Assembly: GCF_002055535.1 (NCBI RefSeq) | Contig: NZ_LN831034.1 | Span: 930,001 to 994,000, forward strand | DNA length: 64,000 bases | Direction: 5' to 3' | Source: Streptococcus pyogenes | Lineage (GTDB): Bacteria > Bacillota > Bacilli > Lactobacillales > Streptococcaceae | Shown here: piece after piece, positions 1 through 64,000 of the stretch | Numbering within the stretch: the stretch's first letter is position 1 | Layout of the letters: the number at the start of each line of letters is the position of its first letter | Program-made: the position numbers and the translations under genes | Notes under the pieces: model-generated | Database searches by the model: none | What the model saw: the letters and a program-made list of their open reading frames with translations, nothing else | Told to the model about the DNA's origin: nothing

Positions 1-294
1 CAAAATGTTTATGATTTGGCGCGTGTGGTGGATGAGCTAAATGTTCCTGTCATGGCTTTTGGTTTGAAAAATGATTTCCAAAACAATCTTTTTGAAGGTT
101 CAAAACATTTGCTATTATTGGCCGATAAGATTGATGAAATCAAAACAATTTGCCAATACTGTAGTAAGAAAGCAACCATGGTTTTAAGGACAGAAAACGG
201 AAAACCTGTCTATGAAGGTGATCAGATACAAATTGGTGGTAATGAAACATATATCCCAGTTTGTCGAAAACATTATTTTAATCCAGATATTTAA
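1..294 (+). CDS. tdk: Thymidine kinase, C-terminal part (cut by window edge)
   Basis: This is the C-terminal 97 residues of type II thymidine kinase, which phosphorylates thymidine to dTMP in the salvage pathway. The reading frame is open through base 1, so the gene starts outside the window. The segment contains the [10 protein letters not shown] stretch of the kinase core. It also has a C-x2-C near residue 57 of the fragment and a C-x2-H near the end, which together form the structural zinc site of Gram-positive and human-type TK. Just 34 bases separate it from prfA, and the tdk-prfA-prmC order is typical of streptococci. Identification is firm; only the missing N-terminus limits it. Confidence 0.93.
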
Positions 295-328
295 AAGGTA
301 ATCGGTTTTAAAGGAGATACAAAGAAAA

Positions 329-1408
329 ATGAATATTTATGATCAATTGCAGGCAGTTGAAGATCGTTATGAAGAGTTAGGTGAGTTACTTAGTGATCCA
401 GATGTTGTTTCAGATACAAAGCGATTTATGGAATTATCACGTGAAGAAGCTAATACTCGAGAAACTGTCACAGCTTATAGAGAATATAAGCAAGTCATTC
501 AAACCATTTCAGATGCTGAAGAAATGATCAAAGATGCCAGTGGTGATCCTGAATTAGAAGAAATGGCTAAAGAAGAACTTAAAGAATCAAAAGCAGCTAA
601 AGAAGAGTATGAAGAAAAATTAAAAATCCTTCTATTACCTAAAGATCCTAACGATGATAAAAACATTATTTTAGAAATTCGTGGTGCTGCTGGTGGCGAT
701 GAAGCAGCGCTTTTTGCTGGTGATCTTTTAACAATGTATCAAAAATATGCTGAAACTCAAGGATGGCGTTTTGAAGTTATGGAATCATCCGTTAATGGTG
801 TTGGTGGTATTAAAGAAGTGGTTGCCATGGTTTCTGGTCAGTCAGTTTATTCTAAGCTTAAATATGAATCAGGAGCTCATCGTGTTCAACGTGTCCCAGT
901 GACAGAGAGTCAGGGTCGTGTTCATACTTCAACTGCAACTGTTTTGGTAATGCCAGAAGTTGAAGAAGTAGAATACGACATTGATCCTAAAGACCTTCGC
1001 GTCGATATTTACCACGCGTCTGGTGCTGGTGGTCAGAATGTCAATAAAGTTGCTACTGCAGTTCGTATGGTACACATTCCTACAGGAATCAAAGTTGAAA
1101 TGCAAGAAGAGCGTACTCAGCAAAAAAACCGTGATAAAGCGATGAAAATCATTCGTGCTCGTGTTGCTGACCATTTTGCGCAAATTGCTCAAGATGAACA
1201 AGATGCTGAACGTAAATCAACAGTTGGTACTGGTGATCGTTCAGAACGTATTCGTACTTATAATTTCCCGCAAAATCGTGTAACAGATCATCGTATTGGT
1301 TTGACACTTCAAAAATTAGATACTATTTTATCTGGAAAAATGGATGAAGTTATTGATGCACTCGTTATGTATGATCAGACAAAGAAATTAGAATCTCTCA
1401 ATAACTAA
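329..1408 (+). CDS. prfA: Peptide chain release factor 1
   Basis: RF1 recognises UAA and UAG stop codons on the ribosome and triggers peptide release. The 359 residues are the usual full length. The catalytic GGQ motif is at residues 234-236, within the conserved [12 protein letters not shown] block, whose Gln is the substrate of the PrmC methyltransferase encoded next. An AAAGGAGA ribosome binding site lies just before the ATG. The stop codon TAA overlaps the start of prmC by one base (TAATG), so the two are translationally coupled, matching their enzyme-substrate relationship. Confidence 0.97.
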
Positions 1409-2247
1409 TGAACTATGCTACATTAATCAGAACTTATGAAGATAAACTAGAACAAATAGATGAGGATCGCGAAAATCTCGCCTATGTTTTTAGAGAAATC
1501 AAAGAATGGTCAAGTCTAGATATGTTGATTCACCAAAATCAAGCTGTGACTCCTGAAGATGCTGTTCTTTTGGAACATATTTTCTGTTCTCTAAGTCAGC
1601 ATTTATCTCCTCAATATATTACAGGTAATGCTTATTTTCGTGATTTGAAGCTTGCAGTCGACAAGCGTGTATTAATTCCAAGGCCAGAAACAGAAGAATT
1701 AGTTGACATGATTTTAGCTGAAAATCTTGATGCACCGTTGAATGTTTTAGATATTGGTACAGGTAGTGGAGCGATTGCTATTTCTCTCAAAAAAGAAAGG
1801 CCTAACTGGCAAGTAACGGCATCTGATATTTCTAGAGCTGCTCTTGACTTGGCAAAAGCCAATGCTGATGCTTACCAGCTTGATATAACGTTTATTGAAT
1901 CAGATGTTTTTAGTCTCATTTCAGAAACATTTGATATTATTGTGTCAAATCCTCCCTACATATCCTACGAGGATAAGGAAGAAGTCAGTCTAAATGTTTT
2001 GCAATCAGAGCCTCATTTGGCACTTTTTGCTAAAGAAAATGGCTATGCTATTTACCGTAAGATTATTGAACAAGCTGACAATTACTTAACTAAGGAGGGG
2101 AAGCTTTACTTTGAAATTGGTTATAAGCAAGCTGAAGGTATAAAAGATATGTTACAAGCCTATTTTCCTCAAAGACATATACGAGCCGTAACGGATATAT
2201 TTGGCAAAGAAAGGATGGTGGTTGTTGATTATGGAGTATCTAGCTAG
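1408..2247 (+). CDS. prmC: Release factor glutamine N5-methyltransferase
   Basis: PrmC (HemK) is a cytoplasmic SAM-dependent enzyme that methylates the Gln of the GGQ motif in release factors. At 279 residues it is full length. The N-terminal helical release-factor-binding domain occupies roughly residues 1-85. The Rossmann SAM site contains LDIGTGSGAIAI near residue 115, and the catalytic NPPY motif is at residues 181-184. Its ATG overlaps the prfA stop, and its own end overlaps the next gene by 17 bases, so it is part of one operon. Confidence 0.95.
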   Translation: MNYATLIRTYEDKLEQIDEDRENLAYVFREIKEWSSLDMLIHQNQAVTPEDAVLLEHIFCSLSQHLSPQYITGNAYFRDLKLAVDKRVLIPRPETEELVDMILAENLDAPLNVLDIGTGSGAIAISLKKERPNWQVTASDISRAALDLAKANADAYQLDITFIESDVFSLISETFDIIVSNPPYISYEDKEEVSLNVLQSEPHLALFAKENGYAIYRKIIEQADNYLTKEGKLYFEIGYKQAEGIKDMLQAYFPQRHIRAVTDIFGKERMVVVDYGVSS

Positions 2248-2821
2248 TATCATTGAATCAGGTGATGCCCTTGTTTTACCAACAGAAACGGTTTATGGTC
2301 TTTTTGCCAAGGCTTTAGATGAAAAAGCAGTAAATGCTGTTTATGACTTAAAACAAAGACCCCGAGATAAAGCAATGAACCTTAATGTGGCTGATTTTAA
2401 TAGTATCTTAGCCTTTTCAAAAGAACAGCCGAGATACCTCAAGAAATTATACCAAGCCTTTTTACCAGGTCCGTTAACGATTATTTTAAAAGCTAATGAC
2501 CAGGTTCCTTATTGGATTAATTCGGGACTTTCAACGGTTGGTTTTCGCTTACCCAGTCATCCAATTACCGCAGCTTTAATTCAAAAAACAGGCCCTTTAA
2601 TTGGTCCTTCTGCAAACTTATCTGGCAAAGCTAGTGGTCGAGTTTTTGATCATATTATGCAAGATTTTGACTTTCAAGTGTTTGGTTATGCAGATGATCC
2701 TTTTCTAACAGGTAAGGATTCAACCATCTTAGACTTATCAGGTGAGCGTGCTGTGATTTTACGTCAAGGTGCTATCACCAAAGAAGAATTATTAGCTAAC
2801 GTGCCTGAACTTCGCTTTTAA
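2231..2821 (+). CDS. Sua5/YciO/YrdC-type L-threonylcarbamoyladenylate synthase
   Basis: This 196-residue protein belongs to the YrdC/Sua5 family. Members make threonylcarbamoyl-AMP for the t6A modification at position 37 of ANN-decoding tRNAs. Visible hallmarks are the PTETVYGLFAKA motif near the N-terminus, the KQRPRDKAMN block that binds substrate, and the PSANLSGKASG segment. The ATG at 2231 is chosen over an upstream in-frame ATG at 2201 because the family begins just before the PTETVYGL motif. It overlaps prmC by 17 bases, as in other streptococci. No C-terminal Sua5 extension is present, so it is the short YrdC/TsaC form. Confidence 0.88.
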   Translation: MEYLASIIESGDALVLPTETVYGLFAKALDEKAVNAVYDLKQRPRDKAMNLNVADFNSILAFSKEQPRYLKKLYQAFLPGPLTIILKANDQVPYWINSGLSTVGFRLPSHPITAALIQKTGPLIGPSANLSGKASGRVFDHIMQDFDFQVFGYADDPFLTGKDSTILDLSGERAVILRQGAITKEELLANVPELRF

Positions 2822-2838
2822 GAGAGGAGCCGCTTGGA

Positions 2839-3291
2839 ATGTTGAGACCATTAAGTAAAACGGACTGTCCTATGCTACAAGAAATTAATGCCAAAGCCCT
2901 TGGCTATTTAGTTTCGCTTGACTTGTTAGAAAGGCAATATGAACGATTGATTGAGGATTGCCATCACTATTTTTTAGCTTATGCCGACAAGGATACCAAT
3001 CAATTATTAGGCTATGTTCACGCTGAACGGTATGAAACCCTTTATGCTTCTGATGGTCTTAATCTCTTGGGCTTGGCTGTTTTACCAGCCTATCAGAGAA
3101 GGGGAATTGGGAGTGCCTTACTAAGGGCCCTGGAATCCCAAGCTAGGCAGGAAGGCATTGCCTTTATTCGCCTCAATTCTGCCAGTCATCGTAAAGAAGC
3201 GCATGCTTTTTACCGAAACCTCGACTATGCAGATGATAAAACACAATTACGATTCATCAAAAACTTACAAGGAGATGACAATGATTTTTGA
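2839..3291 (+). CDS. GNAT-family N-acetyltransferase
   Basis: This is a 150-residue single GNAT domain protein. Motif A for acetyl-CoA binding is clear as [17 protein letters not shown] at about residues 81-97, with the usual C-terminal HAFYRNLDY signature. The substrate cannot be read from sequence. An AGAGAGGAG site precedes the ATG, and the gene overlaps the glyA start by 11 bases. It is therefore probably co-translated with glyA, although a functional link to serine/glycine metabolism is only guesswork. Confidence 0.8.
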
Positions 3292-4537
3292 TAAAGGTAA
3301 TGTTGAAGACTTTGATAAAGAGCTTTGGGATGCCATTCATGCTGAAGAAGAAAGACAAGAACATCATATCGAATTGATTGCATCTGAAAACATGGTTTCA
3401 AAAGCTGTCATGGCAGCTCAAGGTTCTGTTTTAACCAATAAGTATGCAGAAGGCTATCCAGGTAATCGCTATTATGGTGGAACAGAATGTGTGGATATTG
3501 TCGAAACGCTTGCTATTGAACGTGCTAAGAAACTTTTCGGTGCCGCATTTGCCAATGTTCAAGCCCATTCCGGAAGTCAAGCCAATGCAGCAGCTTATAT
3601 GGCCTTGATTGAGGCTGGTGACACCGTATTAGGAATGGATTTGGCTGCAGGTGGTCATCTCACGCATGGCTCTCCAGTAAATTTTTCTGGAAAAACCTAC
3701 CATTTTGTGGGTTACTCAGTAGATACTGATACTGAAATGTTAAATTATGAGGCGATTTTAGAACAAGCAAAGGCGGTCCAACCAAAGCTTATCGTTGCAG
3801 GGGCTTCGGCCTACTCTAGAAGCATTGATTTTGAAAAGTTTCGTGCCATTGCTGATCACGTAGGTGCTTACTTAATGGTGGACATGGCTCACATCGCTGG
3901 CCTTGTAGCAGCAGGTGTGCACCCGAGTCCTGTCCCTTATGCGCATATTGTGACATCAACAACCCATAAAACCTTACGTGGTCCTCGTGGAGGCTTGATA
4001 TTAACCAATGACGAAGCTCTTGCTAAAAAGATTAATTCGGCCGTTTTCCCTGGTTTACAAGGAGGACCTCTGGAACACGTGATTGCTGCCAAAGCGGTTG
4101 CCTTCAAAGAAGCCTTGGATCCAGCCTTTAAAGACTATGCACAAGCTATTATTGATAATACTGCGGCTATGGCAGCAGTTTTTGCACAAGATGATCGTTT
4201 CCGTCTGATCTCAGGTGGTACAGATAATCATGTCTTTTTAGTAGATGTCACTAAGGTTATTGCTAATGGTAAACTAGCGCAAAATCTTCTGGATGAGGTT
4301 AATATTACCCTTAATAAAAATGCCATTCCTTTTGAAACCTTGTCGCCATTTAAAACCTCAGGTATTCGCATTGGTTGTGCTGCCATAACCAGCCGTGGTA
4401 TGGGTGTTAAAGAGAGTCAGACCATTGCCCGTCTTATCATCAAAGCCTTGGTTAATCATGATCAAGAAACTATTCTTGAAGAAGTCCGTCAGGAAGTGCG
4501 TCAGTTAACCGATGCCTTCCCACTCTATAAAAAGTAA
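3281..4537 (+). CDS. glyA: Serine hydroxymethyltransferase
   Basis: GlyA is a PLP enzyme that converts serine and tetrahydrofolate to glycine and 5,10-methylene-THF, the main source of one-carbon units. With the ATG at 3281 (AAGGAGATGACA ribosome binding site) the protein has 418 residues, the normal length. A longer in-frame reading from 3158 would just cover the acetyltransferase gene in another frame. The PLP lysine is K230 in the [13 protein letters not shown] motif. The N-terminal LIASENMVS block binds substrate. The fhs gene at the far end of this window acts on the same folate pool. Confidence 0.96.
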
Positions 4538-4543
4538 GGAATC

Positions 4544-5521
4544 ATGTTAGATAGTTATATAAAACGTATTGTCATTCATCAATTTTCTCCCAATGACACT
4601 GAGTTACTGTTATCAGATCGTTTAGTGAGCATTACACCGCGAATTGATGAATATTTCCGAAAAAAATTGGCCAAAGTGTTCTCGGACGAAGCCAAACGTG
4701 GTCAGTTTGAGGCTAATAATACCTTTTTTACAACCATTGGTGATGATTTGTTGGAAACGTCTGTTACCATTGCCCAGTTATGGAAGGAAGCCTTTGTTAT
4801 TTCAGAGGATCAAAAAACCAATGACTTAGTCTTTGTTCAGTTTGATAAGGATGGCGAACCCTTTTTTGCTTTCTTGCGAATTGCTTTGAAAGAACAGTTT
4901 GCTCACCTTTCTGACAATTATGAACATCCATTTACGGTGACGCAGAATAATCTGCCGAGTCCCACCCAGACACCAGATGAAGCACTAGTCATTAATCTCA
5001 AATCTGGTCAGTACTACTTGATTGAAAAGCGTGTGAAGCATAATGGCAGTTTTGCTAATTATTTTTCAGAACACCTCTTGAAAGTTACACCTGAGCAATC
5101 TGTTAAAAAGTCTATCAAAATGATAGAACAAACCGCTCAAAAAATTGCAGAGCATTTTAATCAAGATGATTTTACTTTTCAGTCAAAGATGAAATCCACT
5201 CTTTTTAAGCAGTTAGAAGCAGACGACGTTTTATCACCAGAAAAATTAGCTGACCAACTCTTTGATGATAATTTAACAGCCCGTTTAACCTTTGTGGATC
5301 AAGTCAAAGATGTCATTCCAGAACCTATAAAAATTAGCGATATTGAACATTCTAGACAGATAAAAAAACTAGAAAATCAAAAGCTATCGTTATCAAACGG
5401 GATAGAATTAACAGTACCAAATGCCATTTATCAGGATGCTGAAGCGGTTGAATTTTTGTTAAATGATGATGGGACTTATTCAATCTTGATTAAAAATATA
5501 GAGGATATTAAAACCAAATAG
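4544..5521 (+). CDS. Nucleoid-associated protein (NdpA/YejK family)
   Basis: The 325-residue product matches the 37-kDa nucleoid-associated protein family. Supporting blocks are the N-terminal IKRIVIHQFSPND segment, an FFTTIGDD segment, and a central region with TPDEALVINLKSGQYYLIEKRVKHN. Members are soluble and associate with the nucleoid; their molecular role in Firmicutes is not well defined. The start lies 6 bases after glyA, and the stop TAG abuts the next ATG directly, so the gene sits inside a tightly packed operon. No catalytic motif is evident. Confidence 0.78.
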   Translation: MLDSYIKRIVIHQFSPNDTELLLSDRLVSITPRIDEYFRKKLAKVFSDEAKRGQFEANNTFFTTIGDDLLETSVTIAQLWKEAFVISEDQKTNDLVFVQFDKDGEPFFAFLRIALKEQFAHLSDNYEHPFTVTQNNLPSPTQTPDEALVINLKSGQYYLIEKRVKHNGSFANYFSEHLLKVTPEQSVKKSIKMIEQTAQKIAEHFNQDDFTFQSKMKSTLFKQLEADDVLSPEKLADQLFDDNLTARLTFVDQVKDVIPEPIKISDIEHSRQIKKLENQKLSLSNGIELTVPNAIYQDAEAVEFLLNDDGTYSILIKNIEDIKTK

Positions 5522-6121
5522 ATGTTTAGACTTTTAAAGCGTGCCTGCAGTTTTCTTCTTCTTTTTGTCATTTATCAATCCTTTGTTATTCATCACAATG
5601 TTCAACGTGTTTTGGCATATAAGCCTATGGTTGAGAAAACATTAGCAGAAAATGATACAAAGGCAAATGTAGACTTAGTCTTAGCTATGATATACACCGA
5701 GACAAAAGGAGGAGAAGCAGATGTCATGCAATCCAGTGAAAGCAGTTCAGGACAAAAAAACTCGATTACAGATAGTCAGGCCAGTATTGAGCACGGGGTG
5801 AATTTACTGTCTCATAATCTTGCTCTAGCTGAGGAAGCAGGAGTAGATTCTTGGACGGCTGTTCAGGCCTATAATTTTGGAACAGCTTATATTGATTATA
5901 TTGCTGAACATGGAGGTCAAAATACCGTTGATTTAGCGACTACCTATTCCAAAACCGTTGTGGCGCCAAGCCTAGGCAACACTAGTGGTCAAACCTATTT
6001 TTATTACCACCCCCTCGCCTTGATTTCTGGAGGTAAGCTTTATAAGAATGGCGGCAATATCTATTACTCACGAGAAGTTCATTTCAATCTTTATTTAATT
6101 GAACTGATGAGCCTTTTTTAG
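5522..6121 (+). CDS. PvaA-like lysozyme-fold cell-surface protein
   Basis: This 199-residue protein has an N-terminal membrane or signal segment (about residues 8-22, rich in Phe and Leu after RLLKRA). A soluble-lytic-transglycosylase/lysozyme-like domain of the CwlT type follows. It resembles the streptococcal protein known as pneumococcal vaccine antigen A. The likely catalytic glutamate is in AMIYTETKGG near residue 60, and the QAYNFG segment is typical of the fold. It probably cuts glycan strands outside the membrane, perhaps as a remodelling enzyme. The ATG follows the upstream stop with no gap, suggesting coupling; the ribosome binding site is weak. Confidence 0.75.
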   Translation: MFRLLKRACSFLLLFVIYQSFVIHHNVQRVLAYKPMVEKTLAENDTKANVDLVLAMIYTETKGGEADVMQSSESSSGQKNSITDSQASIEHGVNLLSHNLALAEEAGVDSWTAVQAYNFGTAYIDYIAEHGGQNTVDLATTYSKTVVAPSLGNTSGQTYFYYHPLALISGGKLYKNGGNIYYSREVHFNLYLIELMSLF

Positions 6122-6130
6122 AAAGTTATC

Positions 6131-7855
6131 ATGAAACGATTACGTCCATATGTGAAAGGGTACCTAAAAGAAAGTATCTTAGGTCCTCTTTTTAAATTAT
6201 TAGAAGCTTTATTTGAATTATTAGTCCCTTTGTTAATTGCTAACATGATTGATATATCGATTAGTCAACACAACAGCCAGGGAATTTTGAGGGTTGTTTT
6301 AACATTATTTGGTTTAGCAACCATTGGCTTATTGCTTTCCGTTACAGCCCAGTATTTTTCTTCGAAAGCAGCTGTTGGTTTTACAAGACAAATGACAGAT
6401 GACTTGTTTAAAAAAATCATGTTTTTGAGCAAGGAGGACCAAGACCATCTTGGTTATGCTAGTCTGTTATCACGATTGACCAGTGATAGTTTTCAAATTC
6501 AAACTGGTATCAATCAATTTTTGCGTCTTTTTCTAAGGGCCCCTATTATCGTATGTGGTGCTATGGTAATGGCTTATTGGATTAGTCCAAGTCTAACCCT
6601 ATGGTTTGTGATGATGGTGATTGTCTTACTAACACTTGTTTTTGTTATGTCACATTTATTAGGTCCCCTTTATCTCTTAATCCGCCGAGAAACAGATCAC
6701 TTGGTTCGTTTGACTAGCCAACAGTTACAAGGAATCCGAGTAATTAAGGCTTTTAATCAAACCCAAAAAGAACTCCAAGCATTTAAGCAGCAAAATATGC
6801 TCTTAAGTCGCCACCAATATCAAGCTGCTACCCTAGCCAATGTCTTGAATCCTATGACTTTTTTAGTGGTCAATCTTACCCTGTTAATCTTGATTTGGCA
6901 AGGAAGTTGGCAAGTAGCTCATAGATCGCTTAGTCAGGGCATGTTGGTTGCTTTAATTAATTACCTCTTGCAGATTTTGGCAGAACTTTTGAAAATGACC
7001 ATGTTGATGGGAACCATCAATCAAAGTGTAACAGCCGCAAAACGGATTAATCAGGTGTTTGTTTTAGCTGATGAAGCGCCTTTGCCCTTACTTAAAGATG
7101 GTCCTATTTCAACTCATCTGTTGACCATCCGGCACTTGACCTTTACTTATCCAGGAGCAGCAGAGCCAAGTCTGTATGATATTCAGTTAAGTGCTGATCA
7201 GGGAGAATGGATTGGCATCATTGGTGGTACTGGAGCAGGCAAAACGACTTTGATTGACTTGATCTGCCAAACTTATTCACAATATAGTGGTGAGATTAGT
7301 CTTAATTGGCAAGGAGAAGTGCCAAAAACACTAACCGAGTGGCGAAATGTGATTGCTCTTGTTCCTCAAAAAGCTCAATTATTTAAAGGAACGATTAGAA
7401 GTAACCTCCTACTGGGACAATCAATGCCTATTAGTGATGAGGAACTGTGGCGGGCTCTTGAATTGGCTCAAGCAAAAGAGTTTGTCGCTGCCTTACCAGA
7501 ACAATTAGAGGCACCTGTTGAAGCCTTCGGCCGTCATTTTTCAGGAGGGCAACGGCAACGTCTAGCTATTGCCAGAGCACTTCTGAAGCCAAAACCCATT
7601 TTGATTTTGGATGATGCCAGTTCCGCCTTAGACAATGAGACTCGAGGACGACTTTTTAAAGCTCTAAAAGAAGAGTTATCAGATGTTTTAGTGATTCTAG
7701 TCACGCAATCTATTAAGAATTTGCAGTTTGCTGATAAGATTTTAGTGTTGGAACAGGGCCATCAATTGGATTTTGCCAGTCATGACCAGTTAAAAGTAAG
7801 CAATGCACTTTATCAAGAAATGCTAGCGCTTTACGTGAAGGGGGAGCAAAAATGA
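6131..7855 (+). CDS. ABC exporter half-transporter with degenerate catalytic site (subunit 1)
   Basis: The 574-residue type IV ABC exporter half has six predicted membrane helices (about residues 15-290) followed by an ATPase domain. Walker A is GGTGAGKT near residue 364 and the signature is FSGGQRQR near 470. Walker B reads LILDDASSALD, with Asp in place of the catalytic Glu. The H-loop reads LVTQSIKN, with Gln where His is expected. This pattern marks the degenerate half of a heterodimeric exporter, as in TM287/288 and LmrC-type pairs. It overlaps its partner by 4 bases. The substrate (drug, lipid or peptide) cannot be inferred. Confidence 0.88.
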   Translation: MKRLRPYVKGYLKESILGPLFKLLEALFELLVPLLIANMIDISISQHNSQGILRVVLTLFGLATIGLLLSVTAQYFSSKAAVGFTRQMTDDLFKKIMFLSKEDQDHLGYASLLSRLTSDSFQIQTGINQFLRLFLRAPIIVCGAMVMAYWISPSLTLWFVMMVIVLLTLVFVMSHLLGPLYLLIRRETDHLVRLTSQQLQGIRVIKAFNQTQKELQAFKQQNMLLSRHQYQAATLANVLNPMTFLVVNLTLLILIWQGSWQVAHRSLSQGMLVALINYLLQILAELLKMTMLMGTINQSVTAAKRINQVFVLADEAPLPLLKDGPISTHLLTIRHLTFTYPGAAEPSLYDIQLSADQGEWIGIIGGTGAGKTTLIDLICQTYSQYSGEISLNWQGEVPKTLTEWRNVIALVPQKAQLFKGTIRSNLLLGQSMPISDEELWRALELAQAKEFVAALPEQLEAPVEAFGRHFSGGQRQRLAIARALLKPKPILILDDASSALDNETRGRLFKALKEELSDVLVILVTQSIKNLQFADKILVLEQGHQLDFASHDQLKVSNALYQEMLALYVKGEQK

Positions 7856-9579
7856 TTAAAACAGATCATCACCTCCTAAAGCGAGTGCTTCAGGATTTGT
7901 TAAAAAAACCTCTACCTGTTTGTATTCTCGTGATCGCTAGTTTTGTACAAGTTGGTTTAAGTGTTTACTTGCCTGTTCTTATCGGTAAAGCCGTTGATAT
8001 GAGTTTGTCAGTCAATTCTTGGCAAACTTTAAAATGGCTGTTGGGGCAAATGTTAGTTATTATTGTGGTCAACACATTGATTCAATGGGTGATGCCTCTT
8101 GTCTATAGTCGTTTGCTATATCAATATAGCCAGCAATTGAAAGATAAGCTTTTGGAAAAAATTCATCGTCTTCCTTTTGCATATCTAGATCGTCAAACCA
8201 TTGGAGATTTGGTTAGTCGAGTGATAACCGACACTGAGCAACTGATCAATGGTCTACAAATGGTTTTTAACCAGTTTATACTTGGACTATTGACGATTCT
8301 GTGTACCATTATAGCTATGGCACAGATTGACTGGCTCATGTTAATCTTGGTTTTGGTGTTAACACCAAGCTCCCTCTTTTTAGCTCGTTTTATTGCTCAA
8401 AAGAGTTTTCATTATGCACAAGCACAGACCAAAAGCAGAGGAAATTTAGCTCAGTTTACTGAAGAAATCCTTCGTCAAGAAGGTTTGGTTCAACTGTTTA
8501 ATGCTCAAGAGCAGTCTATCTGTGATTATCATGTTTTAAATAAAACCTATTGCGAGGCTTCACAAAAAGCCATTTTTTACGCCTCAACAGTCAATCCAGC
8601 CACTCGCTTTATTAATAGTGTCATTTATGCTTTACTGGCAGGTTTAGGGGCTGTTCGTATCATGGCTGGACTTTTTTCAGTAGGTCAGCTAACCACTTTT
8701 TTAAATGTTGTTGTCCAATATACCAAACCTTTCAACGATATTTCATCTGTCTTGGCAGAGATACAGAGTTCTTTAGCTTGTGCGCAAAGGCTTTATGACC
8801 TTTTAGATATTGAAATAAAAGAGCAAGAGCACTTTCTAACATTTAAGGCATCAGCGGTTAAGGGGCAAATTGACTTTGAAGAAGTAAGTTTTTCTTATCA
8901 AAAAGACAGGCCCTTACTGAAAGATATTAATTTTTCTGTTCCTGCGGGTTCCAAGGTAGCGATTGTAGGGCCTACAGGTGCAGGTAAATCAACTTTAATC
9001 AATTTACTCATGCGCTTTTATGAACTTGATGCTGGTAGCATCAAGTTAGATAAAGTTCCTATTAAGTGTTATGCTAAGGAAGAACTTAGGTCCATTACTG
9101 GCATAGTATTGCAAGAAACCTGGTTGAAAGATGCGACTGTTCATGAGTTGATTGCTTACGGCAGTGAAGAGGCTAGCCGTGATGAAGTAGTGGCAGCAGC
9201 CAAAGCAGCTCATGCACACTTCTTTATTATGCAACTTCCTAAGACTTATGATACTTACTTAAGTGCTTCTGATGATGCTTTGTCCCAAGGGCAGCTCCAG
9301 TTATTAGCTATTGCCAGAATGTTTTTGAAAAAACCAAAAGTCTTGGTTCTAGATGAAGCCACCTCCTCTATTGATATTAGAACAGAAGCTGTTATTCAAG
9401 AGGCACTAAAAGAACTCATGAGAGGAAGGACCAGCTTTATCATTGCCCATCGTTTATCAACGATTCAATCAGCTGATTTGATTCTTGTTATGGATCAAGG
9501 TCGATTGGTTGAGTGGGGAACACATGCCAGCTTAATGTCAAAAAACGGCTGTTATGCTAGATTACAAAAGATAGAATAA
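7852..9579 (+). CDS. ABC exporter half-transporter, catalytic subunit (subunit 2)
   Basis: This 575-residue partner has six membrane helices and an ATPase domain. Walker A is GPTGAGKST near residue 373. Walker B is LVLDEATSSID with the catalytic Glu intact, and the H-loop is IIAHRLSTI with its His. The signature, however, is LSQGQ rather than LSGGQ, so the ATP site formed by its signature and subunit 1 Walker motifs would be the non-hydrolysing one. The complementary defects of the two subunits argue strongly that they form an obligate heterodimer. The start ATGA overlap gives translational coupling. The next gene, nox, has its own promoter. Confidence 0.9.
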   Translation: MIKTDHHLLKRVLQDLLKKPLPVCILVIASFVQVGLSVYLPVLIGKAVDMSLSVNSWQTLKWLLGQMLVIIVVNTLIQWVMPLVYSRLLYQYSQQLKDKLLEKIHRLPFAYLDRQTIGDLVSRVITDTEQLINGLQMVFNQFILGLLTILCTIIAMAQIDWLMLILVLVLTPSSLFLARFIAQKSFHYAQAQTKSRGNLAQFTEEILRQEGLVQLFNAQEQSICDYHVLNKTYCEASQKAIFYASTVNPATRFINSVIYALLAGLGAVRIMAGLFSVGQLTTFLNVVVQYTKPFNDISSVLAEIQSSLACAQRLYDLLDIEIKEQEHFLTFKASAVKGQIDFEEVSFSYQKDRPLLKDINFSVPAGSKVAIVGPTGAGKSTLINLLMRFYELDAGSIKLDKVPIKCYAKEELRSITGIVLQETWLKDATVHELIAYGSEEASRDEVVAAAKAAHAHFFIMQLPKTYDTYLSASDDALSQGQLQLLAIARMFLKKPKVLVLDEATSSIDIRTEAVIQEALKELMRGRTSFIIAHRLSTIQSADLILVMDQGRLVEWGTHASLMSKNGCYARLQKIE

Positions 9580-9751
9580 AGTTCGTCTTTTAACAAAGGT
9601 TAACTTTTTAAGCCTTCCTAAAGTTAGTTAATTAACAAACTTTAAGCTGTTATATAAAAAAATAACAGCGAAAAAGCGGACGATCTTTTTTTATAAGTGA
9701 GAAAAAACAGTTGACTAAAGAAGAAATAACTCAAAAAAGTGAGCAATATAT

Positions 9752-9780
9752 TTGGAAGCGTTTTTTGACTGTGGTATAAT
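9752..9780 (+). promoter_or_regulatory. nox promoter with extended -10
   Basis: A TTGGAA -35 box and a TATAAT -10 box are 17 bases apart, with a TGG extension before the -10. The -35 region overlaps TGGAAGCGTTTTTT, which is a partial match to the CcpA cre consensus. The promoter lies 40 bases before the nox ATG. Confidence 0.75.
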
Positions 9781-9819
9781 AGAGCCCTATATAATATTGT
9801 GAAATGAGGAACAAAATAT

Positions 9820-11190
9820 ATGAGTAAAATCGTTGTTGTTGGTGCAAACCATGCTGGTACGGCCTGTATCAAGACTATGTTAACAAACTACGGTGATGCT
9901 AATGAGATTGTTGTATTTGACCAAAACTCAAATATTTCATTTTTAGGCTGTGGTATGGCACTTTGGATTGGTGAGCAAATTGCTGGACCAGAAGGACTTT
10001 TCTATTCAGATAAAGAAGAATTAGAGTCTTTAGGGGCTAAAGTTTACATGGAATCACCTGTTCAATCAATCGACTACGATGCCAAAACAGTGACAGCGCT
10101 TGTTGATGGTAAAAACCACGTGGAAACTTACGACAAGTTGATTTTTGCAACTGGCTCACAACCTATCTTACCACCGATTAAAGGTGCCGAAATCAAAGAA
10201 GGATCACTTGAATTTGAAGCAACTCTTGAAAATCTTCAATTTGTGAAGTTATACCAAAACTCAGCTGATGTGATTGCAAAGCTTGAAAACAAAGACATTA
10301 AACGTGTAGCCGTAGTTGGTGCTGGTTACATTGGTGTTGAGTTAGCTGAAGCTTTCCAACGCAAAGGCAAAGAAGTGGTTCTGATTGATGTCGTGGACAC
10401 TTGCTTGGCAGGTTATTACGACCGTGATTTGACTGACTTAATGGCTAAAAACATGGAAGAACATGGTATTCAACTAGCCTTTGGTGAAACAGTTAAAGAA
10501 GTAGCTGGTAATGGTAAGGTTGAAAAGATCATTACTGACAAAAATGAGTACGATGTGGATATGGTTATCCTCGCCGTTGGTTTCCGTCCAAACACAACTC
10601 TTGGAAATGGTAAGATTGATCTTTTCCGTAATGGTGCTTTCCTTGTCAATAAACGCCAAGAAACTTCTATTCCAGGTGTTTATGCTATCGGTGACTGTGC
10701 AACTATCTACGATAATGCTACTCGCGATACAAACTACATTGCTTTAGCTTCAAATGCCGTCCGTACAGGAATTGTAGCAGCACATAACGCTTGTGGTACA
10801 GACCTTGAAGGTATTGGCGTTCAAGGCTCAAACGGTATTTCCATTTACGGATTGCACATGGTTTCAACTGGTTTGACACTTGAAAAAGCAAAACGTCTTG
10901 GTTTTGATGCTGCAGTGACTGAGTATACTGATAACCAAAAACCTGAATTTATCGAACACGGTAACTTCCCAGTAACCATTAAGATTGTTTACGATAAAGA
11001 CTCACGTCGTATCTTGGGTGCTCAAATGGCAGCCCGTGAAGATGTGTCAATGGGAATTCACATGTTCTCACTTGCTATCCAAGAAGGCGTAACCATTGAA
11101 AAGTTGGCATTAACTGATATTTTCTTCTTACCACATTTCAACAAACCTTACAACTACATCACAATGGCAGCACTTGGTGCCAAAGACTAG
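9820..11190 (+). CDS. nox: NADH oxidase, H2O-forming
   Basis: Nox is a cytoplasmic flavoenzyme that reduces O2 to water with NADH, regenerating NAD+ and removing oxygen in catalase-negative streptococci. The 456 residues begin with the FAD-binding [11 protein letters not shown] motif. The redox cysteine is Cys44 in [10 protein letters not shown], which cycles through a sulfenic acid. The NADH-binding [11 protein letters not shown] motif is near residue 168, and a second FAD motif (YAIGDCA) lies near residue 287. A strong promoter and a rho-independent terminator flank it, so it is monocistronic. Its neighbour ldh also reoxidises NADH, and the two compete for the same cofactor. Confidence 0.95.
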
Positions 11191-11201
11191 TATCTGATAG
11201 G

Positions 11202-11237
11202 AAAAAGCCAGAGCAGTTCAGCAGCACTGGCTTTTTT
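11202..11237 (+). terminator. Terminator of nox
   Basis: AAAAAGCCAG pairs with CTGGCTTTTT around a 15-base loop, followed by a T run, 11 bases after the nox stop. Confidence 0.85.
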
Positions 11238-11322
11238 GCTTTTTAATTGTTGCAACCTGAAAAGTTCTAAACTTATGATTATCCTCTTATAGCACGTTGG
11301 AAAAGGAATATCAGGCAAAACA

Positions 11323-11344
11323 AAAAGAGACCGAAGTCTCTTTT
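11323..11344 (-). terminator. Terminator of ldh with UUCG loop
   Basis: On the minus strand a perfect 9-bp stem (AAAAGAGAC/GTCTCTTTT) is closed by a UUCG tetraloop and followed by T residues, 5 bases after the ldh stop. It is very stable for its size. Confidence 0.88.
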
Positions 11345-11348
11345 GTGA

Positions 11349-12368
<1,020 letters not shown>

Positions 12369-12380
12369 TCATACGGTCTT

Positions 12381-12409
12381 ATTTTAACATATTGATAATT
12401 GTTTGTCAT
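12381..12409 (-). promoter_or_regulatory. ldh promoter
   Basis: On the minus strand ATGACA (-35) and TAAAAT (-10, preceded by TGT) are spaced by 17 bases, about 50 bases before the ldh start. Confidence 0.65.
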
Positions 12410-12440
12410 TGAATTCAGAAAAATAATGAAAATAGTTTAC

Positions 12441-12454
12441 TGATAACGCTTCCA
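12441..12454 (-). promoter_or_regulatory. Consensus cre (CcpA site) between ldh and gyrA
   Basis: The minus strand reads TGGAAGCGTTATCA, a full match to the catabolite-response consensus TGNAANCGNTNNCA. It sits upstream of the ldh -35 and roughly over the -35 region of the gyrA promoter (extended -10 TGGTATAAT at 12477-12485), so it could serve either gene. Binding is inferred, not shown. Confidence 0.65.
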
Positions 12455-12522
12455 ATAAGAAAAAATAAGGAATTTATGGTATAATGAAATCTAGTATTGA
12501 CTAGAAAAGGAGCATTCCTTAA

Positions 12523-15009
12523 ATGCAAGATCGAAATTTAATTGACGTCAATCTGACAAGTGAAATGAAAACGAGTTTCATTGACTATGCCATGAGTGTC
12601 ATTGTGGCAAGAGCTTTGCCAGATGTGCGTGATGGTCTGAAACCTGTGCATCGTCGTATTCTCTATGGGATGAATGAACTCGGTGTGACACCTGATAAAC
12701 CGCATAAAAAATCTGCTCGTATTACGGGTGATGTCATGGGTAAATATCACCCGCATGGGGATTCTTCTATTTATGAAGCTATGGTTCGTATGGCTCAGTG
12801 GTGGAGTTATCGCCATATGCTTGTTGATGGGCATGGCAATTTTGGTTCTATGGATGGTGATGGTGCTGCCGCTCAACGTTATACTGAAGCGCGCATGAGT
12901 AAAATTGCGCTTGAATTATTAAGGGATATCAATAAAAATACCGTTAATTTTCAAGATAACTACGATGGAAGCGAAAGAGAACCAGTAGTATTACCAGCTC
13001 GCTTTCCTAATTTATTAGTCAATGGAGCGACAGGGATTGCCGTTGGGATGGCAACTAACATTCCGCCTCATAATTTGGCAGAGTCTATTGATGCTGTCAA
13101 GATGGTAATGGAACATCCAGACTGTACAACAAGAGAGTTGATGGAAGTGATCCCTGGACCTGACTTTCCGACTGGTGCCCTTGTTATGGGGCGCTCAGGT
13201 ATTCATAGGGCTTATGATACTGGTAAAGGTTCTATCGTTTTACGCTCTCGAACAGAAATTGAAACAACTCAAACAGGTCGGGAACGTATTGTGGTTACTG
13301 AATTTCCCTATGGCGTCAATAAAACGAAAGTGCATGAACACATTGTTCGTTTAGCACAAGAAAAAAGACTAGAAGGTATTACAGCAGTTCGTGACGAATC
13401 TAGCCGTGAAGGAGTGCGTTTTGTTATCGAGATTCGTCGAGAGGCATCCGCGACAGTTATCTTAAATAACCTCTTTAAATTAACAAGTCTTCAGACGAAT
13501 TTCAGTTTTAATATGTTGGCTATTGAAAATGGTGTGCCTAAAATATTGTCACTCAGACAAATCATTGATAATTACATTAGTCATCAAAAAGAAGTTATTA
13601 TACGTCGCACCCGATTTGATAAAGATAAAGCTGAAGCCAGAGCTCATATTTTAGAAGGCTTACTGATTGCCCTTGATCATTTAGACGAAGTGATTGCTAT
13701 TATTCGTAACAGCGAGACAGATGTCATTGCTCAGACAGAATTGATGTCACGTTTCGACTTGTCTGAACGCCAAAGCCAAGCTATTTTGGATATGCGTTTG
13801 CGTCGTTTGACTGGTTTGGAACGTGATAAGATTCAATCAGAATATGATGATTTGTTGGCCTTGATTGCTGACTTATCTGATATTTTAGCCAAACCAGAAC
13901 GTATTATCACTATCATCAAAGAAGAAATGGATGAGATCAAGCGTAAATACGCTAACCCGCGCCGTACAGAATTAATGGTCGGTGAAGTCCTTTCTCTAGA
14001 AGATGAAGATCTAATTGAAGAAGAAGATGTTTTGATTACCTTGTCAAATAAAGGTTATATCAAGCGTCTTGCTCAAGATGAATTTCGTGCCCAGAAGCGT
14101 GGTGGACGTGGCGTCCAAGGAACTGGAGTCAACAATGACGACTTTGTACGTGAATTGATATCAACAAGTACCCATGATACTTTGCTCTTCTTTACGAATT
14201 TTGGGCGTGTCTATCGGTTGAAAGCTTACGAAATTCCAGAATATGGTCGTACAGCAAAAGGTCTTCCAATTGTTAATCTATTGAAATTAGAAGATGGTGA
14301 AACCATTCAAACTATTATCAACGCACGTAAGGAAGAAACAGCAGGTAAATCCTTCTTCTTTACAACGAAACAAGGCATTGTCAAACGTACAGAAGTTTCA
14401 GAATTTAATAATATCCGTCAAAACGGTCTCCGTGCTCTTAAGTTGAAAGAGGGAGATCAGCTGATTAACGTCCTTTTGACAAGCGGTCAGGATGACATTA
14501 TCATTGGAACTCATTCCGGATATTCTGTTCGTTTTAATGAAGCAAGCATCCGCAACATGGGCCGATCAGCTACGGGTGTTCGCGGGGTTAAGCTTCGTGA
14601 AGATGATCGCGTTGTTGGCGCGTCACGTATTCAAGATAACCAAGAAGTTCTTGTAATTACCGAAAATGGCTTTGGTAAGAGAACAAGTGCTACAGACTAT
14701 CCTACAAAAGGTAGGGGGGGAAAAGGAATAAAAACAGCTAATATTACCCCTAAAAATGGTCAATTGGCTGGATTGGTTACCGTAGATGGTACAGAAGATA
14801 TCATGGTGATTACAAATAAAGGTGTCATTATTCGCACAAATGTTGCAAATATTTCGCAAACAGGTCGTGCTACTTTGGGTGTTAAAATTATGAAACTAGA
14901 TGCTGATGCTAAGATTGTAACATTTACCTTGGTTCAGCCTGAAGACAGTAGTATCGCTGAAATCAATACTGATCGTGAAAATAGTATTTCAAAAAATAAA
15001 GATAATTAA
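12523..15009 (+). CDS. gyrA: DNA gyrase subunit A
   Basis: GyrA is the breakage-reunion subunit that, with GyrB, introduces negative supercoils. The 828 residues carry the winged-helix and tower domains, the catalytic Tyr120 in the [10 protein letters not shown] motif, and six C-terminal GyrA beta-pinwheel repeats, including the [11 protein letters not shown]yrA-box near residue 530. The quinolone-resistance region is [12 protein letters not shown] with Ser81 and Glu85. These are the residues found in fluoroquinolone-susceptible streptococci. It starts with AAAGGAGCATTCCTTAAATG. The next gene, srtA, follows after 19 bases, an arrangement conserved in streptococci. Confidence 0.97.
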
Positions 15010-15028
15010 TCATAATAAGGAGTAAAAA

Positions 15029-15778
15029 ATGGTAAAAAAACAAAAGCGTCGAAAAATAAAATCCATGTCTTGGGCAAGAAAACTACTAATAGCTGTACTT
15101 TTAATTCTAGGTTTAGCATTGCTTTTTAACAAACCTATCCGAAATACATTAATTGCTCGAAACTCTAATAAATATCAAGTAACGAAAGTTTCGAAAAAAC
15201 AAATCAAAAAGAATAAAGAGGCTAAGTCAACATTTGATTTCCAAGCCGTAGAGCCAGTTAGTACAGAGAGTGTCTTGCAAGCACAAATGGCGGCTCAGCA
15301 ACTTCCTGTTATAGGGGGCATTGCCATACCAGAGCTTGGCATTAATTTACCAATTTTTAAAGGTTTAGGAAATACTGAGCTTATTTATGGCGCAGGAACG
15401 ATGAAAGAAGAACAAGTTATGGGAGGAGAAAATAATTATTCTCTTGCCAGTCATCATATTTTTGGAATTACAGGTTCATCTCAAATGCTCTTTTCGCCGC
15501 TTGAAAGAGCACAAAATGGGATGTCCATCTATTTAACAGATAAAGAAAAAATTTACGAATACATCATAAAAGATGTTTTCACGGTAGCTCCTGAACGCGT
15601 TGATGTTATCGATGATACAGCTGGTCTCAAAGAAGTGACTTTAGTGACTTGTACAGATATCGAAGCAACAGAACGTATTATTGTCAAAGGAGAACTAAAA
15701 ACAGAATACGATTTTGATAAAGCGCCCGCCGATGTATTGAAAGCTTTTAATCATTCTTATAACCAAGTATCTACCTAG
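15029..15778 (+). CDS. srtA: Sortase A (class A housekeeping sortase)
   Basis: SrtA is a membrane-bound transpeptidase that cleaves LPXTG sorting signals between Thr and Gly and links surface proteins, such as M protein, to lipid II. The 249-residue protein has an N-terminal signal-anchor at about residues 17-33 and the catalytic triad His142 (SHHIFG), Cys208 (TLVTC) and Arg216 (ERIIVKG). This numbering agrees with that reported for the S. pyogenes enzyme. It sits 19 bases after gyrA with an AAGGAGTAAAA ribosome binding site, so it is probably read through from the gyrA promoter. A terminator follows. Confidence 0.96.
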   Translation: MVKKQKRRKIKSMSWARKLLIAVLLILGLALLFNKPIRNTLIARNSNKYQVTKVSKKQIKKNKEAKSTFDFQAVEPVSTESVLQAQMAAQQLPVIGGIAIPELGINLPIFKGLGNTELIYGAGTMKEEQVMGGENNYSLASHHIFGITGSSQMLFSPLERAQNGMSIYLTDKEKIYEYIIKDVFTVAPERVDVIDDTAGLKEVTLVTCTDIEATERIIVKGELKTEYDFDKAPADVLKAFNHSYNQVST

Positions 15779-15799
15779 ATATATCTTAAATATAATATT

Positions 15800-15845
15800 T
15801 AAAAAGTAGGACCATAGAGAAAATTTATCTCATCCTACTTTTTTT
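15800..15845 (+). terminator. Terminator after srtA
   Basis: AAAAAGTAGGA and TCCTACTTTTTTT form an 11-bp stem around a loop of about 20 bases with a T run, immediately before the ribosome binding site of the next gene. That gene may therefore depend on readthrough or a promoter in this gap. Confidence 0.75.
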
Positions 15846-15857
15846 GAAAGGAGAAAT

Positions 15858-16274
15858 ATGATGAAACTAAATGCCATTCATCACGTTGCTATTATTGTAT
15901 CTGATTATCATCTGTCAAAAGATTTTTATGTGAATAAACTCGGATTTGAAATTATCAGAGAAAATTATCGTCCTGACAAGCATGATTACAAATTAGATTT
16001 ATCTTGTGGTCGTATTGAATTGGAGATTTTTGGTAAGGTGACAAGTGACCCCAACTATCAAGCTCCTCCTAAACGTGTAAGTGAACCAGAATTTAAAAGT
16101 GAGGCCTGTGGTTTGAGGCACCTTGCATTTCGTGTTACCAACATTGAGAGTTATGTAGATGATCTAAAGAGCTTAGGAATTCCAGTGGAGCCTATCAGGC
16201 ATGATGATTACACAGGTGAGAAAATGACTTTCTTTTTTGATCCGGATGGTTTGCCTTTAGAATTACATGAATAG
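15858..16274 (+). CDS. VOC-family (glyoxalase/dioxygenase-like) metalloprotein
   Basis: The product has 138 residues with the paired beta-alpha-beta-beta-beta modules of the vicinal-oxygen-chelate fold. The metal-ligand positions are visible: HHVAIIVSD (His near residue 8) and ELEIFG in the first half, RHLAFRVTN (His near residue 88) and DGLPLELHE at the C-terminus. Glyoxalase I, fosfomycin-resistance enzymes and dioxygenases share this fold, and the substrate cannot be told. The protein is often called lactoylglutathione lyase in streptococci, but that function is unproven here. It starts at ATGATG after AAAGGAGAAAT. Confidence 0.75.
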   Translation: MMKLNAIHHVAIIVSDYHLSKDFYVNKLGFEIIRENYRPDKHDYKLDLSCGRIELEIFGKVTSDPNYQAPPKRVSEPEFKSEACGLRHLAFRVTNIESYVDDLKSLGIPVEPIRHDDYTGEKMTFFFDPDGLPLELHE

Positions 16275-16760
16275 ACTTATTAGGTTAACGACTGGATCGT
16301 GCTATAAAACTCGTTAAAAATAGTTATTTGTTGTATCTTCATTTGCTTGATTAATCTCTTTTGATCGTTAAATGATTTGGTTAACTTTCAAAGTGAAGAG
16401 CAATTTTTGGAGTAATCTTGTCGAAGTTTTTTAATAGAATAACTATAGGAAAAGCAAAATATTTGACGATAAACTCTTACAGTGTTATAATGACAATATA
16501 AGTTAATAACTGTGTTGTCACTTTGTTGAAATGTTTTCGTATTAATGTTTTTTTATCTATTGCGATAGATAATTTTACTTCAATTTTTGATTGAAAATAC
16601 TAAAATAAGTGATGTGGTCACTTTGACAACCATTTATTGGTCCTTTTAGATAAGACAATTTTGTGGCTCTTCAGTTGAAAGGATGTGTTGTTGATGTTAG
16701 AGGAAACAATCATGTTAAATTAACTCAGGCTTAAAGACCAAAAAAGGAGTGAAGTCTATT
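16275..16760 (+). other. 486-base gap with promoter and long leader
   Basis: No credible coding sequence was seen on either strand. A near-consensus promoter is at 16463-16491 (TTGACG, 17 bases, TATAAT), and a second candidate at 16623-16651 (TTGACA, 17 bases, TTAGAT). Two copies of a TG(T/G)TCACTTTG-like element lie exactly 100 bases apart (16515 and 16615). The first promoter would give a leader of about 260 bases before the small gene at 16761. Confidence 0.6.
16463..16491 (+). promoter_or_regulatory. Strong promoter upstream of the small-protein pair
   Basis: TTGACG and TATAAT are separated by exactly 17 bases. This is the best sigma-A match in the gap and points toward the two small genes at 16761 and 16888. 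Confidence 0.7.
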
Positions 16761-16880
16761 ATGAAAAAAAGAAATTTTAAACTTACAGAAATGTTACAAT
16801 TGGTTTTATTAGTGGTTCCTGCTGTAAAACTTGCTAAAAAAATGTTTAACGATAGTAAAACACCGTCTAAAAGAAAGTAG
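16761..16880 (+). CDS. Small 39-residue basic membrane-associated protein, unknown
   Basis: This short open frame is preceded by AAAAAAGGAGTGAAG at the right spacing and encodes 39 residues. There is a basic N-terminus (MKKRNFK), a hydrophobic stretch of about 15 residues (LQLVLLVVPAV) and a Lys-rich tail. The next gene follows after 7 bases, so the two are probably one operon. I do not recognise a family. The strong ribosome binding site and amphipathic make-up are the reasons for calling it real. Confidence 0.55.
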   Translation: MKKRNFKLTEMLQLVLLVVPAVKLAKKMFNDSKTPSKRK

Positions 16881-16887
16881 GTCTACA

Positions 16888-17256
16888 ATGACTAAAAAAA
16901 ATCATGGCGTTTTTTGGGGGTTGTTGCTTGGATCAGCAGCAGCTAGCATTGCTTACTTAAGTTTATCGTCTTCCAAAAAAGATCAACTCTTGAAAGATAG
17001 TGCTAAAAAAATAGATGATCTCAACGCTTACTTGCAAGATAAAAGTAAGCAAGTTCTGGATGCAGTATCGGAAAAAGTCCAAGAATCCAAAGATGCTGTT
17101 GAAGTTTACGGTGGTATCGCCGCAGAAACAGTTGAAGAATCTTTGGGACAGGCTAAAGAAAAGGTAGAAGGAATTGGCGAAGCTACTAGCCAAACTATCC
17201 AATCTAAAATGGAAAAACTCACTAGCGATAAGACAGATGCTGATGATGAAAAATAG
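16888..17256 (+). CDS. YtxH-like membrane-anchored stress-type protein
   Basis: The 122-residue protein has an N-terminal glycine-rich hydrophobic segment (GVFWGLLLGSAAASIAYLSL, about residues 7-26). A long charged helical tail of repeated Lys, Glu and Ala heptads follows, which would form a coiled coil in the cytoplasm. This architecture fits the YtxH/general-stress protein group. The ATG at 16888 is preferred over an upstream frame extension because it begins directly before the membrane segment and clears the preceding small gene. The terminator at 17283 ends the unit. Molecular function is unknown. Confidence 0.68.
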   Translation: MTKKNHGVFWGLLLGSAAASIAYLSLSSSKKDQLLKDSAKKIDDLNAYLQDKSKQVLDAVSEKVQESKDAVEVYGGIAAETVEESLGQAKEKVEGIGEATSQTIQSKMEKLTSDKTDADDEK

Positions 17257-17282
17257 GTTTTAAAATACCTTTAAGATAAGAC

Positions 17283-17307
17283 AAAAAGTGCCATTAGGCA
17301 CTTTTTT
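17283..17307. terminator. Bidirectional terminator between the YtxH-like gene and lipid kinase
   Basis: AAAAAGTGCC-ATTA-GGCACTTTTT is a perfect 10-bp hairpin with A and T runs on either side. It serves the plus gene ending at 17256 and overlaps the stop codon of the minus gene ending at 17306. Confidence 0.88.
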
Positions 17308-18217
17308 AATCTTCTGTTGGAACAATAATCGAAACGGCTTTTGGAATGATATCTAATTGAATGGGCAGATAGTCACTTTTATCCCCATCAATCCTGGTAC
17401 GTGGTAATATCGCTTGTTTTTTAGCTTGTGGTAGTAAGCTAAGCGTATTGGCTTGAAAATGACTGATTTCCTCTGCTTTGGAAAAATCACCCTGTTTAAA
17501 ATCATTAATATGCCATAAAAATTTAAAGAAAGAGACTTTTTTCATGGTATAAACTTGGAAATAGCCATCGTCAGCTTGAGCACCAGGAGAAAAAGAAGGA
17601 AAACCAGCAATGGTATTTGTCATCGTGATTAAGAGAAACTTCGTTTTCAGGTGAATACGATGGTTGTGGCTAATTAAAGAGATGGCATAGCTGCGATTTC
17701 GTTTCAGTATTCGAATACTATCTTTTAAAAATGCTAGAGGACCAAAGCGTCGTTTTTCCTCAGCCGTTACGTCGGCAGCAATATCAGCCAGTAATCCTAA
17801 AGTTAAACTGGAAATCATGTATTGCTGGTTAGCTTTGCAAATATCAACTTGCTTGATTTGTCCAGTCAAGATAGTATCCAACGCCTCAGTAATTTGTAAA
17901 GGGATATGCATAGCCTTGGCAAAATTATTGACTGTCCCTGAGGGCACTAAGCCTATTAAACAATGAGCTCCTCCTTCATAGATGCCACCGATGATTTTAT
18001 TTAGTGTCCCATCGCCACCAAGAGGGATAACCAAGTCAATCTTGTCCTTAGCAGCTTGTTTTGCTAATTGAAAAGCCTGGTCAGCATCTTTAGGGGTAAT
18101 AACTTTTACAGAATCTTCGGAAAAACCATGTTGGCAAAAATAGTCTTTGACTTGCCTAGCAAGTTGGCTTTCTTTCTTTCCAGAATTAGGATTGTAAAAA
18201 ATCCGAACGGTTTTCAT
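17306..18217 (-). CDS. Diacylglycerol kinase-family lipid kinase (DagK/YegS type)
   Basis: This 303-residue member of the soluble DAGK-catalytic-domain family has FYNPNSGKKES at the N-terminus, the ATP-site motif IPLGGDGTLNKIIGG at about residues 83-97 and the PSGTVNNFAKA loop. Such enzymes phosphorylate diacylglycerol to phosphatidic acid, recycling DAG from lipoteichoic acid synthesis. An activity on other lipids is possible. It is followed by a stable hairpin and lies in a minus-strand block with the hemolysin III family gene, 116 bases upstream. Confidence 0.85.
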   Translation of the reverse strand: MKTVRIFYNPNSGKKESQLARQVKDYFCQHGFSEDSVKVITPKDADQAFQLAKQAAKDKIDLVIPLGGDGTLNKIIGGIYEGGAHCLIGLVPSGTVNNFAKAMHIPLQITEALDTILTGQIKQVDICKANQQYMISSLTLGLLADIAADVTAEEKRRFGPLAFLKDSIRILKRNRSYAISLISHNHRIHLKTKFLLITMTNTIAGFPSFSPGAQADDGYFQVYTMKKVSFFKFLWHINDFKQGDFSKAEEISHFQANTLSLLPQAKKQAILPRTRIDGDKSDYLPIQLDIIPKAVSIIVPTED

Positions 18218-18333
18218 CAGGTCTCTCCTTTGACAGCTTATTACTTGCTATCCATTATACCACTTCTAAGAATTGATGTCTTACATCAAATCATCACATT
18301 AAGCCTCTCAATCAGTCTGAGCATCTATTTGTC

Positions 18334-18984
18334 TTAAAGCATAAAGAAAGTGATAGCGATAAATTGGAGGGCAGAGGCCAATAAAATAAAGAGATGCCAA
18401 ATCATGTGGAAGTAGGGTCTTTTTTTGGCATAAAATACCGCTCCAATGGTATAAGACAAGCCACCAAATAACATGAGAAGACCAAAAGCAAGACTAGTTT
18501 TTTGAATGATGACTGGCAAGATAAACACAACGAGCCAGCCCATAACGATATAAAGCATCAAACTGAATTTTTCATTGATACGTTTGGCAAAAATTTTGTA
18601 TAAAATCCCAAAAAGCGTAATGCCCCACTGCAAAACAATAATGATATAGCCTAGCCAACCAGAAACAAGGGATAAGGCAACAGGTGTATAACTTCCTGCG
18701 ATAGCAATATAAATCATACTGTGATCAATAATGCGTAGAATGTATTTGTGAACCGAACCATAAGCCATGGAGTGGTAAATCGTAGAGGACAAAAACATCA
18801 AAAAGAGACTGATGACAAAGATGGAGATACCAATAGCGGCTTTAAGGTCATAAGTTTGATAAGCATAGCTGGCTGAAATAGGAAGTAGAATGAGCATAGC
18901 AAATGCTCCGATAGCGTGTGTCACGCTGTTTGCTACTTCCTCACTAAAAGATAAGGGTAAACTTTGTTTAAAGGTTTGGTTCAT
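18334..18984 (-). CDS. Hemolysin III family (PAQR/YqfA) membrane protein
   Basis: The 216-residue protein has about seven predicted membrane helices and the conserved polar motifs of the hemolysin III/PAQR superfamily. These are S-x3-H in the first helices (VANSVTHAIG and SSTIYHSMAYG), the RIIDHSMIYIAIAGSYTP block, and a C-terminal FHMIWHLF with two His. These Asp and His residues are proposed metal ligands of a hydrolase-like site. Despite the name, haemolytic activity is not demonstrated for most members. It overlaps the DUF1836 gene by 4 bases and is co-transcribed with it. Confidence 0.86.
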   Translation of the reverse strand: MNQTFKQSLPLSFSEEVANSVTHAIGAFAMLILLPISASYAYQTYDLKAAIGISIFVISLFLMFLSSTIYHSMAYGSVHKYILRIIDHSMIYIAIAGSYTPVALSLVSGWLGYIIIVLQWGITLFGILYKIFAKRINEKFSLMLYIVMGWLVVFILPVIIQKTSLAFGLLMLFGGLSYTIGAVFYAKKRPYFHMIWHLFILLASALQFIAITFFML

Positions 18985-19421
18985 TGGGTCACCTCCTGTA
19001 ATAAATAAATAGTTTTGTGGTAATCTTTGACCGTTTGACAGGCAACCTGCACAATCGGTGGAATGTCCTCCTCAATGGGAGCCTTCTGATTCCAACAGGT
19101 TACAAAAGTATTGTAAAGACTTTCAGAATCAGCCTGTGCCTGAAGTTCCTCCAATACGCGACTAATATCTTGAATAGGAAATACCGTTTTAAACAAACTG
19201 ATGGCAATTAAGCGCGCTAGTTGTTGCTTTTGGTATTTTTTCTTGATAGGTTTAGTCACATACCCATGCTTGACGTAATTATTAATCATAGATGCCGTTA
19301 GTGATTTATTATCTGACACTTCTGAAAAATCAGTGCACTGGTTGACATAAAGTAACACTTGATCCAAATATAAGTCTAAATCAGGGAGGTCCTTCCAATA
19401 AGGTAATGATGGAAAAATCAT
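18981..19421 (-). CDS. DUF1836 protein
   Basis: The protein has 146 residues. It matches the DUF1836 family by the N-terminal FPSLPYWKDLPDLDLYLDQVL block and the central KSLTASMINNYVKHGYV segment, which looks like a helix-turn-helix with MerR-like recognition. The family is thus suspected to regulate transcription. It is the first gene of a minus operon with the hemolysin III family gene, overlapping it by 4 bases, so it may influence that gene. Function is otherwise unknown. Confidence 0.78.
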   Translation of the reverse strand: MIFPSLPYWKDLPDLDLYLDQVLLYVNQCTDFSEVSDNKSLTASMINNYVKHGYVTKPIKKKYQKQQLARLIAISLFKTVFPIQDISRVLEELQAQADSESLYNTFVTCWNQKAPIEEDIPPIVQVACQTVKDYHKTIYLLQEVTQ

Positions 19422-19639
19422 AGTTTCGTCTCTCTATCTAGTTTTGATAACTAGATTATATGATTAATGAAAACTTATTGCAAGCAAAAACTGTAAAGAC
19501 TTAAAAGAGGAAAGTAGAAATGGCGAAGTGAAGCTAATCATGCTATAATGTTAAAGAATTGATTGGGATAGATGCCTTCTGTCGCAATCAGACTATTTTA
19601 TCACGAAGAAGATGATGCTACGAAAGGAATGATACACTC

Positions 19640-20488
19640 ATGGCAATGATTCAATGGTTTCCTGGGCACATGTCCAAAGCCAGAAGACAGGTTCAGGAAA
19701 ATGTAAAGCATGTTGACTTTGTAACTATTTTAGTGGATGCACGCTTACCACTTTCTAGTCAAAATCCCATGCTTACAAAAATTGTTGGTGATAAACCTAA
19801 ATTAATGATTTTAAATAAAGCTGACTTGGCCGATGCCACTCGTACGAAAGAGTGGAAGGCTTATTATGAAAGTCAAGGTATTAAAACATTAGCCATCAAT
19901 TCCAAAGAACAATCAACGGTTAAAAAAGTAACAGAAGCAGCCAAGGAACTCATGGCTGATAAAATTCAACGCTTGCGAGAGCGCGGCATTCAAAAAGAAA
20001 CCTTGCGAACCATGATTATTGGCATTCCAAATGCTGGTAAATCTACCTTGATGAATCGCTTGGCTGGTAAGAAAATTGCTGTAGTTGGCAATAAACCTGG
20101 TGTGACTAAAGGACAACAATGGTTGAAGTCCAATAAGGAATTGGAAATTCTAGACACTCCTGGTATTTTATGGCCAAAATTTGAGGACGAATTGGTGGGC
20201 TTAAAATTAGCTTTAACAGGTGCTATCAAGGACCAATTACTACCAATGGATGAAGTGACTATCTTTGGCTTGAATTACTTTAGGGAATACTACCCTAATC
20301 GTTTAACCAAACGTTTTAAGAATATTCCTCTTGAGGAAGAAGCTCCTGAAATCATTATGACCTTGACACGCCAACTTGGATTTAAAGACGATTATGACCG
20401 TTTTTACACTTTATTCGTTAAGGAAGTTCGTGATGGTAAATTAGGTCAATACACCTTAGATCAGGTGGGAGATATGGATGCCGACTAG
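19640..20488 (+). CDS. rbgA: Ribosome biogenesis GTPase (RbgA/YlqF)
   Basis: RbgA acts late in 50S ribosomal subunit assembly. The 282 residues show the circularly permuted G-motif order: G4 (LNKADLAD) near residue 56 comes before G1 (GIPNAGKST) near residue 130 and G3 (DTPG) near 172. The N-terminal [11 protein letters not shown] block is diagnostic. A GAAAGGAATG ribosome binding site precedes ATG. The gene overlaps rnhB by 11 bases, the same order (rbgA-rnhB) as in Bacillus and other streptococci. Confidence 0.95.
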
Positions 20489-21269
20489 TATTAAAGCTAT
20501 TAAAGAAAGCTTAGAGGCCGTTACTAGCCTCTTGGACCCCCTCTTTCAAGAATTGGCAACCGACACTAGGTCAGGCGTCCAAAAAGCTCTAAAAAGCCGA
20601 CAAAAGGTTATTCAGGCCGAGTTAGCAGAAGAAGAACGATTAGAAGCCATGCTTTCTTATGAAAAAGCTCTTTATAAAAAAGGTTATAAAGCCATTGCAG
20701 GTATTGATGAGGTGGGACGTGGTCCCTTAGCAGGTCCCGTTGTGGCAGCTTGTGTGATTTTACCTAAGTATTGTAAAATTAAAGGCCTTAATGATTCTAA
20801 AAAAATCCCTAAAGCTAAGCATGAGACCATTTATCAGGCAGTGAAAGAAAAGGCTTTGGCTATCGGTATCGGTATTATTGACAATCAGCTTATTGATGAG
20901 GTCAATATTTATGAAGCAACCAAACTGGCCATGCTAGAAGCCATTAAACAGTTGGAGGGCCAACTCACACAACCAGATTATCTCTTGATTGATGCCATGA
21001 CATTGGATATTGCTATTTCGCAGCAGTCTATTCTTAAAGGCGATGCCAATTCCTTGTCTATTGCAGCAGCATCAATTGTAGCTAAGGTCACCAGAGATCA
21101 GATGATGGCTAACTATGATCGCATTTTTCCTGGTTATGGCTTTGCTAAAAATGCAGGCTATGGCACCAAAGAACATTTACAGGGATTAAAAGCTTACGGC
21201 ATAACGCCTATCCATCGTAAAAGTTTTGAACCTGTTAAATCCATGTGCTGCGATTCAACTAATCCTTAA
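20478..21269 (+). CDS. rnhB: Ribonuclease HII
   Basis: RNase HII cleaves RNA in RNA-DNA hybrids and removes single ribonucleotides from DNA. The 263 residues have an N-terminal helical extension typical of Firmicutes. The catalytic core starts at [19 protein letters not shown] (acidic residues Asp and Glu near 76-77), with LLIDAM and [10 protein letters not shown] further on. It overlaps rbgA and is followed by a hairpin and then dprA. Confidence 0.95.
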
Positions 21270-21297
21270 AAAGTTCTGTTTTTAGCAGAATTTTTTT
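21268..21297 (+). terminator. Terminator after rnhB
   Basis: AAAAAGTTCTG and CAGAATTTTTTT form a stem (one G-T pair) around a 7-base loop with a T run, directly at the rnhB stop. Confidence 0.7.
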
Positions 21298-21333
21298 CTT
21301 TTTTACGAATAAATGAAGTAAGGAGGTAACTTA

Positions 21334-22170
21334 GTGAATCATTTTGAACTTTATAAGCTAAAGAAAGCTGGACTGACTAATAAAAACATTCTCAATATTC
21401 TTGACTACCAAAAACACCAGGAAAAATCGTTGTCACTTCGAGATATGGCCGTTGTTTCTGGTTGTAAGCATCCGTCTCACTTTATAGAAGCCTATAAGCA
21501 GTTAGATATTCAAAATTTAAAAATGGAATTTAAACAATTTCCTAGTATTTCTATCTTAGATAAGCATTACCCAATGGCATTGAAAGAAATATACAATCCA
21601 CCTGTCCTCTTGTTTTTTCAGGGAAATTTAGACCTTCTTGAGAAACCTAAATTAGCCATTGTCGGCTCCAGACGCTCAAGCGATACCGGAGTAAAGTCTG
21701 TCCGTAAAATTCTTAAAGAACTCGGGAACCGTTTTGTGATTGTTAGCGGACTTGCTCGAGGTATCGACACTAGTGCTCATTTAGCCTGCCTTAAAAATGG
21801 GGGACAAACTATCGCTATTATTGGAACAGGATTGGATCGCTTTTACCCTAAAGAAAATAGGGAGTTGCAAACTTTCTTAGGGAAAAATCATCTTGTGCTA
21901 ACAGAATACGGTCCAGGAGAAGAAGCTTTATCTTATCACTTTCCAGAACGGAATCGTATTATCGCAGGCCTTAGCCGAGGTATTCTTGTCGTTGAAGCAA
22001 AAAATCGTTCAGGTTCCTTGATTACTTGTCAAATTGGGATAGAAGAAGGCCGAGACATTTTTGCTGTCCCAGGAAACATTTTGGACGGGAAATCCGAAGG
22101 TTGCCTTCAGTTAATTAAAGAGGGAGCAACATGCGTCACATCGGGCATGGATATCCTTTCAGAGTACTAA
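21334..22170 (+). CDS. dprA: DNA processing protein DprA
   Basis: DprA binds incoming single-stranded DNA during natural transformation and loads RecA. The 278-residue protein starts at GTG, chosen because of the ideal AAGGAGGTAAC site 7 bases upstream. The Rossmann-fold core has IVGSRRSSDTG, SGLARGIDTSAH and the PERNRIIAGLSRG motif, all intact. This gene is usually induced by ComX through a cin-box; I did not find an exact cin-box here. It is complete, so the competence apparatus is at least partly kept. Confidence 0.93.
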   Translation: MNHFELYKLKKAGLTNKNILNILDYQKHQEKSLSLRDMAVVSGCKHPSHFIEAYKQLDIQNLKMEFKQFPSISILDKHYPMALKEIYNPPVLLFFQGNLDLLEKPKLAIVGSRRSSDTGVKSVRKILKELGNRFVIVSGLARGIDTSAHLACLKNGGQTIAIIGTGLDRFYPKENRELQTFLGKNHLVLTEYGPGEEALSYHFPERNRIIAGLSRGILVVEAKNRSGSLITCQIGIEEGRDIFAVPGNILDGKSEGCLQLIKEGATCVTSGMDILSEY

Positions 22171-22206
22171 AAAAGTTAAAGTTTCTTCCTATATAGCATT
22201 TTTTTA

Positions 22207-22235
22207 TTGACAGTTTCTTAAAAATGGGATATTAT
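22207..22235 (+). promoter_or_regulatory. topA promoter
   Basis: TTGACA and TATTAT are separated by 17 bases, about 40 bases before the topA TTG start. Confidence 0.72.
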
Positions 22236-22276
22236 GCTATAAGCTTTAAACAAACTGTTATAGGAAGTGTGTCGAA

Positions 22277-24406
22277 TTGGGAACAAAAACTACAACTAAG
22301 CCAAAAACGGGTACTAAAAAGTCCACCACTAAAAAGAAATCAACAGCGAAAAAAAATCTCGTTATTGTTGAATCACCTGCCAAAGCTAAGACTATTGAAA
22401 AATATCTTGGACGCAGTTATAAAGTTGTTGCTTCGGTAGGACATATTCGTGACTTAAAAAAATCGTCTATGTCTATTGATTTTGATAATAATTATGAGCC
22501 ACAATACATTAATATCCGTGGTAAGGGACCCCTTATCAATTCTTTAAAAAAAGAAGCCAAAGCTGCTAAAAAAGTTTATTTAGCTAGTGACCCGGATCGT
22601 GAGGGAGAGGCTATTTCTTGGCATTTGTCACATATCTTAGGACTTGATCCTCAAGATAATAACCGAGTGGTTTTTAATGAAATTACGAAAGATGCAGTTA
22701 AACATGCCTTTGTGGAGCCTCGTCAGATTGATATGGACTTGGTAGATTCTCAACAAGCACGTCGTGTTTTGGACCGTATTGTGGGATATTCCATTTCACC
22801 AATTCTTTGGAAAAAGGTCAAAAAAGGACTTTCAGCAGGACGTGTCCAGTCGGTTGCTTTAAAACTCATCATTGACCGTGAAAATGACATCAAAGCATTT
22901 GTTCCAAAGGAATACTGGTCTATTGATGGTCTTTTTAAAAAAGGAACTAAAAAGTTTCAAGCGACTTTTTACGGTATTAATGGCAAAAAAACAAAGCTTG
23001 ACAATAACAACGATGTCAAAGAGGTATTAGCAAAGCTAACAAATGAAGATTTTCTTGTCAGCAAGGTTGACAAGAAAGAGCGACGTCGTAATGCTCCCTT
23101 ACCTTACACAACATCATCTCTTCAACAAGATGCTGCTAATAAAATCAATTTCAGAACGCGTAAAACCATGATGGTAGCCCAACAACTGTATGAGGGGATT
23201 CATTTAGGAGAAAATGGAACTCAAGGTTTAATTACCTATATGCGTACGGATTCTACTCGTATCAGTCCAGTAGCACAAAACGATGCTGCTCAATTTATTA
23301 TCAATCGCTTTGGAGCTAATTATTCAAAACATGGTAATCGTGTCAAAAATACCAGTGGTGTCCAAGATGCTCACGAGGCGATTCGTCCATCTAGTGTTAA
23401 TCATACGCCAGACTCTATTGCCAAATACCTTAACAAGGATCAGTTAAAACTTTATACGCTTATTTGGAATCGTTTTGTGGCTAGCCAAATGACAGCAGCT
23501 GTTTTTGATACCGTAAAGGTGAACTTGGAGCAAAATGGCGTGATTTTTGTTGCCAATGGTAGCCAAATGAAGTTTGATGGTTACATGGCTGTTTACAATG
23601 ATTCCGATAAAAACAAAATGTTACCTGAGATGGCAGAAGGAGAAACGGTTAAAAAAATATCGACCTCTCCAGAACAGCACTTTACGCAGCCACCAGCTCG
23701 TTATTCTGAAGCAACTCTAATTAAAACGCTAGAAGAAAATGGTGTTGGACGTCCATCAACTTACGCTCCAACCTTAGAAGTCATTCAACGCAGATACTAT
23801 GTTAAATTGTCTGCTAAGCGCTTTGAGCCAACTGAGCTTGGGGAAATTGTCAACAAGCTTATTGTCGAATTTTTCCCAGATATTGTCGATGTTGCCTTTA
23901 CTGCCGAGATGGAAGGTAAGCTAGATCAAGTTGAAATCGGAGAAGAACAATGGCAACATGTTATCGATCAATTCTATCAACCCTTTGTCAAAGAATTGAA
24001 TAAGGCTGAGTCTGAAATTGAAAAGATTCAAATCAAAGATGAACCAGCTGGCTTCGACTGTGATGTTTGTGGTCACCCAATGGTCATTAAGTTAGGACGT
24101 TTTGGGAAATTTTACGCGTGTAGCAACTTCCCAGAGTGCCGTAATACAAAAGCCATCACTAAAGAAATTGGTGTTACTTGTCCGGTTTGTCATAAAGGAC
24201 AAGTTATCGAGCGTAAAACCAAAAAAAATAGGATATTTTATGGTTGTGATCAGTATCCAGATTGTGAGTTTATCTCGTGGGATTTACCTATTGGACGTGC
24301 TTGCCCTAAGTCAGGTGACTATCTTATTGAGAAAAAAGTTCGTGGTGGCAAACAAGTAATGTGTAGCAATGAGACCTGTGATTACAAGGAAGAAAAAATT
24401 AAATAA
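22277..24406 (+). CDS. topA: DNA topoisomerase I
   Basis: TopA relaxes negative supercoils and counterbalances gyrase, whose A subunit is also in this window. The start is TTG at 22277, with an AGGAAG site before it. The first 30 residues are Lys/Thr-rich, then the Toprim domain begins with [19 protein letters not shown]. The catalytic tyrosine is Tyr321 in [12 protein letters not shown]. The C-terminus carries at least two zinc-ribbon modules ([10 protein letters not shown] and TCPVCHKG with paired CxxC/CxnC). At 709 residues it is full length. Confidence 0.96.
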
Positions 24407-24449
24407 AAAAAGAATTGGAACTCCTTGTCTTGTTCCAATTCTTTTTTTA
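24405..24449 (+). terminator. Terminator after topA
   Basis: AAAAAAAGAATTGGAAC pairs with GTTCCAATTCTTTTTTT across a 10-base loop, with T run; it overlaps the topA stop codon. Confidence 0.9.
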
Positions 24450-24480
24450 TTTACAAAGGTATTTTTAACTACAAAAATCG

Positions 24481-25363
24481 CTAGTTCGTTTTTAAAAGGC
24501 TTAAAAATTCCTCAATAACTGGACTGAAACTCGCATCATCTCGGTAAGCAATCCCAATAGGGTAAAAATTATTTTTATCTTGCAAAGGAATCCAAACTAA
24601 GTTATCTACCTGATTAAGACTCTCAAAATCACTCGGGAGGATAGTCAAGGTATTTAAATCGTGCAAACTATGAATAAGAACTTCCCAATCATTGTGTTTA
24701 AAGACAATATCTGGTTCAAAACCGAGAGCTCGGCATTTTCTAGGAAGCATTTCGCCTAACATGTAGTGATCGTTTAAAGAAGCAATCTTATAGCCTTTTA
24801 AATCTTTAAGTTTTAACTGAGGATGTTGCGCCAAAGGGTGCTGTTTGAGGAGAACGATACTGACCTTATAGCCTTTTGTGGACGTTTGTAATAGCTCAAT
24901 GGTAATATCCTTTCGAATACTTAGAAAGGAGAGGAGACCAATATCGATTTTTCCTTGGGACAATAATTCTTATAATTTGCGAGAACCATCCTGTATAAGC
25001 GATAATTCAACATTTGAGTGAGTAGCCATAAAGATTGAAATTTGTTTCATGAATTGTATAGCAAACAGTGATGTTAATTCAACACGAATCATCTCTTTTT
25101 TTCTTGATTTAATTGCTGAATATCCGCAACAATTTGATTAAAGTCATCCACAAGGTCTTTGCCTTTGTGATAAAATATCTCCAGCTTCGGTTAGTAGTAG
25201 CTGTCAATCACTTTGTGTAAAAAGCGTCGTGTTCAAACTAGGACTCTAGCCTTTTAATTGATTGAGAAAGAGTAGGTTGCGTTACAAACAAACTTTTAGC
25301 AGCGTGGGAATGATTTTTTGTTTCAGCAACTGCAATAAAATAGGTTAATTGTCTAATATCCAT
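24481..25363 (-). pseudogene. LysR-type regulator, decayed
   Basis: On the minus strand the sequence begins at ATG 25363 with [21 protein letters not shown] and [16 protein letters not shown], an evident LysR winged helix. It then meets an in-frame TAG. Further on, pieces of the linker (LLLTEAGD, FYHKGKDLVDD, FMKQISIF) appear in different frames with more stops. A TAA precedes the intact last 160 residues (24481-24963), which carry the effector-binding fold (KIDIGLLSFLS onward). Several lesions mean no functional regulator. It probably once controlled the neighbouring PTS and dehydrogenase genes. Confidence 0.85.
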
Positions 25364-25372
25364 AGTAGATCC

Positions 25373-25921
25373 TTCATGATTGGTCAAGGAATAGCGTCTC
25401 TACTTGGTTTACAACCTATTTTGATGTCTCTCCTTATTGCCATGATTTTCTGCTTCCTTATTGTTTCTCCAATTACAACGGTAGGAATTGCTCTTGCGAT
25501 TAACTTATCTGGTATTGGTTCAGGTGCCGCAAGCTTTGGACTTTGCTTAGCAGGTTGGGCTGTTAATTCAAAAGGAACTTCACTTGCTCACGTCTTGAGA
25601 TCACCGAAAATTTCAATGGCCAACGTTTTATCAAAACCAAAAATCATGTTGCCAATGTTATGTTCTGCAGCTGTACTTGGTGTTATTGGTGCTATCTTTA
25701 ATATTCAAGGAACACCTGCTAGTGCAGGCTTTGGAATTAGTGGTTTGATCGGACCTATCAATGCCCTTAATTTAGCTAAAGGCGGATGGTGTCCAGTAAA
25801 TATTCTACTTATCATTATCATTTTTGTAGGGGCACCAATTGTTCTCAATATGATCTTTAACTACCTTTTTATCAAGGTGCTTAAAGTGATTGATCCAATG
25901 GATTACAAACTTGATATCTAA
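25373..25921 (+). pseudogene. PTS EIIC-like permease, N-terminal half missing
   Basis: About 180 residues remain of a multi-pass PTS transporter EIIC-type permease: [34 protein letters not shown] and GFGISGLIGPINAL. Relatives are roughly twice as long. The conserved part begins only 10 bases after the LysR ATG. A long open frame can be read from TTG 25349, but that piece lies in LysR sequence and lacks a ribosome binding site, so a deletion has fused the two remnants. Transport function is very unlikely. ldhD follows with a gap of 14 bases. Confidence 0.78.
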
Positions 25922-25935
25922 GAAAGGAACTTTTG

Positions 25936-26928
25936 ATGAAATTAAAATTATATAATGTTAGAGGCGAAGAAGCAGTCTTAGCAAAAAAATGGGCTGATGA
26001 CAATGGGATTGAGATTTCCTTGACGGAGTCTCCCTTAACTCCTGAAACGGTTAAAGAAGCTGAAGGCTTTGACGGGATTGCCAATGCCCAAATTGGTCCT
26101 TTAGATGATGCGATTTATCCTCTCTTAAAGGAAATGGGGATTAAACAAATCGCTCAGCACAGTGCTAGTGTCGATATGTATAACCTTGATTTGGCCACCG
26201 AAAATGACATTATTATCACAAATGTTCCTAGCTATTCTCCAGAATCCATTGCAGAATTTACGGTTACTATTGTCCTTAATTTAATTCGTCATGTGGAGTT
26301 GATTCGTGAAAATGTTAAAAAACAAAATTTCACTTGGGGACTCCCTATCCGCGGCCGTGTTTTAGGTGATATGACAGTTGCGATTATCGGAACTGGACGT
26401 ATTGGTCTAGCTACTGCTAAAATCTTTAAAGGTTTTGGCTGCAAGGTCGTTGGATATGATATTTACCAAAGCGATGCTGCCAAAGCTGTCTTGGACTATA
26501 AGGAATCTGTAGAAGAAGCGATTAAAGATGCTGATCTTGTTTCCTTACACATGCCACCAACTGCAGAGAACACACACCTTTTCAATTCTGATTTATTTAA
26601 ATCATTCAAAAAAGGGGCTATTTTGATGAATATGGCGCGTGGTGCCGTCATTGAGACGCAAGATTTACTGGATGCTTTGGATGCAGGCTTACTGAGCGGA
26701 GCTGGTATTGACACTTACGAATTTGAAGGACCTTATATACCTAAGAATTTTGAAGGTCAAGAAATTACAGATTCACTATTTAAAGCTTTGATTAACCATC
26801 CTAAGGTTATTTATACACCTCATGCAGCTTATTATACTGATGAAGCCGTTAAAAACCTAGTTGAAGGTGCCCTTAATGCTACAGTAGAGATTATCAAAAC
26901 TGGGACAACGACAACTCGTGTTAACTAA
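25936..26928 (+). CDS. ldhD: D-lactate dehydrogenase / D-2-hydroxyacid dehydrogenase
   Basis: This is a 330-residue NAD-dependent D-2-hydroxyacid dehydrogenase close to lactobacillar D-LDH, reducing pyruvate (or a related 2-keto acid) to the D-hydroxy acid. The nucleotide motif VAIIGTGRIGLATAK lies near residue 148. The catalytic set appears in MARGAVIETQ (Arg), DTYEFEG (Glu) and YTPHAAYYTD (His). ATG 25936 follows AGAAAGGAAC. The gene is left downstream of a truncated PTS gene and a decayed regulator, so its native promoter may have been lost or replaced. It ends at a very strong terminator. Confidence 0.88.
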   Translation: MKLKLYNVRGEEAVLAKKWADDNGIEISLTESPLTPETVKEAEGFDGIANAQIGPLDDAIYPLLKEMGIKQIAQHSASVDMYNLDLATENDIIITNVPSYSPESIAEFTVTIVLNLIRHVELIRENVKKQNFTWGLPIRGRVLGDMTVAIIGTGRIGLATAKIFKGFGCKVVGYDIYQSDAAKAVLDYKESVEEAIKDADLVSLHMPPTAENTHLFNSDLFKSFKKGAILMNMARGAVIETQDLLDALDAGLLSGAGIDTYEFEGPYIPKNFEGQEITDSLFKALINHPKVIYTPHAAYYTDEAVKNLVEGALNATVEIIKTGTTTTRVN

Positions 26929-26941
26929 CAACTGATTTGAC

Positions 26942-26991
26942 GTCCATTATAAAGGAATAATTCTAAAAATTCCTTTATAATGGACTTTTTT
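26942..26991 (+). terminator. Terminator after ldhD
   Basis: A 17-bp stem (GTCCATTATAAAGGAAT with its complement) is followed by TTTTTTG, making this one of the longest hairpins in the window. Confidence 0.92.
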
Positions 26992-27032
26992 GTATTAGTC
27001 CGTTATAATAGACTGTAAGAAAGGGGGCTCTT

Positions 27033-27698
27033 ATGACATATATAGCGCTTATTGGAGATATTATCCAGTCCAAACAATTGACGGATCGTTCCAAAGTTCA
27101 AAAAACTTTAGCAGCTTATTTAGACGACCTCAACAAAACCTTTGCTCCTTATATTATTTCTAAATTATCCCTAACGTTGGGAGATGAATTTCAAGGACTT
27201 TTTCAGGTGGATACTCCTATTTTCCATCTGATTGATTTGATTAATCATCACATGGATATCCCTATTCGATTTGGAGTAGGAGTAGGTTCTATTCTAACAG
27301 ACATCAATCCTGATATTAGTATTGGGGCTGATGGACCTGCTTATTGGCATGCTCGTGAGGCTATTCGTTATATTCATCAAAAAAATGATTATGGTAATAC
27401 TACATTAGCTCTTCGGACTGGTCATCACAACCAGGATGATGTATTAAACAGTTTACTAGCAGCTGGAGATGCTATTAAAGCCAACTGGCGAGCTAGTCAA
27501 TGGGAAATTTTTGACACGCTTTTAGATTTGGGCATTTATGAGGAATACTTTGATCAACAACGACTAGGAAAGCAATTATCTCTTAGCTCTAGCGCTTTGT
27601 CAAAACGTCTAAAAAGTAGTCATGTTAAAATTTATCTGAGAACACGGCAGAGTGCGCTAAACTGTCTCAAACAAATCAAGGAGGAAACTGATGATTAA
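27033..27698 (+). CDS. SatD-family protein
   Basis: This 221-residue protein resembles SatD, a streptococcal protein linked to acid tolerance in S. mutans. The N-terminal half has YIALIGDIIQSKQL and SLTLGDEFQGLFQ, which look like a nucleotide-cyclase/GGDEF-like palm (GDEFQG) without proven activity. The C-terminal part has a helix-turn-helix-like segment (LSLSSSALSKRLKSSHVKIY). A strong AAAGGGGGC site and a TATAAT box at 27004 precede it. It overlaps the next gene by 8 bases. Confidence 0.72.
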   Translation: MTYIALIGDIIQSKQLTDRSKVQKTLAAYLDDLNKTFAPYIISKLSLTLGDEFQGLFQVDTPIFHLIDLINHHMDIPIRFGVGVGSILTDINPDISIGADGPAYWHAREAIRYIHQKNDYGNTTLALRTGHHNQDDVLNSLLAAGDAIKANWRASQWEIFDTLLDLGIYEEYFDQQRLGKQLSLSSSALSKRLKSSHVKIYLRTRQSALNCLKQIKEETDD

Positions 27699-28407
27699 TG
27701 GTGTCTCTCACTACCTAGCTCAAACCCCTACACTTACCCTGTTTCTCATTTGTCATGTGTTATCAGACTACCAGTTACAAAGTCAGCAAGTAGCTGATTT
27801 AAAAGAAAAACATTTGACTTATTTAGGTTACCACTTGATTGGAGTTAGCATTCCCCTAATTTGTTTAACCCTCATTATCCCACAAGCATGGTTGATGAGC
27901 CTATTGGTTATGATAAGTCACGCGCTTATTGACTGGCTAAAGCCAAAGATGGCTAACTCTCTAAAATGGAAAAGAGAGTGGATTTTTCTGCTGGATCAAT
28001 GCTTACATATCGCTATTAGTTCATTTGCTGGGCTAAGGTTAGCAGGGGTGACCTTGCCTAATTGGCTTCCGATATCTATTTTGATGACCGTTTTATTTAT
28101 CCTACTCATTACCAAACCAACTAATATTGTCTTTAAACTCTTTTTCAGCAAATACCAGCCTGACCAAGGAGAAAAAATGGACACGATCATAGGAGCGGGG
28201 GCTACCATAGGAATTCTAGAGAGAATTGTTATTGGGGTGTGTATGATCATGGGGCAATTTGCTTCAATAGGTCTGGTCTTTACCGCTAAATCTATTGCTC
28301 GCTATAATAAAATTTCGGAAAGTCCAGCTTTTGCAGAATACTACCTAATTGGTTCTTTATTTAGTATTCTCAGTGTTTTTATCGCAGCATGGATTTGTTT
28401 CTTCTAG
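27691..28407 (+). CDS. DUF3307 integral membrane protein
   Basis: The 238-residue product has about six predicted membrane helices. The first (LFLICHVLSDYQLQSQQVADLK) carries the His and Asp of the DUF3307 family signature. SHALIDWLKPKM in a later segment adds a second HxxxD. The paired polar motifs in the membrane suggest a metal site, but no activity is known. It is translated from ATG overlapping the SatD-like gene, and that pairing recurs in other Firmicutes, suggesting a shared role. Confidence 0.75.
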   Translation: MINGVSHYLAQTPTLTLFLICHVLSDYQLQSQQVADLKEKHLTYLGYHLIGVSIPLICLTLIIPQAWLMSLLVMISHALIDWLKPKMANSLKWKREWIFLLDQCLHIAISSFAGLRLAGVTLPNWLPISILMTVLFILLITKPTNIVFKLFFSKYQPDQGEKMDTIIGAGATIGILERIVIGVCMIMGQFASIGLVFTAKSIARYNKISESPAFAEYYLIGSLFSILSVFIAAWICFF

Positions 28408-28425
28408 TTGAAAAGGGTTCCCGTA

Positions 28426-28456
28426 GAAAGAGACTAACGCTTAGTCTCTTTCTTTT
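28426..28456 (+). terminator. Terminator after the SatD/DUF3307 pair
   Basis: GAAAGAGACTAA-CGC-TTAGTCTCTTTC is a perfect 12-bp stem followed by a T-rich stretch. Confidence 0.88.
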
Positions 28457-28557
28457 TCTTTCTTCTTATTTCTGTTATAATAAGTCAGGTAACTACATTA
28501 GAAAGATTTGTGGGTCTGTCATCTAAGAGATGTCATTCCCGAAGAGGTATTAGTGAC

Positions 28558-29904
28558 TTGTCTCAATCAACTGCAACTTATATTAATGTTATTGGAGCTG
28601 GGCTAGCTGGTTCTGAAGCTGCCTATCAGATTGCTAAGCGCGGTATCCCCGTTAAATTGTATGAAATGCGTGGTGTCAAAGCAACACCGCAACATAAAAC
28701 CACTAATTTTGCCGAATTGGTCTGTTCCAACTCATTTCGTGGTGATAGCTTAACCAATGCAGTCGGTCTTCTCAAAGAAGAAATGCGGCGATTAGACTCC
28801 ATTATTATGCGTAATGGTGAAGCTAACCGCGTACCTGCTGGGGGAGCAATGGCTGTTGACCGTGAGGGGTATGCAGAGAGTGTCACTGCAGAGTTGGAAA
28901 ATCATCCTCTCATTGAGGTCATTCGTGGTGAAATTACAGAAATCCCTGACGATGCTATCACGGTTATCGCGACGGGACCGCTGACTTCGGATGCCCTGGC
29001 AGAAAAAATTCACGCGCTAAATGGTGGCGACGGATTCTATTTTTACGATGCAGCAGCGCCTATCATTGATAAATCTACCATTGATATGAGCAAGGTTTAC
29101 CTTAAATCTCGCTACGATAAAGGCGAAGCTGCTTACCTCAACTGCCCTATGACCAAAGAAGAATTCATGGCTTTCCATGAAGCTCTGACAACCGCAGAAG
29201 AAGCCCCGCTGAATGCCTTTGAAAAAGAAAAGTATTTTGAAGGCTGTATGCCGATTGAAGTTATGGCTAAACGTGGCATTAAAACCATGCTTTATGGACC
29301 TATGAAACCCGTTGGATTGGAATATCCAGATGACTATACAGGTCCTCGCGATGGAGAATTTAAAACGCCATATGCCGTCGTGCAATTGCGTCAAGATAAT
29401 GCAGCTGGAAGCCTTTATAATATCGTTGGTTTCCAAACCCATCTCAAATGGGGTGAGCAAAAACGCGTTTTCCAAATGATTCCAGGGCTTGAAAATGCTG
29501 AGTTTGTCCGCTACGGCGTCATGCATCGCAATTCCTATATGGATTCACCAAATCTTTTAACCGAAACCTTCCAATCTCGGAGCAATCCAAACCTTTTCTT
29601 TGCAGGTCAGATGACTGGAGTTGAAGGTTATGTCGAATCAGCTGCTTCAGGTTTAGTAGCAGGAATCAATGCTGCTCGTTTGTTCAAAAGAGAAGAAGCA
29701 CTTATTTTTCCTCAGACAACAGCTATTGGGAGTTTGCCTCATTATGTGACTCATGCCGACAGTAAGCATTTCCAACCAATGAACGTCAACTTTGGCATCA
29801 TCAAAGAGTTAGAAGGCCCACGCATTCGTGACAAAAAAGAACGTTATGAAGCTATTGCTAGTCGTGCTTTGGCAGATTTAGACACCTGCTTAGCGTCGCT
29901 TTAA
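28558..29904 (+). CDS. trmFO: tRNA (uracil-5-)-methyltransferase, folate/FAD type
   Basis: TrmFO (formerly Gid) makes m5U54 in tRNA using 5,10-methylene-THF and FAD. With TTG 28558 as start the protein has 448 residues and begins directly before the FAD motif [21 protein letters not shown] site lies 10 bases upstream. A GTG at 28510 would add 16 unconserved residues. [15 protein letters not shown] and the C-terminal [16 protein letters not shown] block are intact. It draws on the same methylene-THF pool as glyA. Confidence 0.93.
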
Positions 29905-29908
29905 CACT

Positions 29909-29953
29909 AAAAAAGAGTTCCTTTTCAGTTGAGTTGCTGAAGAGGACTTTTTT
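29909..29953 (+). terminator. Terminator after trmFO
   Basis: AAAAAAGAGTTCCTTTTCAG and CTGAAGAGGACTTTTTT form an imperfect stem with a T run. Confidence 0.78.
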
Positions 29954-30080
29954 ACTTGCTGATTTGAGCGCTAGCTATGCAAAAGAATGCACAAAAAATA
30001 CATGAATAGACTATGGTCACTAGAAGCAATATTATATAATGAATAGTACTCATTAGTTGATTCAGTTTGGAGGTTTTAGC

Positions 30081-31463
30081 ATGCAGCAGCAAGTCGCAAT
30101 AACAGAAACAGTTTTACGGGACGGTCATCAAAGTTTGATGGCAACGCGTTTATCTATTGAAGATATGCTTCCTGTCCTTACCATCTTAGACAAGATTGGT
30201 TATTATTCCCTAGAGTGTTGGGGAGGAGCAACCTTTGATGCCTGTATTCGTTTTTTGAACGAAGACCCTTGGGAAAGGCTGCGCACGTTAAAAAAAGGCT
30301 TACCTAATACCCGTTTACAAATGTTATTAAGAGGCCAAAACCTTTTAGGCTACCGTCATTATGCAGATGACATCGTTGACAAATTCATTAGTTTATCAGC
30401 TCAAAATGGGATTGATGTTTTCCGCATTTTTGATGCCCTAAATGACCCACGAAATATCCAGCAAGCCTTAAGAGCTGTGAAAAAGACGGGTAAAGAGGCT
30501 CAACTGTGTATTGCCTATACAACTAGCCCAGTGCACACGCTTAACTATTACCTTTCTTTAGTGAAAGAATTGGTTGAGATGGGAGCTGATTCTATCTGCA
30601 TCAAAGATATGGCTGGTATTCTAACTCCCAAAGCGGCTAAAGAGTTGGTATCTGGTATCAAAGCCATGACTAACTTACCTCTTATTGTGCATACCCATGC
30701 AACTAGTGGCATTTCTCAGATGACCTATCTAGCAGCAGTAGAAGCTGGTGCTGATAGAATTGATACGGCTTTGTCACCTTTTAGCGAAGGCACTTCACAA
30801 CCTGCTACAGAATCCATGTATTTAGCCTTAAAAGAAGCAAGTTATGATATCACATTAGATGAAACGCTACTGGAACAGGCTGCTAATCACCTTCGACAAG
30901 CCCGTCAAAAGTACTTAGCAGATGGCATTCTGGATCCCAGTCTTCTCTTTCCAGACCCAAGGACACTACAATACCAAGTTCCTGGAGGCATGTTGTCTAA
31001 TATGCTATCTCAGCTGAAACAAGCCAATGCCGAATCAAAATTAGAAGAAGTTTTAGCAGAAGTTCCTCGGGTAAGAAAAGACTTGGGTTATCCTCCCTTA
31101 GTAACACCGCTTAGCCAAATGGTCGGGACTCAAGCTGCTATGAATGTGATTTTAGGAAAACCTTACCAGATGGTGTCTAAGGAAATTAAACAATACTTGG
31201 CAGGCGACTATGGCAAAACACCAGCACCAGTCAACGAAGACTTAAAACGAAGTCAAATTGGCTCAGCTCCTGTCACCACAAATCGTCCTGCAGATCAACT
31301 AAGTCCTGAATTCGAGGTGTTAAAAGCAGAAGTAGCAGATTTAGCCCAAACGGACGAAGATGTGCTGACTTATGCCCTCTTCCCAAGCGTAGCAAAACCG
31401 TTTTTAACAACCAAATACCAAACTGATGACGTCATTAAAGTGACTGCCTTTATCAAAGCATAA
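30081..31463 (+). CDS. oadA: Oxaloacetate decarboxylase alpha subunit (carboxyltransferase), module 1
   Basis: This 460-residue carboxyltransferase subunit moves CO2 from oxaloacetate to biotin. The TIM-barrel starts with ITETVLRDGHQSLMATR. The metal and catalytic motifs are CIKDMAG (Lys) and IVHTHATSG (metal His pair). It has no C-terminal biotinyl domain; that function is on a separate protein two genes on. ATG 30081 follows TTTGGAGG. It heads a four-gene unit with small membrane subunit, biotin protein and OadB. A second, clearly diverged copy lies at 42456. Confidence 0.9.
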   Translation: MQQQVAITETVLRDGHQSLMATRLSIEDMLPVLTILDKIGYYSLECWGGATFDACIRFLNEDPWERLRTLKKGLPNTRLQMLLRGQNLLGYRHYADDIVDKFISLSAQNGIDVFRIFDALNDPRNIQQALRAVKKTGKEAQLCIAYTTSPVHTLNYYLSLVKELVEMGADSICIKDMAGILTPKAAKELVSGIKAMTNLPLIVHTHATSGISQMTYLAAVEAGADRIDTALSPFSEGTSQPATESMYLALKEASYDITLDETLLEQAANHLRQARQKYLADGILDPSLLFPDPRTLQYQVPGGMLSNMLSQLKQANAESKLEEVLAEVPRVRKDLGYPPLVTPLSQMVGTQAAMNVILGKPYQMVSKEIKQYLAGDYGKTPAPVNEDLKRSQIGSAPVTTNRPADQLSPEFEVLKAEVADLAQTDEDVLTYALFPSVAKPFLTTKYQTDDVIKVTAFIKA

Positions 31464-31505
31464 TAGGCTATCTTAATCAGATAGAAACAAAAATATGGAG
31501 ATCAA

Positions 31506-31820
31506 ATGACCTATTCCTTTATTGATATCTTACAAGTTACCTTAGTATCCTTGTTCTTAGTGTTAACCTGTTTAACAGGGATTATGGGATTAATGATGCT
31601 AAGTGGTAAATTATTGTCACAAGAAAAAAAAACTCTCTCTCAACAAGCTTCCAGCATTCCTCAAGAGCAAGAAGCTGACAAGTTGAGTGGAGAAGCTCTC
31701 GAAACTCTTTTAGCCAAAGACGAATTGGCTAGAATTGCTGTTATGACTAGTCTTGCTTATGCTAGCCAAGAAGAGTCAGGAAAACGGTTTGAAGTTATTG
31801 CCGTGGAAAGGAAATCCTAA
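31506..31820 (+). CDS. OadG-like small membrane subunit, module 1
   Basis: The 104-residue product has one N-terminal membrane helix (ILQVTLVSLFLVLTCLTGIMGLMMLSG), then a charged cytoplasmic part ending in ELARIAVMTSLAYASQEESGKRFEVIAVE. That ending resembles the (A)AxxAAxxxx...FxVxSI motif of gamma/delta subunits of Na+-pumping decarboxylases. It probably links the alpha and beta subunits. It overlaps the biotin protein gene by one base. Length and charge make it a typical gamma subunit, though sequence conservation in this family is low. Confidence 0.72.
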   Translation: MTYSFIDILQVTLVSLFLVLTCLTGIMGLMMLSGKLLSQEKKTLSQQASSIPQEQEADKLSGEALETLLAKDELARIAVMTSLAYASQEESGKRFEVIAVERKS

Positions 31821-32170
31821 TGAAAAGATATGAAGTGACTGTCAATGGACAGGTTTATGAAGTGAGTTTACGTGAACTAGTTGATGGAGAAACTGTTGAA
31901 GTTAGCCAGCCAGCAGCACCCGCTACTGAGAAAGAAATGAATGCCAACGCTGCTGGCGGTGGCATTCAGGTAAAGGCTCCAATGTCTGGAACAGTCTTGT
32001 CTATCTTTGCTACAGAAGGAAAAGCTGTTAAAAAAGGAGAAGCTGTTCTGGTCTTAGAGGCCATGAAAATGGAGAATGAAATTCTAGCACCTGCAGATGG
32101 TCTGGTTTCAAAAATTCATGTTGTGGCTAACCAAACGGTCGAGTCTGAACAAGTTTTGATTTCATTCTAG
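31820..32170 (+). CDS. Biotin carboxyl carrier protein of decarboxylase, module 1
   Basis: This is a 116-residue carrier with a short Pro/Ala-rich linker (AAPATEKEMN) and a C-terminal biotinyl domain. The biotinylated Lys is in LEAMKMENE, and the fold also shows APMSGTVLSIFATEGKAVKKGE. It carries CO2 from OadA to the membrane pump OadB. Overlap with the upstream subunit and a 9-base gap to oadB place it in the same operon. Confidence 0.92.
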   Translation: MKRYEVTVNGQVYEVSLRELVDGETVEVSQPAAPATEKEMNANAAGGGIQVKAPMSGTVLSIFATEGKAVKKGEAVLVLEAMKMENEILAPADGLVSKIHVVANQTVESEQVLISF

Positions 32171-32179
32171 GAGGAAACC

Positions 32180-33310
32180 ATGCTAGACGTACTCAATCAA
32201 ATGGTCCAATCGTCAGGATTGGCTCATCTAACTGTTAATAATCTTATCATGATTTGCTTGGCCAGTTTCTTTTTATACCTTGGTATCAAAAAGGAATATG
32301 AGCCTTACCTTATGGTACCAATCGCCTTTGGGATTTTACTCGTTAATTTGCCTATGGCGGGATTGATGGACCACCCTGCCAATGGTAATCCTGGTGGCCT
32401 TCTTTATTACCTATATAAGGGAACTAGCCTAGGGATTTACCCACCTTTAATTTTTCTTTGTTTGGGGGCATCAACTGACTTTGGTCCCTTGATTGCCAAT
32501 CCTAAAACCATTTTACTAGGAGGCGCAGCACAAGTTGGGATTTTCTTAGCCTTTTTCCTTGCTATTATGTTAGGCATGACACCTCAAGAAGCGGCTTCTG
32601 TCGGGATTATTGGTGGTGCCGATGGACCAACAGCTATTTATGTGACGACAAAGTTGGCGCCTGATTTACTCTCTACTATCGCCCTAGCAGCTTATTCTTA
32701 CATGGCTCTGGTACCTATTATTCAACCTCCCATCATTAAACTCTTGACTACCAAGGCGGAACGCCAAGTGAAAATGACTCAAGCAAGAACTGTTTCACAA
32801 AAAGAAAAAATCATTTTCCCGATTATGGTAACAATCTTTGTCAGCCTTTTGGTTCCAAGTGCTACAACCTTGGTTGGCTGTTTGATGCTGGGAAATCTGG
32901 TCAGAGAAATTAAAATTGTTCCTAAAATTGTAGAGAATCTCCAACAAGTGGTTATGTTTTGCATTACTATCATTTTAGGGTTAACCGTTGGTGCTAAGGC
33001 CAATGGAGATCTCTTTTTATCAGCCACAACCTTGAAAATTATTGCCCTTGGGCTAATCGCCTTTGCTGCTGGGACAGCAGGGGGTGTCTTGATGGGGAAG
33101 GTCATGTACTATTTATCTGGTAACAAAGTGAACCCTATGATAGGAGCAGCAGGTGTTTCAGCTGTTCCGATGGCAGCACGAGTGGTCCAAAAGATCGGAC
33201 AAGAAGAAGATCCAAGTAATTTCTTACTCATGCACGCCATGGGGCCCAATGTAGCTGGCGTTATTGGCTCAGCCATTGCCTCAGGTGCCTTGCTGGCCTT
33301 CTTTGGCTAA
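32180..33310 (+). CDS. oadB: Na+-pumping decarboxylase beta subunit, module 1
   Basis: OadB is the integral membrane subunit that decarboxylates carboxybiotin and exports Na+. The 376 residues form about ten helices. The signature YLGIKKEYEPYLMVPIAFG is at the start, and GIIGGADGPTAIYV contains the Asp of the Na+/proton pathway (Asp203-type in Klebsiella). NPMIGAAGVSAVPMAARV is near the end. The unit closes with a weak hairpin downstream. It is paralogous to the copy at 37843. Confidence 0.93.
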   Translation: MLDVLNQMVQSSGLAHLTVNNLIMICLASFFLYLGIKKEYEPYLMVPIAFGILLVNLPMAGLMDHPANGNPGGLLYYLYKGTSLGIYPPLIFLCLGASTDFGPLIANPKTILLGGAAQVGIFLAFFLAIMLGMTPQEAASVGIIGGADGPTAIYVTTKLAPDLLSTIALAAYSYMALVPIIQPPIIKLLTTKAERQVKMTQARTVSQKEKIIFPIMVTIFVSLLVPSATTLVGCLMLGNLVREIKIVPKIVENLQQVVMFCITIILGLTVGAKANGDLFLSATTLKIIALGLIAFAAGTAGGVLMGKVMYYLSGNKVNPMIGAAGVSAVPMAARVVQKIGQEEDPSNFLLMHAMGPNVAGVIGSAIASGALLAFFG

Positions 33311-33353
33311 TTGTGAAAAAGGATTAGTAAATTAATCTTAATAAATCATTATC

Positions 33354-33386
33354 AGGAGTTGGAAGCAATCTAGCTCCTTTTTTAGT
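33354..33386 (+). terminator. Probable terminator after oadB module 1
   Basis: AGGAG and CTCCTTTTTT pair around a loop of about 15 bases with a T run. The stem is short, so this is moderate evidence only. Confidence 0.5.
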
Positions 33387-33509
33387 AGAAAGCTCGAGTG
33401 ATAAACTATTCCAAAATAATTATAAAAAAGACTGTCCTGATTGTACGGACTATATCAGTTGACTTTTATAGTCTAGCTGAAATAGCAGTGCAAAACTAAG
33501 ACACTCGTT

Positions 33510-34394
33510 TTAAAGTAGTTTTTCTAAAAAAGCAAAATAAAAGGTCAGAGCCAATAAATCTGCCGCGCCCCCAGGGCTTAAATGCTGATTAATGAGGCAT
33601 TGATTGTAGGAGGACAAAGCCAATCTTAGGTCAGTTGTTGATAAATCTTGTTGCAGGAGTAGTCGCATATCTGCCTTAACGCCTTTCCATGCTTCAATCC
33701 CTCCACGATGAATCAGATTTCCATCTTCAACAATAGACATCAAATAAACAAGAAGACGAAGCTGACTGGTTTCGGGGTCATTTTGACTTATCATCTGACG
33801 AAAGTAGGGCAAGGCATGGTCTGTTAAGGTCGTGAATCCCTCGCTTGCCTCACCCCGAGGTCCTTTGATGCCATAAGTTACAAAGAGTTGCTCCCCATAA
33901 GTGAACTCTTTTTTAGTGTTCAAATGACCAAGGTCTGTTTGAATCAAATGTGCCGTCATAGGTTTTACTAAACGACAGATAGCTAGAGTATCTTCCTTGC
34001 TAAAACGCCCTAAATCAGTCATTAAGTGAGGTGTTCTTGCTAGATAGGCCCCAGTTGCACCAAGAAGTAAAGCCATGGAAAAATTCAGGCCTTTATGAGT
34101 GTTAATTCCCTGAGTAGCACAAAACATGGTTTCCTCGGCCTTTTGACCTAGTTGTCTAAGACGGTTAAACAGAAGAAGTGGCTCTTCTTTTGCATAAGCA
34201 AAACCTGTTTCGATATAAGCCTGAAAAAAAGGAGAGAGTGCTATCATACTGTCGATAAAGGTTATAAAGGACATGTCATCATGGGCACCGTTATCAAATC
34301 GATCAACTAAACCAGGTTTTGGAGATAGTGAGACTTCATAAAGCAAAGCTTTTAAGGCCAGTTGACTAATACTTGTTAGAACTGCCTTAGTCAT
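33510..34394 (-). CDS. citG: Triphosphoribosyl-dephospho-CoA synthase
   Basis: CitG makes 2'-(5''-triphosphoribosyl)-3'-dephospho-CoA from ATP and dephospho-CoA, the precursor of the prosthetic group that CitX attaches to CitD. The 294 residues contain the family motifs [22 protein letters not shown] (about residues 19-40), GINTHKG and [12 protein letters not shown] near the C-terminus. It overlaps the GntR regulator gene by 8 bases and is transcribed with it, opposite to the decarboxylase operon. Confidence 0.93.
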
Positions 34395-35082
34395 TTTGCT
34401 CAGGCCTCATTTCTTTTAAGATAAATTCAAGTGAGCTATTCAAGTGTTCATGTGTAATCAACGTAATTTGCTCATGATCTTTGTTCTTCATACCTCGGTA
34501 AATCATCCAGTGTTCAGATAGAGCTCGTTTACGGCGTTCAACTGAAGAAATCGAAATTTTTCTAAAGTAGACCAAATAAGCTTGCAATTCTGTCACAATT
34601 TCTTTTAAGCGGACCATTTGGCTATAGCTGTAAATCAAATTGTTAAAGGCATTAAAATTATCCAAAATACGATTGGTGTCATCCTCTGCGATAAAGGTTT
34701 CACAGTCTTCCAACAAGTTATGCATGACTTTAAAATCTTCTTCTGTCATTAAATGCATCGCTTGCACTGTTGCGAGAGTCTCTAGAGCTTTTCGAATTTC
34801 AAAAATTTCACAGGCATCCTTGATACTAACTCCTTTGACAATAATGCCTTTTTTAGGAATGTGCTCTACAAGGTGTTCTTCAGACAATAATCCCAAAGCG
34901 TAGCGAATAGGTGTCCTGCTAATATTAAGCGCAATGGAAAACTCTTTTTCATTAATGCGGCTTCCAACAGGAATTTGTCGCAAAATAATGGTCTTTTTAA
35001 GAGCGTTATAAAAGGCTATTTTCAAAGGGATATTTCTTGATAGGTCAAGATTTTGTTTAACGGCTTCGATAATAGGATTCAT
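34387..35082 (-). CDS. GntR/FadR-type regulator, CitO-like
   Basis: The protein has 231 residues. The N-terminal winged helix contains [24 protein letters not shown], and the C-terminal FCD domain has the His/Asp metal-binding pattern ([28 protein letters not shown]). In Enterococcus a GntR-type protein, CitO, activates the citrate operons when citrate is bound. Location next to citG and the citrate transporter makes this the probable equivalent, inferred from context. AGGAGATGAC precedes the ATG. Likely targets are the divergent promoters at 36665-37022. Confidence 0.83.
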
Positions 35083-35166
35083 GTCATCTCCTTAATGCTA
35101 GTGTCCTCACTTTATTATACTTAAATTTGTGAAACATTCCAATAGGACTAGATGAGTTCTGAAAAA

Positions 35167-35200
35167 TTAAAGCCATGCTCACAAAAGGACATGACTTTAA
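35167..35200 (-). terminator. Terminator after the citrate transporter gene
   Basis: Minus strand TTAAAGTCATG and CATGGCTTTAA form an 11-bp stem with one mismatch, followed by TTTTT, about 40 bases after the transporter stop. Confidence 0.75.
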
Positions 35201-35239
35201 TCATCTCATAAGGAATAAGGTAGTAGTGTTATCGTTGGT

Positions 35240-36664
35240 TTATTGTGGAATGTAAAGTGGCATTTGTCCCATGGCAATAATGGTTACCACAAAGATAACA
35301 AAGATGATAAGGGCATATTTAGCAGCCTCTTTTTGCCATTCCCCCATGTCAAGACCTGTCAAGCGAAGAAGAAGATAAATGAAGGCAACTAATGGACTAA
35401 GTAAGTGGAAGGCTTGTCCCATGAGGGAAGCAAGTGCCATAGCCATGTTACTGAAACCATATTCAGCACCAGCTTCTGCAAGAACAGGCAAGATACCATA
35501 GTAAAAACCATCATTGGAGATAAAGAAGGTACCAGGTGCAGAAACTAAGGCAATAACGAGACCCCAGAAACCTGCCAGTTGTTTTGGAATAATGGTTGCA
35601 AAACTTTGTGCAAGAGCGCTAGCCATACCAGAACCTTGAAAAAGACCCATAAAGATACCAGCAGCAAAGACGAGAATAACCACTTGAACCGCATCACCAG
35701 CATTGTCACCAATGCGTTTTGATTGATCTTTAAGCACTGGGTAATTGACCATCAAGGCGATACAAGTTCCCACCGCAAAAAGAAGAAGCGGTGCCATAGC
35801 AATAGATTTGTTGAAAGAGCCAGCAACTAACCAAGTGATTAATCCAATGGTTAAGATAGCATTGAAAACAAAGTTTTTAGGACGACGAATAAAAAGGGTA
35901 TCTGGGTCAGTAATGTCTGTGAGTTGACGCATGTCTTCTTCAGACAAGTCAATAACACCAAGTCTTGCACGTTCTTTACGCCCCATGCTTGGAGCAACCC
36001 AACAAATCACATAAAGAAGAGATAAAATCATACCCGGTGCAAGATAGCCAAGAATTTCAGGACCGACACCAAGAACAGACATCGCACGAGCAGTAGGGCC
36101 ACCCCATGGCAGTAAGTTCATAATAGTATTTTGAAGAATAATCAAGACACCTAGGTTCATGATTTTCATGTCCAATTTTTTATAGATAGGTAAGAAAGCA
36201 GAGCAACAAATTAAAGTAGTGGTTGTTCCATCACCATTAAGAGATACTGCAGCAGCAACGACAGCTGTTGCGATAAGCACCTTCATTGGATCACCTTTAG
36301 CAAAGCGAATCATCTTTTCAGTAATCGGATCAAACAATCCTGCATCTAACATGACAGAGAAGAACAAAATGGCAAATAGCAACATGATACCTGTTTTAGC
36401 AGTATTGTTGATACCATACATAACCATTGGTCCGATAGCTGTTAGGTCTTTAGCAATTCCACCGTCACCAACAAAGGCAACAAATTTGGCATCTGCATTG
36501 AAGTCAGCTGAACCAGTCAGTATAACAGCAATCGTCATGATTAATGGAATCATGACCAAAGCAGTAAAAGGGGTCATTTTTTTCTTCATTACCACGTACA
36601 TAAAGACAATAATCATGGCATAAGCCAGCATTGTTAATAACATCATTGTTATCTCCTTTTTCAA
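35240..36664 (-). CDS. Citrate transporter, CitMHS family
   Basis: The 474-residue integral membrane protein has about 12 helices and fits the CitMHS family, which takes up citrate complexed with divalent cations. Recognisable parts are the N-terminal MLAYAMIIVFMYVVMKKKMTPF, AVSLNGDGTTTTLICC, LPWGGPTARAMSVLG, and ISNDGFYYGILPVL. It is transcribed away from the citrate lyase operon. A cre-like site lies between its -35 and -10, so glucose repression through CcpA is likely. Other di/tricarboxylates are possible substrates. Confidence 0.87.
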   Translation of the reverse strand: MKKEITMMLLTMLAYAMIIVFMYVVMKKKMTPFTALVMIPLIMTIAVILTGSADFNADAKFVAFVGDGGIAKDLTAIGPMVMYGINNTAKTGIMLLFAILFFSVMLDAGLFDPITEKMIRFAKGDPMKVLIATAVVAAAVSLNGDGTTTTLICCSAFLPIYKKLDMKIMNLGVLIILQNTIMNLLPWGGPTARAMSVLGVGPEILGYLAPGMILSLLYVICWVAPSMGRKERARLGVIDLSEEDMRQLTDITDPDTLFIRRPKNFVFNAILTIGLITWLVAGSFNKSIAMAPLLLFAVGTCIALMVNYPVLKDQSKRIGDNAGDAVQVVILVFAAGIFMGLFQGSGMASALAQSFATIIPKQLAGFWGLVIALVSAPGTFFISNDGFYYGILPVLAEAGAEYGFSNMAMALASLMGQAFHLLSPLVAFIYLLLRLTGLDMGEWQKEAAKYALIIFVIFVVTIIAMGQMPLYIPQ

Positions 36665-36683
36665 GTTATGATTTCAGTATAGA

Positions 36684-36697
36684 TGAAAGCGCTTATA
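36684..36697 (+). promoter_or_regulatory. cre-like site at transporter promoter
   Basis: TGAAAGCGCTTATA matches most of TGNAANCGNTNNCA. It lies just upstream of the transporter -10 box, where bound CcpA would block RNA polymerase. Confidence 0.65.
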
Positions 36698-36851
36698 AAA
36701 TAAATACTTCTTTGTGCAGAAAGACACAAAAAAAACAATTTGAAAATTAATTTTGAAAACCATTTTTATTACATCAGGTGACTTTAAATTTTCTATAATA
36801 ATGATGAACCTAGTTAGATCAAGCTTTTCTTGCTATCAGTATCTTGATCTC

Positions 36852-36903
36852 AGTTTTTCAACAGTTACCTAAAAATAAAATAAAAGGTAACTGTTGAAAA
36901 ACT
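36852..36903. repeat. Perfect 19-bp inverted repeat in citrate control region
   Basis: Left arm AGTTTTTCAACAGTTACCT (36852-36870) and its exact reverse complement (36885-36903) flank 14 bases of A and T. It could be an operator for the CitO-like regulator or a hairpin separating the divergent units. Confidence 0.85.
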
Positions 36904-36913
36904 TTATGAAACA

Positions 36914-36927
36914 TTGAAAGCGCTCTT
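36914..36927 (+). promoter_or_regulatory. cre-like site upstream of the lyase operon
   Basis: TTGAAAGCGCTCTT contains the TGAAAGCGCT core shared with the site at 36684. It lies about 45-60 bases before the plus-strand -10 at 36970. Confidence 0.6.
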
Positions 36928-37022
36928 AGAAAGAACACAAAAAAGCCATCTCAAAAAAGATTGGTAGTATATAATAAACTTACTAGTTCCTTAAATAGGT
37001 AAATGTGAAAAAGAGGTAGCTC

Positions 37023-37346
37023 ATGCAGTTTTTACAAAAATGGTTTAAACACTCTAAAAAAGAGAAGTTGAAAGAATCCTCGTCCCTTAGTACAGAAATA
37101 GAACCTTCTGAAAACTGGGCAAAGATTCCCGCTTATATTCCTGCAGACAAAAGTGATTACAAAAAGGTTACTTTAATTACCAGTGTTATTGCTGCTGGCG
37201 ATAGACCTAATAGTCAATTCAAGGTTAAACGCATTCTCAAGCGCAATCCTGAGGCAATCACTGTTTCTTTAATTGCTTCAAGTATCGCTGCAGGTGTTTA
37301 CCCAGAAAGTCAGTTTCGGGTGACATCCATCTATTGCAAAAGGTAG
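37023..37346 (+). CDS. OadH-like small decarboxylase subunit with tandem repeats
   Basis: The 107-residue protein has no membrane helix. Its second half contains two copies of one motif: ITSVIAAGDRPNSQFKVKRI at about residues 51-70 and IASSIAAGVYPESQFRVTSI at about 84-103. The same (I/A)AAxxxxxxxFxVxSI pattern ends delta and epsilon subunits of Na+-pumping acyl-CoA decarboxylases. Position at the head of an operon with a biotin protein and OadB equals that of oadH in Enterococcus. It is therefore probably an assembly or stabilising subunit. The ribosome binding site AAAGAGGTAGC is good. Confidence 0.65.
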   Translation: MQFLQKWFKHSKKEKLKESSSLSTEIEPSENWAKIPAYIPADKSDYKKVTLITSVIAAGDRPNSQFKVKRILKRNPEAITVSLIASSIAAGVYPESQFRVTSIYCKR

Positions 37347-37399
37347 TCGGTGAACGATACTTTAGACGAACTCATGACACAATAACATATAGGAGAAAA

Positions 37400-37798
37400 A
37401 TGATGTTACGAAAATTTAAAATTACCATTGACGGTAAAGAGTATCTTGTAGAAATGGAAGAAATCGGTGCTCCTGCCCAAGCAGCTGCCCCCGCTCAACC
37501 AATATCCACTCCAGTACCTGTCCCTACTGAAGCAAGCCCACAAGTGGAGGAAGCGCAAGCACCACAGCCAGTAGCTGCAGCGGGAGCGGATGCCATTCCA
37601 TCACCAATGCCTGGAACCATCTTAAAAGTCTTAGTAGCAGTGGGAGACCAAGTAACTGAAAATCAGCCACTATTGATTTTAGAAGCCATGAAGATGGAAA
37701 ATGAGATTGTGGCCTCATCAGCAGGAACCATTACAGCTATCCACGTCGGTCCAGGTCAAGTGGTCAATCCTGGTGATGGTCTCATTACAATTGGTTAA
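37400..37798 (+). CDS. oadD: Biotin carboxyl carrier protein of decarboxylase, module 2
   Basis: This 132-residue carrier has a long Pro/Ala/Val linker (about residues 25-65) and a C-terminal biotinyl domain with IPSPMPGTILKVLVAVGDQV and LEAMKMENE. ATG 37400 is preferred to an upstream ATG at 37334 because AGGAG lies directly before it and the upstream start overlaps the previous gene. It would serve the oadA at 42456 and the OadB encoded next. Confidence 0.92.
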   Translation: MMLRKFKITIDGKEYLVEMEEIGAPAQAAAPAQPISTPVPVPTEASPQVEEAQAPQPVAAAGADAIPSPMPGTILKVLVAVGDQVTENQPLLILEAMKMENEIVASSAGTITAIHVGPGQVVNPGDGLITIG

Positions 37799-37842
37799 TA
37801 GTACTATAACTAGAATAAATAGACAGAAAAGGAAGTGAATTT

Positions 37843-38964
37843 GTGGACACTTTAATCGCAGGAATAACCTCCATCACCATTCCTCAAATTGTTATGATGG
37901 TCATTGGTGCCCTCTTAATGTATCTAGGAATTAAAAAAGAATACGAACCAACCTTACTTGTCCCCATGGGACTTGGAACCATTCTCGTTAACTTCCCTGG
38001 TTCAGGAGTTTTAACACAAGTGGTTAACGGAGTCGAGCAAGAAGGGGTTTTTGAGGCTCTCTTCAATTTTGGGATTGGAACAGAACTTTTCCCACTGTTG
38101 ATTTTCATTGGTATAGGAGCCATGATTGACTTTGGCCCCTTGCTTCAAAACCCATTCATGCTCTTGTTTGGTGCTGCAGCTCAATTCGGAATTTTCTTTG
38201 TTGTGGTTGTTGCCGTACTGGCTGGCTTTGACATTAAAGAAGCAGCTTCAATCGGCATTATCGGAGCAGCAGACGGACCGACTTCTATCTTTGTTGCCAA
38301 CCAACTGGCCAAGGATTTACTGGGTCCAATTACGGTTGCAGCCTATTCTTACATGGCTCTGGTTCCTATTATCCAACCATTTGCCATTAAATTAGTGACA
38401 ACGAAAAAAGAGCGCCGTATCCGTATGACTTACAAAGCTGAGAATGTATCTCAAATGACTAAAATCTTATTCCCAATCATCATTACCTTAGTAGCAGGGT
38501 TCATCGCCCCAATTTCTCTACCTTTAGTTGGCTTTTTGATGTTCGGTAACTTATTACGGGAGTGTGGTGTGCTCGATCGCCTGTCACAAACTGCTCAAAA
38601 TGAATTGGTAAACATTATTAGTATCTTGCTTGGATTGACCATCTCTATTAAAATGCAGGCAGACCTGTTCTTAAATGTACAGACACTCTTAATCATCGTC
38701 TTTGGTTTACTTGCTTTTATCATGGATTCTATCGGTGGGGTCATGTTTGCCAAATTTCTCAATCTCTTCCGAAAAGAGAAGATTAATCCAATGATTGGCG
38801 CTGCGGGTATTTCAGCTTTTCCAATGTCAAGTCGTGTCATTCAAAAAATGGCAACAGATGAAGACCCGCAAAACTTTATCCTCATGTATGCTGTAGGTGC
38901 CAATGTCTCTGGCCAAATCGCCTCTGTTATCGCAGGTGGTTTGTTGCTAGCTTACTTTAGCTAA
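37843..38964 (+). CDS. oadB: Na+-pumping decarboxylase beta subunit, module 2
   Basis: The 373-residue membrane subunit starts at GTG 37843 after AAAGGAAGTG. It has the family signatures YLGIKKEYEPTLLVPMGLG, GIIGAADGPTSIFV (with the key Asp) and NPMIGAAGISAFPMSSRV. It is clearly paralogous to OadB of module 1, but differs along its length, for example in the loop after the second helix. It converts the energy of carboxybiotin decarboxylation into a Na+ gradient. Confidence 0.94.
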   Translation: MDTLIAGITSITIPQIVMMVIGALLMYLGIKKEYEPTLLVPMGLGTILVNFPGSGVLTQVVNGVEQEGVFEALFNFGIGTELFPLLIFIGIGAMIDFGPLLQNPFMLLFGAAAQFGIFFVVVVAVLAGFDIKEAASIGIIGAADGPTSIFVANQLAKDLLGPITVAAYSYMALVPIIQPFAIKLVTTKKERRIRMTYKAENVSQMTKILFPIIITLVAGFIAPISLPLVGFLMFGNLLRECGVLDRLSQTAQNELVNIISILLGLTISIKMQADLFLNVQTLLIIVFGLLAFIMDSIGGVMFAKFLNLFRKEKINPMIGAAGISAFPMSSRVIQKMATDEDPQNFILMYAVGANVSGQIASVIAGGLLLAYFS

Positions 38965-38981
38965 GAAAGGAAGGAAACCTT

Positions 38982-39116
38982 ATGACAATTAATATGGACC
39001 ATTTGATTAGTTCCTTTGAGCTAATGGCGCTTGGTATGGCAGGTGTCTTTATCGTGTTAGGCATTCTCTATCTTGTCGCAGAGATCCTGATCAAACTTTT
39101 CCCAGTTAGTAAATAA
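38982..39116 (+). CDS. Minimal OadG-like subunit (44 residues)
   Basis: This tiny frame encodes 44 residues: a short N-terminus, one membrane helix ([27 protein letters not shown]) and a four-residue tail. The [12 protein letters not shown] pattern is that of gamma subunits of Na+-pumping decarboxylases, but the usual cytoplasmic tail with zinc-binding residues is absent. AGGAAGGAAAC precedes ATG, and citD follows after 35 bases. OadH-like sequences at the head of the operon may supply the missing tail function. Confidence 0.75.
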
Positions 39117-39151
39117 CAATATCATTTAAGAAAATCAAGGAGGTAAACGCA

Positions 39152-39460
39152 ATGGATATTAAACAAACTGCCGTTGCTGGTTCACTTGAATCAAGTGACC
39201 TAATGATTACAGTATCCCCTAATGACGAGCAAACCATTACAATAACCCTAGACAGTAGTGTTGAAAAACAATTTGGCAATCACATTCGTCAACTCATTCA
39301 TCAAACCCTAGTGAATTTGAAGGTGACGGCTGCTAAAGTAGAGGCTGTTGATAAAGGTGCATTAGATTGCACCATTCAAGCGAGAACCATCGCAGCTGTT
39401 CATCGCGCTGCTGGTATTGACCAATACGATTGGAAGGAGATTGACTCATGGAACGTTTAA
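39152..39460 (+). CDS. citD: Citrate lyase acyl carrier protein (gamma subunit)
   Basis: CitD carries the phosphoribosyl-dephospho-CoA arm on which acetyl and citryl groups are exchanged. The 102 residues start with [19 protein letters not shown], where Ser14 is the attachment residue. CitG (33510) and CitX (41863) make and load the arm. An AAGGAGGTAAA site precedes it. The gene overlaps citE by 13 bases. Confidence 0.95.
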
Positions 39461-40335
39461 GAAGAACAATGATGTTTGTGCCTGGTGCCAATGCAGCCAT
39501 GCTTCGAGATGCTCCTTTATTTGGCGCTGATTCAATCATGTTTGACTTGGAAGATTCTGTTTCACTCAAAGAAAAAGACACCTCTAGAGCTCTCGTTCAT
39601 TTTGCGCTTAAAACTTTTGATTATTCAAGCGTTGAAACGGTTGTTCGTGTGAATGGTCTTGATTCTTGTGGGGCTTTAGACATCGAAGCTGTTGTTTTGG
39701 CAGGTGTCAACGTGATTCGTCTTCCAAAAACAGAGACTGCTCAAGATATTATTGATGTGGAGGCTGTTATTGAACGTGTCGAACGCGAGAACAGCATTGA
39801 AGTTGGTCGCACACGTATGATGGCAGCCATTGAATCAGCCGAAGGTGTCCTAAATGCTCGTGAGATTGCCAAAGCTTCTAAGCGCTTGATTGGTATTGCT
39901 CTTGGAGCAGAAGACTATGTCACGAATATGAAAACGCGTCGTTACCCAGATGGTCAAGAATTATTCTTTGCTCGTAGCATGATTTTACACGCTGCTCGTG
40001 CTGCTGGAATTGCTGCCATTGATACTGTTTATTCTGATGTCAATAATACCGAAGGGTTCCAAAACGAAGTTCGCATGATCAAACAGTTAGGATTTGATGG
40101 TAAATCGGTCATCAACCCTCGCCAAATTCCTCTGGTCAATGAGATTTATACCCCAACAAAAAAAGAAATTGACCATGCCAAACAAGTCATCTGGGCAATT
40201 CGTGAAGCTGAAAGCAAAGGCTCTGGCGTTATTTCCTTAAATGGAAAAATGGTTGATAAACCAATCGTTGAACGTGCAGAACGTGTGATTGCCCTAGCAA
40301 CAGCAGCAGGTGTTTTATCTGAGGAGGATATTTAA
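39448..40335 (+). CDS. citE: Citrate lyase beta subunit (citryl-ACP lyase)
   Basis: CitE cleaves citryl-ACP into oxaloacetate and acetyl-ACP. The 295-residue TIM barrel has [18 protein letters not shown] at the start, the metal-binding DLEDSV, and the [16 protein letters not shown] segment with its Glu. ALGAEDYV closes the active site. It overlaps citD and is followed by citF after two bases, so the three lyase subunits are made together. Confidence 0.95.
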
Positions 40336-40337
40336 AG

Positions 40338-41870
40338 ATGGTAACAAATAAACTCGGTAGAGATATTCCTCAACCATACGCCGACCAATACGGTGTCTTT
40401 GAAGGAGAACTCGCAAATATCAAACAGTATGACGAATCAAGTCGCCGTATTAAACCAGTTAAGCCTGGAGATTCTAAATTACTAGGATCTGTTCGTGAAG
40501 CGATTGAAAAAACAGGTTTAACAGATGGCATGACCATTTCTTTCCACCACCATTTCCGTGAAGGGGATTTCATTATGAATATGGTCTTGGAGGAAATTGC
40601 CAAAATGGGCATTAAAAACCTGTCTATTGCCCCAAGTTCCATCGCTAATGTACATGAGCCTTTGATTGATCACATCAAAAATGGTGTGGTCACTAACATC
40701 ACTTCATCTGGTCTTCGTGACAAAGTAGGGGCAGCCATCTCAGAAGGACTAATGGAAAATCCTGTGGTTATTCGCTCCCATGGTGGTCGCGCTCGTGCCA
40801 TTGCTAGTGGGGATATCCATATTGATGTTGCCTTTCTGGGCGCCCCAAGTTCAGATGCTTACGGAAATGTTAATGGGACAAAAGGGAAAGCAACCTGTGG
40901 TTCTTTGGGCTATGCCATGATTGATGCCAAATATGCGGATCAGGTGGTTATCTTGACAGATAATTTGGTTCCTTATCCTAATACCCCAATCAGCATTCCT
41001 CAAACAGATGTTGACTATGTGGTAACAGTGGATGCTATCGGAGATCCTCAAGGAATCGCCAAAGGGGCAACTCGTTTTACGAAAAATCCTAAAGAACTCT
41101 TAATTGCAGAATACGCCGCTAAAGTAATCACCAACTCTCCTTATTTTAAAGAAGGATTCTCTTTCCAAACTGGAACAGGTGGCGCTTCTTTGGCAGTAAC
41201 CCGTTTCATGCGTGAAGCTATGATTAAAGAAAATATCAAAGCTAGCTTTGCTCTTGGTGGTATTACCAATGCTATGGTGGAGTTGCTCGAAGAAGAACTG
41301 GTTGAAAAAATTCTTGATGTCCAAGACTTTGATCACCCATCAGCTGTTTCTCTTGGTAAGCATGCTGAACATTATGAAATTGATGCCAACATGTATGCCT
41401 CACCTTTGAGCAAGGGTGCTGTTATCAATCAATTAGACACTTGTATTTTATCAGCCCTTGAAGTTGATACTAACTTCAATGTTAATGTGATGACAGGATC
41501 TGACGGCGTGATTCGTGGCGCTTCTGGAGGACACTGCGACACTGCCTTTGCGGCTAAGATGAGTTTGGTTATTTCACCACTTATCCGCGGACGCATCCCA
41601 ACTTTTGTAGATGAGGTTAATACGGTCATTACACCAGGAACAAGTGTCGATGTGATCGTCACAGAAGTGGGAATTGCCATTAACCCAAATCGTCAAGACT
41701 TAGTAGACCATTTCAAATCCCTCAATGTGCCACAATTTAGTATTGAGGAGCTAAAAGAGAAGGCTTACGCCATCGTTGGCACACCTGAGCGTATTCAATA
41801 TGGTGATAAGGTTGTTGCTCTTATTGAATACCGTGACGGTAGCCTCATGGATGTGGTTTACAATGTGTAA
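40338..41870 (+). CDS. citF: Citrate lyase alpha subunit (citrate:acetyl-ACP transferase)
   Basis: CitF exchanges acetyl for citrate on the ACP thioester. The 510-residue protein has the family blocks [45 protein letters not shown], and [16 protein letters not shown]. The C-terminal [19 protein letters not shown] segment follows. It is complete and of usual length. A GAGGAGGATATTTAAAG site lies before the ATG. It overlaps citX by 8 bases. Confidence 0.95.
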
Positions 41871-42441
41871 AGACACTTATTTTTCAGGCGAAGCTATCCA
41901 ACTTAGTGATATGTTAAGAGCCCGCGAAGAAAGAGCTCTGCGTCAGCTGCATTTATTAAAGGAGTACCCAGAAGGTAGCTTATTATCGGTCACCATGAAT
42001 ATCCCTGGACCAATTAAAACCTCTCCTAAACTTCTTGAAGCTTTTGATATAGTGATTAAGGCCATTCAAACTGCCTTAGCTGACGATAAGATTTGTTACC
42101 AGTTGCGATTACTGCCTACAACGGGTTATGAGTATTACCTCATCACAAGTCTACCTAGCCGCGACCTGAAGTTAAAAATGATAGCCTTAGAGACAGAGTT
42201 GCCAATAGGTCGTCTCATGGATTTAGATGTCTTGGTCTTGCAAAATGATCTGCCTCATTCAATTAGCAGAACCGTATTAGGAGGCTCCCCTAGGCAATGT
42301 TTTATCTGTTCTAAAGAGGCCAAAGTCTGCGGTCGCCTACGTAAGCACAGTGTCGAGGAGATGCAGACTGCTATTTCAAAATTACTCCATTCATTTTTCA
42401 ATAAAGACAACCAATCATCGTCATCAGATAAGACAGGTTGA
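41863..42441 (+). CDS. citX: Apo-citrate lyase phosphoribosyl-dephospho-CoA transferase
   Basis: CitX attaches the prosthetic group made by CitG to Ser14 of CitD. With ATG 41863, overlapping the citF stop in ATGTGTAA, it has 192 residues. It begins before the conserved [21 protein letters not shown] block; GRLMDLDVL and [18 protein letters not shown] (with three Cys) follow. An ATG at 41851 is an alternative that would add four residues. Confidence 0.92.
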
Positions 42442-42455
42442 TGAGGAGAACAATT

Positions 42456-43850
42456 ATGACGAAAATCCGTATAACGGAAACAGTTTTACGTGATGGTCAA
42501 CAAAGTCAGATTGCCACACGTATGACAACCAAGGAAATGATTCCTATTCTCGAAACGCTAGACAATGCTGGTTATCATGCCCTTGAAATGTGGGGAGGAG
42601 CAACCTTTGATTCCTGCCTACGCTTTTTAAATGAAGACCCTTGGGAACGGCTAAGAGCCATCCGTAAAGCAGTGAAAAAGACTAAACTTCAGATGCTCTT
42701 ACGCGGACAAAACCTTCTTGGATATCGCAATTATGCTGACGATGTGGTCAGATCCTTTATTCAAAAATCCATTGAAAATGGGATTGATATTGTCCGTATT
42801 TTCGATGCTTTAAACGACCCACGCAACTTGCAAACAGCTGTTTCAGCGACTAAAAAATTTGGAGGGCATGCTCAAGTTGCCATTTCTTACACGACAAGTC
42901 CGGTACATACCATTGACTACTTTGTTGAATTGGCGAAAGCTTACCAAGCTATCGGAGCGGACTCCATTTGTATCAAAGACATGGCTGGTGTCTTAACTCC
43001 TGAAATAGGTTACCAATTGGTCAAATGTATCAAGGAGAATACAACTATCCCTCTTGAGGTTCATACCCATGCTACCAGTGGTATTTCAGAAATGACTTAC
43101 TTAAAAGTAGCAGAAGCAGGAGCTGATATTATTGATACGGCGATTTCCTCTTTTTCAGGGGGAACCAGTCAGCCTGCCACAGAGTCAATGGCGATTGCCT
43201 TGACGGATTTAGGCTTTGACACAGGCTTGGATATGCAAGAGGTGGCCAAAGTTGCAGAATATTTCAACACTATTCGTGACCACTATCGAGAAATAGGGAT
43301 TTTAAATCCTAAAGTCAAAGATACTGAGCCAAAAACATTGATTTACCAAGTTCCAGGTGGCATGCTATCAAACCTATTGAGCCAATTAACCGAGCAAGGC
43401 CTAACTGATAAATACGAAGAAGTCTTAGCAGAAGTACCTAAAGTAAGGGCTGATCTTGGGTATCCGCCACTCGTAACGCCATTATCACAAATGGTTGGCA
43501 CACAGGCCTTGATGAATATCATCTCAGGGGAACGTTACAAGGTAGTTCCAAATGAAATCAAAGACTATGTTCGAGGGCTATACGGTCAATCACCAGCGCC
43601 ATTAGCAGAAGGTATCAAAGAGAAAATCATTGGTGACGAAGCAGTTATTACTTGCAGACCAGCCGACCTAATCGAGCCTCAAATGATTTATCTACGTGAC
43701 GAGATTGCTCCATACGCTCATTCAGAAGAAGACGTGTTAAGCTATGCAAGCTTCCCGCAACAAGCTAGAGATTTCTTGGGACGCCGTGAAGATCCTTTCT
43801 ATGATGTTCCGGTTCAAGAAGTTACTGTACAACTGGACATTCAAGACTAA
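42456..43850 (+). CDS. oadA: Oxaloacetate decarboxylase alpha subunit, module 2
   Basis: This is the second 5S-type carboxyltransferase, 464 residues, with RITETVLRDGQQSQIATR, SICIKDMAG and LEVHTHATSG. ATG 42456 is chosen because TGAGGAGAACA lies at proper distance; in-frame starts at 42438 and 42441 overlap that site. Like the module 1 copy it has no biotinyl domain. It ends the citrate lyase operon, so it is the copy that directly uses the oxaloacetate released by CitE. The operon ends at a bidirectional hairpin. Confidence 0.92.
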   Translation: MTKIRITETVLRDGQQSQIATRMTTKEMIPILETLDNAGYHALEMWGGATFDSCLRFLNEDPWERLRAIRKAVKKTKLQMLLRGQNLLGYRNYADDVVRSFIQKSIENGIDIVRIFDALNDPRNLQTAVSATKKFGGHAQVAISYTTSPVHTIDYFVELAKAYQAIGADSICIKDMAGVLTPEIGYQLVKCIKENTTIPLEVHTHATSGISEMTYLKVAEAGADIIDTAISSFSGGTSQPATESMAIALTDLGFDTGLDMQEVAKVAEYFNTIRDHYREIGILNPKVKDTEPKTLIYQVPGGMLSNLLSQLTEQGLTDKYEEVLAEVPKVRADLGYPPLVTPLSQMVGTQALMNIISGERYKVVPNEIKDYVRGLYGQSPAPLAEGIKEKIIGDEAVITCRPADLIEPQMIYLRDEIAPYAHSEEDVLSYASFPQQARDFLGRREDPFYDVPVQEVTVQLDIQD

Positions 43851-43918
43851 CAGAGAATGACTAATCCTCTTAACCATTAATCTCCTTGGTGAAACGCATT
43901 TGCTGTAAGAACAATACC

Positions 43919-43956
43919 AAAAACCTACCTGATTTTGATAATCAGATAGGTTTTTT
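43919..43956. terminator. Bidirectional terminator between oadA module 2 and citC
   Basis: AAAAACCTACCTGAT and ATCAGATAGGTTTTT pair (one mismatch) with A and T runs on both sides, between convergent genes. Confidence 0.85.
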
Positions 43957-43959
43957 ATC

Positions 43960-45012
43960 TTAGTAATGTTTGACAGATGAAGTGGCTTGTATCTTTTTAA
44001 TAATGGGTTGGGCTTCTAGCGAACAAAAATAATCTAAAGACGTTTTGGGAAGGAGTTTTGCCAGAAGGTCCCAATCATTATCTTTCAATGCCTGCCTAGC
44101 CGTTGAGGCACTGATAGGATCTTGCTGCTGATTGATAGCTTTCCTTGGCAAAATATCTAGGAGGATACCAGCTTGCTGCAACTGCTCTGCCATAATTTCA
44201 TTGTAAATAGCAGTTACTCGGCTGGTTGGCTCTTCTCCAACGTATCTTTTTGTAATCTGTAAGGTTTGAGCAATCTTTAGAAAAATAGCAGTATCCAGCA
44301 AAGCTTGGCTCTTAATCACGTCATTGTCTTCTTTTTGGAAATAGGCTGGGAAAGTCGCTTGGCTAATCAAATAAGGACCTGTTTCATGATATATGACATT
44401 ATCAAGATGAGCTAGACCTTCTTGAATCAACCTCTTTCTCACCGAAAAAGGAATTAGACTGCGGTCTTCACTGACCATAAACAGATGAACCCAATCATTT
44501 TCTCTTGCAGCTTTCTCTACTAAAAATTGATGCCCTAAGGTAAAGGGGTTAGCGTTGATAACAATAGCAGCGACTTTACCAGGTGTTTGCTCAGGCTTAT
44601 TAAGTGTCATCAGATAATCTTGAAAACCAGTTTTTTTATTTTCCAAGAAACTGATGTGATTGTCGATATGGACAATTTCAGTAAAACCAAGATCTTTGAA
44701 AAAAGCAGCAGAAGAGGTCTTCGTATAAACAAAAAGATGATAGTTGCCAAGGGCATATTCTTCATCAATGAGATGACTCACAATCCTATTAAGAAGTCCT
44801 TCACCTTGATAGGCACTGGATACGCAAAGACAGCGCAAGCTATTTCCAAAGTAAGAACCGGTAGCAATCACATCATTTTGCGCATTCATGATGGCACAAG
44901 TATAATCTAAATGAGCATCCAAACGAATACCTTCTTGATGAAGCAGGTTCTTTACACTAGCCATTGTCGTTTTATCTGAAGGAAAGACTTTTGAAATAGT
45001 GTAGTAAGGCAT
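43960..45012 (-). CDS. citC: [Citrate (pro-3S)-lyase] ligase
   Basis: CitC acetylates the prosthetic group of citrate lyase using acetate and ATP, switching the lyase on. The 350 residues have an N-terminal GNAT-like domain (SAYQGEGLLNRIVSHLID). A nucleotidyltransferase domain follows, with INANPFTLGHQFLVEKAA, the HxGH-type motif, and SASTARQALK (ISxSxxR-type). It is transcribed convergently to the lyase operon, unlike in Enterococcus where citC is inside it. Loss of this gene would leave the lyase inactive; here it is intact. Confidence 0.93.
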   Translation of the reverse strand: MPYYTISKVFPSDKTTMASVKNLLHQEGIRLDAHLDYTCAIMNAQNDVIATGSYFGNSLRCLCVSSAYQGEGLLNRIVSHLIDEEYALGNYHLFVYTKTSSAAFFKDLGFTEIVHIDNHISFLENKKTGFQDYLMTLNKPEQTPGKVAAIVINANPFTLGHQFLVEKAARENDWVHLFMVSEDRSLIPFSVRKRLIQEGLAHLDNVIYHETGPYLISQATFPAYFQKEDNDVIKSQALLDTAIFLKIAQTLQITKRYVGEEPTSRVTAIYNEIMAEQLQQAGILLDILPRKAINQQQDPISASTARQALKDNDWDLLAKLLPKTSLDYFCSLEAQPIIKKIQATSSVKHY

Positions 45013-45100
45013 TTCTTCTCCTTATCTTTAATTTTATTGAATCATAACATAACTTAGTACCAAAACAGGCTGATCTATCTAAAGGCAACTCTGTTTTTTA

Positions 45101-45583
45101 TCAACGCCATTTTTTAAAAGGAAATCGAATGTGTTTGACAGACTCAAAAGTATCAGCGATTTTTTGATTGCGTTCCACAGTCCGCAAGTTTTCTTGGTCT
45201 AATAAGTCTTGACTTTTTTCCAAAACATCAACAGTAATGTAGTAGAGTTTGATCAGGCTTCCTATCTTATATTTACCAGATTTTGGAGACATAGCAACCA
45301 CTTCATTGAGATTACTATGAAGCCATTTTTTATGAGGCTTAGCAGGTATAGTGGCTACTACAAAGCCAAGTTGTTCCAAATGAGCTTGTGCCTGATCAAC
45401 AGGAAGATTAATCACATCATTTATCGTGCGTAATTGCATCTCTTTTTCATGTTTTTGTTCCATACGTTTTTCGATAATTGGTCGACTGTTATCAATCGTT
45501 TTTCCAATAATTTCAGTAGTGTCAGGAACAATTGACATCAGTTTCCCAACTACTCCTAGAGCTTTTCTTATTCTCTTTGGCAT
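45101..45583 (-). CDS. PASTA-domain-like protein, no membrane segment
   Basis: The 160-residue protein has a basic N-terminus. A domain at about residues 53-118 follows the PASTA pattern: VINLPVDQAQAHLEQLGFVV, a strand, AMSPKSGKYKIGSLIKLYYI. PASTA domains normally sit outside the membrane on Ser/Thr kinases and penicillin-binding proteins. Here no signal peptide or membrane helix is visible, so it is presumably cytoplasmic. It follows an AGGAG-type site, is transcribed alone and lies near the replication terminus. The function is unknown. Confidence 0.65.
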   Translation of the reverse strand: MPKRIRKALGVVGKLMSIVPDTTEIIGKTIDNSRPIIEKRMEQKHEKEMQLRTINDVINLPVDQAQAHLEQLGFVVATIPAKPHKKWLHSNLNEVVAMSPKSGKYKIGSLIKLYYITVDVLEKSQDLLDQENLRTVERNQKIADTFESVKHIRFPFKKWR

Positions 45584-46250
45584 CTTTTATCTCCTCAAGT
45601 CGTTTCTTTTTATTATAACAAAATGTCTAAAAATAGTATGCGATAAACCTTGTTCTAAAAGGTTAAATAGATCAATTCAAGGAAAAAATAGGAGGGGATC
45701 CGACAAAAAAACACAAAGATTCTAAAAAAGTCAAGCTATTTTAGTTTAGCCTTTGTCAATCGTATCAGTTCAAATAGAAAATACAAGTTTTGACAAGAAT
45801 TTATTTATGTAACAAACTGTGTTTTTGATTCTTTAGTCTATCTAACGATAATGTTATCTGATTCTTGTTTTCAACCAATTGATGTTAAAGAAGCTGTCTT
45901 CATGATTCTCTAATATTCCTTCAATTTTAGCTTTATATTACTCTAAGTTATCAGTAATGACATTAAGTAGTTTAACAAGAATAATCCTAAAAGCTACTTT
46001 ACAAAATAACGTATTATCATACTAAATAAAAGTACTGACATACTAAAAACAGGCTTATCTCATCTTTTTGATGAGAACCCTACTAGATTTAATCTATAAA
46101 CATCACAAAAAAGTCATTCAAAGAAGGGACAAAGTTAGCAGTAATATTCCTTTTTCTAAGTGGCTTGAGTAGTTTGGAAAACGGCCTGACACCAAACTGT
46201 CACGGTTAATAGTAGCCATCTATTAAAGTTAATTTTGAAGCTATTTTTAT
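45584..46250. other. Non-coding gap near the terminus
   Basis: About 670 AT-rich bases without a convincing gene. Many stops in all frames; a small hairpin CTCATC-TTTTT-GATGAG near 46060. No recognisable mobile element or RNA family was seen. Confidence 0.6.
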
Positions 46251-46288
46251 CTTTAATGTTACATAAAAACAATTATGTAACATTAAAG
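46251..46288. repeat. 16-bp inverted repeat over the xerS stop
   Basis: CTTTAATGTTACATAA and its exact complement flank AAACAA. It overlaps the xerS stop codon. There is no clear T run on the minus strand, so it is not a classical terminator. Confidence 0.7.
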
Positions 46289-47353
46289 GTTATCTAAAGC
46301 ATTTTTTTGCTCATCATTGACAATATGGGTATAAAGATCCGTGACTTGAGTAGAGGAATGGCCTAATTGATGACTAACTAACACCTGAGATTTAGTAGCA
46401 TCATATAGTCTTGTCGCTAGCGTATGACGCAATTTGTGAGGAGTCACACGAATTTTAAAATCCTCAGAGTACTTGCCAACCATCTTTTCTATACTAGAAG
46501 CATCCATTCGATTTGGAACGCCACGGTATTCTGTTAAAAAGAAAGCAAGATCCTGTTTTTCAGCCTTGTAACGTCTCTGACGAACAGCTAAATAAGACTC
46601 CAAATAACCTTTCGCAAAACCTGCTACATTGACTGAATCACGTTTTCCGCCTTTGCGAATAACTTCGATAATCATCATATTTAGATTGACATCTTTTAAA
46701 TCAAGATTCACTGCTTCAGACAAACGAACACCAGAAGCAAGTAGTAGAGCAATAATAGCCAAATCCCTCTCCTTATTTTTACGGAAAGAAGATTTGGCAC
46801 GATTAGACAATTTTTGCTCATATTCCTTATCCACATAATCCAAGAAAGCTAGAGTTTCATCACCTAAAAACAGTTTCTGCTTAATATTTTCCGCTCTGGA
46901 AGCCAGGGTTTCTTTTTTCTTTTTTGTTGACACTTTTTTCATAACATTCCGATAAAAATAAGGCTCCCCTTGGTCATTTTCAACCTCTTCAGTCAAGTAC
47001 TTGTAAAGGCTTGATAAGGCAGACAAGGTCCGATTAATAGTGGTTTGAGAAAGCCCCTCTTTGGTGGAATAGGTGTTGAGAGAAGGTCGTTCCCGCAAAT
47101 AAAGCACAAAGGCCTCTAAATCCTTCTTGGTAAGGTGCTCAAGCGTGCTCAAGTCAATATCAGCAATCTTTGGCGCCTGCGTTAAATCAGCATCCATCAG
47201 CCAATCAAAAAAGCGTTTGTATTCTTTTAAATACTCATATAAGGTGGTAAAGCTGTATGGAACAGCTAATTTGGATTGGTAATAATCTAAAACATACCAG
47301 GGCATGATAGCCTTGTAGGTTTCAATTTTTTCTAGTAATAATTCGCGTCTCAT
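46283..47353 (-). CDS. xerS: Tyrosine recombinase XerS
   Basis: XerS is the single Xer recombinase of streptococci. With FtsK it resolves chromosome dimers at dif_SL. With ATG 47353 the protein has 356 residues, the usual length; an in-frame ATG at 47389 would add 12. The catalytic pattern is present: Arg in [23 protein letters not shown] and the nucleophile Tyr in VTDLYTHI. The dif_SL-like site lies about 120 bases upstream of the start, the arrangement described for this system. Confidence 0.95.
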
Positions 47354-47469
47354 ATCATCATAATTCCTTAACAATAACAATTTTTTCAAAAATGAATTTT
47401 CGTAAATTGTCTCATGTATTTTATGACATTCATTCTCTACAAGAGCAGTATATCACACCTATAAATATT

Positions 47470-47500
47470 TTTCAAGAAAATTACAGTTTTTCGGAAAGAT
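47470..47500 (-). other. dif_SL-like chromosome dimer resolution site
   Basis: The minus strand reads ATCTTTCCGAAAAACTG followed by TAATTTTCTTGAAA, 31 bases. This agrees, as I recall it, with the published dif_SL consensus at nearly every position. The location beside xerS supports it. It marks the replication terminus region. Confidence 0.88.
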
Positions 47501-47757
47501 GTTACGAGACAGATCTCTTTTTTACAGATACTAACATCACTTCTTTTAGATTCAGTAATAATTTACTATCATTATTTTAGTAACTTCAGGCACAGAATTT
47601 GTTTAGCTCAGAACTAAATGATAATTTTATCTTTAAAGTAATTAACTCTTTATCAGATATAGACCTGCTAGTACACGAATCTAGTCGCTATGTTTTAGGT
47701 GTTCCCCCTTTTTGACAGTGTTACTATCACATGAATTAATTGTAGAAAATGTTACAC

Positions 47758-47786
47758 TTGCTTTCGTTTTATTTTTTTGATACTAT
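47758..47786 (+). promoter_or_regulatory. Promoter of the HdiR-like gene
   Basis: TTGCTT and TACTAT are 17 bases apart. The -10 abuts the palindrome at 47786-47809. Confidence 0.65.
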
Positions 47787-47809
47787 TAGTAAAGTTATAA
47801 CTTTACTAA
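47786..47809. promoter_or_regulatory. 24-bp perfect palindrome, probable operator
   Basis: TTAGTAAAGTTA is followed directly by its exact reverse complement, with no spacer. It spans the end of the -10 and the expected transcription start of the regulator gene, 12 bases before its ATG, so autorepression is likely. Confidence 0.8.
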
Positions 47810-47821
47810 AGGAGCTACCAA

Positions 47822-48388
47822 ATGTTTTCTGGACATCAACTAAAAACAGCACGATTATCAAAGGGAATAACTCAATCAGAATTGGGAAGATTGTTGCATG
47901 TCAATAAAATGACAATATCTAATAAAGAAAAAGTAATTGGCTATTCAGAGCGATTGTTAAATCATCAAATAGACAAAAAATCTAAAGATCTCATAGATAA
48001 ACCATCACAATTATATGCTTATCGGGTCTATGAAAGTTTATCTGCTGGTACTGGTTACTCCTATTTTGGTGATGGTAACTTTGATGTTGTCTTTTACGAT
48101 GAACAATTAGAATACGATTTTGCGTCTTGGGTTTTTGGAGATTCTATGGAGCCAACTTATTTAAATGGTGAAGTTGTTCTTATAAAACAAAATAGTTTTG
48201 ATTACGATGGAGCAATTTATGCAGTCGAATGGGATGGGCAAACATATATCAAAAAGGTATTTCGTGAAGATGAGGGATTACGTCTAGTGTCCTTAAATAA
48301 AAAATATTCTGATAAGTTTGCTCCCTATAGCGAAGAACCTCGCATTATTGGCAAAATTATCGCTAATTTTAGGCCCTTAGAAATTTAA
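47822..48388 (+). CDS. HdiR/LexA-like SOS regulator with shortened HTH-linker region
   Basis: The 188-residue protein has an N-terminal Cro/CI helix-turn-helix (GITQSELGRLLHVNKMTISN, residues 15-34). A C-terminal S24 self-cleaving domain follows with an Ala75-Gly76 cleavage site, Ser108 (FGDSMEPT) and Lys144/145. HdiR-type regulators repress genes until RecA-stimulated self-cleavage. Normal relatives have about 230 residues. Here TISN is followed at once by KEKVIGYSE, so the rest of the HTH domain and its linker (about 40 residues) seem absent. DNA binding may be weakened or lost. AAAGGAGCTACCAA precedes ATG. Confidence 0.8.
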   Translation: MFSGHQLKTARLSKGITQSELGRLLHVNKMTISNKEKVIGYSERLLNHQIDKKSKDLIDKPSQLYAYRVYESLSAGTGYSYFGDGNFDVVFYDEQLEYDFASWVFGDSMEPTYLNGEVVLIKQNSFDYDGAIYAVEWDGQTYIKKVFREDEGLRLVSLNKKYSDKFAPYSEEPRIIGKIIANFRPLEI

Positions 48389-48478
48389 GTTAGATTGATA
48401 ATGAACTCATCATGGTATGTAACACGGTCTTCCGTAATTTTAATAATCTTGTATACAAGATAAATGAATTTCACATCA

Positions 48479-48506
48479 AAAAGAGACGAAAATTTTCGTC
48501 TCTTTT
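48479..48506. terminator. Bidirectional terminator between HdiR-like gene and ffh
   Basis: AAAAGAGACGAAAATTTTCG continues into its exact complement, a 28-base palindrome with A and T ends; it overlaps the ffh stop. Confidence 0.85.
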
Positions 48507-50067
48507 ATTTTCGTTTTTTCTTTGCTTTTTTTAGTTTGTTAGCCTGCCGTTTCATGGCCTGTTTCATGGCAAATTGGCCAATTTTTCCTTTAAACCCTTT
48601 ACCAAATAGTTGACTCATATCCATATCACCACCAAGGCCAGATAAATCAGGCATACCACCTTGTCCCATCATTCCTTCTAAGGAAGACATATCTGGCATA
48701 CCAGCAGGCATGTTTTTAGGAAGATTATTGGGATTAATACCCATATCTTTCATCATTTTAGACATATCGCCCGACATAACCCCTTGCATCATGCTTTTGG
48801 CTTGGTTAAAGTCTTTGATAAATTTATTAACTTCTACAAAGCTGTTCCCGGAACCAGCTGCAATACGACGGCGACGACTCGGGTTTAGTAAGTCAGGATT
48901 TTCACGTTCAGCGGGTGTCATTGAAGAGACAATAGCACGTTTGCGAGCAATTTGGTTTTCGTCAACTTTGATATTGGCCAAAGCTGGGTTACCAGCCATT
49001 CCTGGAATCATTTTCAAGAGGTCTTCCATAGGCCCCATATTTTGCACTTGATCTAACTGTTCAATAAAATCATTGAAATCAAAGGTGTTTTCACGCATTT
49101 TTTCAGCTAACTCTAAGGATTTTTTCTCATCATATTCCTGGCTAGCTTTTTCAATGAGGGTAAGCAAATCCCCCATTCCCAAAATCCGACTGGACATGCG
49201 GTCTGGGTGAAATGTTTCAATATCTGTGATTTTTTCACCAATACCTGTAAATTTAATTGGTTTCCCAGTGATTTCACGGACAGATAGCGCCGCACCTCCA
49301 CGTGTATCACCATCAATCTTTGTTAACACAACCCCTGTGATGCTCAACTGATGATTAAACTCGTAGGCTACATTGGCAGCTTCTTGACCAATCATGCTAT
49401 CTACAACCAAAAGAATTTCATTTGGTTGTGCTAAAGCCTTGACATCGCGCAGCTCTCCCATCAGTTTTTCATCAATTTGCAAGCGACCCGCAGTATCAAT
49501 CAAGACATAGTCATTGTGGTTTTCACGAGCTTGTTCCAAACCTTTTCTGACAATATCGACTGCTGAGTGGTCTGTCCCCATATCAAAAACAGGTACATTG
49601 ATTTGTTGCCCCAGTGTTTTTAACTGATCAATGGCCGCTGGACGGTAAATATCGGCAGCAATCATCAGTGGTCGCGCGTTTTCTTCTTTAATTAATTTAT
49701 TAGCGAGTTTTCCTGCAAAAGTTGTTTTACCAGCCCCTTGCAAACCGACCATCATGATAATAGTTGGAATTTTTGGAGATTTATCAATCTCTGCAGTTTC
49801 TGAGCCTAAAATACTCGTTAATTCTTCATTAACAATCTTAAGAATTTGTTGTGTTGGATCAAGAGTATCAATAATCTCATGGCCAATAGCGCGCTCACGT
49901 ACGCGCTTAATAAAGGTTTTAACAACTGGTAAAGCGACATCGGCTTCTAAAAGAGCTAGACGAATCTCTTTTGTCACTTCTTGAACATCTGATTCTGATA
50001 ATTTCTTTTTACCGCGAATGTGTTTAAACACATCTTGCAAACGTTGGGTTAAGCTTTCAAAAGCCAT
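48505..50067 (-). CDS. ffh: Signal recognition particle protein Ffh
   Basis: Ffh binds signal sequences of nascent membrane and secreted proteins and the 4.5S/scRNA, then docks with FtsY. With ATG 50067 (AGAGGAG upstream) it has 520 residues. The N domain is followed by the GTPase with VGLQGAGKTTFAGKLA, the DTAGR motif and TKIDGDTRGG. The C-terminal M domain is Met-rich (SMMQGVMSGDMSKMMKDMG). It lies 14 bases after ylxM in the conserved ylxM-ffh operon. Confidence 0.97.
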   Translation of the reverse strand: MAFESLTQRLQDVFKHIRGKKKLSESDVQEVTKEIRLALLEADVALPVVKTFIKRVRERAIGHEIIDTLDPTQQILKIVNEELTSILGSETAEIDKSPKIPTIIMMVGLQGAGKTTFAGKLANKLIKEENARPLMIAADIYRPAAIDQLKTLGQQINVPVFDMGTDHSAVDIVRKGLEQARENHNDYVLIDTAGRLQIDEKLMGELRDVKALAQPNEILLVVDSMIGQEAANVAYEFNHQLSITGVVLTKIDGDTRGGAALSVREITGKPIKFTGIGEKITDIETFHPDRMSSRILGMGDLLTLIEKASQEYDEKKSLELAEKMRENTFDFNDFIEQLDQVQNMGPMEDLLKMIPGMAGNPALANIKVDENQIARKRAIVSSMTPAERENPDLLNPSRRRRIAAGSGNSFVEVNKFIKDFNQAKSMMQGVMSGDMSKMMKDMGINPNNLPKNMPAGMPDMSSLEGMMGQGGMPDLSGLGGDMDMSQLFGKGFKGKIGQFAMKQAMKRQANKLKKAKKKRK

Positions 50068-50081
50068 AGTCAAAACTCCTC

Positions 50082-50423
50082 TTACTCTCTATTGTCAATA
50101 CTGGTTAGAATGGAAATTTTTTCTTGCAAATACTCATCATGAGGGTAGTGAGCAATCATGTCGTCAAAGATTTCACTTCGAACAACATAATCCGAATACA
50201 TATGAAGTTTCATCTCATAAGTCTCTAAAATTTTTTCCGTACGCTTAATATTATCATAGACAGCCTGACGACTGACACCAAATTCATCAGCAATCTCAGC
50301 TAAGCTATAATCATCGGCATAATACAGTTCAATATAATTCATTTGTTTATCTGTTAGCAAAGCTGCATAAAATTCAAAAAGGGCATTCATCCTGTTTGTT
50401 TTTTCAATTTCCATAATGTTCAT
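50082..50423 (-). CDS. ylxM: YlxM, SRP-associated helix-turn-helix protein
   Basis: YlxM is a small cytoplasmic protein that binds Ffh and scRNA and modulates SRP GTPase activity in streptococci. The 113 residues (or 110 if the ATG at 50414 is used) have the typical [20 protein letters not shown] start. A sigma-70-region-4-like [26 protein letters not shown], follows. The ribosome binding site is poor for both starts. A TATGAT box lies very close upstream, so the leader may be short. Confidence 0.93.
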
Positions 50424-50483
50424 TTTATCATACTATGATTGTTTTTAACAGTAGCAAATTAATTGCCTTGTGCTGTTCGTGTA

Positions 50484-50510
50484 AAAAAGGAAGTCATAAA
50501 TGACTTCTTT
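50484..50510 (-). terminator. Terminator after GntR/HutC gene
   Basis: Minus strand GAAGTCA-TTTA-TGACTTC with TTTTTT after it, directly at the stop codon. Confidence 0.82.
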
Positions 50511-50511
50511 A

Positions 50512-51210
50512 CTAATTATTTTCTAAGTAAAATTCAAAACGGTCACCGATATACTGACTGCGGACATACTCAAAAGGTTTGCCGTCTGTAAAGTAAGACA
50601 CCTGAGTTAGAGCCAAAATGGCATGTCCTTTAGCAACTTCCAAGTAGGAGGCTACACGCTCACTTGCTAGCTTAGCGTAGATTGTCTGTTTACTTTTACC
50701 AATCTCGTAACCATTTGCTATCAATGAGTGAAAAAAGTGTTCTGTAATATCAGCTCGTTTAACCGTTTTTATAAATTTTTCTGGGATTGAAGCAATTTCG
50801 TACACCAAAGGGACACTGTCTGCATAGCGGATACGTTCCATTCGAATGACCAAGTCTGTTTTGTCTAAGTTCAATTCTTTAACTTCGGTATCACTAGCTA
50901 ATTGCTTTTGATAGGATAATAATTTAGAGGAGGGTTGTCGTCCTTGGGAGCGTATAATTTCTGTGAAACTTGTTGTTCCTCGCATTTTTTCTTGAACACG
51001 ATGACTGGCAACATAAGTACCACTTCCTATCCGCCTTTCAAGAATCCCTTCTTCTACTAGTAATGTAATAGCCTGCCGTAGAGTCATTCGACTAACGGTG
51101 AAATGTTCCGCTAAATGTCGTTCACTTGGTAAGCGACTACCAATTGGCCAGATGCCCAGATCAATGTCTTTTTTAATTGCATCATGAATTTTTATATAAG
51201 CTGGTAACAT
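50512..51210 (-). CDS. GntR/HutC-family transcriptional regulator with UTRA domain
   Basis: The 232-residue protein has a winged HTH ([30 protein letters not shown]) and a C-terminal UTRA effector domain ([22 protein letters not shown]). UTRA regulators often sense sugar phosphates or amino-sugar phosphates. ATG 51210 is selected over 51237 because GAGGAG lies just upstream. It stands alone with its own terminator, so the target operon cannot be read from position. Confidence 0.88.
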
Positions 51211-51292
51211 GCCACACTCCTCAAGTCGGTTATTCATCTATTTTATCATATTTTTGATGAAAATTGAATTGTAAATATTGAGGTATTTGGCA

Positions 51293-52726
51293 TCAATTAA
51301 TGATATTACCTGCGACAATAACCGGTGAATTTGGTGGAAAATGAATAGGTTCCATAAACCAACTAGTGAGCTTCGCTTTAGTAACAATGGATGAGGTAAA
51401 AACATTATTTAAAACCCTAATAACTCCTACTTTTGAGGAATGCTGACCAATAGAACCACTATAGGCTCTCAGGCAACCAGTCGGATCTATATAAGGTAAA
51501 AATTGATTTTGGCTTACAGTAATATTGTGACATAGATGTCGAGTTTGGTTAAATGCTTCATAGTTTGGAGCAATATTACTAAGTAGACCTCCATCCCATG
51601 CAAAATGATGAACAGCAGCATCAAACTGAATGACTTCTGAAAAAAAATCATGCCCTTGAGCCTTTGATAGCAGCTGTTGGTCTTGTACTAATTCTGGCGC
51701 ATAGCCAATAAATTGGTTTTTCTCAAACAATGAATTTTGTAGAGATCCTAAATCAAAAATATGACTATTACGCTTATGAACCATAGTAAATTTGTTATCG
51801 TAAATATGCCAATCAGTACCATGATCAGCCATAATCATAAAGTGGTCTCCTTTTTTCAAATCATTTGCTTTGAAATGCACTCCAGTCAACACGAGATTAC
51901 GAACACCTTGTTCAGCCTTTGGTCCTGTAGGGAATCCAAACCACAACATTTTACCGTGAATAATGAACTCTGTCTGATGACCAATAATAGCTGTATCAGA
52001 TGGAAGCTCAAAATAATCTTTTTGTGAAGGCAAAGAGCCAATGTGAAATTGCCCCTTTGGAAAAGATATAACGCTATTTGGATGCTGCTTTGCATAAGCG
52101 AAAGCTTTTCGCAAAAGACGATTGTTTTGCTCAGGGGAATTTCCTTTATTGAACCTAATATAATAAGGTTTAACAAAATCTTGCTCTGAAATTCCATCTA
52201 ATCTTAGATTATCTTTCAGATTAATATCGTACTGATATCCTCCTAACGAATAGTCATAGCATTTTTTAACTTGTTTAATAGTCGCTAATTGACCTTGATA
52301 TACTTTTATATGTGGCTTTTTAGTTAATGAAGATAATTTAACGATATCTCCTTTTTTAAACCTCGGTTTATCAGGCTCTTTCAGGTTATGTTCTGGCAAA
52401 GAAACAGTGACTTTTCCTATTGGAAATACCACTTCATAATGATAACTCACTCGGTAATTTTCGGCTATATCTTCTACCTGTTTATTAATAGTTCCAATCC
52501 ATTGATGATATGGACCACTTTTTTGTACTTGAATAGCTTGTCCAATGTGATAGCGAGGCTGTTGATCTTTGCTTCGTTCCACTATTCCGACAGTTGCTAA
52601 TATATTATGAAGTGTTGCAAAACTATTGGTCCACGCAAGGTACGAAACAACTAAACTCAACAATAATCCTAGGAAAATTAATTCAACAAGTCGAAATAAA
52701 CCCAAAATTCTCTTTTTTCTTAGCAT
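51293..52726 (-). CDS. Membrane-anchored beta-helix protein, function unknown
   Basis: This 477-residue protein has an N-terminal basic segment and one membrane helix (about residues 14-32), then a region with two SH3/KOW-like strands (about 58-180). From about residue 200 onward right-handed parallel beta-helix repeats follow (NLVLTGVHFKAN, WHIYDNKFTMV, NSLFEKNQFIG, NITVSQNQFLP, IRVLNNVFTS). The beginning GNSPEQNNRLLRKAFAYA resembles pectate-lyase-superfamily starts. Such folds occur in polysaccharide lyases, hydrolases and epimerases, so an extracellular glycan enzyme is plausible but unproven. GGGAGGGCCT precedes ATG. Confidence 0.65.
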   Translation of the reverse strand: MLRKKRILGLFRLVELIFLGLLLSLVVSYLAWTNSFATLHNILATVGIVERSKDQQPRYHIGQAIQVQKSGPYHQWIGTINKQVEDIAENYRVSYHYEVVFPIGKVTVSLPEHNLKEPDKPRFKKGDIVKLSSLTKKPHIKVYQGQLATIKQVKKCYDYSLGGYQYDINLKDNLRLDGISEQDFVKPYYIRFNKGNSPEQNNRLLRKAFAYAKQHPNSVISFPKGQFHIGSLPSQKDYFELPSDTAIIGHQTEFIIHGKMLWFGFPTGPKAEQGVRNLVLTGVHFKANDLKKGDHFMIMADHGTDWHIYDNKFTMVHKRNSHIFDLGSLQNSLFEKNQFIGYAPELVQDQQLLSKAQGHDFFSEVIQFDAAVHHFAWDGGLLSNIAPNYEAFNQTRHLCHNITVSQNQFLPYIDPTGCLRAYSGSIGQHSSKVGVIRVLNNVFTSSIVTKAKLTSWFMEPIHFPPNSPVIVAGNIIN

Positions 52727-52892
52727 AGGCCCTCCCTGTTGTCTTAATTCCCTTTCATAGCCTCTATTGTAACATAACGATTACGTTTTTTTCCAACGAG
52801 CTAGAGAAATTGTAATGTCTTTTCGATGAAAATATGCTACAATAAGTTGACAACTATCAACCTGACGGTTGGTATAGAATGAAAGGATTATA

Positions 52893-54455
52893 ATGACTGA
52901 AATTTCAATTTTGAATGATGTTCAAAAAATTATCGTTCTTGATTATGGTAGCCAGTACAATCAGCTTATTGCTAGACGTATTCGAGAGTTTGGTGTTTTC
53001 TCCGAACTAAAAAGCCATAAAATCACCGCTCAAGAACTTCGTGAGATCAATCCCATAGGTATCGTTTTATCAGGAGGGCCTAACTCTGTTTACGCTGATA
53101 ACGCCTTTGGCATTGACCCTGAAATCTTTGAACTAGGGATTCCGATTCTTGGTATCTGTTACGGTATGCAATTAATCACCCATAAATTAGGTGGTAAAGT
53201 TGTTCCTGCTGGACAAGCTGGTAATCGTGAATACGGTCAGTCAACCCTTCATCTTCGTGAAACGTCAAAATTATTTTCAGGCACACCTCAAGAACAACTC
53301 GTTTTGATGAGCCATGGTGATGCTGTTACTGAAATTCCAGAAGGTTTCCACCTTGTTGGAGACTCAAATGACTGTCCCTATGCAGCTATTGAAAATACTG
53401 AGAAAAACCTTTACGGTATTCAGTTCCACCCAGAAGTGAGACACTCTGTTTATGGAAATGACATTCTTAAAAACTTTGCTATATCAATTTGTGGCGCGCG
53501 TGGTGATTGGTCAATGGATAATTTTATTGACATGGAAATTGCTAAAATTCGTGAAACTGTAGGCGATCGTAAAGTTCTTCTAGGTCTTTCTGGTGGAGTT
53601 GATTCTTCAGTTGTTGGTGTTCTACTTCAAAAAGCTATCGGTGACCAATTAACTTGTATTTTCGTTGATCACGGTCTTCTTCGTAAAGACGAGGGCGATC
53701 AAGTTATGGGAATGCTTGGGGGCAAATTTGGCCTAAATATTATCCGTGTGGATGCTTCAAAACGTTTCTTAGACCTTCTTGCAGACGTTGAAGATCCTGA
53801 GAAAAAACGTAAAATTATTGGTAATGAATTTGTCTATGTTTTTGATGATGAAGCCAGCAAATTAAAAGGTGTTGACTTCCTTGCCCAAGGAACACTTTAT
53901 ACTGATATCATTGAGTCAGGAACAGAAACTGCTCAAACCATCAAATCACATCACAATGTGGGTGGTCTCCCCGAAGACATGCAGTTTGAATTGATTGAGC
54001 CCTTAAACACTCTTTTCAAAGATGAAGTTCGAGCGCTTGGAATCGCTCTTGGAATGCCTGAAGAAATTGTTTGGCGCCAACCATTTCCAGGTCCTGGACT
54101 TGCTATCCGTGTCATGGGAGCAATTACTGAAGAAAAACTTGAAACCGTTCGCGAATCAGACGCTATCCTTCGTGAAGAAATTGCTAAGGCTGGACTTGAT
54201 CGTGACGTGTGGCAATACTTTACAGTTAACACAGGTGTCCGTTCTGTAGGCGTCATGGGAGATGGTCGTACTTATGATTATACCATCGCCATTCGTGCTA
54301 TTACGTCTATTGATGGTATGACAGCTGACTTTGCTCAACTTCCTTGGGATGTCTTGAAAAAAATCTCAACACGTATCGTAAATGAAGTTGACCACGTTAA
54401 CCGTATCGTCTACGACATCACAAGTAAACCACCCGCAACAGTTGAATGGGAATAA
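52893..54455 (+). CDS. guaA: GMP synthase (glutamine-hydrolysing)
   Basis: GuaA converts XMP to GMP with glutamine and ATP. The 520 residues comprise a class I amidotransferase domain, with nucleophile Cys in GICYGMQL near residue 90 and HPEVRHS. The ATP-pyrophosphatase P-loop [10 protein letters not shown] comes near residue 231, then the C-terminal dimerisation domain ending TVEWE. An extended -10 (TGCTACAAT) lies about 40 bases before ATG. No guanine riboswitch was recognised in the short leader. It is one of few plus-strand genes right of dif. Confidence 0.97.
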
Positions 54456-54458
54456 CAG

Positions 54459-54508
54459 AATAAACATTAAAAGACTCGCCAAAATGAGCGAGTCTTTTAA
54501 TGTTTATT
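54459..54508. terminator. 21-bp bidirectional terminator between guaA and murN
   Basis: A perfect 21-bp stem with an 8-base loop lies between convergent genes and runs into the murN stop. The inner GACTCGC/GCGAGTC part is GC-rich and the outer part AT-rich, giving T runs both ways. Confidence 0.92.
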
Positions 54509-55720
54509 CTTTAACTGTTTTCGTATTTTGTACATGGTATTAGCAATATGATAAAGTGGGCTGACAGGGAGATTAAATTCTCCTATAAATTCTTCTATTG
54601 TCGGAGCAAAGTTGGCCTTAAATTTGGTAAGTCCATCATCAAGCGAGCCTTCTACTCCTCCCATGTTAGCCCAAATAATACCATCTTGATAAGCATCCTG
54701 AAAAACATTAGGATACAGCAGATACTGAGGATAAAACTTCTTAAAATCATCATTCATCCCAGCATAAAGCATTTCCATAACATTTCCATAAGAAATAGAT
54801 AATATACCTGCTACAACAACTTCCTCAGGATATTGGTCTGTAAAGCCTTCAAATTCAGTTATATAACGTTCTAAAGAAGCTTTTTGATCTTCTAATTTTT
54901 TTAAACGCTTCTTTTGATGAGCTTGGGTGCGAGTAATATCTTGGTTAATAAGAATTAATTGCTGGCGGTATTGATCTAGTTTTTGAGGAATATTCACTTT
55001 TGCTAGATGTAAGTAGGCCTTATCCCCATAAGTAGTCATCAACTTTTGAAAGTAAGCTTCGTTACGCAAAGAAATATTTTTACGTTTTTCTGTTAAGGAG
55101 ACAATCTTGGAAAATTTGTGAAGTTCTGATTGACTGACACGATATGTTTTTACACCACGCTGCTTAGCATCTTTTATTAAACGTCTGGTATGCTTAGGAA
55201 ATTGCATCTCAAGGTTTTCTTGAGTGTAAATATTAGCTTGGAAACGAGGTTGGATACTATCTGCAATCTCCATTGTTAAACCAGTCCAATGAACACCAGC
55301 TTCTTGGAGACTCTTAATAGCTGCTAAAGCTAAAGGTTTTTCTTCTTCTTCCTGTCCCAGTGCGTATTGTTTTAACAGGATAGCTGGATCATATTTGATA
55401 AAGAGGGCCTTTTTAGTTTTACCATAATCCTTTAGTGTTTTCATGGTAAATGCCACCAAATCACGGTCAAGATAATCCATGACTGGCCCTCTTGGAATAT
55501 AAATAATGCTTCTTCCAAGTGGCAATAGCTTAATCAAAAGTGATAAAGAGGCAACCTGCTTTTCCTCTTTATAGATACCAATTCGCTCATTCTGCCATTG
55601 ATTTTTGATTTTTGCCCAATCACTACCTTGTAAAACGCTAATTTGCTGATGTTCTTTAACAAAAGAGTCATGCTCTTCTTCTGAAATACCGATTTTTGCA
55701 TAAAACGTTAAATTCGTCAT
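54497..55720 (-). CDS. murN: FemX/MurN-type peptidyltransferase for peptidoglycan cross-bridge
   Basis: The protein adds an amino acid from aminoacyl-tRNA to the lysine side chain bridge of lipid II. In group A streptococci the bridge is alanine-rich. The 407 residues show the two GNAT-like halves of the FemABX fold (SVLQGSDWAKIKNQWQ and IIYIPRGPVMDY; WANMGGVEG in the C-terminal half). A Lys-rich coiled-coil arm at about residues 245-295 resembles the tRNA-synthetase-like insert. Whether it acts first (MurM) or second (MurN) is not certain; the short form and context favour MurN. Confidence 0.78.
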   Translation of the reverse strand: MTNLTFYAKIGISEEEHDSFVKEHQQISVLQGSDWAKIKNQWQNERIGIYKEEKQVASLSLLIKLLPLGRSIIYIPRGPVMDYLDRDLVAFTMKTLKDYGKTKKALFIKYDPAILLKQYALGQEEEEKPLALAAIKSLQEAGVHWTGLTMEIADSIQPRFQANIYTQENLEMQFPKHTRRLIKDAKQRGVKTYRVSQSELHKFSKIVSLTEKRKNISLRNEAYFQKLMTTYGDKAYLHLAKVNIPQKLDQYRQQLILINQDITRTQAHQKKRLKKLEDQKASLERYITEFEGFTDQYPEEVVVAGILSISYGNVMEMLYAGMNDDFKKFYPQYLLYPNVFQDAYQDGIIWANMGGVEGSLDDGLTKFKANFAPTIEEFIGEFNLPVSPLYHIANTMYKIRKQLKNKH

Positions 55721-56084
55721 TTATTGTCCCCATCTATTCGTAATCTTAGCAGATGTACTTACTAATCATCTTCACTGTCTTTATCTATTTATTCGTAATA
55801 AATTTTAAAAAAACATAAAAATAGGGAAACTATTTGAATCACTTTTTAGTAATAACGTTTGTATCTTAAATGACTTGTTAATCACCAACAATTTCATGAA
55901 CAACTGATCATCAAAAAATAAGCTATTATTAAACGACTTTACACCATTCCATTAGATAAAAAAAAGATGTAGTCACATCTTTTTTGGTTGGTGATCAGTT
56001 ACCTAAACCATCACATATCTAGCAGTATTTATTCTATATCTTTACTGATTTTAGTAATTTCTGTGTAAAAAATTAAGGAATAGT
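55721..56084. other. 364-base gap with hairpin
   Basis: No gene is evident. It holds the murN promoter region and a hairpin at 55958-55987 (AAAAAAGATGT-AGTC-ACATCTTTTTT), a terminator usable from either side, about 100 bases after the ABC-F stop. Confidence 0.6.
55958..55987. terminator. Hairpin terminator downstream of ABC-F gene
   Basis: An 11-bp stem with tetraloop AGTC and flanking A and T runs. Confidence 0.75.
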
Positions 56085-57629
56085 TTAGGTTAACTTACTA
56101 AAATCCCAAGTATCGGTTACCCACCCATTGTAGAAATCAGGTTCATGACAAACCATTAAAATAGAACCCTTATATGCTTTTAAAGCACGTTTGAGCTCAT
56201 TTTTAGCATCAATATCAAGATGATTTGTTGGTTCGTCTAAAATAAGCACGTTATTTTCACGATTCATCAACAAACAAAAACGAACTTTTGCTTGTTCACC
56301 ACCCGAAAGTACTTGAATTTGACTTTCGATATGTTTTGATGTTAGTCCGCAACGAGCTAGTGCCGCTCGAACTTCTGCCTGATTTAAGGCAGGAAAAGCA
56401 TCCCAAACTACTTCTAGCGGAGTTTGTCGGTTAACACCTGTCACTTCTTGTTCAAAGTAGCCAACTTCTAAAAAATCCCCTGTGACAATATGACCTTCTA
56501 AAGGCTCAATAACACCTAATAAACTTTTTAGCAAAGTAGATTTTCCAATACCGTTGGCCCCAACAATAGCAATTTTTTGATTTCTTTCAAACGTTATATT
56601 TAAGGGTTCTTTGGTCAATGGGTAATCATAACCAATCACAAGATTTTTTGTTTGAAAAATGAATCGACTGGGAGTTCTAGCTTGCTTAAATTCAAAATTT
56701 GGTTTTGGTTTCTCAGCTTGAAGTTCAATTATATCCATCTTATCAAGTTTTTTTTGGCGAGACATTGCCATGTTACGTGTCGCTACCCGAGCCTTATTTC
56801 GGTTGACAAAATCCTGCAAGTTAGCAATCTCTTTTTGTTGACGTTCATAGGCTGCTTCAAGTTGAGATTGTTTCATCTCATAAACAGCTTGAAATTGGTA
56901 ATAATCCCCAGTATAGCGAACTAAACTTTGATTTTCAACATGATAAACAATATTAATCACATCATTTAAGAAAGAAATATCATGCGAAATCAACACAAAA
57001 GCATTTTCATAATGTTGTAAATAGCGTTTTAACCATTCAATATGCTCAGCATCCAAATGGTTAGTTGGTTCATCTAATAGCAGAATATCAGGTTTTTCTA
57101 ATAGTAATTTGGCTAATAAAACCTTTGTTCGTTGCCCACCTGATAAGGATGTAACATCTGACTCCATTCCAAAATCCATAACACCAAGCGCACGCGCTAC
57201 TTCATCAATCTTAGCATCCAAAGTATAGAAATCACGACTTTCTAAACGATCTTGAAGCTCACCTACTTCTTCCATCAAAACAGCAATATCAGCTTTATCA
57301 TCTGCCATTGACGCGTAAATCTCATTAATACGATTCTCGGTCTTAAATAACTCATCAAAAGCAGTTCGCAAGACATCACGAACGGTTTGTCCTGATTCCA
57401 ACACTGTATGTTGATCCAGGTAACCTGCAGTGACATACTTCGACCACTCTACTTTTCCTTCGTCAGGCTGTAAATGTCCTGTGACTATACTCATAAAGGT
57501 TGATTTTCCTTCACCATTTGCCCCAACTAGTCCAATATGTTCGCCTTTTAAGAGGCGAAATGACACATTTTCAAAAATAGCCCGATCCCCAAAACCGTGA
57601 CTCAACTGCTTAACTTCTAAAATACTCAT
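56085..57629 (-). CDS. ABC-F ATPase (ribosome-associated)
   Basis: The product has 514 residues and two ATPase domains in one chain without membrane helices. Walker A motifs are GANGEGKST near residue 39 and GANGIGKST further on. Signatures are LSGGQRTK and LSGGEQAK, and Walker B are LLLDEPTNHLD twice. The charged linker between them (RKNKAR.../QKKLDKMD region) reaches the ribosomal P-site in this family. ABC-F proteins are translation factors or antibiotic-resistance proteins; this one looks like a housekeeping YkpA/YbiT-type. ATG 57629 is preferred to 57650 and 57665 because AAGGA lies in front and 57665 falls in a hairpin. Confidence 0.88.
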   Translation of the reverse strand: MSILEVKQLSHGFGDRAIFENVSFRLLKGEHIGLVGANGEGKSTFMSIVTGHLQPDEGKVEWSKYVTAGYLDQHTVLESGQTVRDVLRTAFDELFKTENRINEIYASMADDKADIAVLMEEVGELQDRLESRDFYTLDAKIDEVARALGVMDFGMESDVTSLSGGQRTKVLLAKLLLEKPDILLLDEPTNHLDAEHIEWLKRYLQHYENAFVLISHDISFLNDVINIVYHVENQSLVRYTGDYYQFQAVYEMKQSQLEAAYERQQKEIANLQDFVNRNKARVATRNMAMSRQKKLDKMDIIELQAEKPKPNFEFKQARTPSRFIFQTKNLVIGYDYPLTKEPLNITFERNQKIAIVGANGIGKSTLLKSLLGVIEPLEGHIVTGDFLEVGYFEQEVTGVNRQTPLEVVWDAFPALNQAEVRAALARCGLTSKHIESQIQVLSGGEQAKVRFCLLMNRENNVLILDEPTNHLDIDAKNELKRALKAYKGSILMVCHEPDFYNGWVTDTWDFSKLT

Positions 57630-57651
57630 CGTTTCTTCCTTAACTGTCATC

Positions 57652-57676
57652 AAAAAAGCCGTCAAAACGGCTTTAT
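57652..57676 (-). terminator. Hairpin between B6 operon and ABC-F gene, inside ABC-F leader
   Basis: Minus strand AAAGCCGT-TTTG-ACGGCTTT followed by TTTTG. It ends the upstream ECF gene but lies downstream of the ABC-F promoter at 57686-57714. Confidence 0.82.
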
Positions 57677-57685
57677 AGTTATTTC

Positions 57686-57714
57686 ATTATGGCAAAATTG
57701 TAACCTTTTGTCAA
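57686..57714 (-). promoter_or_regulatory. Promoter of ABC-F gene
   Basis: Minus strand TTGACA and CATAAT with 17 bases between. Expected start near 57679, only a few bases before the hairpin. Confidence 0.75.
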
Positions 57715-57762
57715 TATTTGACTAAAAGTGTACCTTGCTTTTTTATCGATAAGGTACTTGTA

Positions 57763-58320
57763 TCAAAAACCTCTTTTTGCTTGTCCGATTGTAACCTTTT
57801 CTTTTAAGTTTTTGATAACAGGATACAAAAGAGGAACAGCAACTAAAGTCACAAAAGATGTTCCGAAACTACCACCAATTTTTCCAAGAGCTACCCAAAA
57901 AGATACCGAAAGTGGTAGCTGAGTACCTATATAAGCTAACAGTAAGTATTTTATAAGGTTAATAGTTAATTTTGACAATGCAGCAATAACTGTTATTGTT
58001 ATAATGGCTTTTGGTTTTTTACTAGATTGCATAGCTCTTTCATATACCAAATGCAAAATTAAACAAATAGCCAAGGATTCTAAGATAGTTATCCAAACGA
58101 CTGAAGCATAGCCGTTCAAAACATCAAAGATCCCTAAACCAAGACTAGCAACTAGAGCTCCTTTTTTACTACCATAGATTAAGACTGCAATAACAACTAA
58201 TGCATTGCCAAGATGAATAAACTGCATACCGACAGGGACACGCAACACTTGTACTGAAATAAAAATTAAAGCGGCATACATACTCAATTCAATATAATTA
58301 GCTAATTTTTGAGATGACAT
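57763..58320 (-). CDS. ECF transporter S component, probably vitamin B6
   Basis: This is a 185-residue membrane protein of about six helices with the S-component look: MQFIHLGNALVVIAVLIYGSKKGAL and GLGIFDVLNGYASVVWITILESL. S components bind vitamins and share an ECF energising module encoded elsewhere. Its gene overlaps the pyridoxal kinase gene by 23 bases, so its substrate is most likely pyridoxal, pyridoxine or pyridoxamine (PdxU2-like). This is context inference. TTGGAGGAAAAAA precedes ATG. Confidence 0.8.
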   Translation of the reverse strand: MSSQKLANYIELSMYAALIFISVQVLRVPVGMQFIHLGNALVVIAVLIYGSKKGALVASLGLGIFDVLNGYASVVWITILESLAICLILHLVYERAMQSSKKPKAIITITVIAALSKLTINLIKYLLLAYIGTQLPLSVSFWVALGKIGGSFGTSFVTLVAVPLLYPVIKNLKEKVTIGQAKRGF

Positions 58321-59164
58321 TTTTTTCCTCCAACAACTTTTTAAACGATTTAGTTAAGTAATTTAAATGAGATTCATAAGCAACACCTAAGATTAAATCT
58401 CTTTTTAATGTAAGGGTATTTTGCAATACTTTTTCAAGAAATGAAACAACAAGATCTAGAATTTGTGTTAGTGGTAGCTGATAATAGAATCCTGCTGTTA
58501 TAATAGCTGATGCTATATCTCCTGTACCATAGAAATGGTAAGGGAATTGCTTCCCAAAATGGAATGTTAATTGATCTGAATCTGACTGATAGTAAGCAAA
58601 ACCAATGCTGCCCTCCTCAAAAGAGATTCCGCTAATGACAACCTGTTTAGGTCCAAGCTTAGCTAATTTTCTAGCCACCTGTCTAATATCTTCTTCATCA
58701 TAATTTTTTGCTAAATAAGCTGTTTGTGTTAATAGACAAGCCTCACTAATATTAGGTAAAACAAGCTCAGCTTTTTGAGTAAGTTTTATCATAATCTCTA
58801 TATGTTTTTGACTGAAGCCTTGATAAAGTTTTCCATTATCTGCCATAATTGGATCTAAAATTAAGGGAAGTTGCTTTCTTGAAAGCCATTCTAGCAGCTT
58901 TTGCCCATCTCTTGTTGTCGTAAAATAACCTATAAAAATGCCGTCAAACTTAATTCTTTTGTTGTCCCAATCTGTTAAAAAAACGTCTAATATACTTGAT
59001 GTAGTATGCTTCACAGGGTTCTGTCCTCCGCCAGTATGGCTTGATAAAAGGCAAGTTGGTAATAAAACTTGCTCTAACAAACAAGAAGCCATTAAAGGAA
59101 TACTAGCAGACAAGGCTACCTTACCAACACCAACCAGATCATTTGCCACAACAATCCGTTTCAT
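58298..59164 (-). CDS. Pyridoxal (pyridoxine/pyridoxamine) kinase
   Basis: A 288-residue ribokinase-superfamily kinase similar to PdxK/PdxY: NDLVGVGKVALSASIPLM at the start, LPTCLLSSHTGG, LDPIMADNGKLY and the catalytic loop YHFYGTGDIASA. It would phosphorylate imported B6 vitamers to trap them and supply PLP, needed by GlyA in this same window. The divergent MocR regulator and overlapping S component make a compact salvage locus. The thiamine-type HMP kinase alternative is less likely. Confidence 0.83.
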   Translation of the reverse strand: MKRIVVANDLVGVGKVALSASIPLMASCLLEQVLLPTCLLSSHTGGGQNPVKHTTSSILDVFLTDWDNKRIKFDGIFIGYFTTTRDGQKLLEWLSRKQLPLILDPIMADNGKLYQGFSQKHIEIMIKLTQKAELVLPNISEACLLTQTAYLAKNYDEEDIRQVARKLAKLGPKQVVISGISFEEGSIGFAYYQSDSDQLTFHFGKQFPYHFYGTGDIASAIITAGFYYQLPLTQILDLVVSFLEKVLQNTLTLKRDLILGVAYESHLNYLTKSFKKLLEEKNVISKIS

Positions 59165-59185
59165 AGCTATTACCTCTTTTCTATA

Positions 59186-59227
59186 ATAACTATTGTAAGA
59201 AAAAGAGGCATAAGATACAATAGTTAT
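59186..59227. promoter_or_regulatory. Inverted repeat forming two overlapping divergent promoters
   Basis: ATAACTATTGTA (59186-59197) and its exact complement (59216-59227) are 18 bases apart. Plus promoter: TTGTAA at 59193 and TACAAT at 59216, 17 apart. Minus promoter: TTGTAT (rc of 59215-59220) and TACAAT (rc of 59192-59197), also 17 apart. The same arms thus serve as -35 on one strand and -10 on the other. Confidence 0.8.
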
Positions 59228-59253
59228 AACACTTAACTGTATGGGGACAATTT

Positions 59254-60522
59254 ATGACAACAAAATATCAAACAATCATTTCCAATATCGAACAAGATAT
59301 CCAGAAACAGCGACTAAAAAAAGGGGACAAGCTACCTTCAATTAGGGTACTAAGTAAGGTTTATTATTGTAGCAAAGATACTGTTCAGCGGGCTCTTTTA
59401 GAATTAAAATATCGTCACTTAATTTATGCTGTTCCTAAAAGTGGTTATTATGTTTTGGGTAACGTAAGCATGCCCGATAATGTTCTTAATCTAAGTCTTG
59501 AAGATTATAATAATATGGCTTATGAAGATTTCCGACTCTGCTTAAATGAGGCCTTAAGTGCTAAAGACAAATACCTCTTTCATTATTATCACAAAACCGA
59601 AGGACTAGAAGAACTAAGGGAAGCTTTGCTTCTTTACTTAGCTGAAAATAGTGTTTACAGTAACAAAGACCAACTATTAATCACCTCTGGGACGCAACAA
59701 GCGCTTTATATTTTATCACAAATGCCTTTTCCTAATACGGGCAAAACAATTCTCCTTGAAAAGCCTACTTATCATCGGATGGAAGCTATTGTTGCTCAGT
59801 TAGGATTACCCTATCAAACTATCTCTAGACACTTTAATGGCCTTGATTTAGAACTCTTAGAATCTTTATTTCAAACTGGCGATATTAAATTTTTTTACAC
59901 GATTTCACGATTTTCACATCCTCTGGGACTTTCTTATAGCACTAAGGAAAAGGAAGCTATTGTTCGTCTAGCACAACGATACCAGGTTTATATTTTAGAA
60001 GATGATTATTTAGGAGATTTTGTGAAACTTAAAGAGCCACCAATTCATTATTATGACACTCATCACCGAATCATCTACCTAAAATCTTTTTCAATGAGTG
60101 TTTTTCCTGCACTCCGTATCGGAGCTCTAGTTTTACCGTCAGGTTTAAAACCTCATTTTTTAACCCAAAAATCATTGATTGATTTAGACACGAACTTACT
60201 AATGCAAAAAGCATTAGCTCTTTATTTAGAAAATGGGATGTTTCAAAAAAATCTTCGCTTTATTAAGCGTTATCTAAAACAGCGGGAACGTCAATTGGCT
60301 CTCTTTTTAAAACAAAATTGCCCTGATATTCACTATCAACTAACCCCTACTCATTTAGTGATTGATTACACGACATCAGACTCTTATAGAAACTTTACAT
60401 TAGATAAATCTGATAGAATAATAATAACTGGAAAAAAACGCTATCTCTCTATTACTATCAATCAACAAATACAAAGCAAATTAAACTCACTAATCAAAAA
60501 TACTTGTGGAAAGAGCAACTAA
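59254..60522 (+). CDS. MocR/PdxR-family regulator lacking the PLP lysine
   Basis: The 422-residue protein has an N-terminal GntR-type winged helix (GDKLPSIRVLSKVYYCSKDTVQRALLEL, from about residue 24) fused to an aminotransferase-fold domain. TSGTQQALYILSQ, EKPTYHRME and ILEDDYLGDF are conserved. The position of the Schiff-base lysine in the usual SFSK motif is Met281 here (YLKSFSMSVFPALRIG). PdxR-type proteins sense PLP or pyridoxal and control B6 genes. Divergence from the kinase/S-component pair supports that role. With no lysine, ligand binding must be non-covalent or altered. Confidence 0.83.
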   Translation: MTTKYQTIISNIEQDIQKQRLKKGDKLPSIRVLSKVYYCSKDTVQRALLELKYRHLIYAVPKSGYYVLGNVSMPDNVLNLSLEDYNNMAYEDFRLCLNEALSAKDKYLFHYYHKTEGLEELREALLLYLAENSVYSNKDQLLITSGTQQALYILSQMPFPNTGKTILLEKPTYHRMEAIVAQLGLPYQTISRHFNGLDLELLESLFQTGDIKFFYTISRFSHPLGLSYSTKEKEAIVRLAQRYQVYILEDDYLGDFVKLKEPPIHYYDTHHRIIYLKSFSMSVFPALRIGALVLPSGLKPHFLTQKSLIDLDTNLLMQKALALYLENGMFQKNLRFIKRYLKQRERQLALFLKQNCPDIHYQLTPTHLVIDYTTSDSYRNFTLDKSDRIIITGKKRYLSITINQQIQSKLNSLIKNTCGKSN

Positions 60523-60919
60523 CTTTTCTTCGTACCATTAATATAAAAAATGGGGATAAATAAGTATTATAAAATCTCTAAAAAGCATGGTTTTGAAATT
60601 AAAAAAACATAATTTTAGACTACTTAAAAATTGGAAACTACTAGCTGTCACTTCGAAGTAGTATTATCCTAGACTGTTTCATTAAGACTAAGGATATAAT
60701 TTATCAAATAAAAGTTTATTCACCTCAACTAAGAAAGGAGGGGAGTTTCCCAAAATGTAGCAAAAAATAAACAGAAAGTTAAACTAAAGCTTGAATGCTT
60801 AAGTTCTATGTAATATAGAATACACCTAATAGTAGCAAAAAAATACCTAACAGATTTTTATCTGTTAGGTATTTAAACCTTATCCCCTCAAAGACACTAA
60901 AATGCCATTAGAAGCGTTT
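60523..60919. other. Gap of about 400 bases without a gene
   Basis: AT-rich, no open frame of note. A GAAAGGAGGGGAG motif near 60735 is followed by ATG-TAG only. The hairpin at 60834-60874 is the only clear element. Confidence 0.55.
60834..60874 (-). terminator. Terminator after the ATP-cone gene
   Basis: Minus strand AAATACCTAACAGA and TCTGTTAGGTATTT form a 14-bp perfect stem followed by a T run. Confidence 0.85.
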
Positions 60920-61276
60920 TTATTTTATTTGTTCAAAACGCAAGTGAACCACAATCTTATCACCATAGCCATTGCGCTCTAAATCTCGCTGAAGACGATA
61001 AGAAATGTAATGTTCTGCAATGGTAATATATCCAGCATCCATCAAACGATTCTCCACAAGGGATTGGACCATATTGATAGTAGGACGTTCTACATGTGCT
61101 TCTTCTAAATCAATAACTACTTTTTTAGTGACATGTGTTAAGTTTTGTCGCCACGTGTCATCAATAACATAGACCGTCCTTGCTGCTTTAATAATTGCTT
61201 GATAAATTTTATCTGGATCAAAATCAGCAACGTGGCCATCACGCTTAATAATTTGCATAAGATCATCTCTTTTCAT
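60920..61276 (-). CDS. Orphan ATP-cone domain protein
   Basis: The 118-residue protein consists of little more than one ATP-cone: MQIIKRDGHVADFDPDKIYQAIIKAA near the start, then VERPTINMVQSLVENRLMDAG and HYISYRLQRDLER. ATP-cones are the allosteric nucleotide-binding modules of ribonucleotide reductases and of NrdR. Here there is neither a catalytic domain nor the NrdR zinc ribbon. The second Met (61258) is an alternative start. It has its own near-consensus promoter with an internal inverted repeat. It may sense ATP/dATP and act on a partner. Confidence 0.78.
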   Translation of the reverse strand: MKRDDLMQIIKRDGHVADFDPDKIYQAIIKAARTVYVIDDTWRQNLTHVTKKVVIDLEEAHVERPTINMVQSLVENRLMDAGYITIAEHYISYRLQRDLERNGYGDKIVVHLRFEQIK

Positions 61277-61296
61277 AAGTTTTCATCTCTACCTAC

Positions 61297-61325
61297 ATTA
61301 TGCAAATGTTATTAGCATTTGTCAA
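61297..61325 (-). promoter_or_regulatory. Promoter of the ATP-cone gene with CAAATG inverted repeat
   Basis: Minus strand TTGACA and CATAAT, 17 apart. The spacer contains CAAATG-N7-CATTTG, a candidate operator. Confidence 0.78.
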
Positions 61326-61414
61326 GTCATAGCACTCATACCCGAAAAACTACTTTCTTATTTTGAAACACAGTAATCACTGATACATTCTGAATTTTAA
61401 CTAAGATAATAAAA

Positions 61415-61444
61415 TTAAAAAAAGGATTGAGAATATCTCAATCC
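61415..61444 (-). terminator. Terminator of the candidate small RNA
   Basis: Minus strand GGATTGAGA-TAT-TCTCAATCC followed by TTTTTTT. Confidence 0.88.
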
Positions 61445-61570
61445 AAGGGGCATTCTTAATAAATAAGATTGTGATAAAATGGTTCACACAGATTATCAAA
61501 GTCGGCTTCCCGCCTTAATGACCTCCCCTGCGCAAAAGTGACTTTGCAGTCACAATCGACTCATCGCATA
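61417..61570 (-). ncRNA. Candidate structured small RNA, about 154 bases
   Basis: The element has its own promoter and terminator. On the minus strand GTGACT-GCAA-AGTCAC makes a 6-bp stem with a GNRA loop. Two alternative helices compete with it: GATTGTGA with TCACAATC, and AAAGTC with GACTTT. AGGGG and CCCCT can also pair, and GCGCAGGGGAGG is purine-rich like a Shine-Dalgarno region. No open frame of more than a few codons follows it. I do not recognise the family; it is not SRP RNA, RNase P RNA or tmRNA by their hallmarks. Confidence 0.6.
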
Positions 61571-61575
61571 CAGAT

Positions 61576-61603
61576 ATTATAACATATTTTACGAAAATTA
61601 CAA
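61576..61603 (-). promoter_or_regulatory. Promoter of the candidate small RNA
   Basis: Minus strand TTGTAA and TATAAT spaced by 16 bases; the -35 includes the stop codon of the cardiolipin synthase gene. Confidence 0.72.
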
Positions 61604-63175
61604 GAGAGGGGCAATTGTTCGTACTAATAATCCTATCAATTTTTGATACCAAGGACGTTGCGTCAAATGATCTGATGTCATCAATAGTGATTGCTTTTGA
61701 GCTTCATTAAAGTCATTCACAATATCAGCAATAACTGACACACGATATAAATAAGTCGCGCATTCAAAATGATGATAAAGGCTACGATAGTCTAAGTTAA
61801 TTGTTCCGACAACTGCTTTTGTATTATCAGAGATAAATACCTTTGAATGAACGAACCCTGGTTGATACTCATAAATTTTTACTCCAGAAGACATCAAAGC
61901 TTTATAATAGGTTTTAGCTAAGGCATATGGTACCCCCTTATCTGGCACTCCTGGCATAATAATTCGGATATCTACTCCACGTTCTGATGCAAACCGTAAA
62001 GCGTGTTCCATCTCGCTATCTAAAATAAGGTAAGGTGTCATGATATAAACGTACTCTTTAGCATGATTTAAAATGTCTATATAAACATTTTTACCTATTT
62101 TATCAGTATCAAGCGGGGAATCACCGTAGGGAATAACATAGCCATCTGAAGGAAGTTTTAAAGAATGATCTGAAAGATAAGGATCAATAATCAGTTCTTT
62201 TTCTGTGATAGACCACATTTGTAAAAACAAAATTAAAAAGCTGTCTGTTGCTTCACCCTCAAGCATTAAACCAGCATCTTTCCAGTGGCCAAAACGCTCT
62301 ACTTCATTAATGTACTCATCTGCTAGATTAATACCTCCAGTGAATGATACCTCCCCATCAATAACGACAATTTTTCGGTGATCTCGATAATTGTAATAGG
62401 TAGAGATAAAGGGTGAAATCGGTAAAAATGATTTAGCTTTAATCCCTATTTGTTCTAATCTCTTGGCGTAATCTGATGATAGCGTTGATAGTTCGTTCAT
62501 GCCATCAAACAACACCCTAACTTCTACACCTTCACTGACTTTTTTTTCTAGAATACTAAGGATTTCTCCCCACATTTGGCCTTCTGCAATAATAAAAAAT
62601 TCAAGAAAAATGTACTTTTTAGCTAAGAATAACTGTTCTTTTAAACTATCAAAAAAAGTTTCACCTGTTGGGAAGTAAGTTACCCTTGTATTATTATAAA
62701 TCGGAAAGTTGCCACGACTTCTTTCTAAGTACTGTACTAAATGATATGTGGTTGATGTGCTATCCTTTAATACCTCTAATATAGCGTCATCATCGCTAAG
62801 GTAAGGTGCAGACAGATCTACAAGATGATTTATTCTTTGTTTTAGCCCTCTGTAACCCCAATCCAATTTTGTATAAATTAAAAACAGTGACCCTAGTAAT
62901 GGAGCAATCATAATCAAAATTAACCACGTCATTCTTGAAATAGCATCCATATCACTATTAACTAAATATAAAACAATAGTAATAGCAAAGACACTTTCAA
63001 GAATCGTTATCCAAACACGGTACTGCTCCATCCAGGCATAAGATTGAAATAAGAAAACTAATTGCAAAATAATTAATAATACAATGATTGTTGTTCTACT
63101 AAAAATTCCTCTTAAAAATCCATGTTTCCCTTTATGGAGCAAATATTTTACTTTTGCTTTCTTTTTGATAATCAT
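61598..63175 (-). CDS. cls: Cardiolipin synthase
   Basis: The 525-residue membrane-associated phospholipase D-family enzyme condenses two phosphatidylglycerols into cardiolipin. Two N-terminal membrane helices (about residues 28-45 and 53-70, then 80-100) precede two HKD motifs: HRKIVVIDGEVSFTGG near residue 265 and HSKVFISDNTKAVVGTINLD near 440. The GGAGGG ribosome binding site is almost joined to the ATG at 63175, which is unusually close. The small RNA promoter lies at its 3' end. Confidence 0.92.
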   Translation of the reverse strand: MIIKKKAKVKYLLHKGKHGFLRGIFSRTTIIVLLIILQLVFLFQSYAWMEQYRVWITILESVFAITIVLYLVNSDMDAISRMTWLILIMIAPLLGSLFLIYTKLDWGYRGLKQRINHLVDLSAPYLSDDDAILEVLKDSTSTTYHLVQYLERSRGNFPIYNNTRVTYFPTGETFFDSLKEQLFLAKKYIFLEFFIIAEGQMWGEILSILEKKVSEGVEVRVLFDGMNELSTLSSDYAKRLEQIGIKAKSFLPISPFISTYYNYRDHRKIVVIDGEVSFTGGINLADEYINEVERFGHWKDAGLMLEGEATDSFLILFLQMWSITEKELIIDPYLSDHSLKLPSDGYVIPYGDSPLDTDKIGKNVYIDILNHAKEYVYIMTPYLILDSEMEHALRFASERGVDIRIIMPGVPDKGVPYALAKTYYKALMSSGVKIYEYQPGFVHSKVFISDNTKAVVGTINLDYRSLYHHFECATYLYRVSVIADIVNDFNEAQKQSLLMTSDHLTQRPWYQKLIGLLVRTIAPLL

Positions 63176-63232
63176 CCCTCCAAAATCTCATTTACCTTAT
63201 TATATCACAGTAAAGCGGGAAGAAAGGAGCGC

Positions 63233-63253
63233 TTGCTCGAATTATTCGAGCAA
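63233..63253. repeat. 9-bp inverted repeat downstream of fhs
   Basis: TTGCTCGAA-TTA-TTCGAGCAA, followed by TTTTT on the plus strand but not on the minus strand on which fhs lies. Confidence 0.6.
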
Positions 63254-63259
63254 TTTTTC

Positions 63260-64000
63260 CTAAAAGAGACCGAGGGCTGTGCCATTTTCTGCTACATCCA
63301 TTGCCATGGCAGCTGGAACTTTAGGCAAACCAGGCATGGTCATCACATCACCTGTTAAACCAACAATAAAACCTGCTCCTGTTTTAGGAACAAATTCACG
63401 AATGGTAATGTCAAAATCGGTTGGCGCTCCAAGCAAGGATGGGTTATCTGAAAAACTGTATTGGGTCTTAGCCATACAAACAGGCAATTTATCCCAACCG
63501 AATTCTGCGAACTGCTTCAATTGTGTTTTGGCCTTGGGGCCAAATTGAACAGCTTTGCCACCATAAATCTGGGTAACGATATTGATCACTTTTTCTTCCA
63601 AAGTATCCTCATCTGAATAGAGACGTTTGTAGTCAGCAGCTTCTTGATCAATCACACGAACCACTGTTTTAGCTAATGCTAAGCCTCCCTCAGCTCCATT
63701 TGCCCAAACACTGGCTAATTCTACTGGAACCTTAATCTCTTCACAAAGCGCTTTTAAGGTAGCAATTTCAGCCTCGGTATCTGCTACAAATTCATTGATA
63801 GCCACCACAACTGGAACTTTGAATTGGCGCATGTTTTCCACGTGACGTTTTAAGTTGGCAAATCCTAAGCGAACAGCCTCACAATTTTCAGCGGCTAAAT
63901 CTGATTTGGCGACACCTCCATGCATTTTAAGGGCGCGCAAGGTTGCAACAATAACGATAGCATCTGGTGCTTTAGGAAGATTAGGTACTTTGATATTTAG
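63260..64000 (-). CDS. fhs: Formate-tetrahydrofolate ligase, C-terminal part (cut by window edge)
   Basis: Fhs joins formate to THF using ATP to give 10-formyl-THF. The frame is open to base 64000 and gives the last 246 residues. Visible are [21 protein letters not shown], the [14 protein letters not shown] block and the C-terminal [22 protein letters not shown]. Streptococcus pyogenes carries two fhs genes; which copy this is cannot be said from the fragment. Confidence 0.93.

Follow-up and report, generated by a model that had tools for sequence, protein, structure and literature searches.

The pdxR gene of Streptococcus pyogenes, which encodes a vitamin B6 regulator, diverges from pdxK and pdxU, and a perfect inverted repeat lies between the two transcription units. 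The question raised by this locus is what reads that repeat. The earlier note on this DNA offered two answers together, namely that the arms build two face-to-face promoters and that they serve as a dimer operator for the regulator. The genes are listed in coordinates of the window, the whole stretch of 64,000 nucleotides that was analysed:

57763..58320, minus strand: pdxU, ECF transporter S component (PF07155, 51.3 bits), overlapping the end of pdxK
58298..59164, minus strand: pdxK, pyridoxamine/pyridoxal kinase (NF005491, 392 bits, cut-off 231)
59254..60522, plus strand: pdxR, regulator with GntR DNA-binding and aminotransferase-like domains and with Met281 in place of the canonical PLP lysine

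Both domains of a MocR protein are found in the regulator (PF00392, 42 bits, cut-off 27; PF00155, 64.1 bits, cut-off 19.7). The NCBIfam model for PdxR (NF052282) is still its best family at 219.2 bits, which is below the curated cut-off of 320. The linkage to B6 genes expected of a PdxR is seen here, and control of those genes has been published. The locus is apparently the same as the pdxR-pdxKU divergon of S. pyogenes (Davis et al. 2024, PMC11619246), as two primers from that study match the window exactly by eye. The available portion of that paper describes the direction of regulation and leaves promoters, start sites and operator unmapped; these are predicted here. PdxR regulons with pdxST, pdxK and pdxU have also been predicted, including that of S. 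mutans PdxR (PMC5320631).

The repeat and the two promoters read from it are arranged as follows:

59186..59197, no strand: left arm of the inverted repeat, ATAACTATTGTA, with the conserved core ATTGTA at 59192-59197
59192..59197, minus strand: pdxKU promoter -10, TACAAT, at 17-nt spacing; predicted start near 59185, leader of ~21 nt
59193..59198, plus strand: pdxR promoter -35, TTGTAA, 17 nt before the -10
59215..59220, minus strand: pdxKU promoter -35, TTGTAT, 16 nt from the box described below, as at targets elsewhere in other genomes
59216..59221, plus strand: pdxR promoter -10, TACAAT, read from the sequence; predicted start near 59228
59216..59227, no strand: right arm of the inverted repeat, TACAATAGTTAT, with the conserved core TACAAT at 59216-59221

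The arms are complementary at 12/12 bp (100%), with 18 nt between them, and their centres lie 30 bp apart, as previously stated. Reading the sequence also bears out that each arm supplies a -35 on one strand and a -10 on the other, both promoters having 17-nt spacing. A perfect 12-bp repeat with a loop of 4-40 occurs in 0.07% of 100,000 Markov sequences matched to the intergenic region in length and composition, and the core ATTGTA-N18-TACAAT arises by chance 3 times per 100,000 (200,000 Markov sequences). On these simulations, chance alone is rejected as the origin of the repeat. The core has a single occurrence in the window's own genome. When overlapping shifts are included, the whole window contains 49 perfect 12-bp pairs with a loop of 4-40, whereas 40 Markov windows averaged 0.25, so that a perfect repeat is in itself nothing unusual for this genome; a likely source is terminator stems. 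A generic promoter scan of this AT-rich stretch returned 15 sites where 16.6 were expected in shuffles, listing the rightward pair at 9/12 consensus bases and leaving the leftward pair, which has 8/12 by eye, unlisted. With the scan at chance level and repeats common in the window, the case can rest on neither, and the evidence is comparative. A further rightward candidate, TATAAT at 59182-59187 with TTCATA, was rejected, since by eye it is not conserved in relatives such as L003.

For the comparison, pdxR loci were gathered from 197 genomes of the genus (30 and 60 more loci, giving 90) and from named records (80 loci, 79 used), and dropping repeats of the same upstream-plus-protein pair left 135. 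A partner was defined as a divergent pdxK or ECF-S gene starting 20-320 nt upstream. The core ATTGTA-N18-TACAAT is present in 43/43 loci with an adjacent divergent partner (34 pdxK, 9 ECF-S) and in 5/92 others, and its spacer is 18 in all 48 cores, where 12-24 was allowed. As the ECF-S queries came from three repeat-carrying loci, the 9 ECF-S partners are not independent; the independent count is that for pdxK partners alone, 34/34. In each of the 43 partner loci the -35 and -10 predicted for one promoter coincide with the -10 and -35 predicted for the other. Shared ancestry of the loci also means that raw Fisher values make the evidence look stronger than it is. On a quick protein tree with long branches, the partner changes 13 times and the core 11 times; of 7 independent pairs on this tree, an average of 6.4 show the core following the partner and none shows it opposing the partner (median p 0.03).

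Presence of the repeat in orthologous loci was the refutation test that the earlier note had set itself, and the repeat is found there, and outside the genus as well. The 12-base length did not carry over: perfect in the window, the repeat is reduced across loci to ATTGTA/TACAAT and about one flanking base, and the outer arm is not conserved. Five no-partner loci keep the repeat, namely L002, L060, L065, L168 (named S. intermedius) and L174 (named S. anginosus). L002 has an upstream co-directional ORF that is transposase-like by eye, and a pdxK-like segment begins 1,311 bp away. In the other four, the nearest divergent ORF (MERK..KKSVVATGLAATTIISG) is no recognised B6 gene, yet the repeat is kept; there it is either a relic or serves an unrecognised target. 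In four loci (L022, L023, L028 and L146, the last named S. vestibularis) the divergent strand carries an ECF-S gene paired with pdxK, ~830 nt from pdxR and with another ORF in between; these loci were counted as no-partner, and they lack the repeat.

What the partner demands of the sequence can be seen base by base. A position test was run on the loci with a recognised box (41/43 partner loci and 46/87 no-partner loci, the remaining 41/87 no-partner loci falling outside the test), using a score that favours a 17-nt spacer. The 46 no-partner loci keep the pdxR promoter and not the palindrome, with the best hexamer pair 17 nt apart, the spacing that the score favours. Their hexamers drift, the -10 being TAAAAT, TACAAT, TATACT or TAGAAT and the -35 TTGTCA and others. 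The A before the rightward -35, which is used only by the leftward -10, is present in 41/41 partner loci as opposed to 3/46 no-partner loci, and C stands at position 3 of the -10 in 41/41 as opposed to 14/46. In L004, which has no pdxK in the stretch examined, TTGTAA is kept and that A is replaced by G.

These counts bear on the reading that only pdxR has its promoter here, with pdxKU starting elsewhere and the repeat being chance or a relic. The low consensus of the leftward pair, its absence from the scan and the five loci that keep the repeat with no adjacent partner gene would all fit such a reading. It is nevertheless highly improbable, given the near-perfect association of the repeat with a divergent partner, the conservation of a base that only the leftward -10 would use, the 16-nt rule (below) common to divergent loci and other targets, and the little room left in the window between the repeat and the pdxK start codon. 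The comparison of loci thus supports the claim that pdxR and pdxKU have two fully overlapping divergent promoters drawn from the same hexamers.

The shape of the repeat is then a matter of arithmetic. Only one hexamer, TACAAT, can in this register read as TAnnnT (-10) on one strand and carry TTG (-35) on the other strand, and an inverted repeat is the result. A simple count of consensus matches puts ATTGTAA in the top four of the 1,024 double-duty 7-mers that keep the two key -10 bases. The palindrome therefore looks like a by-product of double use, and no protein reading it as a palindrome would be needed. That the repeat is a shared promoter core rather than a regulator site is supported by comparison and by this logic, as judged from sequence. 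We consider it quite likely that the two divergent promoters overlap completely, with the repeat as their common core, and that PdxR sits on a neighbouring dyad. From the geometry we also infer, on sound grounds, that polymerase can be engaged in one direction at a time. In their main texts, two streptococcal start-site papers do not mention pdx.

The neighbouring dyad lies between the repeat and pdxR:

59221..59236, no strand: gap of 16 nt between the box and the pdxKU -35, the distance at which the promoter score peaks
59237..59250, no strand: probable PdxR operator, CTGTATGGGGACAA (consensus CTGTAYGGGGACAG), recognised by its occurrence and by the distance rule

GntR-type dyads follow the rule GT-N6-AC, and the box is such a dyad, found in both orientations. 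Relative to the predicted starts, it should span about +10 to +23 of pdxR and have its centre near -58 of pdxKU, and the GGGG of the pdxR ribosome-binding region falls within it. CTGTAYGGGGACAG stands 15 nt after the right arm in 40/43 partner loci, one further locus having 14 and two having variant boxes at 15 by eye, while in no-partner loci with a box this gap varies from 8 to 19. The window's genome has a single copy of the box in a 12-base form. Across the genus there are 122 sites in 95/197 genomes, against 11 for a reversed control pattern. Among the matches listed, 40 further sites that do not adjoin a pdxR match were fetched, with eight more such sites left out; 29 of the 40 face truA (20), pdxS (4), pdxK (4) or thiD (1), and three precede the MocR gene of their own genome (L095, L108 and L119). 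At the other eight (L093, L100, L103, L109, L112, L121, L126 and L130) no B6 gene was recognised, and these may be chance matches.

The distance between box and promoter is the same at both kinds of locus. The promoter score, averaged over loci, is highest at a distance of 16 nt from the box (8.31 in the 29 targets, 8.28 in the 43 divergent loci), and outside 15-17 nt no distance up to 44 exceeds a mean score of 4.9. At 24/29 targets neither 15 nor 17 nt outscores 16 nt, the exceptions being L094, L097, L110, L122 and L127. Where pdxK is unlinked to pdxR, its promoter is TTGAAA-17-TACAAT in 4/4, an ordinary one-way promoter. From its occurrence and the distance rule, CTGTAYGGGGACAG is probably the PdxR binding site; the box may already stand among the supplementary motifs of PMC5320631.

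The truA sites are the most numerous of these (L094, L096-L099, L104-L106, L110, L113, L114, L117, L118, L120, L122, L127-L129, L131 and L132), and in the six truA loci that were read further a thiD-like kinase lies behind truA. Going by the sequences, this suggests a second B6-linked operon which includes a tRNA pseudouridine synthase.

The same sites weigh on the proposal that the arms themselves are the PdxR operator, a dimer site of inverted half-sites 30 bp apart whose likeness to promoters is secondary. The repeats bound by MocR regulators are often separated by a whole number of helical turns, and a pair of inverted boxes is among the known types of motif (PMC5320631). In S. pyogenes, PdxR has been said to bind, probably, an unnamed inverted repeat in PpdxKU (PMC11619246). 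The six-base cores are also invariant in 40 aligned loci, by construction, since those loci were chosen by the core, and invariance is already explained by double use. At the 40 further box sites, including those of 4 pdxK, 4 pdxS and 20 truA genes, the repeat is absent from all 40, and what the 29 B6-linked targets among them retain is another dyad, lying at a nearly constant distance from the promoter, which tells against the dimer operator of the earlier note. Where no-partner loci have the box, the pdxR promoter is kept and the arms are lost. A regulator on both arms would moreover cover all promoter elements and could hardly activate pdxKU. We regard this proposal as very doubtful.

A variant of it joins both arms and the CTGTA of the box into one composite MocR site of three boxes, two direct and one inverted half-site, each with a TGTA core. 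Such a layout is the commonest predicted MocR arrangement (PMC5320631, Table 2), and the gap of 15 between right arm and box in 40/43 loci would suit it. The 16-nt rule, obeyed also by targets that have no arms, accounts for this constancy equally well, and the box by itself forms a dyad that occurs in both orientations. We regard the composite site, too, as very doubtful, and prefer the shared promoter core with PdxR on the neighbouring dyad.

How the shared core would be regulated can be compared with published measurements. In reporter assays PdxR activates pdxKU ~5-fold in the absence of B6, and it represses pdxR ~1.5-fold whether B6 is present or not (PMC11619246). RT-qPCR gave ~2-fold activation of pdxK and no drop in pdxK transcript with B6 (PMC11619246). 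The two data sets disagree, the reporters responding to B6 vitamers in the medium and RT-qPCR not (PMC11619246). The plasmid that restored the pdxK transcript starts at 59165 by its primer, placed by matching it to the window sequence by eye, and this leaves 89 bp upstream of pdxR (PMC11619246). The earlier suggestion of a switch set by B6 status fits the published reporter data in part.

In the mechanism that we propose, PdxR would occupy the dyad, whose edge lies 16 bp upstream of the pdxKU -35, and at low B6 would help RNA polymerase to sit leftward. A leftward polymerase would occupy every element of the pdxR promoter, and bound PdxR, lying just downstream of the predicted pdxR start, would also block the path of pdxR transcription. 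Through this occupancy and this block, activation of pdxKU and autorepression of pdxR would be coupled, the direction of regulation being that published for S. pyogenes. Five bidirectional promoters tested in E. coli had too little basal transcription for the two directions to compete, and competition emerged when one direction was strongly activated (PMC12825309). An activator centred at -60.5 on a semi-synthetic bidirectional promoter silenced the other direction by polymerase competition (PMC12825309). A PLP-responsive 5' leader has been suggested for pdxKU (PMC11619246). With the leftward start predicted near 59185, the pdxK leader would be ~21 nt, leaving little room for such an element.

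Several known systems resemble this arrangement. In the Pc/Pr promoters of pLS20, the divergent -10 and -35 boxes are inferred to coincide exactly and a regulator chooses between directions (Ramachandran et al. 2014, PMC4207663). There, however, the favoured Pr has weak boxes, and sites for the regulator lie both within and beside the core promoters, overlapping and flanking them (PMC4207663), whereas at the pdxR locus the overlap gives a palindrome and the probable activator site lies to one side. The bidirectional promoters of E. coli are alike in that a short sequence binds polymerase either way and activation can silence the opposite direction (Warman et al. 2026, PMC12825309). Promoters of that type have one shared -10 and starts 7-25 bp apart (PMC10268837), which differs from the exchanged -10 and -35 elements and predicted starts ~43 bp apart found here. 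What was already known is the locus and its control by PdxR in S. pyogenes (PMC11619246), as well as the coinciding divergent promoters inferred for pLS20. Set against the literature searched, what is new is the forced palindrome, the positioning rule and the depth of their conservation. A likeness may also be drawn to E. coli bioA/bioBFCD, which we take to be overlapping divergent promoters of vitamin genes under one regulator; presumably that regulator is a repressor covering both promoters, whereas the regulator of the pdxR locus activates one.

The arrangement extends beyond streptococci. Searches of 395 genomes from the order and 398 from the class for a composite of the arms and the start of the box, with a gap of 14-16 allowed, matched 15 and 6 genomes respectively, five being common to both, with zero control hits. 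Nine genomes with the composite lie outside the genus, and the gap is 15 in all nine. In four, all from one genus of another family, it stands beside pdxK (one checked, the rest by likeness). In the other five its neighbours are EamA-like transporters, recognised by Pfam in one genome and by likeness in the remainder; of these genomes, four belong to a genus of a further family and one to another order. The box is CTGTACCGGTACAG in seven of the nine and ends CAA in two. In these relatives it lies ahead of the start codon and is a palindrome, perfect or nearly so. As the box in the window shares bases with the ribosome-binding GGGG of pdxR, its streptococcal form may reflect a trade-off with translation.

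The sensor side of these regulators varies too. The PLP Schiff-base lysine is conserved in all MocR clusters studied (PMC6677901). The regulator in the window aligns gap-free to GabR and to aminotransferases over the lysine motif, placing Met281 at the position of the PLP lysine, and lysine is found there in 0/135 streptococcal PdxR proteins. Lys277, four residues before canonical position 281, is present in 134/135. The aspartate and arginine that we take to contact PLP, at its nitrogen and on its phosphate side respectively, are kept in 135/135. Outside the genus, the five EamA-linked regulators have the lysine and the four pdxK-linked ones have serine. A literature search on missing MocR lysines returned, by title, nothing on streptococci.

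A broader reading, which we offer tentatively, is that of a polymerase-orientation switch across Bacilli, in which a MocR protein at a fixed site would pick the direction of polymerase on a palindromic core, so that regulator and target are made in turn. The partners would be pdxK, ECF S components and EamA-like transporters. The pdxK-linked regulators, of streptococci and of the four genomes of another family, do without the lysine that the five EamA-linked ones keep, and in them PLP would perhaps be a freely exchanging ligand.

For the reading of such sequences, a conserved DNA palindrome would here be explained without a palindrome-reading protein, as each base serves two promoters. This is a caution for motif finders, by which such a repeat would be called an operator. 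A simple positioning rule is offered across several B6 genes, and a probable PdxR site is placed at a locus important for streptococcal survival in blood (PMC11619246). With the PLP lysine missing, how these regulators sense B6 becomes directly testable.

Around the locus, a search for known RNA elements over 57500-61500 gave none at the pdxR-pdxK junction at E <= 1, the only hits being the MarS sRNA and a weak fungal match. MarS (Rfam RF01732) lies at 61419-61569 on the minus strand (113.8 bits, gathering score 84). Between it and pdxR, at 60920-61276 on the minus strand, is a gene for a 118-aa protein that is little more than an ATP-cone domain (PF03477, 71.5 bits), and sequence similar to it by eye is present in the pdxR loci L005, L007 and L009.
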